From contig NZ_CP029462.1 of assembly GCF_003367905.1 (NCBI RefSeq), positions 1,240,001 through 1,304,000 on the forward strand: a stretch of 64,000 nucleotides of DNA, written 5' to 3'. This DNA is from Megasphaera stantonii (GTDB lineage Bacteria; Bacillota; Negativicutes; Veillonellales; Megasphaeraceae). A program made the translations under genes and the position numbers. Positions 1-64,000 of this stretch are shown piece by piece. The notes beneath the pieces were generated by a model. The model was not told the origin of the DNA and ran no database searches. It saw nothing but the letters and a program-made list of their open reading frames with translations. Numbering within the stretch: the first letter of the stretch is position 1; every line of letters begins with the position of its first letter.

Positions 1-416
1 TCCGGCTCCGTATGGATGGCGATGACTTCCTCTACAGACAAATGATTGTACTGGGCCACATAGTCGATATCCGGCCCGTATTCTCCGCCGTAGCATACGG
101 GAATCTGCACGACCCGGGCCGTTTCCTTCTGTACGTCGGCCAGCTGTTCCATGCATCTGCAGAGGTACGCCGACGTAATCTCCAGGGCCGAGTCGCTTTT
201 ATACTTACCGGCCTGCTTTTTGACGACGAAGGGATTGTAGTACACGGCCAGGCTCGTATACGAAATGACGTATTCTATCATCCCGGCGAAGGGATGGGTT
301 TCCAAATAATCGGCCAGCGCCTTGACCTTGCAGTGAATTTCCGGGCTGATCGTACTGCCGAAATTCACGAGGACGCCGGCTTCGCCTAACGGTTTTATCG
401 TAAATTCATGGTTCAA
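1..416 (-). CDS. pxpB: 5-oxoprolinase subunit PxpB (KipI-like), 3' part outside window
   Basis: PxpB works with PxpA and PxpC to hydrolyse 5-oxoproline to glutamate with ATP. Reading the minus strand from a TTG at 416 gives an open frame to the window edge (138 codons). It contains the family-typical stretch VCYGGEYGPD followed by a segment like LSVEEVIAIHT. The TTG start is chosen because a GGGAGG lies nine bases upstream and no ATG in frame fits as well. It follows the NRAMP-like gene by 17 bases and so belongs to the same operon as pxpA. The C-terminal half and presumably pxpC lie to the left of the window. Confidence 0.85.
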   Translation of the reverse strand, partial: MNHEFTIKPLGEAGVLVNFGSTISPEIHCKVKALADYLETHPFAGMIEYVISYTSLAVYYNPFVVKKQAGKYKSDSALEITSAYLCRCMEQLADVQKETARVVQIPVCYGGEYGPDIDYVAQYNHLSVEEVIAIHTEP

Positions 417-433
417 GCGTAACAGCCTCCCTG

Positions 434-1630
434 TCACATAAACAATTTAGGCAGCTGCTTCATAATAGTCAGCACGCCCATGTACGCCGTCATGATAACG
501 ACGATGACGCCGAAAATGCTCATCCACACCGGATGCTTGTAATCGCCGACGATCGATTTCTTATGGGCCGCGATGATCATGACCAGCAGCGTAACCGGCA
601 GGATCAGACCGTTCAGCGTCCCTACGAGGATCAGCGTCTTGACGGGCTGTCCGACGAAGGCAAAGACGACCGTCGAAAAGACGATGAAAGCGATGACAAA
701 CCAGCGGTAGTTGTTTTCGATCTTAGGGCTGAAGGTGCGGATAAAGGAAACGGACGTATAGGCCGCGCCGATAACCGACGAAATAGCCGCCGACCACATG
801 ACGACGCCGAAGACCTTGTAGCCGATATCGCCGACAGCCAGCTTGAATACCGAAGCCGGCGGATTGGCCGGGTCGAGCTGCAGGCCGCTGGCTACGACGC
901 CCAGCGTCGCCAGGAACAGGAATACGCGCATGACGCCGGTCAGGCAGACGCCGGTAACGGAGCTGCGCGTAATCTGGGGCAGCGCTTCCTTGCCGACAAC
1001 GCCGGCGTCGACCAGGCGATGGCCGCCGGAGAAGGTAATATACCCGCCGACGGTGCCGCCGACGAGGGTGACGATCGCCAAGGGATCGATGACGTCGGGC
1101 ACGAAGGTCTTCATGACCGCTTCGCCTACAGGCGGGGCCGAAGACACGGCGACGTACAAGGTCAGCACGATCATGACCACGCCGGCAGCCTGGGTGAATT
1201 TGTCCATGAGCACGCCTGCCTCTTTAAACACGAAAATCGAAATGGCAATCACTGCGCTGATGACCGCGCCGGTTACGGTATCCATGCCGAAGATGACACT
1301 GAAGCCCATGCCGGCGCCGGCGATATTGCCGATGTTAAAGCCCAGGCCGCCCATGACGATCAGGGCCGCCACGACGTATCCCAAGCCGGGAAGGACCATA
1401 TTGGCCACGTCCTGGCCGCGCTTTCCCGAAATGCCGATGACCCGCCATACGTTGAGCTGCGAGCCGATATCCAAAATAATAGACGTCAAGATGACGAAGC
1501 CAAAGCTGGCCAGCAGCTGCTCCGTAAACACGGTCGTCTGCGTTAAAAATCCCGGGCCGATAGACGACGTAGCCATCAGGAAGGCCGCGCCCATCAGCAC
1601 GCTGAAATCAAATCCTTTTTTAGTTTTCAT
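434..1630 (-). CDS. NRAMP-family membrane transporter of the YcsG type
   Basis: A 398-residue integral membrane protein with about eleven hydrophobic segments and the overall NRAMP pattern. The first membrane segment reads SSIGPGFLTQ where metal-transporting NRAMP proteins have DPGN. The sixth-helix region reads ITFSGGHRL where they have a Met-Pro-His type motif. The canonical metal ligands are therefore not visible, and the substrate may not be a divalent metal. It sits between pxpA and pxpB, the same order as ycsF-ycsG-kipI in Bacillus subtilis (known arrangement). That suggests a role tied to 5-oxoproline or amino-acid supply (inference). The start ATG at 1630 has GGAGG upstream. Confidence 0.85.
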   Translation of the reverse strand: MKTKKGFDFSVLMGAAFLMATSSIGPGFLTQTTVFTEQLLASFGFVILTSIILDIGSQLNVWRVIGISGKRGQDVANMVLPGLGYVVAALIVMGGLGFNIGNIAGAGMGFSVIFGMDTVTGAVISAVIAISIFVFKEAGVLMDKFTQAAGVVMIVLTLYVAVSSAPPVGEAVMKTFVPDVIDPLAIVTLVGGTVGGYITFSGGHRLVDAGVVGKEALPQITRSSVTGVCLTGVMRVFLFLATLGVVASGLQLDPANPPASVFKLAVGDIGYKVFGVVMWSAAISSVIGAAYTSVSFIRTFSPKIENNYRWFVIAFIVFSTVVFAFVGQPVKTLILVGTLNGLILPVTLLVMIIAAHKKSIVGDYKHPVWMSIFGVIVVIMTAYMGVLTIMKQLPKLFM

Positions 1631-1665
1631 ACTCTCGCCTCTTCCTCCTTCATCTCAAGACACCC

Positions 1666-2430
1666 TTACCGGTGTATAAAGGACGTTATCTGAATCTGTT
1701 CCTTCTGCAGCGCCTCGCCGATGCTCCTGGCAAAGGCCAGGGCCTTCGGGCTGTCGCCGTGAATGCAAACCGTATCGGCCTTGACGGGAATATCCTTGCC
1801 CGTCGCCGTACGGACCTTGCCTTCGGTAATCATCGTCAGTACCTGCCGTATCGACGCGGCGTCGTCTGTAATCATGGCGTTCGGCTGCGTCCGCGGCGTC
1901 AGCGACCCGTCTTCCTGATAGGTCCTGTCGGCGAATACCTCGCTGGCCGTCTGCAATCCCGCAGCTTCCCCGGCTTTGACCAGCCAGCTGCCGGCCAGGC
2001 CGAACAGCACCAGCTGCGGGTCGACATCGTACACGGCCTTGGCAATCGCTTCGGACATGGCCTGATCCTTGGCCGCCATGTTGTACAGGGCTCCGTGGGG
2101 CTTGACGTGCTGCAGCCTGCCGCCTTCGGCCTTGACAAAGGCCGACAGGGCCCCGACCTGATAGACGATTAAATCGTAGATTTCATCGGGCTTCATGACG
2201 ATATTGCGGCGGCCGAAGCCGTTCAAATCCATAAAGCCCGGATGCGCGCCGACTGCCACGCCCCGTTCCAGAGCCAGGCGCACCGTCTTGTGCATGACGA
2301 AGGGGTCGCCGGCATGCATGCCGCAGGCGATATTCGCCGAGCTGACGTAATTCAAGACGTCGCTGTCGTTGCCGATAGTATACATGCCGAAGCTTTCGCC
2401 CAAATCGCTGTTTAAATCGATTTTCATCAT
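1666..2430 (-). CDS. pxpA: 5-oxoprolinase subunit PxpA (LamB/YcsF family)
   Basis: First gene of the oxoprolinase operon; cytoplasmic. The 254-residue product starts with the family signature [12 protein letters not shown] (residues 4-15) and carries [11 protein letters not shown] around 33-43, [14 protein letters not shown] around 62-75 and KPHGALYN at 110-117, the conserved acidic/His surfaces of the family. Length matches the usual 250-255 residues. A GGAGG eight bases upstream supports the ATG at 2430. The operon promoter is at 2528-2557, and a terminator-like hairpin lies in the leader between promoter and start. The NRAMP-like gene follows after 35 bases. Confidence 0.93.
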
Positions 2431-2466
2431 CTGAAATTCCTCCCGTTTATTTTCATATTTTATACA

Positions 2467-2502
2467 AAAAAGCGCTGAATATTAAACATACTCAGCGCTT
2501 TT
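2467..2502 (-). terminator. intrinsic terminator-like hairpin in the pxpA leader
   Basis: AAAAGCGCTGA and TCAGCGCTTTT form an 11-bp stem around a 14-base loop, followed on the minus strand by six T residues. It lies downstream of the predicted promoter (2528-2557) and about 37 bases before pxpA. It would therefore act as an attenuator unless transcription starts elsewhere. Confidence 0.7.
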
Positions 2503-2527
2503 ATCCAGTAAAGTATATTTATAATTC

Positions 2528-2557
2528 ATTATAATATACCACGGAAACCCTTGTCAA
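2528..2557 (-). promoter_or_regulatory. SigA-type promoter of the pxpA operon
   Basis: On the minus strand TTGACA (2557-2552) is followed after 18 bases by TATAAT (2533-2528). Both boxes are consensus. The predicted start is near 2521, giving a leader of about 90 bases. The AT-rich stretch 2558-2725 to its left shows no convincing gene. Confidence 0.75.
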
Positions 2558-2725
2558 TATATAGTCATTTCGACTATTTTCTTAAATTTTTAATAAAAAC
2601 AGGGCCTATCTTCCGTTCTGGCGGTACATTACATATTTTCACATACTTTAAAGATTTTTATTGCATCAATATAAATTTTTTTATTTTTATCGCTATAATC
2701 CTGCGTTTTTATTTTCAAATGAAAT

Positions 2726-3613
2726 TTAATTGCGCCATTCGAAAACGCCGCGGTTCAGGACAGCCTTCCCCGTCGTCTTGTTGACCAGCTTGAAGTAAGC
2801 CGTTCCTTCACCCATCTTCCAAAGCTGCAGCATAACCGGCGTATCGGGGAACAAGACTGACGTCATCTGCGCCGCCATGCGGGTCATCCGTTCCGGCTCG
2901 CCCGGAATCAGCGCGCCTATCGCCATGCGGCAGGCAAAGCCGAAGGAGCACAGGCCCTGCATGAACGACGTTTCAAAGCCCATCTTCTGGGCGTACTGCG
3001 GGTCGACGTGCACTAAATTCGTATCGCCGGTCAAGCGGTACAGGAGGTTCTGCACGGGGCTGATATAATCGTCGATTTCAACGTCGGGACCCCTGTCGGG
3101 AATCTGGACGGGGCTCTTGGGCATGGGCGCGCCGCCGAAGCCGCCGGCTTCGTGAAAAAAGGTCGTCGAGTAGTTGGTGCATACGTCGTTGCCCGCCTCG
3201 TCGCGCACGTCGATGCGCGTGCGCACGACGGCGCCCTTGCCTTCGCCGCGGTCGTATACGTCTGTAATAACATCCTGGTACTGGAAGGTTCCCTTAATCG
3301 GATCGATAGGCCGGTGCATGATAATTTCGTGGTCCATGTTCAAGAAGGAAATAGTCGGCTTGATGATGTCATTGGCCAGCATAGACGCCGGCAGAGGCAT
3401 CCACTGATACGGCCGGACGTTGACCGTCCCCCAGTACGGCACGGTACCGTAGGTCGGGATGGCCTTCAAATACTTCTCATAGGTATACATCAAATCGTCC
3501 CGCTTGGCTCCGACTGCCAAAGCGTACAATACGACGTCGCGCCAGTTGTACTCCAGATAGCGCGGCTCCATCTTTTTTCCTACGAGGATTTCATCCAATT
3601 TCAGCTTCATCAT
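2726..3613 (-). CDS. MaoC-type (hot-dog fold) dehydratase/hydratase
   Basis: A 295-residue protein of the double hot-dog MaoC/PaaZ-C type, the size of the fungal/peroxisomal (R)-specific enoyl-CoA hydratase pair. The C-terminal half carries the signature YRLTGDTNLVHVDPQYA followed by GFETSFMQGLCSFG, giving the Asp-Asn-His hydratase motif. The likely reaction is hydration or dehydration of an acyl-CoA (family knowledge); the substrate cannot be told from sequence. It starts ATGATG at 3613 behind an AGGAGTGACG-type site. It stands alone, separated from pxpA by AT-rich DNA and from the acetyltransferase gene by 100 bases. Confidence 0.8.
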   Translation of the reverse strand: MMKLKLDEILVGKKMEPRYLEYNWRDVVLYALAVGAKRDDLMYTYEKYLKAIPTYGTVPYWGTVNVRPYQWMPLPASMLANDIIKPTISFLNMDHEIIMHRPIDPIKGTFQYQDVITDVYDRGEGKGAVVRTRIDVRDEAGNDVCTNYSTTFFHEAGGFGGAPMPKSPVQIPDRGPDVEIDDYISPVQNLLYRLTGDTNLVHVDPQYAQKMGFETSFMQGLCSFGFACRMAIGALIPGEPERMTRMAAQMTSVLFPDTPVMLQLWKMGEGTAYFKLVNKTTGKAVLNRGVFEWRN

Positions 3614-3713
3614 ACGTCACTCCTTTATGCGTTCTCGCGTCTAGTATCTACGTACTATTGTACACGATGCACAAGGGAATATCTACAGGACCGTATGCCC
3701 CCTGGCTGGACTT

Positions 3714-4367
3714 TTATTGCCAATACCTGTCCAGACGGGCGGCGGCAGCCTCGATGTCGTTGATCAGCTTGCACGTGTGATACCCGTCGGCCACGGCGTG
3801 ATGAACTGAGACGGCCAGCGGCAGCAGCACCTTTTTCCCGGCAGCCTCGAATTTTCCGAAGCGGATGAGGGGGAACAGGAGAGAATTTTCAGCATACGTA
3901 TCCTGAGAAAAGGACGTGAAATGAAGCCACGGCACCGACGATACAGGACAGAAATTAGGCGGCTGATTGGGCTTGGCCTTGACGAAGCCTTCTCCATTCT
4001 TGTAGGTCTCTATGTCTGCGGCAACGCCGTCGTAAAAGGCCCGCAGGTCCCCATCGTACTCGCTCCAGATATCAGAAAAAGTCTTATCCTCTTCGTGAAA
4101 GACCGTATAACAGGGCACGACGACATCCCAGTATCCCAGCCGGCCGTCGCCGTCAAAGCTCATGCGGAATTCCCTGTTCTCATTGACGGCCCGCATGATC
4201 GCATACAACATAAGAGGAAAAAACCGCAGCTGCCGCTGTTTCTGAAACTCCCGCAGCGGCGCAATATCGATGTGGGCCGTCAGCGTGTAGCGGCACTTGA
4301 TTTGATTGTAATAATAATTGAAATGGTCCCTGCGGGGCCACGTTTCCCAGTCGATGGGATGAAACAT
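3714..4367 (-). CDS. chloramphenicol acetyltransferase-like protein (type A CAT fold)
   Basis: A 217-residue acyltransferase that would move an acetyl group from acetyl-CoA to a hydroxyl acceptor. The start IDWETWPRRDHFNYY resembles the CatA N terminus, and the catalytic signature appears as VHHAVADGYH around 188-197 (VHHAVCDGFH in classical CatA). Length equals the family norm of about 215. The open frame extends upstream, but the ATG at 4367 has GGAGAG seven bases before it and gives the family start. It lies 44 bases after the HTH-methyltransferase gene and is probably cotranscribed. Whether it confers chloramphenicol resistance or acts on another alcohol is unknown. Confidence 0.85.
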   Translation of the reverse strand: MFHPIDWETWPRRDHFNYYYNQIKCRYTLTAHIDIAPLREFQKQRQLRFFPLMLYAIMRAVNENREFRMSFDGDGRLGYWDVVVPCYTVFHEEDKTFSDIWSEYDGDLRAFYDGVAADIETYKNGEGFVKAKPNQPPNFCPVSSVPWLHFTSFSQDTYAENSLLFPLIRFGKFEAAGKKVLLPLAVSVHHAVADGYHTCKLINDIEAAAARLDRYWQ

Positions 4368-4411
4368 AAGCAATCTCTCCTCACTATCCAGATATGGCGC
4401 AGCGGACGGCC

Positions 4412-5233
4412 TTATACGATTTTTTCGGCAATCAGTATATCCATCACATGCTGATGCAGCGTGCCGCCGCTGACGCAGTCGAAGATAATTTCTTCGCAGC
4501 GGTGGAATTTCCAATCGGCAAACAGCGAAAACAGCTCGCCTGACCGCCAATAACCGCCGTCGATCTCTTCATCAGGCGGAGGCGGAATAAAAGGCTTCTG
4601 GACGAATACGTTCAGGGCGCACAAGCCGCCGGGCCGGATGCAGCGCTGGTACTCCTGCAGGATGGCGCCTCGCCGCTCCGGCGGAAGATAGTGCAGCACG
4701 CCGCTTGCAAACAGTATATCATATTCCTGCTGCGGCACATACTCCAGCATGTCGGCCCGGAAGAATTCTGCCGCCGCCGTCGGATGCTGGCTCGCCAGCC
4801 ATTTCGCCTTGGCTATGCCTTCGGCGGCTAAATCAAAGCCGACAGCGTCGTACCCGCACCGCGCCAGAAACACGGCGTCCTTTCCCTCGCCGCATCCCAT
4901 ATCCAGGACCAGGCGTCGCTGCGACGGCGGTTTCAGCCGCAGGATATCGTAGCACATTTCATTGGGCTCCAAGCCCCAATAAAACTCGTCGGCCTTATAC
5001 CGGTCGTCATAGACAGTCTTTCCATACTGCCGATGATGCCCCAGCAGCTCGTCGGTGCTCGTCTGCAGCAAATCCGCCAAGGCCGGCAGCAGCAGGATAT
5101 CGGGCATCGTCTTGCCCCGCTCCCATTTGGAAATGGCCTGAGCCGATAGGTGCAGAGCCTTCGCGATATACTCCTGCGTAAAACCCAGCTCCTTGCGGCG
5201 GCGCAGCAGTATATTTCCAAATTGTGTCTTCAT
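4412..5233 (-). CDS. fusion of XRE-type HTH domain and class I methyltransferase
   Basis: A 273-residue two-domain protein. Residues 1-65 form a Cro/CI-type helix-turn-helix (GFTQEYIAKALHLSAQAISK, then WERGKTMPD). From about 95 it is a Rossmann methyltransferase with motif I VLDMGCGEGKDAVFLA and a later GVLHYLPPE, closest in feel to TehB/UbiE-like enzymes. The ATG at 5233 is preferred over the GTG at 5242 because GAGAGG is eight bases upstream. It is divergent from grpB and upstream of the CAT-like gene. The combination suggests a regulator that senses or modifies a small molecule (inference). Methyl acceptor unknown. Confidence 0.8.
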   Translation of the reverse strand: MKTQFGNILLRRRKELGFTQEYIAKALHLSAQAISKWERGKTMPDILLLPALADLLQTSTDELLGHHRQYGKTVYDDRYKADEFYWGLEPNEMCYDILRLKPPSQRRLVLDMGCGEGKDAVFLARCGYDAVGFDLAAEGIAKAKWLASQHPTAAAEFFRADMLEYVPQQEYDILFASGVLHYLPPERRGAILQEYQRCIRPGGLCALNVFVQKPFIPPPPDEEIDGGYWRSGELFSLFADWKFHRCEEIIFDCVSGGTLHQHVMDILIAEKIV

Positions 5234-5371
5234 CGCTTTCACCTCTCCCTCTAATGGTACGGCACGACGCTTTGCTATGGCAATAACTGCCTGCGGGAAT
5301 TATTCAGACAAATTCCCCTATCCGTTGATATGGCAGAATTCCTCGAAATATCCGAATCACTCAGCCCAACG

Positions 5372-5400
5372 TTGCGATGTATCCTAAAATCAGCTATCAT
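5372..5400 (+). promoter_or_regulatory. promoter upstream of the GrpB-family gene
   Basis: TTGCGA at 5372-5377, 17-base spacer, TATCAT at 5395-5400. An AGGAGG-type ribosome site and the ATG at 5431 follow. Confidence 0.5.
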
Positions 5401-5430
5401 CAAATAAAAACCATATAGGAGGGCAGCTTC

Positions 5431-5964
5431 ATGGCACAACACATCATCGTCGTCGACTACGACCCTTGCTGGGAACAGAAATACCTGGCCGAAGCGGAAA
5501 CCATACGCGCCATTCTGGGCGAAAACTGCACGGCAATCTTCCACATCGGCAGCACCGCCGTCAAAGGACTGAAAGCCAAGCCCATTATCGACATCATGCC
5601 CGTCGTCCGCGACATAGCCGCTGTAGACGAAAAGCAAGGCGCCTTCGAAGGAATAGGCTACGAATACTTAGGCGAATTCGGCATGGCCCGCCGGCGCTAC
5701 CTGCGCAAAGGCGGCGACGAGCGGACGCACCAGGTCCATATCTTTCAGGAAACGGACAGAGCCAATATCGAACGCCATCTGGCTGTCCGCGATTTCCTGC
5801 GGGCCCACGGCGAGATCGCCCGGCAGTACGGCGCGCTGAAGGAAACCCTGGCCCGCCAATATCCCTACGACATCGAAGGCTACTGCGACGGCAAAGAGGC
5901 CTTTGTAAAAGACCTGGAGCGCCAGGCATTGCGTTGGAAACAGAACGCACCTTCATCTATTTGA
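5431..5964 (+). CDS. GrpB family (UPF0157) nucleotidyltransferase-fold protein
   Basis: A 177-residue cytoplasmic protein with the GrpB pattern: an early VDYDPCW, the nucleotidyltransferase-like IFHIGSTAVKGLKAKPIIDI around 36-55, then HQVHIFQ and a helical C terminus. The fold is related to nucleotidyltransferases, but no reaction is established for most members. The start ATG has AGGAGG eight bases upstream. It is monocistronic: divergent from the HTH-methyltransferase and separated from panB by about 180 AT-rich bases. Confidence 0.85.
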   Translation: MAQHIIVVDYDPCWEQKYLAEAETIRAILGENCTAIFHIGSTAVKGLKAKPIIDIMPVVRDIAAVDEKQGAFEGIGYEYLGEFGMARRRYLRKGGDERTHQVHIFQETDRANIERHLAVRDFLRAHGEIARQYGALKETLARQYPYDIEGYCDGKEAFVKDLERQALRWKQNAPSSI

Positions 5965-6141
5965 CGAGGTGCCGTCCAGATGATATAGTAAAAATCAGAT
6001 ACGTTAAACACATGCGTTATATCCGTTATTTTTCTTTACATAATAAATAATTATATCTGTTATGTTTTGTTTTTAAATGCTATCATGCCATATATCATCA
6101 AATAATGCCATTACGGCATCGTACGAAAGGAGTTTTGCCTT

Positions 6142-6972
6142 ATGAAAAATACCGTCGCTACGCTGCAGGCGCAAAAGGACAACCACGACAAGATTACCAT
6201 GCTCACGGCTTACGACTATTCGACGGCCAAGCTCATGGACGAAGCGGGCATCAACATGCTGCTCGTCGGCGATTCTCTCGGCATGGTCATGCTCGGCTAC
6301 GAAGACACCCTGCCGGTCACGATGGAAGACATGATCCATCACACCAAAGCCGTATCGCGGGGCGCAAAAAACGCTTTCGTCGTCGGCGACATGCCCTTCA
6401 TGTCCTACCAGACATCTATTTACGACGCCGTATACAACGCCGGCCGGCTCATGAAGGAAGGCCGCTGCCACGCCGTCAAGCTCGAAGGCGGCATGAGCGT
6501 ATGCCCGCAGATTAAAGCCATCGTCGAAGCGGGAATTCCCGTCGTCGGCCACATCGGCCTGACGCCCCAGTCGGTCAACGCCTTAGGCGGCTTTAAAGTA
6601 CAGGGCAAGAGCGAAGAAGCAGCCCGCAAGCTCATAGAAGAAGCCAAAGCCGTCGAGGCGGCCGGAGCCTTTTCCATCGTCCTCGAATGCGTACCGGCTA
6701 AGCTTGCCGAGCTCATTACGGCGTCCCTGCGCATCCCGATCCTCGGCATCGGCGCCGGCGTCCACTGCGACGGCCAAATCCTGATTTATCAGGACATGCT
6801 GGCCCTGTTCAGCGACTTTACGCCGAAATTCGCCAAGCAGTTCGCCAACGTCGGAGCCCTCATGAAGCAGGCCTTCGCCGACTACATCAAGGAAACAAAA
6901 GAAGGCGCCTTCCCCGGCCCGGAACACGGCTTTAAAATCGACGACGAAGTCATTGAAAAATTAAAACAGTAA
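6142..6972 (+). CDS. panB: 3-methyl-2-oxobutanoate hydroxymethyltransferase
   Basis: First committed enzyme of pantothenate synthesis: it moves a hydroxymethyl group from methylene-tetrahydrofolate to ketoisovalerate. The 276 residues match the family length. Visible motifs include [20 protein letters not shown] near 18-37, [30 protein letters not shown] and PGPEHGF near the C terminus. AAAGGAG lies eight bases before the ATG. It is followed at once by a strong terminator, so it is a single-gene unit; panC/panD are not nearby. The upstream stretch 5965-6141 is AT-rich and holds two near-copies of TTATATCYGTTAT (6016 and 6051). Confidence 0.97.
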
Positions 6973-6979
6973 AAAACAA

Positions 6980-7014
6980 AAAAGCTATGCCTTCCCATGG
7001 AAGACATAGCTTTT
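6980..7014 (+). terminator. Rho-independent terminator of panB
   Basis: AAAAGCTATG and CATAGCTTTT pair around an inner CTTCCCATGGAAG segment. The structure is nearly symmetrical, directly after the panB stop. Confidence 0.85.
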
Positions 7015-7056
7015 GATCGTTGATACGCCATATGCCAAAAATATATACGACAGCCT

Positions 7057-7086
7057 TTGACATAGCCCGTATATATCGCATATACT
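7057..7086 (+). promoter_or_regulatory. strong promoter of the small hydrophobic peptide RNA
   Basis: TTGACA at 7057-7062, 18-base spacer, TATACT at 7081-7086; predicted start near 7093. It drives a transcript of about 170 bases ending at the hairpin 7225-7260. Confidence 0.75.
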
Positions 7087-7151
7087 AAACATCTAGGCGC
7101 TGCAAAAAGCGGTAGGCGGTTAATCCTGGCCCCGGAAAGGGGCGATGCCCT

Positions 7152-7220
7152 ATGACACCATACGACCTGTTGGCCTTCGTGTTCTTAGTGGCAATTTGCA
7201 TTATTGCATTAAAAGCATAA
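7152..7220 (+). CDS. 22-residue hydrophobic peptide, putative type I (holin-like) toxin
   Basis: Reads MTPYDLLAFVFLVAICIIAL plus KA: a short N terminus beginning MTxYD/E, one membrane-spanning segment and a basic end. This is the layout of the small 'putative holin-like toxin' peptides of Firmicutes (Fst/BsrG/TxpA-like type I toxins). A GGAAAGGGG ribosome site lies upstream, and its G run is paired in a hairpin GCCCC-GGAAA-GGGGC (7129-7143), which would limit translation. A consensus promoter, a shared terminator and an opposing promoter surround it. Identification as a toxin is inferred from layout and composition; there is no similarity search behind it. Confidence 0.7.
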   Translation: MTPYDLLAFVFLVAICIIALKA

Positions 7221-7221
7221 A

Positions 7222-7311
7222 AGGAAATCCGCCCCACAGCTACCAACTATAGGCGGATTTTCTTTTTTCCTATGATATGGGGCTGACCGTTGCCGGCAGC
7301 GCCTTTTTTCT
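7222..7311 (-). ncRNA. candidate antisense RNA antitoxin, about 90 bases
   Basis: Predicted from the minus-strand promoter at 7318-7346: a transcript starting near 7311 runs leftward and ends at the bidirectional hairpin 7225-7260 followed by CCTTTT. It would share the whole terminator region with the 3' end of the peptide mRNA and be complementary to it there. No protein-coding potential is evident in it. Confidence 0.55.
7225..7260. terminator. bidirectional terminator shared by the two convergent small RNAs
   Basis: AAATCCGCC (7225-7233) pairs with GGCGGATTT (7252-7260). The plus strand continues TCTTTTTT and the minus strand CCTTTT, so both transcripts can stop here. Confidence 0.8.
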
Positions 7312-7317
7312 ATGTTT

Positions 7318-7346
7318 ATTATACGTAAATCCTGTCAATTCGTCAA
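7318..7346 (-). promoter_or_regulatory. opposing promoter for the antisense RNA
   Basis: On the minus strand TTGACG (7346-7341), 17-base spacer, TATAAT (7323-7318). It points into the peptide gene. The nearest minus-strand gene upstream ends at 7359 and needs no promoter here. Confidence 0.7.
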
Positions 7347-7358
7347 ATATCCGAGACG

Positions 7359-7634
7359 CTACGGCTCGTAAATATCGCCGTATTCCTTATGCCGTTTGAG
7401 CCACGCCGACGCATAGGAACACGACGCGCCGGTTTTACGGCCTGTACTGCGGATGTAATCCGCCGCGGCCTGCACCAGCATTCCCGCCGTTCCCTGCCCC
7501 TGCTGCGACGGGTCGACGCCCGTATGGACAATATCGTATTTCCCGTTCTGATCCTGAAGGAAATCAATCTCACCGACAGTCTTTCCCTCTTCATCTTCTA
7601 TCCAAATTCGCTTGTCGCTGTATAACATCTTCAT
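7359..7634 (-). CDS. small GNAT-fold N-acetyltransferase (YjdJ/Acetyltransf_CG type)
   Basis: A 91-residue protein that covers only the central GNAT core. It has the acetyl-CoA loop HTGVDPSQQGQGTAGMLVQA around 38-57, then ADYIRSTGRK and a conserved SYASAWLKRH end. Length and pattern fit the minimal GNAT family related to human NATD1 and bacterial YjdJ; the acceptor is unknown. The ATG at 7634 has AAAGGAG about ten bases upstream. It is a separate unit from the RelB-like gene upstream, about 86 bases away. Confidence 0.8.
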   Translation of the reverse strand: MKMLYSDKRIWIEDEEGKTVGEIDFLQDQNGKYDIVHTGVDPSQQGQGTAGMLVQAAADYIRSTGRKTGASCSYASAWLKRHKEYGDIYEP

Positions 7635-7720
7635 GGCATATCATCTCCTTTGTTCTTAGTATATGCCATGAAAGCTGCCCTGTATGTTGTTTTTCCAACA
7701 AAAGCTATATTTCTCCATAC

Positions 7721-7924
7721 TTAAAACGCATCCCATTCAGCAAAGCGTTCATTCATGCGCTTTTTCTTTTGCCTTGCCTTTGCCGGCCCTTCTGACGCCG
7801 GGCCGAAGGGCATTTTTCCTGCTTCTACTGTGCGCTTATAGAACAGGGCGACGGCTTCTTCTTCGCTTAATCCCATGCGGGCAAAGATAGCCGCCGCTTC
7901 CTTGCGCAGCTGTTCATCTATCAT
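7721..7924 (-). CDS. short RelB/DinJ-like protein overlapping cobT
   Basis: A 67-residue protein. Residues 2-45 (IDEQLRKEAAAIFARMGLSE, then EEAVALFYKRTVEAGKMPF) match the ribbon-helix-helix core of RelB/DinJ antitoxins. The usual first beta-strand (about seven residues, VNVRID-like) is shortened to MID, and the C terminus is a basic tail (KARQKKKRMNERF) rather than a toxin-neutralising segment seen in DinJ. No RelE/YafQ toxin gene is adjacent on either side. Its ATG lies inside the last codons of cobT, so it is probably translationally coupled to it. Function unknown. Confidence 0.6.
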   Translation of the reverse strand: MIDEQLRKEAAAIFARMGLSEEEAVALFYKRTVEAGKMPFGPASEGPAKARQKKKRMNERFAEWDAF

Positions 7925-8972
7925 CCTGGTGTTCCGCCCCTTTCTCCATACGCCTGCGATGGCGTTCTTCCGCTTCGCCGTTGATGCCGTCGAGAGTCGC
8001 CATATGCCCTACGGCATACAGCATTGTCTTCAGCATGACGACGCCCAGCACAGCTCCCGTACCTTCTCCCAGAGCCATGTCAGCGTGGATAGGCACGTCG
8101 TATTCATCTATACCGCACAGCCGCAAGGCCGCGCTCATGCCGGGCTCGCGGGAAATATGCGACGGCAGCGCATACTGCCGCACGGCCGGATGGGTCTTCA
8201 CGGCGCAGGCCAGGGCTACGGCTGTAATAAATCCGTCGATGTAAAACGGCAGATGAACGTCGGCACAGGCCAGCATTGCGCCGTACAAGGCAACTAAGTC
8301 GAATCCGCCGACGCAGCGCAGGGCGTCCTCCGGCGTCTGGATTTCCCCTTCATATTTTTGCAGCGCCTCCTTGACGACCTGCTCTTTGTGAAACCAAAGG
8401 CGGTAATTGCCCTTAGACGAGCCGTGGCCGACGAGAAACGCGCTGCCGGCCGGCGCTATGGCCGTCAGCACGGCGGCCGACGTCGTCGTGTTTCCTATGC
8501 CCATTTCACCGAAGGACAGGATGTTGCATCCCCGGGCTTTCGCCGCTTCGACCCGTTCCCTGCCGACGGCGGCGGCGCGGGTAAATTGTTCCGTTGTCAT
8601 CGCCGGCTGTACCGAAAAATCGGCCGTCCCTCTGGCGATTTTCCTGTCGACGCCGACGGCGTCTTCACTGTCGATGCCGACGTCTACGACTTCGTAGGGA
8701 ATGCCGTGACAACGGCAGAAACAGGTCACAGCCGACGTTCCTTCCGTCATATGCACGCTCTGCATGTACGTAATATCAGACAGCTGAGCTACGACGCCGG
8801 AGCGGACGACGCCGTTGTCCGCGGCAAAGATAATATGGCGGGGACGAAGTTCCTCCTGAAAGGAGCCCCAGGCCAGGAAAACCTGACGCACCTGCTGCTC
8901 CAGCAGGCCCAGGCTTCCCGGCGGCTTGGCTAAGTTATGGAGCCGTTCGTCTACTTGCGCTGCAAAATCCAT
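7914..8972 (-). CDS. cobT: nicotinate-nucleotide:dimethylbenzimidazole phosphoribosyltransferase
   Basis: Activates the lower-ligand base of cobamides by phosphoribosyl transfer from nicotinate mononucleotide. The 352 residues are the usual length. Key motifs are present: KPPGSLGLLE near the N terminus, FAADNGVV, GEMGIGNTTTSAAVLTA in the middle and ALGEGTGAVLG near the C terminus, whose Glu is the catalytic base in CobT. It overlaps the thioesterase stop (TAATG) upstream and the RelB-like start downstream. A second, divergent CobT homologue lies at 24226-25227. Confidence 0.95.
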   Translation of the reverse strand: MDFAAQVDERLHNLAKPPGSLGLLEQQVRQVFLAWGSFQEELRPRHIIFAADNGVVRSGVVAQLSDITYMQSVHMTEGTSAVTCFCRCHGIPYEVVDVGIDSEDAVGVDRKIARGTADFSVQPAMTTEQFTRAAAVGRERVEAAKARGCNILSFGEMGIGNTTTSAAVLTAIAPAGSAFLVGHGSSKGNYRLWFHKEQVVKEALQKYEGEIQTPEDALRCVGGFDLVALYGAMLACADVHLPFYIDGFITAVALACAVKTHPAVRQYALPSHISREPGMSAALRLCGIDEYDVPIHADMALGEGTGAVLGVVMLKTMLYAVGHMATLDGINGEAEERHRRRMEKGAEHQDDR

Positions 8973-9418
8973 TATACCGTCATCCCTTTATAAGCCCAAT
9001 AAGCGCGCCGCCGCGCCTCACCCTGCTCATCCAGCGCCGGCAGCGTTACGCCGTGGGGCCGGGCCTGTCCCGTTTCCTCTTCGATATGGACGAAGGATAC
9101 GAAGCATTCCGCCGCCATGGCCCCGTCGGAGCGCCGCGTCATGGCGATATGGGCGCCGACGCTCGTCGTCCCGGCATAGACGACGGTACTGGAAATATCG
9201 ATGGTGTCGCCTTTGCGGACCGGCCGGAGAAACCGCAGCCCGTCCAATCCCAGGCAGACGATATGGCCGCTGTTCAGAAAGCTTTGCACGGCCAGAAAGC
9301 CGCACTCAATCATATACGACGCCGCCTGCCCGGCAAACAGCGTGTCATGAGGATTTAAGTCCTTTCCCAGTACCATATGAGCCGCCGATACGTGCCTGTC
9401 GATTCCCGTCATAGTCAT
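8972..9418 (-). CDS. hot-dog acyl-CoA thioesterase
   Basis: A 148-residue single hot-dog protein of the YciA/BFIT type: HMVLGKDLNPHDTLFAGQAA near 14-33 contains the conserved N/D-x-x-G-x-x-F-x-G catalytic patch, followed by a long helix and VRKGDTIDISS. It hydrolyses acyl-CoA to the free acid; chain-length preference cannot be read. It overlaps cobT by one base and is the first gene of the unit; the pairing with cobT looks incidental. The ATG at 9418 has a GGGAGGAATG-like site upstream. Confidence 0.8.
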   Translation of the reverse strand: MTMTGIDRHVSAAHMVLGKDLNPHDTLFAGQAASYMIECGFLAVQSFLNSGHIVCLGLDGLRFLRPVRKGDTIDISSTVVYAGTTSVGAHIAMTRRSDGAMAAECFVSFVHIEEETGQARPHGVTLPALDEQGEARRRAYWAYKGMTV

Positions 9419-9540
9419 TCCTCCCCAACTTACCGTTAATGTATCTATTGTATCATACTATAGCGAGGAAATAAGCCTAGTCTAGCCTTGAAAATTCGTT
9501 TTTTTTATGTCAAAATAAAACAATATAGAGGGGGTATAGT

Positions 9541-10557
9541 ATGTCTACGATTAAAGATATCGCTCGTGAAGCCGGCGTTTCCATCGCCACCGTTTCCATC
9601 GTCCTGAACGGCAAGGGACAGGAACGAAAAATTTCCAAGGAAACGCAGGCCCGGATACACCAAATCGCCAAACAGCTGAAATACGTGCCGAACCAGTCGG
9701 CTAAAAAGCTGCGGGCTACGCAGAAAAACAGTTACGCCATAGCGTTTTATTGGGCGACGGACTTCCGCATCAATTACCTGGCCCGTATTACGCTGGGTAT
9801 TCAAAAAGAAATTATGCAGCAGAATAAGGTCGTCCACCTGACCGTCGTGCCCTACGAGGTCGACAACCTGAAAAAGCAGATGGAAACGACGCAGAATGAA
9901 TTTTTTAACGGCATCATCATCGCCAATATGTCTAACGCCGACATGGAATATTTAAACTCCTGCGACATTTCCTATCCCGTCGTCCTGTTCAACAGGGAAT
10001 CGCCGAAATACAGCAGTGTCACCATGGACAACTACGAAGTCGGCGCCCAGGTCGCCCGCCATTTCCTCGACAAGGGAATCTACGACGCCGGCGTGCTGAC
10101 CCACGACACGACCTTCCCCATCATGCGCATGTGGATGAAGGGCTTTCTCGACACCTTTGCCGAAGCCGGCCATCCCGTGCCGGAGGAAAATATCGTCCTG
10201 TGCGACACGTCGTCTTCCAGCGCTATCGACGCGACGAAGAAGCTCTATGCAGAAAAGCGCCTGCCGAAGGCCATGTTCTGCGAATCCGACGTACTGGCTC
10301 ACGGCATGCTGTTCGCCTGCCATGAATTGGGCGTCTCCATTCCCGGCGACGTAGAAGTATTTACCATCGGCATCAACATGGCCGAATTCAACGATTACGC
10401 CATTCCGTCCTTGTCCCGCATCGATATTCCCATGCGGGAAATCGGCGAAAAATGCCTCCATCTCCTCGTCGACCTCATCGAAAAGAAGACGCCGAATCCG
10501 ACAGTCGTCTACGCCGAGGGCATTAAAATCATCGGCCAGTCGTCGCCGGAAGCCTAA
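9541..10557 (+). CDS. LacI-family transcriptional regulator
   Basis: A 338-residue repressor-type protein. Residues 2-25 are the LacI HTH (STIKDIAREAGVSIATVSIV) and the hinge helix reads PNQSAKKLRA near 55-64. A periplasmic-binding-like sensor domain follows, with FNGIIIANMS, DNYEVGAQVARHFLD and a final SLSRIDIPMREIGEKC. It probably binds a sugar or related effector. No transport or catabolic gene is adjacent: it is divergent from the thioesterase and followed by tRNA-Sec, so its target is elsewhere or itself. The start has AGAGGGGG upstream. Confidence 0.93.
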   Translation: MSTIKDIAREAGVSIATVSIVLNGKGQERKISKETQARIHQIAKQLKYVPNQSAKKLRATQKNSYAIAFYWATDFRINYLARITLGIQKEIMQQNKVVHLTVVPYEVDNLKKQMETTQNEFFNGIIIANMSNADMEYLNSCDISYPVVLFNRESPKYSSVTMDNYEVGAQVARHFLDKGIYDAGVLTHDTTFPIMRMWMKGFLDTFAEAGHPVPEENIVLCDTSSSSAIDATKKLYAEKRLPKAMFCESDVLAHGMLFACHELGVSIPGDVEVFTIGINMAEFNDYAIPSLSRIDIPMREIGEKCLHLLVDLIEKKTPNPTVVYAEGIKIIGQSSPEA

Positions 10558-10585
10558 TGGCCCGGCCGGAGGAGAGGGGATTCCG

Positions 10586-10614
10586 TTGCGCCGCCGCGGC
10601 AAACATGGTATACT
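10586..10614 (+). promoter_or_regulatory. promoter of tRNA-Sec
   Basis: TTGCGC at 10586-10591, 17-base spacer, TATACT at 10609-10614, eleven bases before the tRNA 5' end. Confidence 0.65.
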
Positions 10615-10625
10615 GAACCTATCTT

Positions 10626-10722
10626 GGGGGAGTATGGGTTCTGGTGTGCCCTCTGGTCTTCAAAACCAGTATGAGGAGTTAAGAGCTTCTTAGGTAGGTT
10701 CGATTCCTACACTTTCCCGCCA
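10626..10722 (+). tRNA. selC: tRNA-Sec (anticodon TCA)
   Basis: A 97-base gene with encoded CCA. The acceptor stem has eight pairs (GGGGGAGT with ACTTTCCC), the anticodon arm CTGGT-CTTCAAA-ACCAG presents TCA at 10660-10662, the variable arm is long, and the T-loop reads GGTTCGATTCC. These are the hallmarks of bacterial selenocysteine tRNA. It lies next to the converging selA operon. Confidence 0.97.
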
Positions 10723-10730
10723 ACTACCCG

Positions 10731-10764
10731 ACAAGGCAGCCCGCAAAGCCGCCTTGTCTTTTTT
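10731..10764 (+). terminator. terminator after tRNA-Sec
   Basis: ACAAGGC and GCCTTGT form the outer stem, followed by CTTTTTT. Confidence 0.85.
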
Positions 10765-10814
10765 AGTATCTAGCCGCTCCGTTTGCCTTTGCAATAGAAG
10801 CAGCCCGATAAAAA

Positions 10815-10843
10815 AGCGAAGACCCGTAGTCGCGGTCTTCGCT
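10815..10843 (-). terminator. terminator of the selenium operon
   Basis: AGCGAAGACC pairs with GGTCTTCGCT and is followed on the minus strand by TTTTTA. It stands ten bases after the selA stop. Confidence 0.85.
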
Positions 10844-10852
10844 GTTTTTACG

Positions 10853-12256
10853 TTATCCTTCGGCTACGGCCTTGGCAATTTCCGTGCAGATCAGGGGAAA
10901 TTCGTCGTCCCGCAGCGTCCGTACGGACAGGCACAGCCAGTCTTGCTGCACTCTGGCGACAACGGGGACTTCGGCATGGCGCAGGCGGCGTTCTAATTCT
11001 GCCGCCGTCAGGCCTTCTGACGCGACGGCGGCGGCGTACCCCGGCAACGTATATTCCGGATAGGAACCGCCGCCGACCATGTCGCGGACCGGCACGGTCT
11101 GCACCTGCAGGGCCGCGTCGGCAGTCCGCAGCATTTGGGCCAGCACATCGGCTCGCCGCAGGCATTCCTTCTGGGTCCGCGCCAGCATCTGCAGCGCAGG
11201 AATAGACCGTATTGCCAGGTCTTCGTCCCGGTACAGCTGCAGCGTCGCCTCCAAGGCGGCCAGGGTCATCTTATCGACCCGCAGGGCCCGCAGCAGCTGG
11301 TGCTGTTTCATCGGCTCGATATACTCGGCCTTGCCGACGATAATGCCGGCCTGCGGCCCGCCGAGAAGCTTGTCGCCGCTGAACATGACGACATCGCAGC
11401 CTTGCTTCAGGACCTCCTTTACAGTCGGCTCGTAGGGCAGGCCGAAGCGGCGCATGTCGACGAATAATCCGCTGCCCAGGTCGTTGATGAGGGGCAGGCC
11501 CTTGGCGTGGGCCAGCTCGGCCAGCTCCTGGGCAGGCACGCTTTCAGAAAAGCCTATGATGCGGTAATTGCTCGTATGGACTTTCATAATCGCGCCGGTA
11601 CCTTCGCCGACGGCCCGGCTGTAGTCTGACAGGTGGGTCTTATTGGTCGTCCCGACTTCCCGTATCGTGCCGCCGCTGGCTTCGATGACGTCGGGAATGC
11701 GGAACAGGCCGCCGATTTCCACGAGTTCTCCCCGGGAAATCACGACTTCCTTCCCCTGCGTCATCGACGTCAGGGCCAGCAGCACGGCGGCGGCGTTGTT
11801 ATTGACGACGAGTACGTCTTCCGCCCCAGTCAGCTCTTTCAGCAGCGACTGCAGGTGGGCATAGCGGGAGCCGCGGCGCCCTTCGTCCAGATCGTATTCC
11901 AAGTTCGAGTACGACGCGGCGATTTCGCCTACGTGCCGTCCAATCTCCTCGCTCAGTACAGACCGGCCCAAATTCGTGTGAAGAATTGTCCCCGTAGCGT
12001 TGACGACTGTTTTCAGGCGCAGGGATTTCTGCCGGCGGAAATAGGCCAGCACCATGCCGTCCAGCTCGTCCTCTGCCGGTACGTCGCGGCGGCGTTCGGC
12101 CAAAATGTCCCGGCGCAGTCCGGCCAATACGTCCTGTACAGCTTGTTTTATCAGGCTGCGGGACAGGTTTTGTTCCCATTCGGCCAGCGCAGGCCGCTGC
12201 AGCAGTACGTCTACTTTGGGAAGCTGCCGCAGCAGCTGTCTTGTATCTTGTTTCAT
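10853..12256 (-). CDS. selA: L-seryl-tRNA(Sec) selenium transferase
   Basis: Converts seryl-tRNA(Sec) to selenocysteinyl-tRNA(Sec) with selenophosphate. The 467 residues match bacterial SelA. It begins with the N-terminal RQLLRQLPKVDVLLQRP domain. The core holds VVNATGTILHTNLGRS and the PLP-lysine motif MFSGDKLLGGPQAGIIVGK around 288-306. It follows selB by four bases, and together with tRNA-Sec, selB and selD it completes the Sec insertion pathway in this window. Last gene of its operon; a terminator follows. Confidence 0.97.
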   Translation of the reverse strand: MKQDTRQLLRQLPKVDVLLQRPALAEWEQNLSRSLIKQAVQDVLAGLRRDILAERRRDVPAEDELDGMVLAYFRRQKSLRLKTVVNATGTILHTNLGRSVLSEEIGRHVGEIAASYSNLEYDLDEGRRGSRYAHLQSLLKELTGAEDVLVVNNNAAAVLLALTSMTQGKEVVISRGELVEIGGLFRIPDVIEASGGTIREVGTTNKTHLSDYSRAVGEGTGAIMKVHTSNYRIIGFSESVPAQELAELAHAKGLPLINDLGSGLFVDMRRFGLPYEPTVKEVLKQGCDVVMFSGDKLLGGPQAGIIVGKAEYIEPMKQHQLLRALRVDKMTLAALEATLQLYRDEDLAIRSIPALQMLARTQKECLRRADVLAQMLRTADAALQVQTVPVRDMVGGGSYPEYTLPGYAAAVASEGLTAAELERRLRHAEVPVVARVQQDWLCLSVRTLRDDEFPLICTEIAKAVAEG

Positions 12257-12260
12257 TGCC

Positions 12261-14174
12261 TCACCTGCTTTCTATACAATCTGCGCCGTCGTCGAGGACT
12301 CGCCCTCCTTCGGCGCGCCGCGTCACGTGCTGTTCATCCATGTAATCCAGTAATTGAAGGGCCCCTTTGCGCCCGATACCTAAGAGATCGCGGAAGGCAG
12401 CCAGCTCAATGGGCCCCTTTTCCCGCACGTAGCGGCAGAGGCGGCGCACGGCATCGTCATAGGCCTGGCGCGCTACGGCGTACTCCGGCGATAAGATCAC
12501 AGCCGTCTTCCCCCGCATGGCTTCCAGCACGGCCCGGCCATCCGGCCAGGGAGCGATCAAATCGCTGATCTTTACAGGCGTATACCCCGACTGGATTAAG
12601 GCCGCCGTCATGGCGTCGCGGGCCTTTTTCTGCTCCGGCGTAAATACGACGCGGAACCGGCTGGCCGCTGCGACGGCATCCTCTATGCGGCAGCTCCCGT
12701 CTCCTTCCATGAGGCGCAGGATCTCGCCGGCTTCTTTTTCCGACAAGGAACCGCCCAAACGAGAGCGGAACTCGCCGAGGGGCATGCCCGGGCGCAGGGG
12801 ATATTCCTTGTGATAGGCCAGCAGGAGCTGCACGGCCCGGCCTTTAAGCTTTTGATACGCCTCCCGATGGATATAGCCGGCCGCCGTCTCGTACAGAACG
12901 CCCTCTTCCGAAAGGCGGGCTGCAGCTGCGTCCAGTACGGCGGCATCTGCTCCCAAGGCGGCCTGCACGTCGGCCTGACGGGCAAAGGATTTCGCCTTGT
13001 GGAGCAGGTAATCGCAGAGCCCTTCGTCGAGGCTGCCGCTGTCCTTCGCTTTTAAGCTGTCCAGCACGGCTTCCTTAAAGCGGCGGTGCTTGCGGGGATT
13101 AGCGTCCAGTACTTCGCCGCCGCCTAGGGTGCGCATGGGGGAAAAGGTCCGCAGGATAAATCGATCCCTTGCCTTGACGACGATTTCATCCCCTTCCAGC
13201 CGCAGCTGCACAAAGCCTTCCTGTCCGGGCAGAATCGACTCCACGCCCAGGGGAACAGCCCGAACCATGACTTCCTGCGTCCCGACGAGGAGACGCAGGC
13301 GATCCCACATCTGAATCAGACAATCTGCTCGCTTTAAGCAGGAAACCTTGGCGTCGATCATTCTCGTCGGCGTCAAATCGGCGGAAGCACACAGCACATT
13401 GCCGCGACGTACCTCATCCGTCCCGATGTTGGCCAGATTGAAGGCCGTCCGCTGGCCCGCCTCGGCCCGTCCGACGTTTTGCTCATGAATCTGTATATTC
13501 CGAACCCGCACGGCCCGCTTCTTCGGATACAAAAACAGCTCGTCGCCGACGGCCACAGCTCCGTCCAGCAGCGTCCCCGTCACGACGGTACCGAAGCCCT
13601 TTACGGAAAAGGCCCGGTCGATATTCAGGCGGGCCGCGCCGCCGGAGTACCGTTCCGACAGATCTTCCGTCATGGCCTGTATCTTGACGACGAGGTTCGA
13701 AAGGCCCCGTCCCGTAAGGGCGTCCGTTTCGACGATGTCAGCATTGGCAGCTGCTGTATCGGCCAGCTTGGCACGGATATCCTCCTTGACCAGTTCCAGC
13801 ATGTCCTCGTCGACCGTATCGGCCTTCGTAACGACGACGAGATACTTCTCAATTCCCAGAAGTGTCAAAATATCCATATGCTCGACCGTCTGGGGCATGA
13901 CGCCTTCATTGGCATCTACGACCAGCAGCACCATGCCCAAGCCGGGCAGGCCGGCGACCATATTTCGGATAAATCGCTCGTGTCCTGGAACGTCGACGAT
14001 GCCGGCGCGCGTGCCGTCGGGCAAATCCAAATAGGCGAAGCCCAGGTTAATCGTCAGGCCCCGCCGCTTTTCTTCCTTCGTCGTATCCGTATCGATACCG
14101 GTCAGGGCCTTTACCAGGGTCGTCTTGCCATGGTCTACGTGGCCGGCCGTCCCGATGACGACATGTCTTGCCAT
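12261..14174 (-). CDS. selB: selenocysteine-specific translation elongation factor
   Basis: GTPase that brings Sec-tRNA(Sec) to UGA codons carrying a SECIS hairpin. The N-terminal G domain shows [19 protein letters not shown] (8-26), [12 protein letters not shown] and VTKAD. Domains II-III follow, and the C-terminal 250 residues are the winged-helix repeats that bind SECIS RNA (including [20 protein letters not shown] near the end). Length 637 is normal. The start at 14174 directly abuts the DUF3343 stop, indicating tight coupling. Confidence 0.97.
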
Positions 14175-14444
14175 TTACGCACCGCCTCCCTGTTTTTCAT
14201 AAGACACCTTCAATCCGTCCCGCACGGCATGATACAAGCTCTCGCAGGAAAAGCCGCATTGCGCCAGCATCGCCGTCAGCGACCCTTCCTCCTCCAGGTC
14301 GTAGCGCAGGGAAAATCCGCAGCTGGCGTAAATTTTTCCCGGCGTCGGCACGATGCGGGCCTTTATCTGACGCCGCTTAGCTTCCGCCTCGGCCTGCATC
14401 GCGTCCTTCGTATTGTAAAACAAAGCGATGCCATACGTTTCCAT
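14175..14444 (-). CDS. DUF3343 protein, putative Se/S carrier-like
   Basis: An 89-residue protein of the DUF3343 type, starting [18 protein letters not shown] and containing [16 protein letters not shown] with a conserved Cys-Gly, then a second Cys pair region [10 protein letters not shown]. Members are commonly found in Firmicute selenium loci (known context) and have been proposed as sulfur/selenium carriers; no activity is shown. It sits between yedF and selB with eight and zero bases of spacing, supporting a selenium-linked role here. Confidence 0.8.
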
Positions 14445-14452
14445 AGGCCCTC

Positions 14453-15043
14453 CTACGGCTTGACAATACGGTCGGCCGTCCGCATCAATTCGACGATGCG
14501 GTACATATTCGTGATTTCGCCGACAGCGACTTTATCCGTCAGCCCGTAGAAATTGAGGCAGGCGCCGCAGGCGTAAATCGGCACGCCCATCTGCGCCAGC
14601 TTCTGCAAATCTTCCAGCGATTCCGAGCCTTCCGTTACCAGGGGCACGCCGCCGTTGTAAAAGACGACGCACTGAGGCAGGACGTCCTGCTCCGTCAGGG
14701 TATACAGGAAGGTCTTGAGCAGGCTTTTGCCGAAAGCCTCGTCGCCGACGCCCATGTACGGCGAATTGACGACGACGATATACGAATCGACGGCCTTCGC
14801 CATTTCGGCTGCTGGAGACGAGACCGCCGCCTGCCCGTTCTTGGCGATGACGACGACGTAGCGATCCGGCGATTCTTCCGTCAGCGTATACGTGCAGCCC
14901 AGCTGATCGGCCAGGCGCTTTAAGTTTTCCGTCGCGATTTTATTATCGACAATCGTCTCCACTACGTCGTGTTCCTTCAGTGCTTTATGGGTTTGAATTA
15001 CGGGAAGGGGGCAGGCCTTGCCCGTCATATCGATTTTAAACAT
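14453..15043 (-). CDS. yedF: selenium-metabolism sulfurtransferase-like protein YedF
   Basis: A 196-residue protein. Residues 1-70 are a TusA/SirA-like domain with the conserved Cys in MTGKACPLPVIQTHKAL; residues 95-190 are a DsrE-like domain (VVNSPYMGVGDEAFGKSLLK, then VFYNGGVPLVTEGS and YACGACLNFYGL). This fusion is the selenium-associated YedF subfamily. It probably handles activated sulfur or selenium between the cysteine desulfurase upstream and SelD/SelA (inference from context). 52 bases separate it from the desulfurase gene. Confidence 0.9.
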   Translation of the reverse strand: MFKIDMTGKACPLPVIQTHKALKEHDVVETIVDNKIATENLKRLADQLGCTYTLTEESPDRYVVVIAKNGQAAVSSPAAEMAKAVDSYIVVVNSPYMGVGDEAFGKSLLKTFLYTLTEQDVLPQCVVFYNGGVPLVTEGSESLEDLQKLAQMGVPIYACGACLNFYGLTDKVAVGEITNMYRIVELMRTADRIVKP

Positions 15044-15095
15044 GTTTCCATTCCTCCTTATACGATACGTTCTATTTCATCATTCTCCGCCGGCC

Positions 15096-16250
15096 TCACG
15101 TCTCCATGGCGGCAATATCCCGCAGGGCCCGCAGGGCCGCCGCGACGTCGTCCTCCGTCGTAAACCGGGAAAAGGAAAAGCGCACGGCGCCGCGCCGCTC
15201 CGTATGGAGCTCTTCGTGCATAAGCGGGGCGCAGTGAAATCCAGACCGCGTCGCCATGCCGTATTGATCCCATAAGATATCGCTGACCAAGGCCGAATCG
15301 GCGTCGCCGACATTCAGGGCGTATACGCCGACGCGAGGGCTGGAAAAGTCGCCGTACAGCGTGATGTTCGGCAGCTCCCGAACCCCTTCCGTAAAGATGC
15401 GCCCCAACGCCTCCTGATGGCGGACTGCCGCCTCCAGGCCTTCGTCAAGCAGCACCTGCACGCCTGCAGCCAGTCCGGCGATACCGGCAACGTTGGCCGT
15501 GCCCGCCTCGAATACACCCGGAATATCCCGCGGCTGTTCGTGGTCAAAGGAATGGACGCCGTCGCCGCCCGTAATATACGGCCGCACCTCCGTATCCTTT
15601 CGGATGCAGACGCCGCCCGTTCCTCCCGGCCCATAGAGTGATTTATGGCCCGTAAAGCACAGGGCCGTGACGACGCCGTCAGACAAGTCGATAGGATAGG
15701 CCCCTGCCGATTGGGACGCATCGACGACGAGCATCAGGGAATGCTTGCGGCAGAAAGCCTTGACGCGCTCCAAATCCACGACGTTGCCCGTCACGTTCGA
15801 TGCATGGTTGCACACGACGGCCTTCGTCGACGGCCGCAGCTTCTGTTCCAGTTCGCCGTACTGCAGCGCGCCCGTACCGGCTTCCGAGCCTATAAAATCG
15901 ACGGCCGTTCCCTGCTGCTCCAGCTGATACAGGGGCCGCAGGACGGCGTTGTGTTCCCATGTCGTCGTCAGGACGTGATCACCCGCTCCGAGCAGCCCTT
16001 TCAGCACCATGTTGAGAGCCGCCGTGGAATTATGCGTAAAGGCCACGTCGTACGCCTCGCCGGCATGAAACAGCGTCTTAATCAATTCCTTCGCCTGCAG
16101 CACTAACCCGTAGGCTCGCAGCGAATAGGCGTGGGCGCCCCGGGAAGGATTGCCCAGCAGGCCGCCGCTGAGGGCGTCGTACACGGCCTGGGCCACGGCC
16201 TGCGGCTTCTGCGCCGTCGTCGCGGCGTTGTCAAAGTAATACATGTCCAT
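15096..16250 (-). CDS. cysteine desulfurase family protein (class V aminotransferase fold)
   Basis: A 384-residue PLP enzyme, first gene of the selenium operon. It has the start MYYFDNAATTAQKPQAV, the PLP-lysine motif LCFTGHKSLYGPGGTGG around 205-221 and a C-terminal catalytic loop RSGFHCAPLMHEE. This is the SufS/CsdB-like subgroup often found beside selD and yedF. It may release Se from selenocysteine or S from cysteine for the pathway (inference). No scaffold iscU/sufU is nearby, which argues against a dedicated Fe-S role. Confidence 0.88.
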   Translation of the reverse strand: MDMYYFDNAATTAQKPQAVAQAVYDALSGGLLGNPSRGAHAYSLRAYGLVLQAKELIKTLFHAGEAYDVAFTHNSTAALNMVLKGLLGAGDHVLTTTWEHNAVLRPLYQLEQQGTAVDFIGSEAGTGALQYGELEQKLRPSTKAVVCNHASNVTGNVVDLERVKAFCRKHSLMLVVDASQSAGAYPIDLSDGVVTALCFTGHKSLYGPGGTGGVCIRKDTEVRPYITGGDGVHSFDHEQPRDIPGVFEAGTANVAGIAGLAAGVQVLLDEGLEAAVRHQEALGRIFTEGVRELPNITLYGDFSSPRVGVYALNVGDADSALVSDILWDQYGMATRSGFHCAPLMHEELHTERRGAVRFSFSRFTTEDDVAAALRALRDIAAMET

Positions 16251-16292
16251 CGCTCCTTTCCGCAGAACTCCTAACCGATTTCATTTGTTAAA

Positions 16293-16322
16293 AAAAGGCA
16301 GCTCGCAACGGAGCTGCCTTTT
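16293..16322 (-). terminator. terminator after purB
   Basis: AAAAGGCAGCTC and GAGCTGCCTTTT pair around GCAACG. The T run is on the minus strand, 19 bases after the purB stop, so purB is separate from the selenium operon. Confidence 0.85.
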
Positions 16323-16340
16323 ATCTTGCCTGTAGGCGAA

Positions 16341-17633
16341 TTAGAGGCCAAAGCGGGCAAAAATCGTATCGACATGGCTGAGCATCTTATGAACGTCGAA
16401 GCAGGCTTCGATGTCTTCGTTGCTCATGAATTTAGCAATATCTTCGTCTTTTTTGAGGTTTTCCAGGAAATCTTCCCCTTCGAGCCAGCGCTTCATGGCG
16501 TTGCGCTGTACCCAGCGGTAAGCCTGTTCGCGGACTGCGCCCTTTTCAACGAGGGTGTTGAGAAGAATCGGGCTGTAGATGAGGCCGCCCGTCAGGTTCA
16601 GGTCCTGCATCATCTTTTCCGGATATACGATGAGGCGGTCGACGACGCGCGTAAAGGTCTGGAGCATGTAGTCGAGGGCAATGGTGCTGTCCGGCAGAAT
16701 AACCCGTTCGACCGACGAATGGGAAATATCCCGTTCATGCCAGAGCGCTACGTCTTCCAGCGCCGCCTGGGCGTTGCCGCGAATGACGCGGGCCAGGCCG
16801 CACATGCGTTCACACGTAATAGGATTGCGTTTATGCGGCATGATGGACGAGCCCTTCTGTTTGGGGCTGAAATATTCTTCCGCTTCGCGGACTTCCGTGC
16901 GCTGGAGGTGGCGGATTTCCGTAGCGAATTTATCGATGGAGCTGGCAATGACGGCCAGTGTCGTCACGAATTCTGCATGGCGGTCGCGCTGCAGCGTCTG
17001 GGACGAAATCGGCGACGCAGCGATACCCAAATGTTCGCAGACGTATTTTTCTACGAAGGGGTCGACGTCGGCGTAGGTGCCGACAGCGCCGGAAATCTTG
17101 CCGACGGCGATCGTTTCCTTCGCCCGTTTCATGCGTTCGATGTTGCGTTCCGTTTCAGCCAGCCAGTTGCAGAGCTTGAGGCCGAAGGTCGTCGCTTCGG
17201 CATGGATGCCGTGGGTACGGCCGATGCAGGGCGTATATTTGAATTCAACGGCGCGGCGGCGCAGAACGTCGCGGAAATCTTCCAGATCCTTGATGAGGAT
17301 ATCCGAAGCCTGCTTGAGCATATAGCCCATGGCCGTATCCTTTACGTCTGTCGACGTCAGGCCCAGGTGAACATATTTGCCGGCTTCGCCGATGTTTTCC
17401 GAAAGGGTGGAAACAAAGGCGGCAATATCATGATGTGTTTCCGCTTCGATTTCATGGATGCGTTCGACAGAAAACTTCGCTTTTTCGCGAATTTCCTTGG
17501 CCGCTTCCTTCGGCACGTTGCCGAGCTCGGCCTGGGCTTCGCTGGCCAGGATTTCTACCTGTTTCAGCGTATCCCATTCGTTGAATTCTGTCCAAATCTG
17601 ACCCATTTCCGGTTTCGTATAGCGTTCAATCAC
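16341..17633 (-). CDS. purB: adenylosuccinate lyase
   Basis: Two steps of purine synthesis: cleaves SAICAR and adenylosuccinate, releasing fumarate. The 430 residues have the fumarase-superfamily signature GSSIMPHKRNPI around 262-273, the N-terminal IWTEFNEWDTLKQVEILAS, and LGLTSTDVKDTA with the catalytic His region GRTHGIHAEATTFG. Length is typical of Firmicute PurB. The start ATG/GTG region at 17633 has AAGGAGAG upstream. Single-gene unit. Confidence 0.97.
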   Translation of the reverse strand: MIERYTKPEMGQIWTEFNEWDTLKQVEILASEAQAELGNVPKEAAKEIREKAKFSVERIHEIEAETHHDIAAFVSTLSENIGEAGKYVHLGLTSTDVKDTAMGYMLKQASDILIKDLEDFRDVLRRRAVEFKYTPCIGRTHGIHAEATTFGLKLCNWLAETERNIERMKRAKETIAVGKISGAVGTYADVDPFVEKYVCEHLGIAASPISSQTLQRDRHAEFVTTLAVIASSIDKFATEIRHLQRTEVREAEEYFSPKQKGSSIMPHKRNPITCERMCGLARVIRGNAQAALEDVALWHERDISHSSVERVILPDSTIALDYMLQTFTRVVDRLIVYPEKMMQDLNLTGGLIYSPILLNTLVEKGAVREQAYRWVQRNAMKRWLEGEDFLENLKKDEDIAKFMSNEDIEACFDVHKMLSHVDTIFARFGL

Positions 17634-17764
17634 GTTGAATCTCTCCTTTTTAGTTCATGAGTACGGTTGTAAAAAACTCACCAGTGCTATTATACACTAT
17701 TTGCCATGCCAAAGGTAGGGCAAAGTGCGTATTTCATCGGCAAAGAACCCTTATTTCACGGACA

Positions 17765-17798
17765 AACCGCCGCAGGCCTCGTACATCCTGCGGCGGTT
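17765..17798 (-). terminator. terminator-like hairpin after selD
   Basis: AACCGCCGCAGG pairs perfectly with CCTGCGGCGGTT; the minus strand continues TTGT only, so the T tract is weak. Confidence 0.65.
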
Positions 17799-17801
17799 CT
17801 C

Positions 17802-18839
17802 TTATTCAACGACGAGCGCGCCTTCTTCGCGCTGCGCCGCGTAGCCTACGATTTCCGCGCAGGGAATCGCAGCCTGCAATTCTTGCAGCAAGGCCATGCA
17901 GTCCCGTTCCGAGACGGCGATGAGCAATCCTCCCGACGTCTGCGGGTCATACAGGATATCCATCATAGCCCGGCCGATGTCGCCCCTGACGATGACCTGC
18001 CCGTCCGTATAAGCCCGGTTGCGGTATGCGCCGGCGGGAATAAAGCCCATGTCGGCCATCTCGCAGGCTTCACCGTAATAGGGAACGCTTCCCGCCATGA
18101 CGTGCAGCGTAAGGCCGCTTCCCCGGGCCATTTCAAAGGCGTGGCCCAAAAAGCCGAAGCCCGTCACGTCGGTGCAGCCGCCGACGTCGTAGCGGACCAT
18201 GATATCCCTGGCCGCCTTGTTGAGCTGCGCCATTTGGCTGTGCAGCTCGCGCAGCAGGCCTTCCTCCACCATATCTCCCTGGGCCGCCGTCATGAGGATG
18301 CCTACGCCTAAGGGCTTGGTCAAAATCAATACGTCGCCTTCGCGGGCCGACGAATTGCGCAGGAGCTTCTGCGGATGGACGAAGCCCGTCACAGACAGGC
18401 CGTACTTAGGCTCCTTGTCTTCTATGGTATGGCCGCCTGTAATGAGGACGCCCGCTTCATAGGCCTTATCATAGCCGCCCTGCAGGATAGCCCGGACGGC
18501 ATCCTTTCCCATCTGCGAATTGATGCACATGACGTTCATAGCCAGCTTCGGCTCGCCGCCCATGGCATACACATCGCTCAGGGCGTTGGCCGCCGCAATT
18601 TGTCCAAATAAGAACGGGTCGTCGACGATGGGCGGAAAGAAATCGACGGTCTGCACCAAGGCCAATTCCTCGCTGACGACGTATACCGACGCGTCGTCGC
18701 TCTTATCGTAGCCGACGATCAGCCGTTCGTCATATCTTGTTGGAATACCTTCCAACAGCTGCGCCAGTTCCCCGGCGCCAATCTTAGCACCTCACCCCGA
18801 GCAGGACGCCATTTGAGTCAATTTGATCCTTTCATCCAT
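17802..18839 (-). CDS. selD: selenide, water dikinase; itself a selenoprotein (Sec16 at UGA 18794-18792)
   Basis: Makes selenophosphate from selenide and ATP. A simple reading frame starts only at 18755, but the true start is the ATG at 18839, which has GGGAGGTG seven bases upstream. From there the frame reads MDERIKLTQMASCSG, then UGA, then GAKIGAGELAQLL. This puts the UGA at the catalytic Cys/Sec position of the family motif CSGU/CGAKI. A 7-bp hairpin (18761-18778) follows at the spacing of a bacterial SECIS. The rest carries LVQTVDFFPPIVDDPF, ALSDVYAMGG and GGHTIEDKEPKYGL, and the C-terminal DPQTSGGLLIAV. Full length is 345 residues. It lies 47 bases after the COG2509 flavoprotein gene. 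Confidence 0.95.
18761..18778 (-). promoter_or_regulatory. bacterial SECIS hairpin of selD
   Basis: In the mRNA GCGCCGG pairs with CTGGCGC (one G-U) around a GGAA loop. The stem begins 13 bases after the UGA at 18794-18792, and the loop guanines fall about 21 bases after it, within the range seen for bacterial SECIS elements. Confidence 0.8.
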
Positions 18840-18886
18840 AGCCGGCACCTCCCTTCTTCAGCTTCCATATCCCTACAGGATACGGT

Positions 18887-20275
18887 TTACCGGCCTTCCC
18901 GTTCCAGGATTTCCTTGCCGACAGTCACGCCGGCCGCCGAGGCCTGCACCAGCCCCCGCGTAATGCCGGCGCCGTCGCCGATGGCAAAGAAATTGGGAAT
19001 CTTCGTTTCCAATTTGTGATTCAGTTCCAGCCGGTTGGAATAAAATTTAACTTCCACGCCGTACAGCAGCGTATGGCGCGAATTGGCACCGGGAGCCACC
19101 TTGTCCAGCGCCTCGAGCATTTCCTTGATGTCCTGCAGGTGGCGGTACGGCAGGACGAGGGACAAGTCGCCCGGCGTCGCATCAGGCATCGTCGGCCGCA
19201 CGAGGCCCCGCAGAATGCGCTCCGGCGTCGAACGGCGGCCGTCGAGAAGATCTCCCAGCCGCTGGACAATGACGCCGCCGCCGAGGATATTGGCCAAATT
19301 GGCGATGTATTTGCCGTATTTGATCGGCTCGTGGAAGGGCTCGGTGAACTTCTTCGACACGAGGATGGCAAAGTTCGTGTTTTCGCTGCGCTTGTGAGCA
19401 TAGCTGTGGCCGTTGACCGTCAAGAGGCCGTCGTTGTTTTCTTCTACGACGAAGCCATAGGGATTCATGCAGAAGGTACGAATCCTATCGTCGAAGGACT
19501 TGCTGAAATAGATGAGCTTCGATTCGTACACTATGTCGGTAATGGTCTCTAAAATTTCTGCCGGCATTTCTACGCGCACACCGATATCGACGGCGTTGGA
19601 CGTCAGCTTGAGGCCCAGCTTGTCTACTTCGCCGACAAACCATTCCGAGCCTTCCCGGCCCGGCGCGCAGACCAGGTAGCGGCAGGCATACAGCTGATCT
19701 GCTATGATAACGCCCCGCACCTGCCCGTCTTCCACGACGATATGGTCTACGGCCGTATCGGCCATGATGTCGATCTTGCCGTCGAGGAAGTCGCGCATAT
19801 TCGTCAGTATCTGGGCGTTTACATCCGTGCCGAGGTGGCGTATCCGCGCCGGAATAAGCCGTAAATCAGCCGCCGCGGCCTTGCGCTGCATCTGGCGGAT
19901 GCACTCCTTATTTTCGTCGCCGTATACCTTGCGGTCTGCGCCGCCGAAGCGGCAGTATACGTCGTCGACATAGGCTATTTTTTCCATGAGCTCGGCCTTG
20001 GACATGTAGTCGTCCAAATTGCCGCCGTATTCCGTCGTCAGCGTCAACTTGCCGTCGCTGAAGGCGCCGGCGCCGCCCCAGCCGCACACGACGTTGCGGA
20101 CCTTATCCTTAGGCAGGGCGTTTTTATTGCGGCTCGTCGCAATGCGCTCGCGAATGTCCTGCCCCTTTTCCACGATGAGAATACTCAGGCCCGTATCGGC
20201 CAGCTCCAGAGCCGTAAAAATACCGGCCGGCCCGGCCCCGATAATGATGACGTCATAGGTTTTTACAGCGTTCAT
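18887..20275 (-). CDS. FAD-dependent dehydrogenase of the COG2509 type
   Basis: A 462-residue flavoprotein. The N terminus has the dinucleotide fold YDVIIIGAGPAGIFTALELA (9-28), then CGWGGAGAFSDGKLTL, and the C terminus NFFAIGDGAGITRGLVQAS, the second FAD contact. This uncharacterised family is widespread in anaerobes. Immediate upstream position to selD in the same direction (47 bases) suggests cotranscription and possibly a selenium-related redox role (inference only). Start ATG at 20275 with AAAGGAGAGA upstream. Confidence 0.85.
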   Translation of the reverse strand: MNAVKTYDVIIIGAGPAGIFTALELADTGLSILIVEKGQDIRERIATSRNKNALPKDKVRNVVCGWGGAGAFSDGKLTLTTEYGGNLDDYMSKAELMEKIAYVDDVYCRFGGADRKVYGDENKECIRQMQRKAAAADLRLIPARIRHLGTDVNAQILTNMRDFLDGKIDIMADTAVDHIVVEDGQVRGVIIADQLYACRYLVCAPGREGSEWFVGEVDKLGLKLTSNAVDIGVRVEMPAEILETITDIVYESKLIYFSKSFDDRIRTFCMNPYGFVVEENNDGLLTVNGHSYAHKRSENTNFAILVSKKFTEPFHEPIKYGKYIANLANILGGGVIVQRLGDLLDGRRSTPERILRGLVRPTMPDATPGDLSLVLPYRHLQDIKEMLEALDKVAPGANSRHTLLYGVEVKFYSNRLELNHKLETKIPNFFAIGDGAGITRGLVQASAAGVTVGKEILEREGR

Positions 20276-20414
20276 CGTCTATCTCTCCTTTCGCCGCGGC
20301 CTGCTGCCGCGCAGTCGGGATATCTGCGATTGTATATCAACTATCCTCATTTAGCGTATCATGGGGCACGGGCCCTGTCAATATAAGGCGACCCCTGCTC
20401 TTCCCGGCAGGTTG

Positions 20415-20423
20415 TGCTATAAT
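20415..20423 (+). promoter_or_regulatory. extended -10 promoter for the 20459 gene
   Basis: TGCTATAAT, an extended -10 box, about 36 bases before the ATG; no good -35 box is seen. Confidence 0.45.
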
Positions 20424-20458
20424 AAGGGCATGACTATACAAGCAAGGAGAGGTTTCAT

Positions 20459-20899
20459 ATGGCACAAAAACGAAAAGACCGACGGCAGCAGGCTGTCGAC
20501 GACCCGAAGGAAGAGCTTCGGCTGCAGGAATACATCTTTCTCTGGACCTTCCTGCTCATGGTCCTCCTATTAGTGTCCTTATATCTGCAAATCAATCCGA
20601 TCGTCCCGGCAGCGGCAGGCGTCGTCCTCGTCGTGTCTACTATCGCCCTGTACGTCAAATACCGCGAATTCTACGCCGTCCGCGACCGAGGCCAGCGTAC
20701 CTGGTGCTCCGTCCTGTCGATGTACGCCAGCCTGCTCCTCACGCTGGGCTGCGCCTATTACTACTCGCAGCACGAAAAGCTGACCGACGAATACGCCCTC
20801 GTGTTCCTCTTCGGCTTTCTGTTCTTTACGTACATGGCCTACCGCACACTGAGCCGTTCCATGGTCGTCGGCAACAAGCGAGTTCGCGTAAAACGCTGA
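20459..20899 (+). CDS. small four-helix membrane protein, function unknown
   Basis: A 146-residue protein with a charged basic/acidic N terminus (MAQKRKDRRQQAVDDPKEEL), then four hydrophobic segments at roughly 26-44, 46-65, 84-100 and 110-127, and a basic tail (NKRVRVKR). No recognisable family motif. AAGGAGAGG lies six bases before the ATG, so it is very likely translated. It is monocistronic: divergent from the COG2509 gene and followed by a bidirectional terminator shared with pta. Confidence 0.75.
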   Translation: MAQKRKDRRQQAVDDPKEELRLQEYIFLWTFLLMVLLLVSLYLQINPIVPAAAGVVLVVSTIALYVKYREFYAVRDRGQRTWCSVLSMYASLLLTLGCAYYYSQHEKLTDEYALVFLFGFLFFTYMAYRTLSRSMVVGNKRVRVKR

Positions 20900-20986
20900 C
20901 GGCAGCGGGAAAAAGCCGGCAGGAAACAGTTATGCCGAAAGGCCAGGCAAAAGGCCGAAACGAATCAACTGCATACTTGAGAATAT

Positions 20987-21022
20987 AAAAACAGCGCACA
21001 CGATATCGTATGCGCTGTTTTT
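20987..21022. terminator. bidirectional terminator between the membrane-protein gene and pta
   Basis: AAAAACAGCGCA pairs with TGCGCTGTTTTT around CGATATCG-like inner sequence, giving T runs on both strands. Confidence 0.9.
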
Positions 21023-21057
21023 ATGCACGCCGCTATAAACGGCGCAGCCTGTCGCTC

Positions 21058-22101
21058 TTAGCCTTCGAAGGGATGAGCGGCCTGTTTTTTCATGATATCT
21101 GTCGTAATTGCGTCAGAGCAGCAAACGGCGACGACGTCTACGACGTCTTCTGTCGAGCAGCCACGGGACAAGTCGAGAATCGGTTTTGCCAAGCCCTGAA
21201 CCAAGGGGCCAAGAGCCGTTGCGTTGGCAAAACGCTGAACCATCTTGTAGCCGATGTTAGCAGCATCGAGGTTCGGGAAAATGAGGACGTTGGCATGGCC
21301 GGCAACCTTGGAACCCGGAGCTTTGCGTTCGCCAACTTCCGGTACCAACGCGGCGTCAGCCTGCATTTCGCCGTCGAAGTCGAATTCTACGCCGCGGTCT
21401 TTCAGGATCTGTACAGCCTGACGAACTTTGTCGACAGATTCGCCGGCGCCGCTGCCCATGGTGGAGTAGGACAAGAAGGCAACGCGAGGTCTTAACATCT
21501 GTACAGTTCTTTCAGCACGTTCCACGCAGATGCAGGCAATGTCAGCCAGCTGTTCTGCCGTCGGATCGGGAATAACACCGCAGTCGCCCAGTACGAGGAT
21601 GCCGTTATCGCCGTACTGCGGCGTATTGGTCAGCAAAATGAAGGCACTGGATACGGTCTTGTTGCCCGGACGGGGGCCTACGACCTGAAGGCCGGCGCGG
21701 ATAACGTCGGCAGACGTCGTAATCGCACCGGATACGACACCGTCAGCTTCGCCGAGAGCAACGAGGCCGGCAGCGAAGAAGGTGTAGTTGTTAACCATAA
21801 CTTCGTATGCTTTTTCCGGCGTCATGCCTTTCTTTTCGCGGCGTTTTGCAAAATATGCGCACAATTCGTCCATGCGGTAATACGTTGCCGGGTCGATTAC
21901 TTCAACGCCCGTAAGGTCAATCTGGTATTTAGCAGCATCTTTTTTGATTTGTTCCAGTTTGCCTACGAGGACAATTCTGGCAAAGCCTTCGGCCAAAACA
22001 CGTTCGGCAGCTTTCAGTACGCGGGGGCTGCTCGTTTCCGGAAGAACAATCTTCTTCTGCGCTTTCGCAACACGGGCTTTCAAATCTTCAGTAAATCGCA
22101 T
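21058..22101 (-). CDS. pta: phosphate acetyltransferase
   Basis: Interconverts acetyl-CoA and acetyl phosphate in the acetate/ATP-forming branch of fermentation. The 347 residues fit the short Pta form. Motifs include KIVLPETSSPRVLKAAERVL at the N terminus, GLVALGEADGVVSGAITTSA in the middle, SYSTMGSGAG and FPNLDAANIGYKMVQR toward the C terminus. ackA is not adjacent. A consensus promoter lies upstream at 22152-22179. Codon choice resembles highly expressed genes. Confidence 0.96.
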   Translation of the reverse strand: MRFTEDLKARVAKAQKKIVLPETSSPRVLKAAERVLAEGFARIVLVGKLEQIKKDAAKYQIDLTGVEVIDPATYYRMDELCAYFAKRREKKGMTPEKAYEVMVNNYTFFAAGLVALGEADGVVSGAITTSADVIRAGLQVVGPRPGNKTVSSAFILLTNTPQYGDNGILVLGDCGVIPDPTAEQLADIACICVERAERTVQMLRPRVAFLSYSTMGSGAGESVDKVRQAVQILKDRGVEFDFDGEMQADAALVPEVGERKAPGSKVAGHANVLIFPNLDAANIGYKMVQRFANATALGPLVQGLAKPILDLSRGCSTEDVVDVVAVCCSDAITTDIMKKQAAHPFEG

Positions 22102-22151
22102 GAGGGAACCACTCCTTAAATAAATCTTAAAAATGAATGTTTGACAGCTTT

Positions 22152-22179
22152 ATTATAATACAAAATGGAGTCGAATCAA
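22152..22179 (-). promoter_or_regulatory. pta promoter
   Basis: On the minus strand TTGATT (22179-22174), 16-base spacer, TATAAT (22157-22152). The remaining 22180-22440 stretch holds no convincing gene. Confidence 0.6.
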
Positions 22180-22442
22180 ATACGTTTCGCCTGCTTATTG
22201 CAATAATACGAACAATTCGGCATGAAAGTTAATCATTTTATAATATACTATTATGCATTTATGCTATCATACATGAGTCTATGTGTTATCTTAAAGGCCG
22301 GCGGCAGAACGAAGGGAGTTTCGTTCCTGACCAGAAGACGAGGAATTTCAGCAAAGAGGGGATATCTTCGTATGCCAACAGGAAGCAACGACAGACATTC
22401 GGTACGCAGCGTCTTGGCCAATAACCGTCATACATGCAAAAA

Positions 22443-22468
22443 AAGACATACACCGAAGTGTATGTCTT
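22443..22468 (-). terminator. terminator of the tRNA operon
   Basis: AAGACATACAC-TTCG-GTGTATGTCTT hairpin followed by T residues on the minus strand, eleven bases after tRNA-Val. Confidence 0.9.
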
Positions 22469-22478
22469 GTAAAAAAAT

Positions 22479-22554
22479 TGGTGGGCGATAACAGGATCGA
22501 ACTGCTGACATCCTGCTTGTAAGGCAGGCGCTCTCCCAGCTGAGCTAATCGCCC
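22479..22554 (-). tRNA. tRNA-Val (TAC)
   Basis: Cloverleaf GGGCGATTAGCTCAGCTGGG at the 5' side, anticodon loop CTTACAA, encoded CCA; 76 bases. Last of six tRNAs. Confidence 0.95.
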
Positions 22555-22560
22555 GGATAG

Positions 22561-22636
22561 TGGTGACCCCTACGGGATTCGAACCCATGTTCTCGCCGTG
22601 AAAGGGCGGTGTCTTAAACCACTTGACCAAGGGGCC
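22561..22636 (-). tRNA. tRNA-Glu (TTC)
   Basis: 5' GGCCCCTTGGTCAAGTGGTT, anticodon loop CTTTCAC, T-arm GGGTTCGAATCCC, encoded CCA; 76 bases. Confidence 0.95.
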
Positions 22637-22652
22637 ATGCTAGAGTAAATGA

Positions 22653-22728
22653 TGGTGATCCACCCGAGATTCGAACTCGGGACACCCTGATTAAAAGTCA
22701 GGTGCTCTACCGACTGAGCTAGTGGATC
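22653..22728 (-). tRNA. tRNA-Lys (TTT)
   Basis: 5' GATCCACTAGCTCAGTCGGT, anticodon loop CTTTTAA, encoded CCA; 76 bases. Confidence 0.95.
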
Positions 22729-22735
22729 ATAAATT

Positions 22736-22809
22736 TGGCAGGGGTAGCTGGATTCGAACCAACGATGACGGAGTCAGAGTCCGTAGCCTTACCGCTTGGC
22801 GATACCCCT
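22736..22809 (-). tRNA. tRNA-Gln (CTG)
   Basis: 5' AGGGGTATCGCCAAGCGGTA, anticodon stem-loop ACGGA-CTCTGAC-TCCGT gives CTG, encoded CCA; 74 bases. Confidence 0.92.
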
Positions 22810-22813
22810 GTAT

Positions 22814-22889
22814 TGGCTCCTCAAGTAGGACTCGAACCTACGACAAATCGGTTAACAGCCGATTGCTCTACCGACTGAGCTATTGAGGA
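22814..22889 (-). tRNA. tRNA-Asn (GTT)
   Basis: 5' TCCTCAATAGCTCAGTCGGT, anticodon loop CTGTTAA, encoded CCA; 76 bases. Confidence 0.95.
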
Positions 22890-22914
22890 ATAGCTTCCTC
22901 TTAAAGAGGAAATA

Positions 22915-22989
22915 TGGAGCGGAAAACGAGGCTCGAACTCGCGACCCCCACCTTGGCAAGGTGGTGCTCTACCACTGAGCTACTTCCGC
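22915..22989 (-). tRNA. tRNA-Gly (GCC)
   Basis: 5' GCGGAAGTAGCTCAGTGGTA, anticodon loop TTGCCAA, encoded CCA; 75 bases. First tRNA of the operon. Confidence 0.95.
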
Positions 22990-23004
22990 ATGACGACGAA
23001 GTTT

Positions 23005-23033
23005 ATTTTAGCACTTTCGTTTGTGCTTGTCAA
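23005..23033 (-). promoter_or_regulatory. main promoter of the tRNA operon
   Basis: On the minus strand TTGACA (23033-23028), 17-base spacer, TAAAAT (23010-23005), fifteen bases before tRNA-Gly. The spacer contains a GCAC...GTGC inverted pair. Confidence 0.75.
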
Positions 23034-23122
23034 CACATTTTTTGAAAGTTTTTTAAGAACTTTTTTGCGACGTTCTTTCTAACCTTCTCTGTGTCGGCGA
23101 GTTCATCAGAACGCTTAATCAT
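23030..23122 (-). CDS. possible 30-residue basic peptide before the tRNA operon
   Basis: ATG at 23122 preceded by AGGAGG nine bases upstream; reads MIKRSDELADTEKVRKNVAK then KFLKNFQKMC and stops inside the tRNA promoter -35 box. It is lysine-rich with no known family. Against it: a promoter-like pair (TTGACA 23149-23144, TATTAT 23126-23121, 17-base spacer) overlaps its start codon, so the AGGAGG and ATG may just be promoter sequence. Confidence 0.3.
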   Translation of the reverse strand: MIKRSDELADTEKVRKNVAKKFLKNFQKMC

Positions 23123-23149
23123 AATATCACGCCTCCTGTAATCTGTCAA
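23121..23149 (-). promoter_or_regulatory. second upstream promoter candidate for the tRNA operon
   Basis: TTGACA, 17-base spacer, TATTAT on the minus strand, about 116 bases upstream of the main tRNA promoter. The rest of 23150-23238 shows nothing definite. Confidence 0.5.
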
Positions 23150-23238
23150 TAGATTTTTTCACTTTTTTCGCAAATAGTTGATGGAATTGATTATATGATG
23201 AATTCTACCAGATATACTCTACTTTCTCCATAAAAGAA

Positions 23239-23265
23239 GCGCCGCAAAAAATATCTCCGCGGCGC
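23239..23265 (-). terminator. terminator downstream of larC
   Basis: GCGCCGC and GCGGCGC stem with TTCTTTT following on the minus strand, about 77 bases after the larC stop. Confidence 0.7.
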
Positions 23266-23341
23266 CTTACCTATCTTACGTTTATGTAGCTGTCATGAGC
23301 CAAGACATGCAGGAGAATCGTGTCTGTCCTGCCGCCGTTCC

Positions 23342-24184
23342 TTACCGCCATGATTCAGCTTCTCCGATAAAGCCGCGGACGACGTTGGGGATTTCCAGGT
23401 CTTTCGTGCCTGCGCCGTAAGCCGTGATGTCATGGACAAAGGACTTGGGCCGGGGGCCGATATAGGAAGCCAGGGTCTTGACGAGGGCCGCGCCGGTCGG
23501 CGTGACGAGTTCGCCGCGGATGTCCGTAGCATAATAGGGAATGCCTGCCAGCAGTTCTGCCGTAGCCGGAGCCGGTACGGGCATAACGCCGTGGGCGCAG
23601 CGTACGAAGCCGCTGCCGACGTGGAGAGGCGACGCGCCGATTTGCTCTATGCCCAGATATTCGAGAGCCCAGGCAACGCCGACGATGTCCAGGATGCAGT
23701 CGACGGCCCCGACTTCATGGAAATGAATCTGGTCGACAGGCACGCCGTGAACCTTTGCCTCGGCTTTTGCCAGCTCGCCGAATACGGCGAGGCTTTTCGC
23801 CTTAACGCTGTCCGACAGCGGCGACGCTTCGATAATCGCCGTGATTTCCTGCAGGCCGCGGTGCTGGTGATGATGGTGATGGCCCGTCGTATCGACGAGA
23901 TGCTCGTGGCTGTGCGAACCGTGATGTTCGTGATGATGATGGTGCTCATGATCGTGCCCGCCGTCGTGCGCATGGTGATGACGTTCCGCATCAAGAATTA
24001 CGTTGTAATAGACCGATTGAATTCCCAGCTTGGAAACGGATTCGCAGACGAGGGAATATCCTTCCAGCTTCAGCGAAGCCATGGCGTCCTGAAAGGCGTC
24101 GAAGGGCACGCCGGCCTGCAGAAGCATGCCGGTGAACATATTGCCGCTGATGCCGGAAAAACAATCGAGGTATAAGGTCTTCAT
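23342..24184 (-). CDS. larC: nickel-pincer cofactor protein LarC, N-terminal part only
   Basis: LarC inserts nickel into the pincer cofactor used by lactate racemase LarA. The 280 residues start with the family signature LYLDCFSGISGNMFTGMLL, carry a His-rich insert (about 20 His between residues 69 and 108, e.g. GHDHEHHHHHEHHGSHSHEH), then VDQIHFHEVGAVDCILDIVG and PTGAALVKTLA. It stops where full-length LarC (around 400 residues, or LarC1 plus frameshifted LarC2) would continue. Only about 20 codons of a +1/-1 frame (RTDTILLHVLAHDSY) remain before stops and a terminator, so the C-terminal CTP-binding domain is not encoded here. larA, larB and larE are not in the window. Confidence 0.8.
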   Translation of the reverse strand: MKTLYLDCFSGISGNMFTGMLLQAGVPFDAFQDAMASLKLEGYSLVCESVSKLGIQSVYYNVILDAERHHHAHDGGHDHEHHHHHEHHGSHSHEHLVDTTGHHHHHQHRGLQEITAIIEASPLSDSVKAKSLAVFGELAKAEAKVHGVPVDQIHFHEVGAVDCILDIVGVAWALEYLGIEQIGASPLHVGSGFVRCAHGVMPVPAPATAELLAGIPYYATDIRGELVTPTGAALVKTLASYIGPRPKSFVHDITAYGAGTKDLEIPNVVRGFIGEAESWR

Positions 24185-24225
24185 GTATAATCTCCTTCCT
24201 GCCGCAAAGGGGCATCGCTATCGTC

Positions 24226-25227
24226 TTATTTCAATTCCTTATTCATCATGTCTACTGCCGCATCCAGCAGGGACAAGCCGATGACCGAGCCCATGCCCTG
24301 ATCCGTATCCTGCCCCGTTTCAAAGAAGGCCTTGAGGCCCATCTTTTTCATCTGCATCTGATGAACCGGCTCGGCATATCGCGCCGAAGGGATGACGTAG
24401 TCGTCTACCTGAGAGCAGAGGGCCCGGCTGAGCAGTACGGCCGCTCCCGTCACCGCGTTGTCGAATACGACGAGGAGACGGCGATGGGCCGCCGCCAATA
24501 TGAGGCCGACCATGGCGGCGATATCGGGCGAGCCGGCGCGGCGCAGCAAATCCAGAGGATCGCCGGCATCCAGTTCCAGCCGGTCCATGAGAGCCGTCAG
24601 CTGCTCCAGCTTGCCCTGCGATTTCATATGGGACGGCAAGTCGTTCATAGAATCGCGGAAGAAGGCCGCTGTGAGGATAAAGGCCGTCAGCAGACCCCGT
24701 TCGCCGATATTGCCGAGGCCGAGGGCGTTGTAATGCTCGTCGGCCAGATTTTCTCCGATTTGCAGGCCGCTGAACATGGCGTCCAGCATCTGGTCTTCCG
24801 TCATGGCCGGCCCTTTGGCCCAAAAATGGCTGCCGTGCATGACCTTCAAGTCCTGAACGCCTTCCGATTCGGGAATATTCTGCTCCAGTCCCATATCCAG
24901 CAGCAACACGCCGGCTCCTATCTGATGGGCCACCTTGTTGATATGGCCCTTTCCGGCGGCGATTTCCAGCGCGGCGGCCTTGCTGCCCATGCCCTTCGTT
25001 TTATTTTCCCCGCCGTCGACGGCGTGGTCGGCGGCAAATAAGACGACGGCTTTTTTCAGCAGCGATGGCTGCAGCGTATCGGAGACGCCGGCAATACGGC
25101 CGGCCAAGTAAGTCAAATTCCCGTCCTGAGGGACGGCAAGGCTCGACAGCTTCGCGTAGCACTCGCCGGTCTTTTCCAGATTCAGGGGGCCGATACCGGC
25201 GATTACCTGTTCCAGCACACTATCCAT
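24226..25227 (-). CDS. second CobT-family phosphoribosyltransferase homologue with altered active site
   Basis: A 333-residue protein clearly related to CobT: AVVLFAADHAVDGGENKTKG near 68-87, a central NALGLGNIGERGLLTAFIL where CobT has MGIGNTTTSAAVL, and near the C terminus GQDTDQGMGSVIGL where CobT has ALGEGTGAVLG. The catalytic Glu is therefore replaced by Gln. Either it is a partner subunit (as in ArsAB-type phenolic cobamide activation in related organisms, known), or it acts on a different nicotinate nucleotide. It is upstream of larC by 41 bases and probably cotranscribed; LarB uses nicotinate dinucleotide, so a link is conceivable but unproven. Confidence 0.75.
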   Translation of the reverse strand: MDSVLEQVIAGIGPLNLEKTGECYAKLSSLAVPQDGNLTYLAGRIAGVSDTLQPSLLKKAVVLFAADHAVDGGENKTKGMGSKAAALEIAAGKGHINKVAHQIGAGVLLLDMGLEQNIPESEGVQDLKVMHGSHFWAKGPAMTEDQMLDAMFSGLQIGENLADEHYNALGLGNIGERGLLTAFILTAAFFRDSMNDLPSHMKSQGKLEQLTALMDRLELDAGDPLDLLRRAGSPDIAAMVGLILAAAHRRLLVVFDNAVTGAAVLLSRALCSQVDDYVIPSARYAEPVHQMQMKKMGLKAFFETGQDTDQGMGSVIGLSLLDAAVDMMNKELK

Positions 25228-25267
25228 TGCATACCTCCTGGTTACTCATTTTTGTCTATTATACCAT

Positions 25268-25304
25268 AAAAGGACGGCTCTCCTGCAGAGAGTCGCCCCT
25301 TTTT
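25268..25304 (-). terminator. terminator after the alcohol dehydrogenase gene
   Basis: Imperfect hairpin AAAAGGACGGCTCTC / GAGAGTCGCCCCTTTT about 17 bases after the stop at 25321. Confidence 0.65.
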
Positions 25305-25320
25305 ATGCGGCTGAACAGTT

Positions 25321-26421
25321 TTATAATGCGCTGCCAAAGGCGTCCGTGTCGACGATCGCCTGCTTGAAGGCTTCTTTCGTCAGCGGAGACGGCACGCAGT
25401 TCCATTCCGTAATGGCCGGCGCTTTTTCGACGATCGCGTCGATTTCGTCGGCTTTGATATCCAAATCGGCCAACTTGACCGGATAGCCGGCTTTCTTGTA
25501 GAAGGCGGCTATCCGGTCGCGCAGTTCGAACTGCTTGTCGTACGTCAAGAGGACGAGTACGCCGAAGGATACGATTTCGCCGTGGAGATGGCCTTCTACG
25601 ACCTGCGGCAGCACCGTCGACGAGTTGTAGAACAAGTGGGCGATAGACGAGTTATAATAGTATACGCCGTTGTGGCCTGTCGTGCAGTTGGAAACGAGGC
25701 CCGTGCTGATGATGATGTCCAATACGACCTGCTGCAGCTCATAGGTGACCTTCTTTTCCTTGAAGTCAGCCAAGGCTTTTTCACCGTATTCGAGAAGCGG
25801 TTCCGTGCAGACCTTGCCCAAAGCCCGCCCCAGGAGAATCGTATGGAAAATGTCGGCTGCGCGGCTGGCCAATTCGCTTTCGCATTCCTTGCTCATGGCG
25901 TCGCCGATGCCGGCCCAGAACAAGTCGAAGGGCGAGTCGGCGATGATGTCCATATTGATAAACGTATGGACCGGCGGCGTCGGCAGGTAGTAGTAACCGG
26001 CGAAGGATTTATCTTCGTTGTACATGACGGCGATGGCCGTAGACGGAGCGCAGTTCGAAGCGACCGTCGGGAAGGCGAAATAGGGCTTGCCGACTTTATC
26101 GGCTACGACCTTGCAGGTGTCGATAGCCCGGCCGCCGCCTACGCCGAAAATGAGGTCGGCATTTTTAACGGCGTCTTCAGCCATCAAGGCGTCTACCCGT
26201 TCGTACGTCGCGTCGTCGCCGTACCACAGCACGCCGAGAACTTCCAGATCGGTGTTTTTAATGGCGTCGAGGAGCAGCTTTTCCGCTTTGGACAAGGCCG
26301 TTTTGCCGCCGATAATGACGACTTTTTTGCCGAAAGGCTTCGTAACCTGGCCGATGGCATCGTAAGCGTTGGCGCCGATCGTAAAGGCCGGCAGCACCAG
26401 TGTGTAATCAGACTGAGACAT
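25321..26421 (-). CDS. iron-containing (glycerol dehydrogenase-type) alcohol dehydrogenase
   Basis: A 366-residue NAD-dependent group III dehydrogenase. The nucleotide-binding GVGGGRAIDTCKVVAD (92-107) and FPTVASNCAPST are typical of the GldA branch. Metal ligands are visible as the Asp in GIGDAMSKECE and the His residues in SIAHLFYNSS and VEGHLHGEIVSFG. The substrate may be glycerol or another small polyol/hydroxy compound; the divergence from true GldA prevents a firm choice. Monocistronic, ATG at 26421 with GGGGGTACAATT upstream; it is divergent from cstA across 461 bases. Confidence 0.85.
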   Translation of the reverse strand: MSQSDYTLVLPAFTIGANAYDAIGQVTKPFGKKVVIIGGKTALSKAEKLLLDAIKNTDLEVLGVLWYGDDATYERVDALMAEDAVKNADLIFGVGGGRAIDTCKVVADKVGKPYFAFPTVASNCAPSTAIAVMYNEDKSFAGYYYLPTPPVHTFINMDIIADSPFDLFWAGIGDAMSKECESELASRAADIFHTILLGRALGKVCTEPLLEYGEKALADFKEKKVTYELQQVVLDIIISTGLVSNCTTGHNGVYYYNSSIAHLFYNSSTVLPQVVEGHLHGEIVSFGVLVLLTYDKQFELRDRIAAFYKKAGYPVKLADLDIKADEIDAIVEKAPAITEWNCVPSPLTKEAFKQAIVDTDAFGSAL

Positions 26422-26882
26422 AATTGTACCCCCTATACAAGTTATGTAAAATATAAATAAGTAATAGCTGAAGCCGTCATGCTATACGGCTCGAAAAAGT
26501 TAAAGCAGATATATTATACCACTGTCAGCAAAATCTGACTATTGGTAAACGAACATTATGTTTTTTTGTTTTCCTCCGGCGTATATTATCAATTGATATA
26601 CATATCTGCATAAAATGATATTTTTTCATCACATACTACATATGACTTGTAACCTCTTTCATTATACTAGATAAGGCATGTATATTTGAGCCATTTTTTA
26701 TTTTTTTGTCACCAAAAGATTTTATTATCACCGGAGGACGGACTGTGCCCCTGCCCACCTTGAAATTTTAATCTTATTGATATATAGTTAGAGTCGGTTA
26801 AAGGGCTTGCTCTAGTAGGAATCATTATAGCAGTTCATTTCTCAAAAGCAGCCCTAAAATTTTAAAAGGAGGTTGTTTTTGT
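26422..26882. other. 461-base AT-rich divergent intergenic region
   Basis: Separates the alcohol dehydrogenase (minus) from cstA (plus). AT-rich with T-rich runs around 26690-26710. I find no convincing paired promoter boxes, no small gene with a ribosome site, and no recognised riboswitch, though the length suggests regulated promoters. AAAAGGAGGTTG just before 26883 is the cstA ribosome site. Confidence 0.5.
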
Positions 26883-28772
26883 ATGAACGGTTTGTATTTA
26901 GTTATTGTTTCTGCACTCGTGTTCGTACTGGCTTACCGCTTTTACGGCGCCTTCATCGCCGCTAAAGTATTGACGCTGAACCAGTACAAAGTCACGCCGG
27001 CATTCCGTTTCGAAGACGGCCACGACTATGTTCCGACGAACAAATACGTCGTATTCGGCCATCACTTCGCAGCTATCGCTGGCGCAGGCCCGCTCGTAGG
27101 CCCGGTTATTGCCGCTCAGTTCGGTTATTTGCCCGGCGCGTTGTGGATTCTTATCGGGGGCGTCCTCGCAGGGGCCGTACACGATATGGTTATCCTCTTC
27201 GCTTCCATGCGCTATGACGGCAAATCCATCGCCGAAATCGCAAAAGCGCAGATCGGCGACAAAATCGGCTTGGCTACGTCCTTCGCCGTATTGTTCCTGA
27301 ATATCCTCGCTATGGCCGGTATGGCCGTCGTCGTCGTCAACGCCTTGCACGACAGCCCGTGGGGTACCTTCACCATCGGCATGACGATTCCTATTGCTAT
27401 TCTCGTCGGCTTGTATCTGCAGTTCCTGCGCCCCGGCAAGATTCAGGAAGCTACGATCATCGGCGTCGTCCTCGTATTGCTCGCCGTCGTCGTAGGCCCG
27501 TCCGTCCAGGCTTCGCCGACATTGGCTCCTATCTTTACCATTAGCGCCAGAGGCGTCAGCATCGCCTTGATCCTCTACGGTTTCATCGCCGCTGCCCTCC
27601 CTGTATGGCTGCTCCTCGCTCCGCGCGATTATTTGTCCACGTACATGAAGATCGGTACGATCGGCGCCTTGGCCCTCGGCATCATCATCGTCGGCCCGAG
27701 CGTTGAAATGCCTGCCGTTACGCAGTTCTGCGCCGGCGGCGGCCCGGTTATTACCGGCCCGGTTCTTCCGTACATCTTCATCACTATCGCCTGCGGCGCT
27801 ATTTCCGGCTTCCACTGCATGATTTCCACAGGCACGACGCCGAAAATGCTCATGAACGAACGCTCTATCCTCCCCGTAGGCTATGGCGCAATGCTTACAG
27901 AATCCTTCGTCGGCATGATGGCTTTGATCGCAGCCTGCGCTCTCCAGCCGGCCGACTACTTCGCTATTAACTCTACAGCCGCTCACTTCCAGGCTCTCGG
28001 CATGCAGGTCGTTGACCTCCCGATGCTGAACCAGATGGTCGGCGAAGACGTTGCCCATCGTCCCGGCGGCGCCGTTTCCCTGGCAGTCGGCATGGCTCAC
28101 ATCTTCTCCAGAATTCCTGGCCTCGACCACCTCATGAACTACTGGTACCACTTCTGCATCATGTTCGAAGCATTGTTCATCATGACGATCATCGATGCCG
28201 GTACTCGTGTCGGCCGTTACATGTTCCAGGAACTTATCGGCCGCGTATGGCCTAAGTTCGGCGATCCCCATTGGCTCCCCGGCGGCATCATCGCTTCCGC
28301 ATTAGTATCCGGCGCTTGGGGTTACATCGTACTGCAGGGCAGCTTGTCCACGATTTGGCCTATCTTCGGCGTATCCAACCAGTTGCTGGCTATCATTACC
28401 TTGGCTATTTCTTCCGTCGTTATCTGCAGCATGGGCAAAGCCCGCTACGTTTGGGTAACAGGCTTCCCCTGGGCTGTTTTGACGGTCGTTATCTTCTGGG
28501 CAGACTTCCTCAACATGTTTGAAATCTATCTGCCTCAGGGCGAAATGCTCATGTTTACCGTTTCGGCCATCATGGCTATCCTGGTAATCATCATCAGCGT
28601 CGCTTCCCTCAAGAAGTGCATGTACCTGGCTAAGACCGTTCCTGCCAGCTACGATACTACAGCTACCGTAGAAGCAGAAGAACTGAAGCATTTGGAACAG
28701 CTCGTCGCTCAGCAGGACGACGAAGGCGCAAGAGCAAGACGCTTCAAAGAATTGACGATTGCTCATCATTAA
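26883..28772 (+). CDS. cstA: CstA-family carbon starvation/peptide-pyruvate transporter
   Basis: A 629-residue polytopic membrane protein (about 16 hydrophobic segments) with the CstA domain features: GHDYVPTNKYVVFGHHFAAI near 46-65, AGAGPLVGPVIAAQFGYLPG, SGFHCMISTGTTPKML and FGVSNQLLAIITLA. CstA/BtsT proteins import peptides or pyruvate (known). The N and C termini are short and the tail after about 590 is acidic and cytosolic. An AGGAGG precedes the ATG; a terminator follows. The opposite strand has a 457-codon open frame that is only a shadow. Confidence 0.94.
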   Translation: MNGLYLVIVSALVFVLAYRFYGAFIAAKVLTLNQYKVTPAFRFEDGHDYVPTNKYVVFGHHFAAIAGAGPLVGPVIAAQFGYLPGALWILIGGVLAGAVHDMVILFASMRYDGKSIAEIAKAQIGDKIGLATSFAVLFLNILAMAGMAVVVVNALHDSPWGTFTIGMTIPIAILVGLYLQFLRPGKIQEATIIGVVLVLLAVVVGPSVQASPTLAPIFTISARGVSIALILYGFIAAALPVWLLLAPRDYLSTYMKIGTIGALALGIIIVGPSVEMPAVTQFCAGGGPVITGPVLPYIFITIACGAISGFHCMISTGTTPKMLMNERSILPVGYGAMLTESFVGMMALIAACALQPADYFAINSTAAHFQALGMQVVDLPMLNQMVGEDVAHRPGGAVSLAVGMAHIFSRIPGLDHLMNYWYHFCIMFEALFIMTIIDAGTRVGRYMFQELIGRVWPKFGDPHWLPGGIIASALVSGAWGYIVLQGSLSTIWPIFGVSNQLLAIITLAISSVVICSMGKARYVWVTGFPWAVLTVVIFWADFLNMFEIYLPQGEMLMFTVSAIMAILVIIISVASLKKCMYLAKTVPASYDTTATVEAEELKHLEQLVAQQDDEGARARRFKELTIAHH

Positions 28773-28795
28773 TTCGAAAATTTGCTTGTCATGTA

Positions 28796-28826
28796 AAAAG
28801 GCTGTCTCGTAAGAGGCAGCCTTTTT
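28796..28826 (+). terminator. terminator of cstA
   Basis: AAAAGGCTGTCTC-GTAA-GAGGCAGCCTTTTT, with a T run on the plus strand. Confidence 0.9.
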
Positions 28827-28908
28827 CTATATATGGTATAATGCAGTATATCCCTTGGCGGCCTGCCGGCGCAGACTGCCGCACACTGTACTGCAAGGAG
28901 ATGTTTTT

Positions 28909-29829
28909 ATGTCCGAATATATCTGCAACGATTGTCCCCGGCGCTGCGGCGTCGTCCGCAGCCAATACTACACGCCCCATGCGCCCATGGCCGGCTACTG
29001 CCATACGTCCCTGCAGCCCGTCGTAGCCAGGGCGGCCCTGCACTTCTGGGAAGAGCCCTGCATCAGCGGCACGCGGGGTTCGGGGACCGTATTTTTTACG
29101 AGCTGCAACCTGCGCTGCTGCTTCTGCCAAAACGCCTCTATCAGTACGGGCGGCACGGGCATTCCCATTACGGTAAAGCGGCTGCGCGAAATCTACGGCG
29201 AACTTATCGCGCAAGGAGCCCACAACATCAATCTCGTCACGCCGACGCCCTATACCTGGGCTGTCCGGCAGAGCCTGGAGCAGCCCCTGCCCGTTCCCGT
29301 CGTCTACAACTGCGGCGGCTATGAAGCGCCGGAAACCATTGACGCCTTACGAGGTAAGGTACAAATTTATCTGCCTGACCTGAAATACATGGATTCGGCT
29401 CTGGCCAAGCGCTACAGCGGCGCCGCCGACTATCCCCAGGCCGCGGCGGAAGCCATCCTGCGCATGTACGACCAGGTCGGCCCCTACGAGCTCGACGACG
29501 ACGGCATCCTGCAGAAGGGCGTCATCATCCGCCACCTCATCCTGCCGGGCTGCGTCGAAAACACTAAGGCCGTCATCGACTGGGTGCGAAGCCATTTCGA
29601 CGACGGACAAGTCCTGTTCAGCCTCATGCGCCAGTACGTCCCCTGCGGCAAAGCCGCCGACTATCCCGAAATCGACCGCTTCCTCACTGACGAAGAGTAC
29701 GACGAAGCCGAACAGTACCTCTTCGACAGCGGCATCGAAGACGGCTTCGTCCAGGAAAAAGACAGCGCCAGCGAAACCTTCATTCCCAGCTTCTGCGGCG
29801 AAGGCGTGCTGAAATCGAAAAAAATATAA
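28909..29829 (+). CDS. radical SAM protein, PflA-like (COG1313)
   Basis: A 306-residue radical SAM enzyme. Two Cys pairs at the start (YICNDCPRRCG) may hold an extra metal site; the SAM cluster motif is CNLRCCFC near residues 67-74 (C-x3-C-x2-C). Further along are LVTPTPYTW, VYNCGGYE and IIRHLILPGCVENT. This family is annotated as putative pyruvate formate-lyase activating enzyme; the partner glycyl-radical enzyme is not nearby. ATG at 28909 has AAGGAG seven bases upstream. Monocistronic. Confidence 0.88.
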   Translation: MSEYICNDCPRRCGVVRSQYYTPHAPMAGYCHTSLQPVVARAALHFWEEPCISGTRGSGTVFFTSCNLRCCFCQNASISTGGTGIPITVKRLREIYGELIAQGAHNINLVTPTPYTWAVRQSLEQPLPVPVVYNCGGYEAPETIDALRGKVQIYLPDLKYMDSALAKRYSGAADYPQAAAEAILRMYDQVGPYELDDDGILQKGVIIRHLILPGCVENTKAVIDWVRSHFDDGQVLFSLMRQYVPCGKAADYPEIDRFLTDEEYDEAEQYLFDSGIEDGFVQEKDSASETFIPSFCGEGVLKSKKI

Positions 29830-29921
29830 TATTCAAACGCCCAACAAGCAGCATATCCTTATACTGCATCTATTAGAACTTCTTAAACAAACTAGATCGT
29901 CCTATATATGAATAAATACAA

Positions 29922-29960
29922 AAGGGAAAGGCTTCGTCATGCAGATAAAGCCTTTCCCTT
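29922..29960 (+). terminator. terminator-like hairpin downstream of the radical SAM gene
   Basis: AAGGGAAAGGCTT pairs perfectly with AAGCCTTTCCCTT, about 90 bases after the stop; the T tract is short. Confidence 0.7.
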
Positions 29961-30000
29961 AATGTATTTACATGTATAACTAAAAATATTTATTCTTTTA

Positions 30001-30024
30001 TATCAACCCAATATCAACCCAATA
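30001..30024. repeat. tandem TATCAACCCAA direct repeat
   Basis: TATCAACCCAA occurs twice in a row just beside the wHTH gene remnant and a 9-bp inverted repeat CATTGGATT/AATCCAATG (30027-30065). Confidence 0.6.
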
Positions 30025-30044
30025 CACATTGGATTCATAGGCAT

Positions 30045-30146
30045 TTAGCGCTTTAAAATCCAATGAGAGGTCTTTCTATTCTCTGAATCACGCTTAATCT
30101 TTCCTTGCTGCTTTAAACGAGTCAGCAGCGTCAATATCTTTTCTAT
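30045..30146 (-). pseudogene. remnant of a winged-helix C terminus
   Basis: An open stretch without a start codon, bounded upstream by TGA, that reads KILTLLTRLKQQGKIKRDSE then NRKTSHWILKR and a stop. The pattern (LL-x-LxxxGxIxRxxxxRxxxWxL) is that of the last helix-wing of many bacterial wHTH domains. It has no upstream protein and sits in AT-rich debris between two metabolic genes. Parent family cannot be named. Confidence 0.35.
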
Positions 30147-30183
30147 TCACATGCCTTTATCACTTTTTCTATAAAGAGTAATA

Positions 30184-30206
30184 CGGCGTGGCTGTTCGTC
30201 ACGCCG
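30184..30206 (-). terminator. hairpin after the FAD oxidase gene
   Basis: CGGCGTG pairs with CACGCCG, 33 bases after the stop at 30239; weak T tract. Confidence 0.5.
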
Positions 30207-30238
30207 CATTATTCGCATTTAGCTGTATATATTTCAGA

Positions 30239-31648
30239 TTACTCTTCCATATCAAATACTTTCCCCGGATTGAGGATCAGATTCGGATCAAAGGCTTTTT
30301 TGACGGCTTTCATGAGGGCCAGGGCCGCCGGGTCCTCGTATTTAGCGAAGAGGGCCTTGCGCTTTTGGCCGATGCCGTGTTCACCGGAAATCTTGCCTCC
30401 CAAGGCGTAGACGGCGGCGCAGGCCGCATCTTCAAAGGCTTCTATCTTCGCAGCTTCTTCGTCGGCCGTAAAGCCGCGGCGAAGCACGTCGAGGTGCAGG
30501 TTGCCGTCGCCGGCATGGCTGACGCCGCGGAACTTGACGCCCTGCGCCTGCCCGATTCTTTCCAGCTCTATCAGCAGCTTTTCCAGCATATCCGGCGGCA
30601 CGACGAAATCTTCCATGGCTGCGACAGGACATTCTGCTGCCGACGCTTCCGTAAAGGCCTTGCGGGCGTTCCACACCTTATCGGCGTCGGCGACGAAGAT
30701 TTCCAAGGCTCCCTGAGCCCGGCAGATTTCATCGACGGCGACGCACATATCGTCTACGTCGTCTTCGCTCTTGCCATCGAGCTGAATGACCATGTAATTG
30801 CCCTTGTCCGAGTAGGGCTGCTTTTCGTCGAGGTACTGCTCGACGACGCGGATGACGGCGTTATCCATGCATTCAAGGCACGTCGGCTCAATACCGGCCT
30901 TGGGAAGAGCCGTTACGAGGGACAGGGCGCTTTCCACCGTCGGGAAGACGGCCAGAATATCTACGGTATATTTTGGCAAGGGAACGAGCTTTAAAGTCAG
31001 CTTCGTAATGATGCCTAAGGTTCCTTCGGAGCCGATGATGATTTTTTCCAGCGGATAGCCAGCCGTCACTTTTTTCAGCCGGCCGCCGAACTGGGCAATC
31101 TCTCCCGTCGGCGTCACGACTTCGATAGCGTATATCTGGTCCCGCGTCGTACCGTATTTCACGGCCCTGTTGCCGCCGGCGTTGGTCGCCGCGTTGCCGC
31201 CGATAAAGCAGCTGTCGCCGCTGCACGGATCGCCGGCATAGAGCAGGCCCTTCGATTTTGCCAGCGCCTGAAGCTCCGCTGTAATGACGCCGGGCTCGAC
31301 GACCATGTACATCTTATCGGCGTCGAACTCGAGAATGCGGTTCATCCGTTCCGTACTCAGTATGATGCCGCCGAAATCATTGGTCACGGCGCCAAATTCC
31401 AGTCCCGTGCCGGCGCCGCGCGGGACGACGGGAATCCGTTCCCGATTGGCCAATTTCATGACCGCCGCCGTCTGCTCCGCCGTTTCCGGCAGTACGACGG
31501 CCTCGGGCAAATGGAAATATTCCCGTTCGACGCCTTCGTCTTTCTCGTAAGGAATCAGCTTATCCTTATCAGTATATACGTATTTTTCGCCGACAATCCC
31601 CTTCAATTCTTCTACTAAGGCCGGCGTAAGATGATGATACTCTTTCAC
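30239..31648 (-). CDS. FAD-linked oxidase, GlcD/D-lactate dehydrogenase type
   Basis: A 469-residue flavoprotein with a PCMH FAD-binding domain (VVPRGAGTGLEFGAVTNDFG around 75-94; FIGGNAATNAGGNRAVKYGT) and a C-terminal FAD-oxidase domain ending SGEHGIGQKRKALF. It oxidises a 2-hydroxy acid; in lactate-using Negativicutes D-lactate or glycolate are likely substrates (family knowledge). The bifurcating lactate dehydrogenase has etfAB neighbours, which are absent here, so that role is not supported. ATG at 31648 with GGGAGGGAACG upstream. Monocistronic. Confidence 0.88.
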   Translation of the reverse strand: MKEYHHLTPALVEELKGIVGEKYVYTDKDKLIPYEKDEGVEREYFHLPEAVVLPETAEQTAAVMKLANRERIPVVPRGAGTGLEFGAVTNDFGGIILSTERMNRILEFDADKMYMVVEPGVITAELQALAKSKGLLYAGDPCSGDSCFIGGNAATNAGGNRAVKYGTTRDQIYAIEVVTPTGEIAQFGGRLKKVTAGYPLEKIIIGSEGTLGIITKLTLKLVPLPKYTVDILAVFPTVESALSLVTALPKAGIEPTCLECMDNAVIRVVEQYLDEKQPYSDKGNYMVIQLDGKSEDDVDDMCVAVDEICRAQGALEIFVADADKVWNARKAFTEASAAECPVAAMEDFVVPPDMLEKLLIELERIGQAQGVKFRGVSHAGDGNLHLDVLRRGFTADEEAAKIEAFEDAACAAVYALGGKISGEHGIGQKRKALFAKYEDPAALALMKAVKKAFDPNLILNPGKVFDMEE

Positions 31649-31760
31649 TTCGTTCCCTCCCCGAAAAAATAAGCAGTTTACGTTATTATACCATATTGAC
31701 GCCCTAATTTCCCCTTGCTATGATGATGTTAACGACTTCCATTCACACCTCGAGGCTCTT

Positions 31761-32072
31761 ATGACAAGACACGTACTAACAGAAGAATTAATTTACGAAA
31801 TACTCTCAGTCGTCGCCGAAATCCCTGCCGGCTCCGTTGCTTCGTACGGCCAAATCGCCCGGCTCATCGGCCGCGATCGCAACGCCCGGCTCATCGGCAA
31901 GGTCCTGTCCATGGCCCAATACTACGGCAAATACCCCTGCCACCGCGTCGTAAACAGCGCCGGCCGTACTGCGCCGGGATGGGCCAGGCAGCGGGTTCTG
32001 CTGGAGCAGGAAGGCGTGCAGTTCAAACCTAACGGCTGCGTCGACATGAAGCGATATCAATGGGAGTATTAA
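31761..32072 (+). CDS. MGMT-family DNA-binding/alkyl-cysteine protein
   Basis: A 103-residue protein that equals the C-terminal domain of O6-methylguanine-DNA methyltransferase: IPAGSVASYGQIARLIG with the helix-turn-helix, then the active-site PCHRVVNSAG near 60-69. The Cys is present, so it could be a minimal alkyltransferase, or an ATL-like protein with retained Cys. The N-terminal domain of Ada/Ogt is absent, as usual in this small family. It is divergent from the FAD oxidase gene and followed by a terminator. Confidence 0.85.
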   Translation: MTRHVLTEELIYEILSVVAEIPAGSVASYGQIARLIGRDRNARLIGKVLSMAQYYGKYPCHRVVNSAGRTAPGWARQRVLLEQEGVQFKPNGCVDMKRYQWEY

Positions 32073-32096
32073 TCAACAGCCTCATCAGCATAAACG

Positions 32097-32136
32097 AAGG
32101 GCTTGCCGCCTCCAATACATGAGCGGCAAGCCCTTT
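32097..32136. terminator. bidirectional terminator
   Basis: AAGGGCTTGCCGC pairs with GCGGCAAGCCCTT between the converging MGMT and DUF445 genes. Confidence 0.85.
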
Positions 32137-32153
32137 GCTGCAGTTGTATTCAA

Positions 32154-33437
32154 TTATAAAAACAGTCCCCGCATAAAGGGCACGAAGAAGGGCTCGTAAA
32201 TGAGCCGCAGGAAGGCGAATACGGCAAAGCCGATCGTACCACCGACGAGAGCGCCGTTGATGCGAATCCAGGCCAAATCTTCGCCGACCTTGCTTTCCAG
32301 GAAGGCGTTGAACTTTCTCTTGTCGAAGCCCGTCAGCACGTCTCGGACGGCTACGGCGATGAGCGAGTGCTCGTGTTCCAGGATGACGTTGCAGGCCCGG
32401 CGGATCTGTTCGTCCAGCCAATCTTTGATTTCCGGATGAGCGCTGCAGTATTCGACATAGCGCAGGAATTGTTCTTCCAGCAAATCCTTCAGCTCTTCTT
32501 TTCCCTTATCGCCTTGGGTAAAGTAGTCCTTGGCCGAACGCTGCGTCGCGCTGAGCCACTTTTCAATAGGCAGGGAATCGACAAACTGGTCCTGCCAGTT
32601 CTGCACGCCGTAAGCCAGCTGGCCGTTCATCGAATACAAGAACAATTCAAACTTGCGGCACAGCCATTCACGCTGTTCCCCTTCGGCCTGTTCCCACTGG
32701 TCCAGCCAGGAGATGATGCCTTTTTTGATGTCCTTGGCAATTTTCCGCGTGTCGACGACGCCGATAAACTTGTTAATCGTAATGATGGATACGGTCGAAT
32801 ACTTCGATTCTTCCATCCACTGCTGAATGAGCTTATCCAGGAGGGCGTCGAAATCGTCGCTGCGCACCAGCTCGCGGCCCAAGCCGACGGCATCGTTGAA
32901 CATATGGCTGTTCGGATCTTCCAGCAGCGATATGAGACGATCCTGGAAGAAGCTGACCAACGGCTGCCGTTTCAAATACTGGCGGATATGATCGGCGATG
33001 GATTCCTGCGTGCTGCCCTTCTGGGCGTGGTTATAGGCACGCTGGGCTACTTCATACAAGAGAGCGCGGAATTTTTCCCGACCGCTGGGGCTGCGAAGCC
33101 AGCCGATAAACTTATCCATAAAGGATATCTGATATAACTTATCCTGCCACATATTGGGCTGGAGCAGCTTTTCCGAAATGATCTTCGTAATGCTGTCGAT
33201 AATCTGCGTACGGTTGCGGTACAGCAGCTCCGTATGATAGGGGAAGCCCAGGGGCTTGTCGAACAGCGCCGTAACGGCAAACCAGTCGGCAATACTGCCG
33301 ATGAGGGCCGACTGAATGACGAAAAACAGCAGTTCTTCCCACAAGGTTACGTCGTGGGTATACCACCACCAGAAGATGGCCAGAAAGCAGAGAAAGGACA
33401 AGGCCAAAATAGCGTTGGCCCGCTGGCGATATGTCAT
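32154..33437 (-). CDS. DUF445 membrane-anchored protein, copy 2
   Basis: A 427-residue protein with hydrophobic segments near 12-28 and 36-60 and another close to the C terminus (GGTIGFAVFAFLRLIYEPFF). It carries the DUF445 signature IGSIADWFAVTALFDKPLGF near 46-65; the middle is helical and charged. Function unknown; the family is likened to membrane-associated scaffolds of the YheB type. It starts one base after the stop of the paralogous upstream gene (TAG-T-ATG), with AAGGAGG upstream, so the two are translated together. Confidence 0.8.
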   Translation of the reverse strand: MTYRQRANAILALSFLCFLAIFWWWYTHDVTLWEELLFFVIQSALIGSIADWFAVTALFDKPLGFPYHTELLYRNRTQIIDSITKIISEKLLQPNMWQDKLYQISFMDKFIGWLRSPSGREKFRALLYEVAQRAYNHAQKGSTQESIADHIRQYLKRQPLVSFFQDRLISLLEDPNSHMFNDAVGLGRELVRSDDFDALLDKLIQQWMEESKYSTVSIITINKFIGVVDTRKIAKDIKKGIISWLDQWEQAEGEQREWLCRKFELFLYSMNGQLAYGVQNWQDQFVDSLPIEKWLSATQRSAKDYFTQGDKGKEELKDLLEEQFLRYVEYCSAHPEIKDWLDEQIRRACNVILEHEHSLIAVAVRDVLTGFDKRKFNAFLESKVGEDLAWIRINGALVGGTIGFAVFAFLRLIYEPFFVPFMRGLFL

Positions 33438-33438
33438 A

Positions 33439-34713
33439 CTATACGCCTCCTTTCACGGCATACATGACGAGATAGATGACGGCGCCGAGAATTGCGCCGA
33501 CGAGAGAGCCGTTGACGCGAATCATCTGCAAATCGTACCAGACGCTGCTTTCCAGCTGCTGCGCCAGATAATTTCCGTCGTACTTCATGATTTCCTGTTC
33601 CGCCGTCTTGCCGAACCATACCTGGAGCCGCTTCAATTCACGGGCGGCGAAGGCCAAAGCCGTGCGGTTCATCTGTTCCACCTGGTCGGGACTTTGCCGC
33701 CACCGTTCCAGCTTGCCGATGACGTATTTCGCCGCGACGGTGCAGACGCGCTTCTGCCGTTCCGGCGTCTGTACATAGCGCTGCCAGGCTTCCTTCGTGT
33801 CGGGACGGGTAACCAGGCTTTGATACATGCGGTTCTTGTAGCTGTCGATGCGTTCGTGCCATTCGCCGTTGAACTCGATGCGTTCCGTTTGCTTCCACAA
33901 ATAATTCAGGGCCTGCTTGCGCTGCGGCGAATCTTCCCGCTTCGCGTCGTCCAGCAGGCTGAGGCATTTTTCCTGCAATTTTTCGGCGACGTGCTCCGGC
34001 CGGAACATGTCCATCTTGAGGGCCGCCTTGATGGCCCATTCAAAGAGGAAATTCCGTTCGGCATATTGCTGCAGGGACGCCTCGTAAATTTCGCCGATGT
34101 ACTTTTTCATCGTATCGCTCTTGACGAGTATTTCCAGATGAAGAATCATGAAATCGAGAAAATCCTTCCCCGATTCGCCGCGCAGGCCGATCTTAATAGC
34201 CCGGCTCATGATAGGGGCCAAATCGATTTTTTCAATAGCCTGGCCGCCGACGCCGGAAAAGGCCTTGACGACGATTTTCATATCGACGGTATATAAAAAC
34301 GTATTGAGGATTTGCCCAAATACGCGTTCCGCCGACTGAAAGCCCTTCTCCGTGTGGAGATACTCAAGGGTCGCTCCCAATATCGGATGATGCTTCAGCA
34401 CGTTGTACATATTGGGCACCGTCAGGATTTCGCTTTCAATCATGTGACGGGCCATTTCGGCGATCCGTTCCTTGCTGTTCGGAATCAGGGCCGTCTTAAA
34501 GGAAATGCCCAAGGGCCGCCGGAACAGAGCCGTTACGGCATACCAGTCAGCCAGGCCGCCGATCAGGGCCGCTCCGGCTAAATGGGTCAATAACCCGCCC
34601 CAGAAAAAGTCCTGGAACGGATACGCCAGCAGCAGGATAATCGCCGCCGCCGCCAGTATATAATTGGCAATCTGACTGCGTTTAGGCTGCGCCGCCGTGT
34701 GTAATTCAGTCAT
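33439..34713 (-). CDS. DUF445 membrane-anchored protein, copy 1
   Basis: A 424-residue paralogue of the next gene, with the signature LIGGLADWYAVTALFRRPLG and TALIPNSKERIAEMARHMIE, and hydrophobic segments at both ends. The ATG at 34713 (GAGGAGG nine bases upstream) is preferred over the longer frame to 34800, which would overlap the MBL gene. Together with copy 2 it likely forms a hetero-oligomeric membrane assembly (inference from tandem coupling). Substrate and role unknown. Confidence 0.8.
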   Translation of the reverse strand: MTELHTAAQPKRSQIANYILAAAAIILLLAYPFQDFFWGGLLTHLAGAALIGGLADWYAVTALFRRPLGISFKTALIPNSKERIAEMARHMIESEILTVPNMYNVLKHHPILGATLEYLHTEKGFQSAERVFGQILNTFLYTVDMKIVVKAFSGVGGQAIEKIDLAPIMSRAIKIGLRGESGKDFLDFMILHLEILVKSDTMKKYIGEIYEASLQQYAERNFLFEWAIKAALKMDMFRPEHVAEKLQEKCLSLLDDAKREDSPQRKQALNYLWKQTERIEFNGEWHERIDSYKNRMYQSLVTRPDTKEAWQRYVQTPERQKRVCTVAAKYVIGKLERWRQSPDQVEQMNRTALAFAARELKRLQVWFGKTAEQEIMKYDGNYLAQQLESSVWYDLQMIRVNGSLVGAILGAVIYLVMYAVKGGV

Positions 34714-34757
34714 GCTATACCTCCTCTGCTCTTCCAGTATATGCAGATATTGCTGCC

Positions 34758-35456
34758 TTATCGAACTGTCGTTTCCTCGCCTTTGCGGGCCGGTATCCAC
34801 AAGGGCACGCCGCCGTAGGCCGCCTTAAAGTCAGGCGACGGCGACCAGACCGTTCCAAAATGATGCATAGAAACTAACAGCTTGTTCACATGCACCTTGT
34901 CTAAAAATCCTTTTACGCCCCATTCGCGCGCTCCTTCCAGCCGCGCGTCTACGGGGAAAAAGGCAACGTCTACAGACAGGCCGGCCAGTTTCTTCATTTC
35001 CCGGTCGAAATTGCCCTTCGCTTCGGCGTTGTTTTCGTCCGTGTCGCCCAGCCAGTGCCACCAGTTGAGGTCGCCGGCATGGAAGATGGAAAATCCGTCC
35101 GTTTCCACAAAAAAAGAACCGCCTTCGTCTGTAGAGCCATACTGGGTAATCGTTGCGTCTTCCATATGTATTGTATCATATAAACGCATAGTTTGCATTT
35201 TTTTTACGTCTACATCTTCCAGCGTCACGCCGTCGTTGAGAATATAATGGGCCGTATGGGCGGCGAAGTCGGCAATGCGGGGATTGAAGTGGTCTTCATG
35301 CCAGTGGGTGACGAAAAACCATAGGGGCTTATCCCCTTTCGCATAGGATTCCACCTTTCCTGCCGGATCCTTAAAGTAGTCGAATACCAGCACTTTTGTA
35401 TCCGTTTCAACGGCAAAGCCGCTGTGGGCTAAAAACGTAATGTTTAATCCTGTCAT
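34758..35456 (-). CDS. MBL-fold metal-dependent hydrolase (UlaG-like)
   Basis: A 232-residue metallo-beta-lactamase-fold protein. Zinc-ligand motif HWHEDHFNP near 52-60, IFHAGDLNWWHW near 129-140 and a C-terminal VSMHHFGTVW. The N terminus ITFLAHSGFAVETDTKVLVF is typical of the UlaG/YtkL-type branch that cleaves small esters or lactones. The tail (IPARKGEETTVR) is short. ATG at 35456 with AGGAGGAATAG upstream. The DUF445 pair follows after 44 bases and may be cotranscribed. Confidence 0.85.
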   Translation of the reverse strand: MTGLNITFLAHSGFAVETDTKVLVFDYFKDPAGKVESYAKGDKPLWFFVTHWHEDHFNPRIADFAAHTAHYILNDGVTLEDVDVKKMQTMRLYDTIHMEDATITQYGSTDEGGSFFVETDGFSIFHAGDLNWWHWLGDTDENNAEAKGNFDREMKKLAGLSVDVAFFPVDARLEGAREWGVKGFLDKVHVNKLLVSMHHFGTVWSPSPDFKAAYGGVPLWIPARKGEETTVR

Positions 35457-35723
35457 ATCTATTCCTCCTTGCTGTACGTAAATTCCATAGGTATTATCAT
35501 GAGGCTATTATATTATTATACCATTAATTGCGCCTGTTCTTGAAGGCTTGCAGCGACATTATCTTCATTTTCTCCAGATTTCTCCAACCCATCCTCTCAT
35601 GGATATGACTAAGAAGAATATGTTTCGTTTTGTTTATGTCCGATTCGCAAAGGCGAGTACCAAAATAGTCATAGATGAGGTATAATAAGAAGTAATGTAC
35701 TCGTGATTCAGGAGGATTATGGT

Positions 35724-36407
35724 ATGGCTGAAAAAGCACAAATTTTAATTGTCGAAGATGAAAAACAAATTGCTCGTTTTCTTCAGATGGAGCTCGAACA
35801 CGAAGGCTACGAGTGCGGCATCGAAACGAACGGAGCCGCGGCGCTGGACCGCATCGGCCAGGATCATTTCGATTTGATTTTACTGGACGTCATGCTTCCC
35901 GACATCGACGGCCTGACGATCTGCCGCCGGACCCGCGAACTATCCAACGTCCCCATCATGATGCTGTCGGCAAAGGACGACGTCGAAACGAAGGTCGCCA
36001 GCCTGGACTTAGGAGCCAACGACTATCTGACGAAGCCCTTCAACAGCAAGGAATTATTCGCCCGCATCCGCGTGCTCCTGCGCGAACGGGACTATAAGCC
36101 GGCTGACGAAAACTTCCTGCAGCTCCAGGACATGATGCTGTATTTGGACCGCCACGAAGTCGTCATCGGCACGCAGAAAATCATTTTGACGAAGAAAGAA
36201 TTTGAACTCTTGTCCTATTTAATCCGCAATAAAAACATCGTGCTGACCAGAGACCGCATCGTAGAAGAAGTATGGGGATACGATTATATTGGCGACACGA
36301 ACGTCGTCGACGTGTATATCCGCTATATTCGCAGCAAGCTCGGCAAGGAAAAAGGACGGGAATACATTCAGACCATCCGCGGAGTAGGATATGTGGCAAA
36401 GGATTAA
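35724..36407 (+). CDS. OmpR/PhoB-family response regulator
   Basis: A 227-residue regulator. The receiver domain (4-118) has the acidic pair ILIVEDEKQ, the phospho-Asp in ILLDVMLPDIDG (Asp 52-53) and the Lys in TKPFNSKEL. The C-terminal winged helix ends with the family signature NVVDVYIRYIRSKLG and IRGVGYV. Start at 35724 (GGAGG eight bases upstream) rather than the frame-extending codon at 35703. It overlaps the histidine kinase start by 17 bases: a two-gene operon. Target genes are not obvious from position. Confidence 0.95.
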   Translation: MAEKAQILIVEDEKQIARFLQMELEHEGYECGIETNGAAALDRIGQDHFDLILLDVMLPDIDGLTICRRTRELSNVPIMMLSAKDDVETKVASLDLGANDYLTKPFNSKELFARIRVLLRERDYKPADENFLQLQDMMLYLDRHEVVIGTQKIILTKKEFELLSYLIRNKNIVLTRDRIVEEVWGYDYIGDTNVVDVYIRYIRSKLGKEKGREYIQTIRGVGYVAKD

Positions 36408-37839
36408 ACAGGCAATACTGCAGCATCCGACCTTCGCGCCCCTGCCGCTCTTCGCCAAAATGGTGCTCCTCTATTCTTCCATCGTATTCTTTATCCTCAT
36501 CGTCGTATCGGTCATCACCGTCGCCAGCATTCATTACATCATGAACGACTCCATTAAAGAGGATTTGGAATCGAGCGCGCAAAACACCGTAGCCTATTTG
36601 GATTCGTACGGCAAAGTCGACTCTTCCGTCTTCGTCCGGTCCAATCTGCCCAATTTCGTTACCCTGCAAATTTACAACGGCGCCGGCAAATTGGTTTTGG
36701 ATAATTGCCCGACTCATACGATAAAAAAATTGAGCGACCGCCATATCGACGAGGATATTCAGGATAAAACGGTAAACGCCCTGCCGACGACGATACAGGG
36801 CAGCGAAACGACGGAGTTTTCCTATTACAAAAAATGGGACGGCGACGACGGCAAGAGCTACTACCTGCGGTTCTCCCGCCAGCCTGATAAGGAAAACGAC
36901 TTCATTACCCTGCTGTCCAAGCAGCTGCTGGCGTCTATCCTCATCTGCTTGGCCCTGACCGTTCTGACCGGCATGTACCTGATGAAAAAGTCCCTGGCGC
37001 CGCTGCGCATCATCAACGACACGCTGGAAACCATCGAGGTCAACCAGCTCGATAACCGCATTACCCTGTCAGATAACCGCAACGAGCTGCACGACTTAGC
37101 CGTTACGATCAACCAGGCCTTAGACCGCATCGAATACGGCTATAAACAGCAGCAGCAATTTATCAGCGACGCGTCGCACGAGCTGCGCACGCCGATTACC
37201 GTCATCGCCGGCTACGCGGACCTGCTGGACCGCTGGGGAAAAAACGACCCTGCCGTGCTGCAGGAAAGCATTACGACCATCAAGCAGGAAACGGAATACA
37301 TGCGCCAACTCATCGAGCGCCTGTTGTTCTTCGCCCGCACGAACAGCGGCACGCTGAAGAAGCACTTCGCCGACATCAACACGGCCAAGCTGCTCCAGGA
37401 TGTGTACAACGAAGTGACCCTGCTGGATCATGACCATAAAATCACGATTGTGGAAAACGACGAAGCGACGATTTATGCCGAGCCGGGCAGCGTAAAGCAA
37501 ATGCTGCGAATCTTCGTCGACAACGCAGTCAAATACACGCCTGCCGGCGGAAACATCACCCTGTCCTGCCGCCGCGACGGCGACAACGTATACTATTCCG
37601 TATCGGACACGGGCATCGGCATTCCCGAAAAGGATATCGACAGGGTATTTGAACGATTTTACCGCGTCGAACAATCCCGGGCAAAAGAAACAGGCGGCTC
37701 CGGCCTAGGCTTATCCATCGCCCAATATATCGCAAAAGGGAATAACGCCGAGCTCTCGCTGAAAAGCAAATTAAATGAAGGAACGACGATTTCCGTTATA
37801 TTTCCCGTGAAGAAAGAAGAAGAAATAACTGAAGAGTAA
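36391..37839 (+). CDS. sensor histidine kinase
   Basis: A 482-residue membrane kinase pairing with the response regulator upstream. Membrane segments near 21-48 and 178-198 enclose a sensor of about 130 residues on the outer face. Then come a HAMP linker, the phospho-acceptor FISDASHELRTPITVIAGYA near 253-272, the N box VDNAVKYTPAG and G boxes DTGIGIPEKD and GGSGLGLSIA. The C terminus is acidic (KKEEEITEE). Signal unknown; the extracytoplasmic domain has no recognisable binding motif. A strong terminator follows. Confidence 0.95.
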   Translation: MWQRIKQAILQHPTFAPLPLFAKMVLLYSSIVFFILIVVSVITVASIHYIMNDSIKEDLESSAQNTVAYLDSYGKVDSSVFVRSNLPNFVTLQIYNGAGKLVLDNCPTHTIKKLSDRHIDEDIQDKTVNALPTTIQGSETTEFSYYKKWDGDDGKSYYLRFSRQPDKENDFITLLSKQLLASILICLALTVLTGMYLMKKSLAPLRIINDTLETIEVNQLDNRITLSDNRNELHDLAVTINQALDRIEYGYKQQQQFISDASHELRTPITVIAGYADLLDRWGKNDPAVLQESITTIKQETEYMRQLIERLLFFARTNSGTLKKHFADINTAKLLQDVYNEVTLLDHDHKITIVENDEATIYAEPGSVKQMLRIFVDNAVKYTPAGGNITLSCRRDGDNVYYSVSDTGIGIPEKDIDRVFERFYRVEQSRAKETGGSGLGLSIAQYIAKGNNAELSLKSKLNEGTTISVIFPVKKEEEITEE

Positions 37840-37841
37840 AG

Positions 37842-37882
37842 AGTACCCCCGCTGTCTTATTTGCAGAGACAGCGGGGGTACT
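37842..37882 (+). terminator. strong terminator of the two-component operon
   Basis: AGTACCCCCGCTGTCT pairs perfectly with AGACAGCGGGGGTACT. Confidence 0.92.
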
Positions 37883-37994
37883 TTATGTTTCGCGTCGTGT
37901 CATCTTGTTTAGGGTATCGTCATCAAGGCTTCGAATCGGCAGGCTTTGCAGCATAAGCCTATCAGCATTCTATCTTATGTGTCCCGATTCGAAG

Positions 37995-38053
37995 TAAGCG
38001 ACTCATTACCGTTTGCGCGTCGCTTCGCTCCTTCAAACGGTGTTCCCTGCTTA
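37995..38053. repeat. palindromic repeat copy 1
   Basis: Outer arms TAAGC/GCTTA and inner stem CCGTTTG/CAAACGG enclose CGCGTCGCTTCGCTCCTT. One of three copies around the 5S gene. The 37883-38317 stretch has no gene. Confidence 0.8.
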
Positions 38054-38155
38054 TGCTTACTCTAGGAACCTGGAAGGATAGAAAGCCGCACATATACAAA
38101 AAAAGAACGCATACATGTCGTATACGTCTCCTCCTGGCGGTCGTCGCACCTATCA

Positions 38156-38215
38156 GTCGGGTCTGCACACATGAATACTTCTTCATGACATGTGCTGCTT
38201 ACGTACGGACCCGAC
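38156..38215. repeat. long inverted repeat beside palindromic copy 2
   Basis: GTCGGGTC (38156-38163) and GACCCGAC (38208-38215) are perfect outer arms, and an inner CACATG/CATGTG pair extends the structure. It ends two bases before palindromic repeat copy 2. Confidence 0.65.
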
Positions 38216-38216
38216 A

Positions 38217-38276
38217 TAAGTGACTCACACTCGTTTGCGCGTCGCTTTCGCTCCTTCAAACGAGGTTCGCTACTTA
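38217..38276. repeat. palindromic repeat copy 2
   Basis: Outer arms TAAGT/ACTTA and inner stem CTCGTTTG/CAAACGAG around CGCGTCGCTTTCGCTCCTT. Both stems differ from copy 1 by paired changes that keep base pairing. Confidence 0.8.
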
Positions 38277-38317
38277 TCCCAGGGCAAGCCCTGGGTAGAT
38301 GGGAGGTCATTGTATAC

Positions 38318-38353
38318 AAAAAGAGAGCAGTGCCAATGCACTGCTCTCTTTTT
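38318..38353. terminator. rRNA operon terminator
   Basis: AAAAAGAGAGCAGTGC-CAAT-GCACTGCTCTCTTTTT directly after the 5S gene. Confidence 0.92.
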
Positions 38354-38357
38354 GTAA

Positions 38358-38472
38358 TCAGCGGCTTCCTATCCTCCCAGGGGGCCTCCCCCCAAGTACT
38401 TTCGGCGTTTGCGGGCTTAACTGCTGTGTTCGGCATGGGAACAGGTGGATCCCCGCAGCTATCGCCACTGAA
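38358..38472 (-). rRNA. rrf: 5S ribosomal RNA
   Basis: About 115 bases. The ends CAGTGGC and GCCGCTG pair as helix I; the conserved CCGAACACAGCAGTTAAGC core is present. Last gene of the operon. Ends are estimated from helix I. Confidence 0.93.
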
Positions 38473-38596
38473 TTTTTCCTAAGGGCCCGTGCCCTTACAA
38501 CTGCATAAAACGAACTTCCTTAACGAGCCTCCGCTCTGTTTACGGTTCCTTTCTCAGAACCTGCTTCCAGATTCCCTCACCCACTCCCTCCGGGAG

Positions 38597-38658
38597 TAAG
38601 CGACTCGCTCCTGTTTGTGCGTCGCTTCTCAGCTCCTTCAAACAGGGCTCCCTGCTTA
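38597..38658. repeat. palindromic repeat copy 3, in the 23S-5S spacer
   Basis: Outer arms TAAGC/GCTTA and inner stem CCTGTTTG/CAAACAGG around TGCGTCGCTTCTCAGCTCCTT; the stem again changes in pairs relative to copies 1 and 2. It ends at the 23S 3' end. Confidence 0.8.
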
Positions 38659-38659
38659 A

Positions 38660-41566
<2,907 letters not shown>

Positions 41567-41706
41567 TATGTCTTCACCGTTTTTCAGAGTTTCTTCGGTT
41601 CGTTAAGTCTTTCTCTTTTCTTCAAAAAGAGGTTTGTTCGTTTCGTTTTATGCAGTTGTCAAGGTACGGGTCTTTCATCTTTTGCTTGAGAGGTTCATGG
41701 CCTCTC

Positions 41707-41722
41707 AAAACTGAACAATGTG
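41707..41722 (-). other. rRNA processing-stem arm in the 16S-23S spacer
   Basis: AAAACTGAACAATGTG on the plus strand is the exact reverse complement of CACATTGTTCAGTTTT at 43453-43468 in the 16S leader. The two arms would form the RNase III stem that frees 16S. The spacer 41567-41789 contains no tRNA. Confidence 0.75.
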
Positions 41723-41787
41723 TACGTACGTCAGAATGCCGACCTGAAGTTTCGTAACGTCTTCCTCAGAATCCGTTACTTCTTCCC

Positions 41788-43354
<1,567 letters not shown>

Positions 43355-43500
43355 TATGTGAAGAGCTGATTGCTCGTTCTTACTTATTATTGGTGTTACC
43401 TGTTTTGAAATCTTATTGCTAAGACCTCGCACTCTGGCGTATTGTTTCGTATCACATTGTTCAGTTTTCAAAGGCCATGCCGTCTCGCGACGACTTGTAT

Positions 43501-43529
43501 ATCTTACCAGACTCGCCCGGGCTTGTCAA
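43501..43529 (-). promoter_or_regulatory. rRNA promoter P2
   Basis: TTGACA (43529-43524), 17-base spacer, TAAGAT (43506-43501) on the minus strand, about 150 bases before 16S. Confidence 0.75.
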
Positions 43530-43603
43530 GCACTTTTTTGAAGTTCTTTTCAAGCGAACCGGCTATCCGGCCTGCCGCGGCGTCCTGCCGCAACAGCTTG
43601 TTT

Positions 43604-43632
43604 AGTATATCCCCTTTTCGTCCTGTTGTCAA
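43604..43632 (-). promoter_or_regulatory. rRNA promoter P1
   Basis: TTGACA (43632-43627), 17-base spacer, TATACT (43609-43604) on the minus strand, upstream of P2. Tandem promoters are usual for rRNA operons. Confidence 0.8.
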
Positions 43633-43721
43633 GAGATTTTTCCTACAAAAATGTGTGTTTCGGAAAAACACCTGGTAAACGCCGCATCAGGCCGTCTCGT
43701 TTAAATGGCGGCAACAAAAAA

Positions 43722-43752
43722 CGCTAAAGAAATCCAATGGATTTCTTTAGCG
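43722..43752 (-). terminator. terminator of the flavodoxin gene
   Basis: CGCTAAAGAAATCC and GGATTTCTTTAGCG pair perfectly; the minus strand continues TTTTTTG. Confidence 0.92.
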
Positions 43753-43773
43753 AGTCCGTACAAATACAAGCGA

Positions 43774-44217
43774 TTAAACTCCGGCGCCCATCAAGCGGTC
43801 AAGCGTATTTTCTGCAAAGTCCCGAGCAAAAGCCCGCGCTTTCTGATCACTTTCTTCTTTATTATCTTCCCGTTCCGTCGGCGTGACATAGGTGCCGACG
43901 ATTTTGCAGCCCGAAGGAAGGACATCGATGACGGTGCGCAAAATTTTCGCCGAGTCGTCGGAGAAGGGTCCGCTCTGCACTGTGACAAATACGGCGACGT
44001 TTTTATTATCCAATTGTTCCAAAGCCTGCGCAGCGCCGGCGTCTACGGCATCGCCGTCAGCCCAGCAGCCCAAAAAAACGCAGTCGTAGGAGTTGATGTC
44101 GGCCGGCATTTCTTCAACGGGCAGGCACGGCGTACCTTCCGGCAGTCCGCTTACGACGTGTTCGGCAATTTTTTTCGTTCTTCCTGTATGAGACGAGTAC
44201 AATACGATAGATTTCAT
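43774..44217 (-). CDS. flavodoxin-fold protein
   Basis: A 147-residue FMN-binding electron carrier type protein. The phosphate-binding loop reads YSSHTGRTKKIAEHV near residues 6-20; VFLGCWADGDAVDAG and VFVTVQSGPFSDDSAK mark the flavin contacts. The ATG at 44217 fits the flavodoxin start; the frame to 44277 adds an unlikely extension. This subgroup often serves as a small NAD(P)H/flavin partner in gut Firmicutes; the partner enzyme is not evident here. Single-gene unit with its own terminator. Confidence 0.85.
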   Translation of the reverse strand: MKSIVLYSSHTGRTKKIAEHVVSGLPEGTPCLPVEEMPADINSYDCVFLGCWADGDAVDAGAAQALEQLDNKNVAVFVTVQSGPFSDDSAKILRTVIDVLPSGCKIVGTYVTPTEREDNKEESDQKARAFARDFAENTLDRLMGAGV

Positions 44218-44370
44218 GATGTGATCACTTCCCTCTTCTTTCTTAAGACGTTCCGTAAAATGATAATGAAATATCATCTTGCCTAAAGTATATTATTGAG
44301 GTGTTCTTTTGTCAATATATCTCATCACGTTTTACTCATACATTTTTTGCCAGTTCACAAAGAAAAAAAT

Positions 44371-45525
44371 TCACAACAAGACTTCTTTGCCATTCTTTTC
44401 ATTCATGACTTCTACAGCCACCATAGCCATCGCTTTAGCCCCTACTAAGGCCTGCATTTTCCCCAGCTCGCTGCCTGCTGCCGCGGCGAATTTCTCCGTA
44501 TGAGCCGCCGCGTCGTAGCAAATGCAGATTTCCGGCTGACAAGCCCGCGTGACCTGGCTCACGTTGCCTACGTCGCTGGAACCGTCGGCATAATCATCGC
44601 CCTTTACATCGAAGGGTTCATGGAGGGCGTTAAAGGCTTCGGCAAAATATACGTTCATTTTGGCATCTTGTATCATATTTTTATACAGCGGCTCATAATG
44701 AACCATCGCGACCTCGGCCCCGTGCGCCTGGGCAACAGCTTGAGCCAGCTCGCGAATCTGCGGCAGCATGACCGTTTCTAAATACTGCGCGTCGAGAGCC
44801 CGTATCGTAGCCCGCATTACCGCTTTATCGGGGACGATATTGGGCGCGATGCCGCCGTCCGTAATGATAGCGCCAATCAGATGGGTTTCCGTCCATGTCT
44901 GTTCCAGGTCTTTCAGCTGCCGATAAAAATCGACAAGGGCATCCAGCGCGTTGATTCCCTCGTATTCCCTGTCGGCAATATGGGCGGCCTTGCCCAAAAA
45001 GGTAAATTCCATCGGATGAGAGGCATACGACGTGCCGCCGATGCTGGTCGTATCGGCACAGGGATGAAGAATCACAGCAGCGTCCAATTCATCAAATACG
45101 CCCTGGTCGCTCATATACACCTTGCTGCCTGCCGTTTCTTCCGCCGGACAGCCGTATACATGGACAGTCGCGCCGGCGCCGCAGACAGCGGCAAAGGCCA
45201 GGGCCGCCCCGACGCTCATAGCTGCGATGAGATTGTGCCCGCATCCATGGCCAATCTCCGGAAGGGCGTCGTACTCCGCTAAAAATCCCATGTGAAACGG
45301 CCCGTCTCCCCACGAAGCATGAAAGGCTGTCGGAAACGCTTCGGGCACGACGTCTTCCACCGTAAAGCCGGCGTCGCCCAGTACCTTCCGCAAATAGGAC
45401 GACGCCAAATATTCGCTGCCGCCCAATTCGGGATGGGCGTGTATGTAGTCGGCAATTTCATAAATTAAGGACTGCAGCTCGTCGACCTTTCGGCAAGCTG
45501 CTTCCTTCATCTTCTGCTTATCCAT
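44371..45525 (-). CDS. M20-family amidohydrolase/peptidase
   Basis: A 384-residue cytoplasmic metallohydrolase. Metal-ligand regions GHGCGHNLIAAMSVGAALAF near 92-111, the acidic YGCPAEETAGSK near 124-135 and YASHPMEFTFLGKAAHIA. The C-terminal half holds the dimerisation domain and DGSSDVGNVSQ. It resembles the aminobenzoyl-glutamate/N-acyl amino acid hydrolase subgroup (AbgB-like). The ATG at 45525 has GGGAGA upstream. Last gene of the opp operon, 19 bases after the LD-carboxypeptidase gene, so it likely finishes degradation of imported peptides. Confidence 0.88.
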   Translation of the reverse strand: MDKQKMKEAACRKVDELQSLIYEIADYIHAHPELGGSEYLASSYLRKVLGDAGFTVEDVVPEAFPTAFHASWGDGPFHMGFLAEYDALPEIGHGCGHNLIAAMSVGAALAFAAVCGAGATVHVYGCPAEETAGSKVYMSDQGVFDELDAAVILHPCADTTSIGGTSYASHPMEFTFLGKAAHIADREYEGINALDALVDFYRQLKDLEQTWTETHLIGAIITDGGIAPNIVPDKAVMRATIRALDAQYLETVMLPQIRELAQAVAQAHGAEVAMVHYEPLYKNMIQDAKMNVYFAEAFNALHEPFDVKGDDYADGSSDVGNVSQVTRACQPEICICYDAAAHTEKFAAAAGSELGKMQALVGAKAMAMVAVEVMNEKNGKEVLL

Positions 45526-45544
45526 GTCAATCTCCCTTTCTGCT

Positions 45545-46489
45545 TCAGAATGTCGGCGCAGTAATGGCCAGCTCCGCTCCGTCCGCCGTACTGCGCAGCC
45601 AGGCAGTCGCACCGAAGGGAAGCCAGGCGTTATGCCGGCCATGACCGGCAGGAAAGCCCCAAAGGGACGGCTTTCCCCAGCGCTGGGCGTATTGGAATAC
45701 GACTTCCTTTACGGTGAACTCATACTCGCTCTTCTGCGTCGGCTCACAGTGGGCAAAATCGCCGAAGACAAAGGCCGCTGCCCGCTCGGACAATCCTGAC
45801 TGCTCAAACTGGCACAGCATCCGGTCCAGGGCATAGGCGTCTTCGCCGATTTCTTCCAGCAGCACGACGGCAGCCGTGCCGTCCAGCTCATACGGCGTCC
45901 CCGTCAGGACCGACAGGAGCATCATGTTGCCGCCGCACAAGGGACCGGAAACGCAGCCCGGTACGATAGGCTCCAGCATAGTTCCTTCGGGAAGGGAAAG
46001 GGATCGCGCCGAAAAGGGCGACTGCAGCCCCTGGGCAAACTGCTCCCGCGTATAGTCCGACGCCGTATGGCCCAAGGACATGGCCATGGCGCAGTGGACA
46101 GTCGCCATGCGGCAGCGCTGCTGAAACGCCGTGTGCAGGGCCGTAATGTCGCTGAACCCCATAAATAATTTAGGATGGGCCGCAATGAAATCATAATCCA
46201 GAAGCGGCAGCAGCCGGGCCGCCCCATATCCGCCGCGCAGGCAGAGCACGGCGGACACGCCGTCGTCGCCGAAGGCTTCGTGAATATCCTGCGCCCGCAG
46301 CTCATCCGTGCCGGCCAAGTAGCCCCAATGCGCGCCGACAGACCGTCCCAGCTTGACGTCATAGCCTAAGGATCGTATGAAATCGACGCCTTCCTGCAAA
46401 TCGTCGTCCGCCAGGGCAGCCGACGGCGCTACGATGACAATCGTATCGCCTGGCCGCAGCGGTTTCGGAAAAGTATACATGCAGTTCAT
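45545..46489 (-). CDS. LD-carboxypeptidase (peptidase S66)
   Basis: A 314-residue serine peptidase of the LdcA family, which removes the terminal D-Ala from murein tetrapeptides. It shows LRPGDTIVIVAPSA near 11-24, LCLRGGYGAARLLPLLDYD and the nucleophile region LFMGFSDITALHTAF with the catalytic Ser; GEDAYALDRML and the C-terminal GHGRHNAWLPFGA provide the Glu and His. No signal peptide, so cytoplasmic. The ATG overlaps the oppA stop (ATGA). Position after an Opp transporter suggests murein-peptide recycling (inference). Confidence 0.9.
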   Translation of the reverse strand: MNCMYTFPKPLRPGDTIVIVAPSAALADDDLQEGVDFIRSLGYDVKLGRSVGAHWGYLAGTDELRAQDIHEAFGDDGVSAVLCLRGGYGAARLLPLLDYDFIAAHPKLFMGFSDITALHTAFQQRCRMATVHCAMAMSLGHTASDYTREQFAQGLQSPFSARSLSLPEGTMLEPIVPGCVSGPLCGGNMMLLSVLTGTPYELDGTAAVVLLEEIGEDAYALDRMLCQFEQSGLSERAAAFVFGDFAHCEPTQKSEYEFTVKEVVFQYAQRWGKPSLWGFPAGHGRHNAWLPFGATAWLRSTADGAELAITAPTF

Positions 46490-48078
46490 CCTTTCTGATC
46501 TTCTAAGTAGGCCCGTTTAAAATCGACGACGCCCAAGGGCGACCAATGATAGCCCTTGACATAGGGCTGCACGACGTAGGGCTGCGTCGTATAGTAAATC
46601 GGGATGATGACGCAGTCGTCGAACAAAATTTGTTCGGCTTCGTGCATATACTGCCGGCGCAGCGCCGGGTCGTTGGTCTCCTTAGCCGCCTGTACCAGAT
46701 TATTATATATAACATTATGATAGCGGGCGTCGTTATCCCTATCTGCAAACACGTCTAAAAACGTCATCGGGTCGACGTAGTCGGCAATCCACGACGCCCG
46801 GGCAATTTGGTAATCGCCTTGGCTGCGCGTCGCCAGGAACACCTTTGATTCCTGATTCGCCAAAAAGACATCGGCTCCCAGCGCGTCCTTCCACATGGAC
46901 TGCATCGCTTCTGCGATGGCCTTGTGCATTTCATTCGTATTGAATAAAATCGTCACCTCCGGCAGCGGATGGTCTTCGTCATATCCGGCAGCTTTCAGAT
47001 ATGCTCGGGCAGCCGCCTCGTCTTCGACAGCTAAATCGCCGCCTTCTTCACGAAAATCGCGGCCCGTCTTTTCATCGACAATTCCCGGCGGCACCCAGGC
47101 GTAGGCCGCTTCCTTCTGAGCCCGCACGACATAGCGCACCAGCTCTTCCCGCCGCACGGCCGCCGCAAAGGCCCGGCGGACGTTCACGTCGTCAAAGGGC
47201 GGCTTCTGCACGTTGAATACATAGTAATACGAGCCAAGGTACGGCGCAATCTTATACAGCCCCAGCGCCTCTAATCGTTCCTGTTCCGACGGCGGCGGCT
47301 CGACGGTCATATTGGCCTGTCCGCTTTCTACCAGCGTGAGGCGCGTCGCCTGAGAGTCGCTGATGGGAAATTCAAGACGGTCCAAAACGACGGCGCCGGC
47401 ATCCCAATAGGCGTCGTTTTTCACCATATCAATTTGGCTGGAATGATTCCAAGCCGTAATCTTATAAGGCCCGCTGCACACCATCGTCTCTGCGTCAGCC
47501 GCCCACGTATCAGGCCGGGCTTCGACGACGTGCTTCGGCACGGGGTAATAGCAGTGGAAGGCCGTCAAATTGAGAAAGTAGGCCGTCGGGTTCGTCAGCC
47601 GCACCTGCAGGGTCTTATCATCCAAGGCAGTGACGCCCACTTCGTCAGCTCGGGCCTGCCGGTTAAAATACGCTTCGGCCTTATCAATGCAGAACAGCAT
47701 GTAGGCGTTTTCCGAAGCGACGTCCGGATTCAGCACCCGCTTCCACGAGTATTCAATATCCTGGGCCGTAATCGGCGTGCCGTCGCTCCAGCAGATGCCG
47801 TCGCGCAGATAAAACGTATATACCTTGCCGTCCGGCGAAATCTGCCACGAAGCGGCCAGGGCCGGCTGCGGCACGTCATGGTCATCTAAGCGGGTCAGCC
47901 CCTCGAAAATCTGCAGCTCCACGTTGCTTTCCGGCAGGGCCGTCGTCATCGCCGGGTCCAGGCGCGACGGCTCGGCTTCCAGCACATAGCTTACCGTATC
48001 GGGACGGGGCGCAGCCCCGCAGCCCCAGCAGGCCACCAACAGCAGCCCCAGGCCGATAGCCGCCAATATCCGTTTCAT
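46486..48078 (-). CDS. oppA: oligopeptide-binding lipoprotein of an ABC transporter
   Basis: A 530-residue extracytoplasmic solute-binding protein (SBP_bac_5 family). The N terminus is a lipoprotein signal, MKRILAAIGLGLLLVAC, with the lipobox Cys near residue 17-18. The mature protein has EPSRLDPAMTTALPESNVEL, LRDGICWSDGTPITAQDIEY and DAYWDAGAVVLDRLEF, the typical OppA landmarks. The start is one of two adjacent ATG codons (48081 or 48078). Its stop overlaps the S66 start, and its start overlaps the oppF stop, making one tightly coupled operon. Confidence 0.93.
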   Translation of the reverse strand: MKRILAAIGLGLLLVACWGCGAAPRPDTVSYVLEAEPSRLDPAMTTALPESNVELQIFEGLTRLDDHDVPQPALAASWQISPDGKVYTFYLRDGICWSDGTPITAQDIEYSWKRVLNPDVASENAYMLFCIDKAEAYFNRQARADEVGVTALDDKTLQVRLTNPTAYFLNLTAFHCYYPVPKHVVEARPDTWAADAETMVCSGPYKITAWNHSSQIDMVKNDAYWDAGAVVLDRLEFPISDSQATRLTLVESGQANMTVEPPPSEQERLEALGLYKIAPYLGSYYYVFNVQKPPFDDVNVRRAFAAAVRREELVRYVVRAQKEAAYAWVPPGIVDEKTGRDFREEGGDLAVEDEAAARAYLKAAGYDEDHPLPEVTILFNTNEMHKAIAEAMQSMWKDALGADVFLANQESKVFLATRSQGDYQIARASWIADYVDPMTFLDVFADRDNDARYHNVIYNNLVQAAKETNDPALRRQYMHEAEQILFDDCVIIPIYYTTQPYVVQPYVKGYHWSPLGVVDFKRAYLEDQKG

Positions 48079-49046
48079 CATAGGCCCTCCTCTGCCACGG
48101 CGTGGCAGGCGACGTACCGCTCCGGCCGCACCTTTCGCCACAGGGGCTCTTCCCGGCGGCACCGGTCCGACGCATAGGGACAGCGCGGATGAAATACGCA
48201 GCCTGACGGCACGTCGAAGGGCCCGGGAATTTCCCCTTCGACGACGACGCGCCGCTTGTATCCCGGGTCGGGACGCGGCACGGCGGAAATCAGCAGCTTC
48301 GTATAAGGATGAAGGGGCCGGTGAAACACGTCGCCGCCCGGTCCCAGCTCGACGAGGCGTCCCAAATACATGACGCCGATACGGCGGCTGACATGATGCA
48401 CCATAGCCAAATCATGGGAAATAAACAAATACGCCAATCCCAGCTCCTGCTGCAGCCGCTTCAGCATATTGACGATCTGCACCTGCACGGATACGTCGAG
48501 GGCCGAAATGGGCTCATCGCAGAACACGCATTCCGGCTTCAAGGCCAGGGCGCGGGCGATGCCGACGCGCTGCCGCTGGCCGCCGCTGAATTCATGGGGA
48601 TAGCGCTGGGCCGCTTCGGCCCGCAAGTCGACCATCTCCAAGAGAGCCTCTACGGTCTTCCGCCGTTCCGACGCCGTAGGGCAAAGGCCGTAGTTCCGCA
48701 GGGGTTCACTGATAATATCGCCGACGGTCATACGGGGGTCCAAGGACGAATAGGGGTCCTGAAAAATCATCTGGACGCAGCGCCGGTACGCTTTGGCCGC
48801 ATCGGCCTCTGCCGTATCCCGTCCCTTATATAATACCTGTCCGCCCGTCTTTTCATACAGTCCCAGTACGGTGCGGGCAAAGGTCGATTTGCCGCAGCCC
48901 GATTCGCCGACTAAGCCGACGGTCTCGCCCGGCCGTATAGCCAGCGATACGTCGCGCACAGCCGTCACTACCTTATTCGGCCGTCCCAGCCAGTCCCGGC
49001 CTGCGACGAATTGCTTCGTAATATGAACAGCCTCAATCAGATTCAC
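48078..49046 (-). CDS. oppF: oligopeptide ABC transporter ATP-binding protein
   Basis: A 322-residue ATPase. Walker A GLVGESGCGKSTFA near 39-52, signature FSGGQRQRVGIARALAL near 151-167 and Walker B PECVFCDEPISALD. The C-terminal segment includes the oligopeptide-type extension GCVFHPRCPYASDRCRREEP with Cys residues, found in DppF/OppF. It couples ATP hydrolysis to peptide import through OppBC. Its start lies within the end of oppD (14-base overlap). Confidence 0.95.
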   Translation of the reverse strand: MNLIEAVHITKQFVAGRDWLGRPNKVVTAVRDVSLAIRPGETVGLVGESGCGKSTFARTVLGLYEKTGGQVLYKGRDTAEADAAKAYRRCVQMIFQDPYSSLDPRMTVGDIISEPLRNYGLCPTASERRKTVEALLEMVDLRAEAAQRYPHEFSGGQRQRVGIARALALKPECVFCDEPISALDVSVQVQIVNMLKRLQQELGLAYLFISHDLAMVHHVSRRIGVMYLGRLVELGPGGDVFHRPLHPYTKLLISAVPRPDPGYKRRVVVEGEIPGPFDVPSGCVFHPRCPYASDRCRREEPLWRKVRPERYVACHAVAEEGL

Positions 49047-50028
49047 AGGCCTTCCTCCTTTCCGGGCACAGAAGCCAGCATGCCGCGCGATGGCCGCCGC
49101 CCAGCTCGTACGGCGGCGGCAGGCTATGCGTACAGATGCGCATGGCCTGCGGACAGCGGCGATAAAAGCGGCAGCCTGCCGGCATATGGAACAAATCGGG
49201 AGCCTGTCCGTCGATGCCCGTCAGCTCCTTATCCGGCCGCGACGGGTCCGGCAGCGACGCCAGCAGCCCCTGCGTATACGGATGGGCAGGCCGATAAAAA
49301 ATATCTTCTACAGCCCCTTCTTCTACGACACAGCCGGCGTACATGACGTATACGCGCCGGCACATCTGGGCGATGACGCCGAGGTTGTGGGAAATAAGGA
49401 CGACGGCCATGTCCAGCTGCTTCTGCAGCTCCTGAATCAGCGCCAATACCTGCGCTTCCGTCGTCACGTCGAGAGCTGTCGTCGGCTCGTCGGCGAAGAG
49501 CAGCCGCGGCTCGCCGGCCAAGGCCATGGCGATGAGGCAGCGCTGGCGCATGCCGCCGGACAGCTCATGGGGATATTGGCCCAACCGCTTTTCCGGATTT
49601 GTAATCCCGACGGCCCGCAGCAGCGCCAGGGCCCGTTCATCCCGTTCCTTCCGGCTCTTGAATTTCGCCGGGTCCAGGCCTTCGCAAATCTGGCTGCCTA
49701 TCGTCAGCACCGGATTCAGCGAGGTCATAGGGTCCTGGAATACCATAGCCATCTGCCGGCCCCGCAATGCGTTCATATCCCCCTCGCGCAAGGGCAGTAT
49801 ATCCCGGCCGTCCCAGTAAATATGGCCGTTCGTATACATCGCCGTTTCTTCCGGCAGCAGCTTCATCGCCGACTGGGCCGTAATGGATTTGCCGCAGCCC
49901 GATTCGCCGACAATGCCCACGGTCTCGCCGGGGTATACCTGCCATGACACCTCATGCAGCCCTTCGAGGATGCCGCGGTACGTGCGGAACGACACGGACA
50001 GCCCATCGATTTCTAATAACGGCTTCAT
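49033..50028 (-). CDS. oppD: oligopeptide ABC transporter ATP-binding protein
   Basis: A 331-residue ATPase paired with OppF. Walker A GIVGESGCGKSITA near 38-51, signature LSGGMRQRCLIAMALAG and Walker B LLFADEPTTALD. The C terminus has the DppD/OppD extension with Cys residues (CRFYRRCPQAMRICTHS). The start ATG overlaps the oppC stop (ATGA-type), again showing coupling. Confidence 0.95.
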   Translation of the reverse strand: MKPLLEIDGLSVSFRTYRGILEGLHEVSWQVYPGETVGIVGESGCGKSITAQSAMKLLPEETAMYTNGHIYWDGRDILPLREGDMNALRGRQMAMVFQDPMTSLNPVLTIGSQICEGLDPAKFKSRKERDERALALLRAVGITNPEKRLGQYPHELSGGMRQRCLIAMALAGEPRLLFADEPTTALDVTTEAQVLALIQELQKQLDMAVVLISHNLGVIAQMCRRVYVMYAGCVVEEGAVEDIFYRPAHPYTQGLLASLPDPSRPDKELTGIDGQAPDLFHMPAGCRFYRRCPQAMRICTHSLPPPYELGGGHRAACWLLCPERRKACESD

Positions 50029-50945
50029 CGGCTACCCTCCTTCTGGTTTTGCGGGTCTAAGGCGTCGCGCAGGCCGTCGCCGAGAAACATGAATCCCAGC
50101 ATGGTCAGGCTCAGGGCAGCCGCCGGAAAGAACAGCTGGAACGGGAAGGAACGCATGCTGTTGATGCCTTCCGAGGCCAGTACGCCCCAGCTGGCCATGG
50201 GCGCTGATACGCCCAGGCCGATAAAGCTCAGAAAAGCCTCCGTAAAAATAGCGTCAGGAATGGATAAGGTCAACGTGACGATGATCGGGCCAACGCAGTT
50301 GGGAATCATGTGGCGGCGCAGAATCTGCCACGTCGACGCGCCGCAGGACCGCGCGGCCAGCACGTAATCCTGCTGCTTTAAGCTCAGTATCTGGCCGCGG
50401 ACGATGCGGGCCATGTTGAGCCAGTACGATATGCCCAGGGCCAGGTAAATATTGAGCAGGCCCGGACGAAATACTACCATGAGCAGGATGACGTACAACA
50501 GCATAGGAATCGAATACAAGACGTCGACAATATGCATCATGATCCGTTCCGTCCGGCCGCCGACAAGGCCGGCGACGCCGCCGTACAAGACGCCGATGCA
50601 TACGTTGATCAGGCTGGCAACCAAACCGATGGACAAGGAAATGCGCGCGCCGTACAGGACGCGGACGAACAAATCCCGTCCCAGCGCATCGGTACCGAAC
50701 CAGTGCTCCCGCGACGGCCAGGCATTGGCCATGGTGAAATTCTGCGCGTCATACGTATACGGCGACAGCCACGGCCCGACGACGGCCAATACAGTCATGA
50801 CGGCGACGATCGCCATGCCCCAGAGGGCCAGCCGATTTTTTTTCATCTGCCGCCAGCCCCGCTCGCGCAGCTTCTGCGGCGGAACATAGGGCTCCAGGCG
50901 CGCTTCCGGCCCGATGGGCTCAAATTCACGAGCGTCCATGGTCAT
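50025..50945 (-). CDS. oppC: oligopeptide ABC transporter permease
   Basis: A 306-residue inner-membrane permease with six hydrophobic segments and an N-terminal cytoplasmic stretch ending at NRLALWGMAIVAVMTVLAVV. The EAA-loop region reads RSCGASTWQILRRHMIPN, typical of OppC/DppC, contacting the ATPases. It overlaps oppB by four bases and oppD by four. Confidence 0.94.
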   Translation of the reverse strand: MTMDAREFEPIGPEARLEPYVPPQKLRERGWRQMKKNRLALWGMAIVAVMTVLAVVGPWLSPYTYDAQNFTMANAWPSREHWFGTDALGRDLFVRVLYGARISLSIGLVASLINVCIGVLYGGVAGLVGGRTERIMMHIVDVLYSIPMLLYVILLMVVFRPGLLNIYLALGISYWLNMARIVRGQILSLKQQDYVLAARSCGASTWQILRRHMIPNCVGPIIVTLTLSIPDAIFTEAFLSFIGLGVSAPMASWGVLASEGINSMRSFPFQLFFPAAALSLTMLGFMFLGDGLRDALDPQNQKEGSR

Positions 50946-51874
50946 TCCCCCTTACGCGATTTCAAGGCAATCCGCGGGTCCAGCAGCGGATACACCAGAT
51001 CTACCAATAAATTCATCAGCATGATAAGAAAGCTGTAAAAAATCGTAATCCCCAATATGACCGTATAATCGCGGTTATATATGCTGGTAACAAAATGCCG
51101 CCCCAGACCGGGAATGGCGAACATGGACTCGACGATAAAGCTGCCCGTCAGCAAGGCCGCCGCCAAGGGGCCGATGTAGCTGACGACCGGAAGCAGGGCG
51201 TTGCGCAGGGCGTGGCGGCACAGGAGGGAGTATTTGCCTGCGCCGCGGGAGCGGGCCGTGCGTATATAGTCCTGTCCCAGCGCGTCGAGCACGCTGGAAC
51301 GGGTCAAGCGCATGACGAAGGCCGTCGGGTGGGCTGCCAGAGCCAACGCCGGCAGGATGACGTAGGACGGCCCCTTCCACATCGCCGCCGGCAGCACGGG
51401 CCAGGTAAAGGCGAACAGCTGCACCAGCAGCGCCGCGATGATAAAGCTGGGAACAGATACGCCGAAGGTCGCCCCAAGCATCAGGGCGTAATCGAGCCAG
51501 CGGTTCTTGTGCCAGGCTGCGGCCAGACCGGCCGCCACGCCGACGCCGACGGCCAGGCACAGGCTGATGCACCCCAAGGCGGCCGATACGGGAAAGGTTT
51601 CGGCGATGATGTCGTTCACCGTGCGGCCAGGATATTTATAAGACGGGCCCAAATCCAACACGGCGGCCCGGCCGACGTAATCGGCATACTGTTTCCAGAG
51701 CGGGTCGTTCAGATGGTATCGGGCCTCGATGTTTTCCATGACGGCCGGCGGCAGCTTCTTTTCCTGCGTAAAGGGGCCTCCCGGTATGGCGTGCATCAGC
51801 CCGAAGGTAATCGTAATAATAGCCCACAGCACGACGGCAGCGCCGGCTATGCGCTTCAGGAGATATATAATCAT
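50942..51874 (-). CDS. oppB: oligopeptide ABC transporter permease
   Basis: A 310-residue permease, first gene of the operon. N terminus MIIYLLKRIAGAAVVLWAII then the conserved AIPGGPFTQEK; EAA loop RSRGAGKYSLLCRHALRNAL. Six hydrophobic segments. The ATG at 51874 (AAGGAA upstream) gives the family start; the frame runs on to 52006 but that extension has no hydrophobic start. No clear consensus promoter is visible in the 230 bases before it. Confidence 0.94.
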   Translation of the reverse strand: MIIYLLKRIAGAAVVLWAIITITFGLMHAIPGGPFTQEKKLPPAVMENIEARYHLNDPLWKQYADYVGRAAVLDLGPSYKYPGRTVNDIIAETFPVSAALGCISLCLAVGVGVAAGLAAAWHKNRWLDYALMLGATFGVSVPSFIIAALLVQLFAFTWPVLPAAMWKGPSYVILPALALAAHPTAFVMRLTRSSVLDALGQDYIRTARSRGAGKYSLLCRHALRNALLPVVSYIGPLAAALLTGSFIVESMFAIPGLGRHFVTSIYNRDYTVILGITIFYSFLIMLMNLLVDLVYPLLDPRIALKSRKGE

Positions 51875-52105
51875 GCAGCGTTCCTTCTTTTCAAATCTTG
51901 TCCTTCCGCAGGAAAAAGGCGGCGCCATGCCCGCCCGTCGCCATGCGGTGTCTTTATTATATAAGTCCGGCATGAATTCAGCAAGACCATAAGACGGGTC
52001 TATCATTTTCCAAAAAGTTGCAGTATAATGAACGTACTCAAATAGATTATTATAAGTATATAAAGAAATATATAGAATGTTCCATATAAAAGAGGCGAAT
52101 CGATC

Positions 52106-53308
52106 ATGAATTGGAAAGTCTGTTTAGCCATATTAACCTGCAACGTCGTGTTCATGTCTTCCAGCTACACGATGCTCATTCCTTTTCTGCCCATGTATTT
52201 GACGCGGGAGCTGGGCGTAGACGCGTCTTCGGTCAATATCTGGTCTGGCGTCGTCTTTTCGTCGACCTTTGCCGTCAGCGCGATCATGGCTCCGATTTGG
52301 GGACGCCTGGCCGATAAGAAGGGCAAGCGGCTCATGGCGATCCGTTCCAGCCTGCTGCTGGCGATCAGCTATTTTCTCGGCGGCATCGTCACCTCGCCGC
52401 TGCAGCTGACGTTCATGCGCATGTTCCAGGGCTTTGCCGCAGGCCTGTGGCCTATGGAGCTGGCTATTATGACGACGTACGCGCCGCCTAAAAAGCTGGG
52501 CATCTGCCTGGGCGTCATGCAGGGCGCCCTGACGGCCGGCGGGGTCATCGGCCCCCTGTTCGGCGGGCTGCTGGCGGAAATCTTCGGCATGCGCATGTCC
52601 TTTTTCCTCGCCGCAGGCGCTTTATTCCTAAACTTTCTCATCCTCGTATTCTTCATCAAGGAACCGCCTGATACGGACGCTCCGGCAGAAACGACGAAGG
52701 CCGCCGCGCCGGCAGAAGAGGGCAGCCTGTGGCATCATCCCCTCATCCGCAACATGCTGATCTTCGCCGTCTTCGTGCAGATGGTCATCCTCATCATCCA
52801 GCCCGTCCTGACGACGTACGTAACGGAATTGGCCGGCCACCTGGACAACCTGATCTTCATTTCCGGCCTCGTCTTCTCCTTGGGCGGCTTTGCCAGCGCC
52901 GTTTCATCGCCCTTGTGGGGCCGGTTCGGCCAGCACCACGGCTTCCACACGTCGCTGACCTACGCCTTGTTCGCCACGAGCCTCGTATTCTTCCTGCAAG
53001 CCGTGCCCGACGACCTCTATTACTTCGCCGCAACGCAGTTTGCCATCGGCCTGTTCTTCTCCGGCATTTATCCGTCCATCAACGCGATTTTAGCGGAAAA
53101 CACGACGGCCCACATGAAAGGCCGCGTCTTCGGCCTCCTCTTTTCAGCTCAGCAGATCGGTTCTATGGCCGGGCCCCTTCTCGGCGGGGTCATTGCGACC
53201 TTCGTCGGCATCAAATTCGTCTTCGTCCTGGCCGGCGTCATCGTGCTCATCATGAGCATCTTCGCCCGCCGTCAGCAAAAAATCGCCATGCGGCAATATC
53301 ACCCATAA
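52106..53308 (+). CDS. MFS multidrug-type efflux transporter
   Basis: A 400-residue, 12-segment major facilitator. The loop after helix 2 carries GRLADKKGKRLM (residues about 66-77), the A-motif; a charged cytoplasmic loop near 192-212 divides the two halves. It looks like the TetA/MdtG branch of drug:proton antiporters; the substrate is unknown. AGAGGCGAATCGATC lies before the ATG. It is divergent from the opp operon. A TATAAT at 52024-52029 may be its -10 box, though the -35 is poor. Confidence 0.88.
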   Translation: MNWKVCLAILTCNVVFMSSSYTMLIPFLPMYLTRELGVDASSVNIWSGVVFSSTFAVSAIMAPIWGRLADKKGKRLMAIRSSLLLAISYFLGGIVTSPLQLTFMRMFQGFAAGLWPMELAIMTTYAPPKKLGICLGVMQGALTAGGVIGPLFGGLLAEIFGMRMSFFLAAGALFLNFLILVFFIKEPPDTDAPAETTKAAAPAEEGSLWHHPLIRNMLIFAVFVQMVILIIQPVLTTYVTELAGHLDNLIFISGLVFSLGGFASAVSSPLWGRFGQHHGFHTSLTYALFATSLVFFLQAVPDDLYYFAATQFAIGLFFSGIYPSINAILAENTTAHMKGRVFGLLFSAQQIGSMAGPLLGGVIATFVGIKFVFVLAGVIVLIMSIFARRQQKIAMRQYHP

Positions 53309-53313
53309 CGAAA

Positions 53314-53372
53314 AACATCCCGTAAGCCTGTCCGGCAGTTATAGCCGACGCGCCTGCGGGATGTTATTTTTT
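53314..53372. terminator. terminator between converging MFS and barrel genes
   Basis: AACATCCCG pairs with CGGGATGTT over a long loop, followed by ATTTTTTT on the plus strand. Confidence 0.75.
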
Positions 53373-54533
53373 TGCTTCTTTATTTGCGTCCTTATCGTGT
53401 TTTAAGGAACGTTCGTCCTCTTTGAGCTTTTTGAACTCTTCCCGGTCTTCCTTTTTTGCGCCGCCCCAGCGCAGGACCAGACCTCCGGTTACGCTCCACG
53501 TCTGTTTCATATCAGGGCCGAAGCGCCGCGTCAGCTCGCCCCAAATCGTATTGCCCTGGCCCATGGTGAAAGACGTGCCGACAGTCATATTGTACCAAGA
53601 TGACGGCCCCGACCCCAGCGACACGGAAGCCGAATCGCCGCTCTGCACATTCTTCCCTTCTCCGTACAGGGGGCCGGTAAAATCGCGCTGCACTTCGAAC
53701 CGGCCGTAGGCCAGCCCCTCATTGCCGCGAATGCGATAGGTTTTTCCAGCCATGAGTCCGGCCTTTCCCGTAAGCAGCGTCTGATTCTTCGGCGTGTACA
53801 CCGCTGTCGTCCCTACGGACGGCAGATTCATATAGCCGAAGGACACGCCGACCTGGGGCTCCCAAAAGAAGCTGTCTGCGGCAAACTTCGTCTGGTACCA
53901 GCGCAGGCCCAGCGCCGGCATCCACGTCCGATACGATTCCGACCGGCTCTGGCCGGCCTCGTCCGTATAAGACAAGTGATTCCGCAGGCTCGTCACTCGA
54001 AACACGCCTTCTATGCGGTGGGAGTCCGCGCCCTCCCACGACGTGTACCAAGCCGCGCCGTATTTCTTCATGGCCGACGACGCGCCGCCGTACGATATAT
54101 CGCCGGAGTCATAGCTGCTCAAATACGCGTTCGAAGACCCCGACAAGTAAAACAGCCCCTGCCGCATCGTGCCGCCGCGCCAATTCCACACGCGCCCCGC
54201 TTCGTAGCCCAGCTGCATGGAGCTGTAATCCTGGGACAGCGAGGCGCTGCCATAGCGGGGAAATACGTCGCTGCGGTAGAAAAACTTTACCGACCAGTCC
54301 GAGGCATCCGTCGGCAGCTGCATGCCTTTAAATGCCGCAAACCGGCTGTCGTCAATGCGCCGCCATATCAAGTCGTCCTCTATGCGGTAAGCGTTGACGG
54401 CCCCAATCTGCCCGGCCGCAATAGAATAGGCAGTCTGCCGCCAGTCGCTGGATTCGGCAGCATGAACAGAAATGGTGAAATTGACAAGAAGGCAAATGAC
54501 CGCAAGCCCTTTCTTTTCCCGCTGTCTGAGCAT
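53364..54533 (-). CDS. autotransporter-type outer-membrane beta-barrel protein with C-terminal tail
   Basis: A 389-residue exported protein. An N-terminal signal peptide (MLRQREKKGLAVICLLVNFT then ISVHAAES) precedes a run of alternating aromatic/hydrophobic strands, for example WSVKFFYRSD, SMQLGYEAGRVWNW and ARLE-like barrel strands, ending SVTGGLVLRWGG. This matches the autotransporter translocator barrel (about 12 strands) with little passenger left. About 30 charged residues (KKEDREEFKKLKEDERSLKH and on) follow the final strand, which is unusual. Such barrels support a diderm envelope. ATG at 54533 chosen for the signal peptide. Confidence 0.75.
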   Translation of the reverse strand: MLRQREKKGLAVICLLVNFTISVHAAESSDWRQTAYSIAAGQIGAVNAYRIEDDLIWRRIDDSRFAAFKGMQLPTDASDWSVKFFYRSDVFPRYGSASLSQDYSSMQLGYEAGRVWNWRGGTMRQGLFYLSGSSNAYLSSYDSGDISYGGASSAMKKYGAAWYTSWEGADSHRIEGVFRVTSLRNHLSYTDEAGQSRSESYRTWMPALGLRWYQTKFAADSFFWEPQVGVSFGYMNLPSVGTTAVYTPKNQTLLTGKAGLMAGKTYRIRGNEGLAYGRFEVQRDFTGPLYGEGKNVQSGDSASVSLGSGPSSWYNMTVGTSFTMGQGNTIWGELTRRFGPDMKQTWSVTGGLVLRWGGAKKEDREEFKKLKEDERSLKHDKDANKEAKK

Positions 54534-54618
54534 ACTCCGTCCTCTCCTTTCACTTCTCATGTAAACGGGACAGCCGACGCTTCGCTCCTGACTGCCTGTC
54601 TATTTTTGCAAATAGATA

Positions 54619-54654
54619 AAAATCGTATCCCCATAGTGAAAGAGATACGATTTT
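54619..54654 (-). terminator. terminator of the AT-rich regulator gene
   Basis: AAAATCGTATC pairs with GATACGATTTT, about 110 bases after the stop at 54767. Confidence 0.75.
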
Positions 54655-54766
54655 AATTACTCACTTCATAACACATTAGCTATATATCATCTTATTACGT
54701 TCATTTTACATCATATACCATTCTTGTCAATATACCTTATGAGTGCCATATCATATTATCAACATA

Positions 54767-56257
54767 CTATTCCTTAAATAAAAACTCAATTAAAAAATAG
54801 TATTTTTTATATAGCTCTTCTAGTTCTTTCGCAGTATATTCTTTATAATGCTTTGACTTTGTCAGATTATCAAAATATGCCTGGAATGAATTTAACAGCA
54901 TCGTATTTTTGATAAAATATATCGGCAAGGTGTCCGGATGAATCAGCTGGATGTTCTTCTTTAAAAATCCTGTAGAATAACTCGTGTTAAACGACAAATT
55001 TATAAAATTAGTGCCGCTATATTTCTCCGTTGTAGGCAGTAATACGCCGAACGTAATATTAGGATTGGATTGAATCAACTTCAATACATGTTTAATATGA
55101 AGCTTTCGTTCCTCAATTGTCATTTGATAGGGAAAATCGGTTAAATTAATATTTCCCGTTTCCAAATATCTAACAATCGAATTAGTAGGCAGCATAAATC
55201 GCAGCGGTACTTTTTCCAAGAGATTCTTGAAAAGATTTTGAACTCTTTGAACCCATTCCACGTCGGCCATTCCCAAATTGCCGACTTTTGCCTTCTCAAT
55301 CATCGAATTGAATACCTCGTCAGGAAGGAGAAATTCAAAGCCGTTCACGCAAAAAAAGAAAAATTTTTGTGAAGCGTAGAATTGATCGCGAAATCCAAAC
55401 CGCGTCATTCCCAATGTCTGCTTCGGCTCCAAAATAACGGGCTGACTCGCCATAAATTGCTTGCATTTTGTATATACTGAATGAGCTTGCTTTAAATCAG
55501 CACTTGATGTACAAATTTCAATTTCACCAGCTGCGTTCACACTATAAAAAATAACAAATTCATTATTGATTGCAATTATATTATTATAAGCATTAGATTT
55601 CTTTTCATATATAGTAAAATCATAATTCAGCAAATCGTTCAAACATTGAAACAATATTTCAGCCGCGCCAATCGCACCCTTTTCCAATTCAGAAAGGTCT
55701 AAAAATACATGTATATCGCAAGGCCAATGATTTAATTTAATGTCATAAAAAATCTGCCAAAAGTGATTTTTAGCCAAATTGAAGAATTCTCCTGTAATGA
55801 TGATAGTTGGCGGTACAGTACTTTCTTCTAACTTTTCTTTGATTATTTTTTGCAAAAAAGCAAAGCATTCCGCTTTTCCCAAAACAATTTTATCATCAGT
55901 AATATTAGAGATGCTAACCCCTTTTTTACACTCTAAAGAACTGCGGTACGCACAACTAAGGCTCTGATAAATTTCAAAGGCTACATTTTCTTGTTCAATT
56001 GATTCTCTGCCTAAAAAATGTTCAGCAAAAGCTTCTAAGTTATTTTGCTTAATGATAATTTCTGAAAGAAACCGGGCAATCTCTTGATTAATTCGATCTA
56101 CATTTTTAGCTGCTGGCAGGCGAATCCCTGTCGTCCATTTACTAACATATGACAAATCATAGCCAATGGCATGAGATAGGGCTGCATATTTAATCTGTGA
56201 AAAATTAAGCAACTCCTTTAACACCAAAGAATAACTTTCTTTTTTCATCACGCTCAT
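54767..56257 (-). CDS. large HTH regulator-like protein of unknown family
   Basis: A 496-residue protein, not recognised as a whole. The first 60 residues form a Cro/CI-like helix-turn-helix (YAALSHAIGYDLSYVSKWTT then GIRLPAAKN). The remaining 430 residues are mixed alpha/beta with no catalytic motif that I can see; segments such as CDIHVFLDLSELEKGAIGAA and TFGVLLPTTEK hint at a ligand-sensing fold. Codon use and base composition are far more AT-rich than the surrounding genes, suggesting horizontal origin. ATG at 56257 has AAGG eight bases upstream. A perfect 13-bp palindrome lies just upstream (56296-56308). The gene follows the truncated gntP. Confidence 0.65.
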   Translation of the reverse strand: MSVMKKESYSLVLKELLNFSQIKYAALSHAIGYDLSYVSKWTTGIRLPAAKNVDRINQEIARFLSEIIIKQNNLEAFAEHFLGRESIEQENVAFEIYQSLSCAYRSSLECKKGVSISNITDDKIVLGKAECFAFLQKIIKEKLEESTVPPTIIITGEFFNLAKNHFWQIFYDIKLNHWPCDIHVFLDLSELEKGAIGAAEILFQCLNDLLNYDFTIYEKKSNAYNNIIAINNEFVIFYSVNAAGEIEICTSSADLKQAHSVYTKCKQFMASQPVILEPKQTLGMTRFGFRDQFYASQKFFFFCVNGFEFLLPDEVFNSMIEKAKVGNLGMADVEWVQRVQNLFKNLLEKVPLRFMLPTNSIVRYLETGNINLTDFPYQMTIEERKLHIKHVLKLIQSNPNITFGVLLPTTEKYSGTNFINLSFNTSYSTGFLKKNIQLIHPDTLPIYFIKNTMLLNSFQAYFDNLTKSKHYKEYTAKELEELYKKYYFLIEFLFKE

Positions 56258-56295
56258 CACCTTTACCTTACAACAACTACTAACGAACAATGTTT

Positions 56296-56308
56296 GTATA
56301 CAGTATAC
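56296..56308. promoter_or_regulatory. 13-bp palindrome, candidate operator
   Basis: GTATACAGTATAC, perfect dyad around a central A, 39 bases before the HTH gene start and close to TTGCAT/TATACT-like promoter text. It could be the autoregulatory site. Confidence 0.5.
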
Positions 56309-56357
56309 CAAAATGCAACGCATATTGTACACAAAAACAATCAACTTGCACAAAAAA

Positions 56358-56392
56358 CCCCAAGCCTGAATAGTTACAGTTCAGGCTTGGGG
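56358..56392 (-). terminator. terminator of the gntP remnant
   Basis: CCCCAAGCCTGAA pairs with TTCAGGCTTGGGG; the minus strand continues TTTTTTG. Confidence 0.92.
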
Positions 56393-56399
56393 CATAATA

Positions 56400-57371
56400 T
56401 CAAACAATACCAGTGACCATATACAGGAATACAGCAAAGAATGCCATGGCAAATTTCAATAGTGTAACACCAAAAATATCTTTATACGATTCTTTATGAG
56501 TCAACCCGCAAATAGCTAAGGTCGTAATAATGGCCCCATTATGAGGCAGCGTATCCATGCCGCCTGCAGCCATAGACGCAACGCGGTGCAATACTTCAGG
56601 CGGAATTCCAGCTGCCTGCGTCGCTTCCAGCCAATGAGCGCTGAAAATTTCCAAGGCAATCCCCAAGCCGCCAGTCGCCGAACCAGTAATAGCCGCTAAT
56701 ACGTTAACCATAATCGCTGCGTTCAGCAGAGGCATGCCTTCTCCAACGCTATACAACGAATTGGCTATTTCCGTAAAACCGGGCAGCGAAGAAATAACAC
56801 TTCCGTAACCGACTTCCGACGCTGTGTTCATAACAGCCAGCAACGAACCGATCGCACCGGCATTTAAAGCCGATTTAATACTGATATTCTTAGGCATAAA
56901 CCGATAGCCTAAGCCAATAGCCAGCAAGATGGAGACGATAAGCCCGATAATCAGCGCCCAAATCGAGATAACGCTGCTAATCGCTTTTGTCGCCAAAGGC
57001 AATCCCATCTTTTGGAAGGGCTCGATCATGGAAGGATCCCATTTGTAAATAAAGGAGAGATAGAAACTTACAGCCAGTACCGTAATCAGAGGCAGAATCG
57101 AAAAATACCATGGCGGCGTCGGCTGATCCGGGTCGATAGTCGCTTCATTCAGCGTATGATTTCCATAGCCTTCGCCATGTTTTTCAGCAACTTTTTTCCG
57201 CCAATTAATGTAGATATAACACAAGGCCAGCGTCATAATGCCGCAAATAGTACCCAGTGTAGGAGCAGCGTAAATAGTCGTTCCCAAGTATACCGTCGGA
57301 ATAATATTTTGCAGCTGCGGAGTTCCCGGAGCCGAGTCCATAACCATTGTCAGCAAACCAGCTGTTAATGC
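56400..57371 (-). pseudogene. GntP-family permease lacking its 5' third
   Basis: GntP proteins import gluconate or related hydroxy acids and have about 440-460 residues. Here only the C-terminal 320 or so remain: the frame opens with ALTAGLLTMVMDSAPGTPQL, an internal GntP segment, and is preceded directly by TGA at 57374-57372. Upstream sequence has no further GntP-like text in any frame. The rest is intact (e.g. AIMVNVLAAITGSATGGLGI, MAAGGMDTLPHNGAI). The break marks the left side of the tet(W) region and probably results from its arrival (inference). The original terminator is kept. Confidence 0.8.
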
Positions 57372-57457
57372 TCATGTACGGTAAGGAAGCAAGCAACCGA
57401 AAACAAGAGATAGACCGCCAGCACTACACTATTCCGAACCAAAGACCAAAAGATAAG

Positions 57458-57497
57458 CATTGTGGGAAAATCTAAACTTTTGGATTTTCCTACAATG
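57458..57497. repeat. 40-bp imperfect inverted repeat near the element edge
   Basis: CATTGT-GGGAAAATC and GATTTTCC-TACAATG are near-perfect arms around TAAACTTTTG. It lies about 85 bases inside the gntP breakpoint. Confidence 0.55.
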
Positions 57498-57564
57498 CCA
57501 ACTACGGCGGAATCCCTCCCACTCCTTATATCTTTCTGTATACATTGAATTTGTATTTAGTAAA

Positions 57565-57663
57565 ATGCAGACAACACCACGGATCGGCTTTTGGTTGGAC
57601 AATTCCAACCAAACACCACAGCAGACAGCAGAAAACATTCTGAACGCTAGGAAGCCGGTATGA
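57565..57663 (+). pseudogene. C-terminal gene fragment upstream of tet(W)
   Basis: Reads MQTTPRIGFWLDNSNQTPQQ then TAENILNARKPV and stops. The DNSNxTPxxTAxxIL pattern resembles the C terminus of small P-loop kinase/ATPase proteins, but the family cannot be fixed. There is no ribosome site, and the sequence to its left is an inverted repeat, so it is taken as a remnant carried with the tet(W) flank. Confidence 0.4.
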
Positions 57664-57702
57664 TTGTTACATATAAGGGGAAGAAAAATTTCTTTTAGGT
57701 AC

Positions 57703-57731
57703 TTGCTTTCCTAAAACTGATGTGATACAAT
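57703..57731 (+). promoter_or_regulatory. tet(W) promoter
   Basis: TTGCTT at 57703-57708, 17-base spacer, TACAAT at 57726-57731; about 290 bases before the gene, leaving a long regulatory leader. Confidence 0.7.
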
Positions 57732-57759
57732 GATTTAATCCAGAAAAGGAGTAAAAAAT

Positions 57760-57783
57760 ATGCGGCAAGGTATTCTTAAATAA
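57760..57783 (+). CDS. seven-residue leader peptide of tet(W)
   Basis: MRQGILK preceded by AAAGGAG, directly downstream of the promoter. Its translation state would set the fold of the attenuator that follows. Confidence 0.6.
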   Translation: MRQGILK

Positions 57784-57819
57784 AACTATAATCAAATAGT
57801 GGGAACAAAGGATTATGAT

Positions 57820-57847
57820 AGCTCCTTTTGTAGGGGCTTAGTTTTTT
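57820..57847 (+). terminator. attenuator hairpin in the tet(W) leader
   Basis: AGCTCC and GGGGCT pair around TTTTGTA and are followed by TTTTTT. An alternative pairing of ACAAAGGA (57805-57812) with TCCTTTTGT (57823-57831) would prevent it, giving an on/off switch. Confidence 0.55.
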
Positions 57848-57951
57848 GTACCCAATTTAAGAATACTTTTGCCTTATCAATTTTGACATATCCCCAAAAA
57901 CAGCAATCACAAACAGGTGTATGCTGTATATGTGTATGTCCGCAACTTATA

Positions 57952-57989
57952 ATCCCAGTGGTAAAAGTATTTTACTGCTGGGGATTTTT
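57952..57989 (+). terminator. second leader hairpin before tet(W)
   Basis: ATCCCAGTGGTAAAA pairs with TTTTACTGCTGGGGAT, followed by TTTTT, 35 bases before the tet(W) start; it resembles the hairpin found before other ribosomal-protection genes. Confidence 0.6.
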
Positions 57990-58023
57990 ATGCCCTTTGG
58001 GGCTGTAAAGGGAGGACAATCAC

Positions 58024-59943
58024 ATGAAAATAATCAATATTGGAATTCTTGCCCATGTAGACGCTGGAAAGACGACCTTGACGGAGAGCCTGCTATATGC
58101 CAGCGGAGCCATTTCAGAACCGGGGAGCGTCGAAAAAGGGACAACGAGGACGGACACCATGTTTTTGGAGCGGCAGCGTGGGATTACCATTCAAGCGGCA
58201 GTCACTTCCTTCCAGTGGCACAGATGTAAAGTTAACATTGTGGATACGCCCGGCCACATGGATTTTTTGGCGGAGGTGTACCGCTCTTTGGCTGTTTTAG
58301 ATGGGGCCATCTTGGTGATCTCCGCTAAAGATGGCGTGCAGGCCCAGACCCGTATTCTGTTCCATGCCCTGCGGAAAATGAACATTCCCACCGTTATCTT
58401 TATCAACAAGATCGACCAGGCTGGCGTTGATTTGCAGAGCGTGGTTCAGTCTGTTCGGGATAAGCTCTCCGCCGATATTATCATCAAGCAGACGGTGTCG
58501 CTGTCCCCGGAAATAGTCCTGGAGGAAAATACCGACATAGAAGCATGGGATGCGGTCATCGAAAATAACGATGAATTATTGGAAAAGTATATCGCAGGAG
58601 AACCAATCAGCCGGGAAAAACTTGCGCGGGAGGAACAGCAGCGGGTTCAAGACGCCTCCCTGTTCCCAGTCTATCATGGCAGCGCCAAAAATGGCCTTGG
58701 CATTCAACCGTTGATGGATGCGGTGACAGGGCTGTTCCAACCGATTGGGGAACAGGGGGGCGCCGCCCTATGCGGCAGCGTTTTCAAGGTTGAGTACACC
58801 GATTGCGGCCAGCGGCGTGTCTATCTACGGTTATACAGCGGAACGCTGCGCCTGCGGGATACGGTGGCCCTGGCCGGGAGAGAAAAGCTGAAAATCACAG
58901 AGATGCGTATTCCATCCAAAGGGGAAATTGTTCGGACAGACACCGCTTATCAGGGTGAAATTGTTATCCTTCCCAGCGACAGCGTGAGGTTAAACGATGT
59001 ATTAGGGGACCAAACCCGGCTCCCTCGTAAAAGGTGGCGCGAGGACCCCCTCCCCATGCTGCGGACGACGATTGCGCCGAAAACGGCAGCGCAAAGAGAA
59101 CGGCTGCTGGACGCTCTTACGCAACTTGCGGATACTGACCCGCTTTTGCGTTGCGAAGTGGATTCCATCACCCATGAGATCATTCTTTCTTTTTTGGGCC
59201 GGGTGCAGTTGGAGGTTGTTTCCGCTTTGCTGTCGGAAAAATACAAGCTTGAAACAGTGGTAAAGGAACCCTCCGTCATTTATATGGAGCGGCCGCTCAA
59301 AGCAGCCAGCCACACCATCCATATCGAGGTGCCGCCCAACCCGTTTTGGGCATCCATAGGACTGTCTGTTACACCACTCTCGCTTGGCTCCGGTGTACAA
59401 TACGAGAGCCGGGTTTCGCTGGGATACTTGAACCAGAGTTTTCAAAACGCTGTCAGGGATGGTATCCGTTACGGGCTGGAGCAGGGCTTGTTCGGCTGGA
59501 ACGTAACGGACTGTAAGATTTGCTTTGAATACGGGCTTTATTACAGTCCGGTCAGCACGCCGGCGGACTTCCGCTCATTGGCCCCGATTGTATTGGAACA
59601 GGCATTGAAGGAATCGGGGACGCAGCTGCTGGAACCTTATCTCTCCTTCATCCTCTATGCGCCCCAGGAATACCTTTCCAGGGCTTATCATGATGCACCG
59701 AAATACTGTGCCACCATCGAAACGGCCCAGGTAAAAAAGGATGAAGTTGTCTTTACTGGCGAGATTCCCGCCCGCTGTATACAGGCATACCGTACTGATC
59801 TGGCCTTTTACACCAACGGGCGGAGCGTATGCCTTACAGAGCTGAAAGGATATCAGGCCGCTGTCGGTCAGCCGGTCATCCAGCCCCGCCGTCCAAACAG
59901 CCGCCTGGACAAGGTGCGCCATATGTTTCAGAAGGTAATGTAA
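58024..59943 (+). CDS. tet(W): ribosomal protection protein Tet(W), tetracycline resistance
   Basis: A 639-residue EF-G-like GTPase that removes tetracycline from the ribosome. The G domain shows [18 protein letters not shown] (8-25), [16 protein letters not shown] and VIFINKID. The body has the Tet(W)-type text such as [19 protein letters not shown] and [19 protein letters not shown], distinct from Tet(O) and Tet(M). Length equals the family standard. The C terminus ends MFQKVM; I cannot tell whether that part is mosaic. GGGAGGACAATC precedes the ATG. A promoter, leader peptide and attenuator hairpins lie upstream. Part of the mobilizable element. Confidence 0.96.
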
Positions 59944-59993
59944 AGATACATAATCGTCAAGACGGCAACAATCAGAAGTTATGGAGGGTAACA

Positions 59994-60760
59994 ATGGAAT
60001 ATAGTAAGGAAGATTTAATGGAAGCAAAAAAGCAAATTTGGGGAGTGGGAGAGAACATGGGAACAGAGGAAAGTAAAAAAATCTGGGAGGAGAACGCACA
60101 ATTTTGGGATAATGCAATGGGTGACGAATCTAATGAATTTCACAGAGAGGTAGTGCGTCCCAAAGTAACGGAACTTCTATCTCCTAATCCTGCGGATTAC
60201 ATTTTGGATATTGCGTGTGGCAATGGAAATTATTCTTCGTATCTTGCACAAAGAGGCGCTTCGGTTGTCGCTTTTGATTACAGCAAAAAAATGATAGAAT
60301 TGGCTAAAAGACGGCAATCACAATATGCAAAACAAATTGAATTTTGTGTGGCGGATGCGACCGATAGAAAAAGTATATTAGAATTAAAAAGAAATCGAGC
60401 CTTTACGAAAGCAGTTTCTAATATGGCAATTATGGATATTACGGATATTGAACCACTTCTTATGGCTGTTTATGAACTGTTGCAGGAAAGCGGAATTTTT
60501 GTCTTTGCAACGCAACACCCTTGTTTTGTCACGTTGACTGAAAAATATATGACACCGCACAGTTACTATGATATAGCGATTGAAGGGCAACCGAAAGAGC
60601 AGATTTATTATCATCGTTCCATACAAGATATTTTAACCTTTGTTTTAGAGCTGGATTTGTCATTGATGGATTTTATGAAGAATGTTTTAAAACCAACAAA
60701 GAAATTCCTATGGTAATGATAGTAAGGCTTAAGAAGGTAAAACGTGATAGCTTAAAATAA
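59994..60760 (+). pseudogene. class I methyltransferase gene with a one-base frameshift
   Basis: The first frame (59994-60716, 240 codons) gives a SAM methyltransferase with NPADYILDIACGNGNYSSYL and VVAFDYSKKMIELAKRR. After QIYYHRSIQDI it changes to LTFVLELDLSLM, which does not look like a natural end. In the next frame the text continues NLCFRAGFVIDGFYEECF then KTNKEIPMVMIVRLKKVKR to a stop at 60758-60760. One T missing from the run at 60631-60634 would explain this. The gene follows tet(W) by 50 bases with GGAGGG before the ATG. Substrate unknown; the enzyme is likely inactive or altered here unless the base is a sequencing error. Confidence 0.75.
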
Positions 60761-60800
60761 ATTCAAGTTTGTCGGGTAAATAGCAAACCCAGCCGAGCCA

Positions 60801-60842
60801 GTCAACGGTCAAGATGAACGGCGCATATGCGCAGCCGTTGAC
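60801..60842. repeat. inverted repeat with a 12-bp palindrome
   Basis: Arms GTCAACGG (60801-60808) and CCGTTGAC (60835-60842) flank GCGCATATGCGC (60821-60832). It lies in the 170-base gap between the methyltransferase and the sigma-like gene and could be a regulatory or processing site. Confidence 0.6.
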
Positions 60843-60931
60843 AGCCCCGCCCGCCTTTGCTGGTAGGCAATCAAGGGGCGACAGCAAGAAGTGCCACCGC
60901 CCCGCACTATTATTCAGAAAGGGGAATTTCC

Positions 60932-61354
60932 ATGACCGACCAGATAGCCTATCAAGAATATATCCAGCGCAGGTACAACGCCTTTTGCAAGACTGTTATC
61001 CGCTGTGCCGCCTTGGACAAGATTTTGAAGCTTAAACGGCAATGGGAACGGCAAGTTTCCCTTGACTATCTGATGAACGAGAAGTTTGTCCAGTTTGCCG
61101 CGTCGGAGCCGGACGAGGAATACCCATTTACCGTCTGCGGTCAGACCGTCCTGCTCTGCAACGCCGCCCTTGCCGACGCGATCTCTGTTTTGCCGGAGCA
61201 GACGCGGGAAGAAATCCTGCGCTATTACTTTCTGCGCCAGCCGCAGCGCGTGATCGGCGCGTGTATTGGCCGGTCACGCAGCACAGCGGGGCGGCATATC
61301 CAGCTTGCCTTGCAGCGGCTACGCGAAGAAATGGGGGTGAGCCGGTATGAGTAG
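60932..61354 (+). CDS. sigma-70-like (region 4) protein of a mobile element
   Basis: A 140-residue protein typical of small sigma-like factors in Firmicute conjugative and mobilizable elements. The C-terminal 70 residues form sigma region 4: ISVLPEQTREEILRYYFLR, then GACIGRSRSTAGRHIQLALQ with the HTH recognition helix. It may switch on transfer genes of the element (inference). ATG at 60932 has AAAGGGG upstream. It overlaps the next gene by eight bases. Confidence 0.82.
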   Translation: MTDQIAYQEYIQRRYNAFCKTVIRCAALDKILKLKRQWERQVSLDYLMNEKFVQFAASEPDEEYPFTVCGQTVLLCNAALADAISVLPEQTREEILRYYFLRQPQRVIGACIGRSRSTAGRHIQLALQRLREEMGVSRYE

Positions 61355-61559
61355 ACTTCTCCCCTATGAAACAATCCTCAAAGCCCGTGAGGGCGACCCA
61401 GAAGCCGTGAACGCTGTCCTGCTCCACTACGCCGGATATATCCGCTATTTCTCAAAAGTGAACGGGCAGGTCAACGCCGAGGTGGAGGACTATGTAAAGC
61501 AGCGGTTAATTGACTGTCAATTCAAGTTCCGGCTTGACGAACCACCGGACAAGTCATAA
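61347..61559 (+). CDS. small HTH_16-type protein of a mobile element
   Basis: A 70-residue protein with the pattern LPYETILKAREGDPEAVNAV then LLHYAGYIRYFSK and a conserved C-terminal VKQRLIDCQFKFRLD. These Tn916-Orf8-like HTH proteins follow the sigma-like gene in many conjugative elements. The ATG overlaps the end of the sigma-like gene, with GGGGGTGA six bases upstream, so they are translated in series. Exact role unknown. Confidence 0.82.
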   Translation: MSRLLPYETILKAREGDPEAVNAVLLHYAGYIRYFSKVNGQVNAEVEDYVKQRLIDCQFKFRLDEPPDKS

Positions 61560-62284
61560 AAACTGAATACCAGCCGCCACCGACGCGGCCAGCGAAAGCA
61601 GTAAGTCTTGAAAAAGATTTACTGCTTTTTTTGTTGTCCGGCTCCGCTCCCGGCCATTTTGCCCCCTGCCGGTTGTAGTAGTAAGCGAGGAGGGAATTTT
61701 TCTGCCCTGGTGTTTGGCATTTGGAGCATTTACCCGTAGTAGAGGGCAAAGAGAAAGGATTTCTCCAACACCGGGTAGAAACCACTGCGTCCGGTGTCAT
61801 TTTAGCGAAAGCGGGCAGGAATGCCCTTTACAGGATTAGTAGTAGCAGAAAAAGAGAAACAAACTTTTGTGGTTGCAGTTTTCCAAAAAAGTGGCGGACG
61901 GAAGTGAGAGAAAGTTTGCAGTCACGGAGAGCAAGTTTCTACCACGGTGCCAAAATCCGCAATTCTGCGGTTTTGCCCCTCGCGGGAAACTTGTTGGGGA
62001 GTGCCTTCCCCAAACCCTGCTTTGCGCCCTTGCGGGCGAAAAAACTGAAAACAGTTTTTGTTATTTTCCAAAAAGTTGCCCAATGGGAGAAGTAGAGAGT
62101 TTTTTACCCCAAACGCAAAAAAATTTTTGTTATTTCCCGAAAAGTTCAGCAATGAAAGGGGTAGAGAGATTTCTCCGCCCAAAGTAGAAAAAAGTTGCCC
62201 AATAGGAGGAGTGAGGGGAAAAATTCTCCGCCCAAAATCCGAAAAAATTCAGCAATAGGAATAGTGAGAGGAGGTTTTCAGCCT
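61560..62284. other. 725-base non-coding stretch before mobC
   Basis: No convincing gene: open frames here lack ribosome sites and are lysine/phenylalanine-rich translations of A/T runs. The right part (62071-62284) is a degenerate tandem repeat. The left part includes a GTAGTAGTAAGCGAGG stretch. A transfer origin is possible in this position, next to mobC and the relaxase, but no nick-site consensus is recognised. Confidence 0.5.
62071..62284 (+). repeat. degenerate tandem repeat, four units
   Basis: Units start near 62071, 62140, 62189 and 62243 (spacing about 69, 49 and 54). Shared core is AAAGTT(G/C)(C/A)(C/G)CAAT-GGGAG-AGT(G/A)GAG followed by TTCTCCGCCCAAA in the middle units. The last unit runs into the mobC ribosome site. 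Confidence 0.6.
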
Positions 62285-62683
62285 ATGCCGAAGCGATACA
62301 ACACACCCCACCGCAGCCGCGTTGTGAAAACCCGGCTGTCCGAAGATGAATACGCCGACTTCACAGCGCGGCTTGCGCCCTATGGTATCAGCCAGTCCGA
62401 ATTTCTCCGGCAGGCGATACGGCGCACCGCCATACGCCCCGTTATCCATGTATCAGCGGTCAATGACGAGCTGCTTTCCGCTGTCGGGAAACTCACAGCC
62501 GAGTACGGCAAAATCGGCGGCAACCTTAACCAGATAGCCCGGTGTCTGAACGAGTACGGCGCACCCTACAACGCGCTGTCCGGCGAGGTACGCGCCGCCA
62601 TAGCCGACCTTGCCGCCCTCAAGTATGAAGTCTTACAGAAAGTAGGTGACGCGGTTGGCAACACTCAAGCATATCAACTCTAA
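62285..62683 (+). CDS. mobC: MobC-family relaxosome accessory protein
   Basis: A 132-residue DNA-binding accessory protein that helps the relaxase nick the transfer origin. The N-terminal half is a ribbon-helix-helix (RVVKTRLSEDEYADFTARLA), then SQSEFLRQAI; the C-terminal half has the MobC motif KIGGNLNQIARCLNEYG. ATG at 62285 with GAGGAGG about ten bases upstream; the ORF could extend left but those codons translate the tandem repeat. It overlaps the relaxase start by 29 bases. Confidence 0.88.
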   Translation: MPKRYNTPHRSRVVKTRLSEDEYADFTARLAPYGISQSEFLRQAIRRTAIRPVIHVSAVNDELLSAVGKLTAEYGKIGGNLNQIARCLNEYGAPYNALSGEVRAAIADLAALKYEVLQKVGDAVGNTQAYQL

Positions 62684-64000
62684 AAACGCCGACTACGGAG
62701 CCGCCGAACAGTATCTGCTGTTTGAGCATGACGAGTTTACCATGAAGCCCGTCCTTGATGAAACCGGCAGGCTTATCCCCCGCGAGGACTACCGGCTGTC
62801 CACGCTGAACTGCGGCGGGGAGGATTTTGCCGTTGCGTGTATGCGGGCAAATCTCCGCTATGAGAAAAACCAGCGGCGGGAAGATGTGAAAAGCCACCAC
62901 TATATCATCAGCTTTGACCCACGGGACGGGCCGGACAACGGCTTGACCGTAGACCGGGCGCAGGCATTGGGCGAGAAGTTTTGCGCCGAACATTTCCCCG
63001 GCCACCAAGCCCTTGTATGCACTCACCCGGACGGGCATAACCACAGCGGCAATATCCATGTGCATATCGTCATTAACAGCCTGCGGATTGAGGAAGTGCC
63101 GTTCCTGCCCTACATGGACAGGCCAGCCGACACGAAAGCCGGGTGCAAGCACCGCTGTACCGACGCGGCCTTGCGCTACTTCAAGTCCGAAGTCATGGAG
63201 ATGTGCCACCGGGAGGGGCTTTATCAAATCGACCTCTTGAACGGCAGCAAGAACCGCGTCACAGACCGAGAGTATTGGGCGCAGAAAAAGGGACAGGCCG
63301 CGCTGGATAAGCAGAACGCCCCCATGATTGCAGGCGGTATCACGCCCCGGCAGACCAAGTTTGAAACGAACAAGGAGAAGCTGCGGCAGACCATACGCGC
63401 CGCGCTGTCTGCGGCGGCCTCATTCGAGGACTTTTCCTCTCTGCTGCTGCGGGAGGGCGTGGCCGTCAAGGAGAGCCGGGGGCGGCTTAGTTACCTCACG
63501 CCAGACAGGACAAAGCCCATTACCGCCCGCAAGCTGGGCGACGATTTTGAACGCGCCGCTGTCCTTGCCGTTTTGGAACAGAACGCCGCCAGAACCGCAG
63601 AAAAGGCCGCAGCTATATCCAGTACGCCGCCCTCTATCAAAGACCAACTGCGGGCAGACAGAGCCGCCCGAACCGCCCCGAATGTGCAGCGGCTTGTGGA
63701 CATTGAGCAGAAGAAAGCCGAGGGCAAAGGCCGGGGCTATGAACGCTGGGCGACCATGCACAACCTCAAACAGATGGCCGCGACGCTGAATGTGTATCAG
63801 GAATACGGCTTTACTTCCCCGGAGCAGTTAGAAGCCGCCGTTGATACTGCCTATCAGGAAATGCGCCAGACCAGCGGCGAACTGAAAGCACTGGAAACGA
63901 AGCTACAAGGGAAAAAGGAGTTGCAGCGGCAGGTGCTTGCCTACGCCAAGACCAAGCCCGCCCGCGACGGGCTGAAAGCGCAGAAATCCGAGAAAGCCCG
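62655..64000 (+). CDS. MOBP-type relaxase, cut by the window end
   Basis: Nicks and carries the transferred strand in mobilization. The frame opens with TTG at 62655 (AGGTGA five bases upstream), giving MATLKHINSKNADYGAAEQY, a family-typical start, and stays open to base 64000 (448 codons). Visible motifs: SHHYIISFDPRDGPDN near 80-95 and the metal-binding HPDGHNHSGNIHVHIVINSL near 120-139 (H-x-H-x-H series of relaxase motif III), then FKSEVMEMCHREGLYQIDLL. The C-terminal part becomes helical and charged. The catalytic Tyr is probably Y15 or Y20 (not proven). Confidence 0.9.
   Translation, partial: MATLKHINSKNADYGAAEQYLLFEHDEFTMKPVLDETGRLIPREDYRLSTLNCGGEDFAVACMRANLRYEKNQRREDVKSHHYIISFDPRDGPDNGLTVDRAQALGEKFCAEHFPGHQALVCTHPDGHNHSGNIHVHIVINSLRIEEVPFLPYMDRPADTKAGCKHRCTDAALRYFKSEVMEMCHREGLYQIDLLNGSKNRVTDREYWAQKKGQAALDKQNAPMIAGGITPRQTKFETNKEKLRQTIRAALSAAASFEDFSSLLLREGVAVKESRGRLSYLTPDRTKPITARKLGDDFERAAVLAVLEQNAARTAEKAAAISSTPPSIKDQLRADRAARTAPNVQRLVDIEQKKAEGKGRGYERWATMHNLKQMAATLNVYQEYGFTSPEQLEAAVDTAYQEMRQTSGELKALETKLQGKKELQRQVLAYAKTKPARDGLKAQKSEKA

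Follow-up and report, generated by a model that had tools for sequence, protein, structure and literature searches.

Our analysis indicates that the selenide, water dikinase SelD of Megasphaera stantonii is very probably a selenocysteine (Sec)-containing selenophosphate synthetase, a reading to which we assign a probability of roughly 95%. The window studied here is a 64,000-nucleotide stretch of the M. stantonii genome, for which a preliminary description had proposed SelD as a UGA-encoded selenoprotein. This proposal is supported by a TGA conserved in a single alignment column, by its catalytic position, by a downstream hairpin that agrees with published bSECIS criteria, by the Sec machinery in the same window, and by the presence of Cys at this position in the nearest relatives. 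As a selenoprotein this SelD is ordinary; a plain open reading frame (ORF) call shortens the protein and drops its active site.

An in-frame UGA at the catalytic position of selD

The preliminary description started selD at an ATG at 18839 and placed an in-frame UGA at codon 16 within CSG-U-GAKIG, and the gene is indeed laid out in this way:

17802–18839, minus strand: selD, selenide, water dikinase; 345 codons with one in-frame TGA and a TAA stop; TIGR00476
18792–18794, minus strand: TGA codon 16, putative Sec codon; aligns with E. coli SelD Cys17
18848–18853, minus strand: GGGAGG, Shine-Dalgarno-like motif 8 nt before the ATG at 18839

Translation from 18839 to 17802 on the minus strand, with TGA read as U, yields 345 residues beginning MDERIKLTQMASCSGUGAKIG, in which the sole TGA gives U16. 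The protein scores 382.6 bits against the NCBIfam equivalog model TIGR00476 (cut-off 125). In an alignment to a solved SelD chain (PDB 3u0o), U16 falls over Cys17 and K19 over Lys20, the two residues that form the catalytic pair in the E. coli enzyme, in line with the earlier assignment of the UGA to the catalytic position. When the window was scanned for TGA codons with a long open frame behind them, 59 cases came up; among the 46 listed, a redox-type motif was recognised by eye in selD only.

Ordinary gene calling had been predicted to start this gene at 18755 and to lose the active site. A mechanical ORF list does exactly this: if the UGA is not read through, the first available start is TTG 18755, giving 317 amino acids that lack both U16 and K19. 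Taken at face value, such an ORF would mean that translation begins downstream of the UGA, that the TGA is a genuine stop, and that the product is a truncated SelD without Sec. A ribosome-binding motif is present at the long start only, none being found upstream of TTG 18755, and protein-level conservation extends through the region ahead of 18755 in 12/12 genus members. For these reasons the truncated start was rejected as highly improbable.

On the same strand, 47 bp upstream of selD, the window also encodes a FAD-dependent oxidoreductase (FAD-depend_C family, 18887–20275, minus strand).

Sec machinery around selD and a proposed mechanism

Genes for selA, selB, tRNA-Sec and yedF had been placed in the same window as selD, and each passes its NCBIfam cut-off or Rfam gathering threshold:

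10626–10722, plus strand: selC, tRNA-Sec with anticodon TCA; Rfam RF01852, 69.2 bits (gathering 47)
10853–12256, minus strand: selA, Sec synthase; TIGR00474, 602.1 bits (cut-off 267.9)
12261–14174, minus strand: selB, Sec-specific elongation factor; TIGR00475, 355.5 bits (cut-off 242.25)
14175–14444, minus strand: DUF3343, Pfam Se_S_carrier; PF11823, 64.9 bits (cut-off 25)
14453–15043, minus strand: yedF, selenium metabolism protein; TIGR03527, 210.3 bits (cut-off 110)
15096–16250, minus strand: class-V aminotransferase/cysteine desulfurase family protein; best models TIGR01977 and SclA selenocysteine lyase, both below cut-off

The product of the last of these genes is a possible selenium donor. 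Alongside the Se_S_carrier and cysteine desulfurase-like genes, purB also lies between selB and selD. In the same genome, the conserved Sec site of FdhA (HCARV-U-HAPS) is a TGA codon, and fdhA clusters with genes for MobA/MobB, Fe-S, MoeA, FdhD and YqeB proteins. This yqeB, whose product marks selenium-dependent molybdenum hydroxylases, adjoins fdhD, moeA and fdhA (L162 8973–10722, G000:C1 near 1002000). A search of the genome for a second SelD found none, the sole other match being partial (28% identical, E 3e-7), and selenouridine synthase was found in none of 15 genus genomes.

From the conservation of the TGA, of its column and of the hairpin, and from the machinery, all of them read from sequence, we infer Sec insertion, catalysis and an autocatalytic dependence. 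SelB with Sec-tRNA(Sec), steered by a SECIS hairpin just after UGA-16, would put Sec into the catalytic position, and this Sec16 would handle selenide in ATP-dependent selenophosphate synthesis. The selenophosphate would be used by SelA to make Sec-tRNA(Sec) and, since SelA needs it for this step, Sec-SelD would depend on its own product. The destinations of selenium would include at least Sec-SelD and the UGA-containing formate dehydrogenase.

A complete hairpin stem in the Sec genes

A 7-bp hairpin with a GGAA loop had been described 13 bases past the UGA, and RNA folding reproduces it:

18761–18778, minus strand: SECIS upper stem-loop; 7 bp, GGAA loop, loop starting 20 nt after the UGA
18752–18787, minus strand: weaker lower helix around the SECIS stem, from RNA folding; 4 pairs (18787–18784 with 18755–18752), 89% of cells paired in 7 sequences

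The upper stem pairs GCGCCGG with CUGGCGC (18778–18772 with 18767–18761), leaving 13 nt between the UGA and the stem. According to a 2026 review, a bSECIS has a loop of 3–9 nt, a stem of 4–16 bp, a G at loop position 1 or 2, a UGA-to-loop distance of 16–37 nt and a minimum free energy of −7.5 kcal/mol or lower. The hairpin of the window's selD has a 4-nt loop with G as its first base, 7 bp, a distance of 20 nt and an energy of −17 kcal/mol, and all 12 Sec-selD genes of the genus agree with the same criteria, with a spacing of 19–20 nt. An Rfam search gave no match to the Rfam SECIS families.

Hairpin stability alone was rejected as proof of a SECIS. The hairpin of the window folds at −17.0 kcal/mol, but its z score is only −1.74, with 16 of 200 dinucleotide shuffles folding as well. 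As a further control, each gene was recoded synonymously 300 times, allowing two registers one base apart; relative to these recodings, the hairpin energy fell below 0.05 in none of the 12 Sec genes. The hairpin is partly imposed by the encoded protein sequence: synonymous recodings of the Sec genes are expected to form a mean of 5.6 of 7 pairs, and all 7 are reached in 2–22% of recodings per gene (19% for the window's own selD). The striking feature of the Sec genes, whose hairpin energy is not exceptional, is the complete 7-bp stem, in which all pairs are present in 12/12 Sec genes versus 12/73 Cys relatives, the 12 Sec genes being related and so not 12 independent trials. The 73 Cys relatives form 5.53 pairs on average, against 5.39 expected from recoding.

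Seven genes share one register; in these, a pair joining two third-codon positions reads UA five times and CG twice. This covariation is weak, because 255 of 500 shuffles of the 7 sequences also yield one double-changed pair; the covariation score itself was reached by 18 of 500.

Sec-SelD coincides with SelB within Megasphaera

Across 15 genus genomes, a TGA-containing SelD occurs in 12, which are exactly the 12 with SelB over the cut-off, and the TGA falls in the same alignment column in all of them. This distribution bears on a concern already raised in the preliminary description, that the TGA might be a sequencing error standing for TGC or TGT, and on the related possibility of a pseudogene. 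TGA is a single base away from a Cys codon; against an error, the same TGA is common to 12 genomes, the frame stays open, and the SECIS stem is kept at synonymous sites. An error shared by 12 genomes is very unlikely, indeed barely credible, and was rejected.

Two genomes of the genus show Cys-type SelD or SelD-like genes. G001, which has yqeB but lacks both an FdhA match and SelB over the cut-off, contains a Cys-type SelD-like gene (L160 1958–2981) that is frame-shifted over two overlapping frames. G011 (M. cerevisiae) has two SelDs and two SelBs over the cut-off; its second SelD contains Cys (CGGCNAK; L161 1324–2337), adjoins yedF, DUF3343, selB and selA, and lies on the contig that carries the Sec-SelD, GrdA and one GrdB gene.

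Formate dehydrogenase follows a different pattern. FdhA contains a TGA in eight genus genomes, with one TGA and one Cys FdhA in G011, and no FdhA match was found in G001, G002, G008 and G010 among the 15 genomes searched. Three genomes, G009 (L033), G012 (L031) and G013 (L032), have an FdhA with a Cys codon (TGC/TGT) yet a TGA-SelD. Among the families tested (FdhA, GrdA, GrdB/PrdB (PF07355), HesB-type and AhpC/TSA), SelD may be the only selenoprotein left in G009 and G013; if so, the Sec machinery there would serve mainly its own selenium-activating enzyme. Whether SelD by itself suffices to maintain the Sec trait could be tested in species that combine Sec-SelD with Cys-FdhA. In G009, the Cys-type FdhA has an in-frame TAA about 503 codons past the start of the profile match, which reflects a sequencing error or a gene that is no longer intact.

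SelD as the single selenoprotein has been described for several YbbB-containing species in the literature consulted here, which includes PMC5029168. A study of vaginal Megasphaera reported that genes for selenocysteine production, conserved across other Megasphaera, are missing from two phylotypes (PMC8767330).

SelD relatives outside the genus

Sec-SelD is common in the phylum: in a sample of 398 genomes, 27 loci outside the genus were retained, of which 26 have one TGA in SelD, at 49–53% identity. Outside the genus but within its class, the six nearest genomes encode SelDs that are 58–65% identical, with Cys and no internal stop. Of the best 80 of at least 556 confirmed candidates from a genome collection, 75 lie outside the genus, and all 75 have Cys in the U16 column. 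These 75 comprise 73 of 78 scored loci, plus L093 and L141 by inspection; the other five of the 78 have TGA, and all belong to Megasphaera or Colibacter.

Within flanks of up to 3 kb, yqeB accompanies 53 of the 75 Cys loci. A survey of 21 Cys-SelD genomes found SelB over the cut-off in two, the sources of L085 and L086; the set was picked by hand and comprised 18 genomes of the Cys clade, two long-branch members and one outgroup, some of them drafts or metagenome-assembled genomes (MAGs). Beside the six Cys rows nearest to Megasphaera (L085, L086, L093, L169, L196 and L197) yqeB was absent from the DNA searched, in some cases only 1.5 kb or a short contig, which speaks against a direct ancestor whose selD adjoined yqeB. 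L086 (3001–6122), from a rumen Oscillospiraceae MAG and close to Megasphaera on the tree, has a Cys-SelD followed directly by SelB (40% identical).

Two histories for the Megasphaera Sec-SelD

To place the Megasphaera proteins, trees were built with the residue at the Sec/Cys column masked with X. The Megasphaera Sec-SelDs branch inside the Cys-SelD clade with 94–95% bootstrap support (paired values of 95/94 with 61 rows and 94/81 with 40 rows), in trees whose rows were chosen by hand and in which L204 is a long branch. A quick 98-row tree, for which a similarity filter kept 40 of the 73 Cys rows and from which L184, L187 and L212 (all TGA) were left out, gives the same nesting (SH-aLRT 93%). 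In the 40-row set, the Cys rows stay together as one side in 2% of 200 bootstrap trees. Trees that join Megasphaera to 18 other Sec-SelDs are rejected (p 4e-6).

This nesting within the Cys clade, apart from the common Sec-SelDs of the phylum, suggests a Cys-to-Sec conversion, in which a Cys-SelD lineage, with most of the hairpin already present in its coding sequence, gained Sec and came to serve the Sec system. We give this history even odds or slightly better. On the two careful trees it takes two changes, as opposed to three to four independent losses if the ancestor of the clade had Sec, and the scarcity of SelB among the surveyed Cys-SelD genomes points the same way, although several of these are drafts or MAGs. 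The position of the hairpin is a further argument: its loop lies at base 22–23 in 12/12 Megasphaera genes and at 18–20 in 18/29 other Sec-SelDs, while in 31/80 Cys relatives the strongest potential stem has a 4-nt loop at base 23, as in 7/12 Megasphaera genes. Against this, the loop is at base 23 in 5/29 other Sec-SelDs and at base 20 in 13/80 Cys relatives, and the six nearest Cys rows have no yqeB in the DNA examined.

Alternatively, the ancestor of the clade had Sec, Megasphaera retained it, and the Cys relatives lost Sec as SelB was lost, a history that we hold tentatively, at somewhat below even odds. Here the number of losses depends on the tree, a single one sufficing if Megasphaera is the sister of the Cys relatives. 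Such an arrangement, with monophyletic Cys rows and Megasphaera outside, is retained by the AU test (p 0.199, and 0.228 in the 40-row set), which speaks for retention and against conversion, and Sec-to-Cys is the documented direction of change for SelD (PMC1794560; PMC13188914). The nested position in the best trees argues against retention, as does the lack of a mean SECIS remnant in the 73 Cys genes, although an old loss would erase any remnant.

Taken together, the evidence favours, without proving, a Cys-to-Sec conversion in the Megasphaera lineage. Under conversion, a SelD of the Cys clade, whose wider members mostly lie beside yqeB and whose surveyed genomes mostly lack SelB, would have been recruited to a Sec operon, and its codon 16 would have become UGA. 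This change would have been eased because conserved codons downstream already made most of the SECIS hairpin at a workable distance.

Comparison with known selenophosphate synthetases

Sec-SelD is ranked second in size among prokaryotic selenoprotein families (PMC13188914). It was represented by 38 sequences in 2006 (PMC1794560), and in 2015 by 19% of the SelDs in a set of 223 genomes, with Sec always at the same position (PMC4561486). With Sec-SelD already in print, its finding here is not in itself new. The history of the Megasphaera protein may be: in the text available to us on Megasphaera selenocysteine, on Cys-to-Sec changes in SelD and on Negativicutes selenoproteins, this case was not found, a mention in the 2015 supplement being possible. 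Zhang et al. saw no Cys-to-Sec event in SelD in 2006 (PMC1794560), and Mariotti et al. presented Pasteurellales in 2015 as the first clearly documented one (PMC4561486). A second such case, if true, with Cys relatives that nearly form the hairpin, would allow base-by-base tests of how an existing gene acquires Sec.

The Megasphaera SelD shares with bacterial Sec-SelD/SPS2 the enzyme family, the UGA at the catalytic column, a bSECIS directly downstream and a Sec operon. It differs from other Sec-SelDs in that it is at most 53% identical to those compared, against 56–65% to the nearest Cys-SelDs, and in that its hairpin usually lies a few bases further from the UGA. Cys-SelD beside yqeB has been associated with the selenium-dependent molybdenum hydroxylase trait (Haft and Self 2008, PMC2276186). 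Members of that wider clade are relatives of the Megasphaera protein, and yqeB also occurs in the M. stantonii genome, beside fdhD; unlike them, Megasphaera has Sec and a full Sec operon, and its selD does not lie beside yqeB. The Pasteurellales SelD offers a published parallel as a Cys-to-Sec conversion (PMC4561486), but it belongs to another phylum, and the Megasphaera conversion, if real, would be a separate event.
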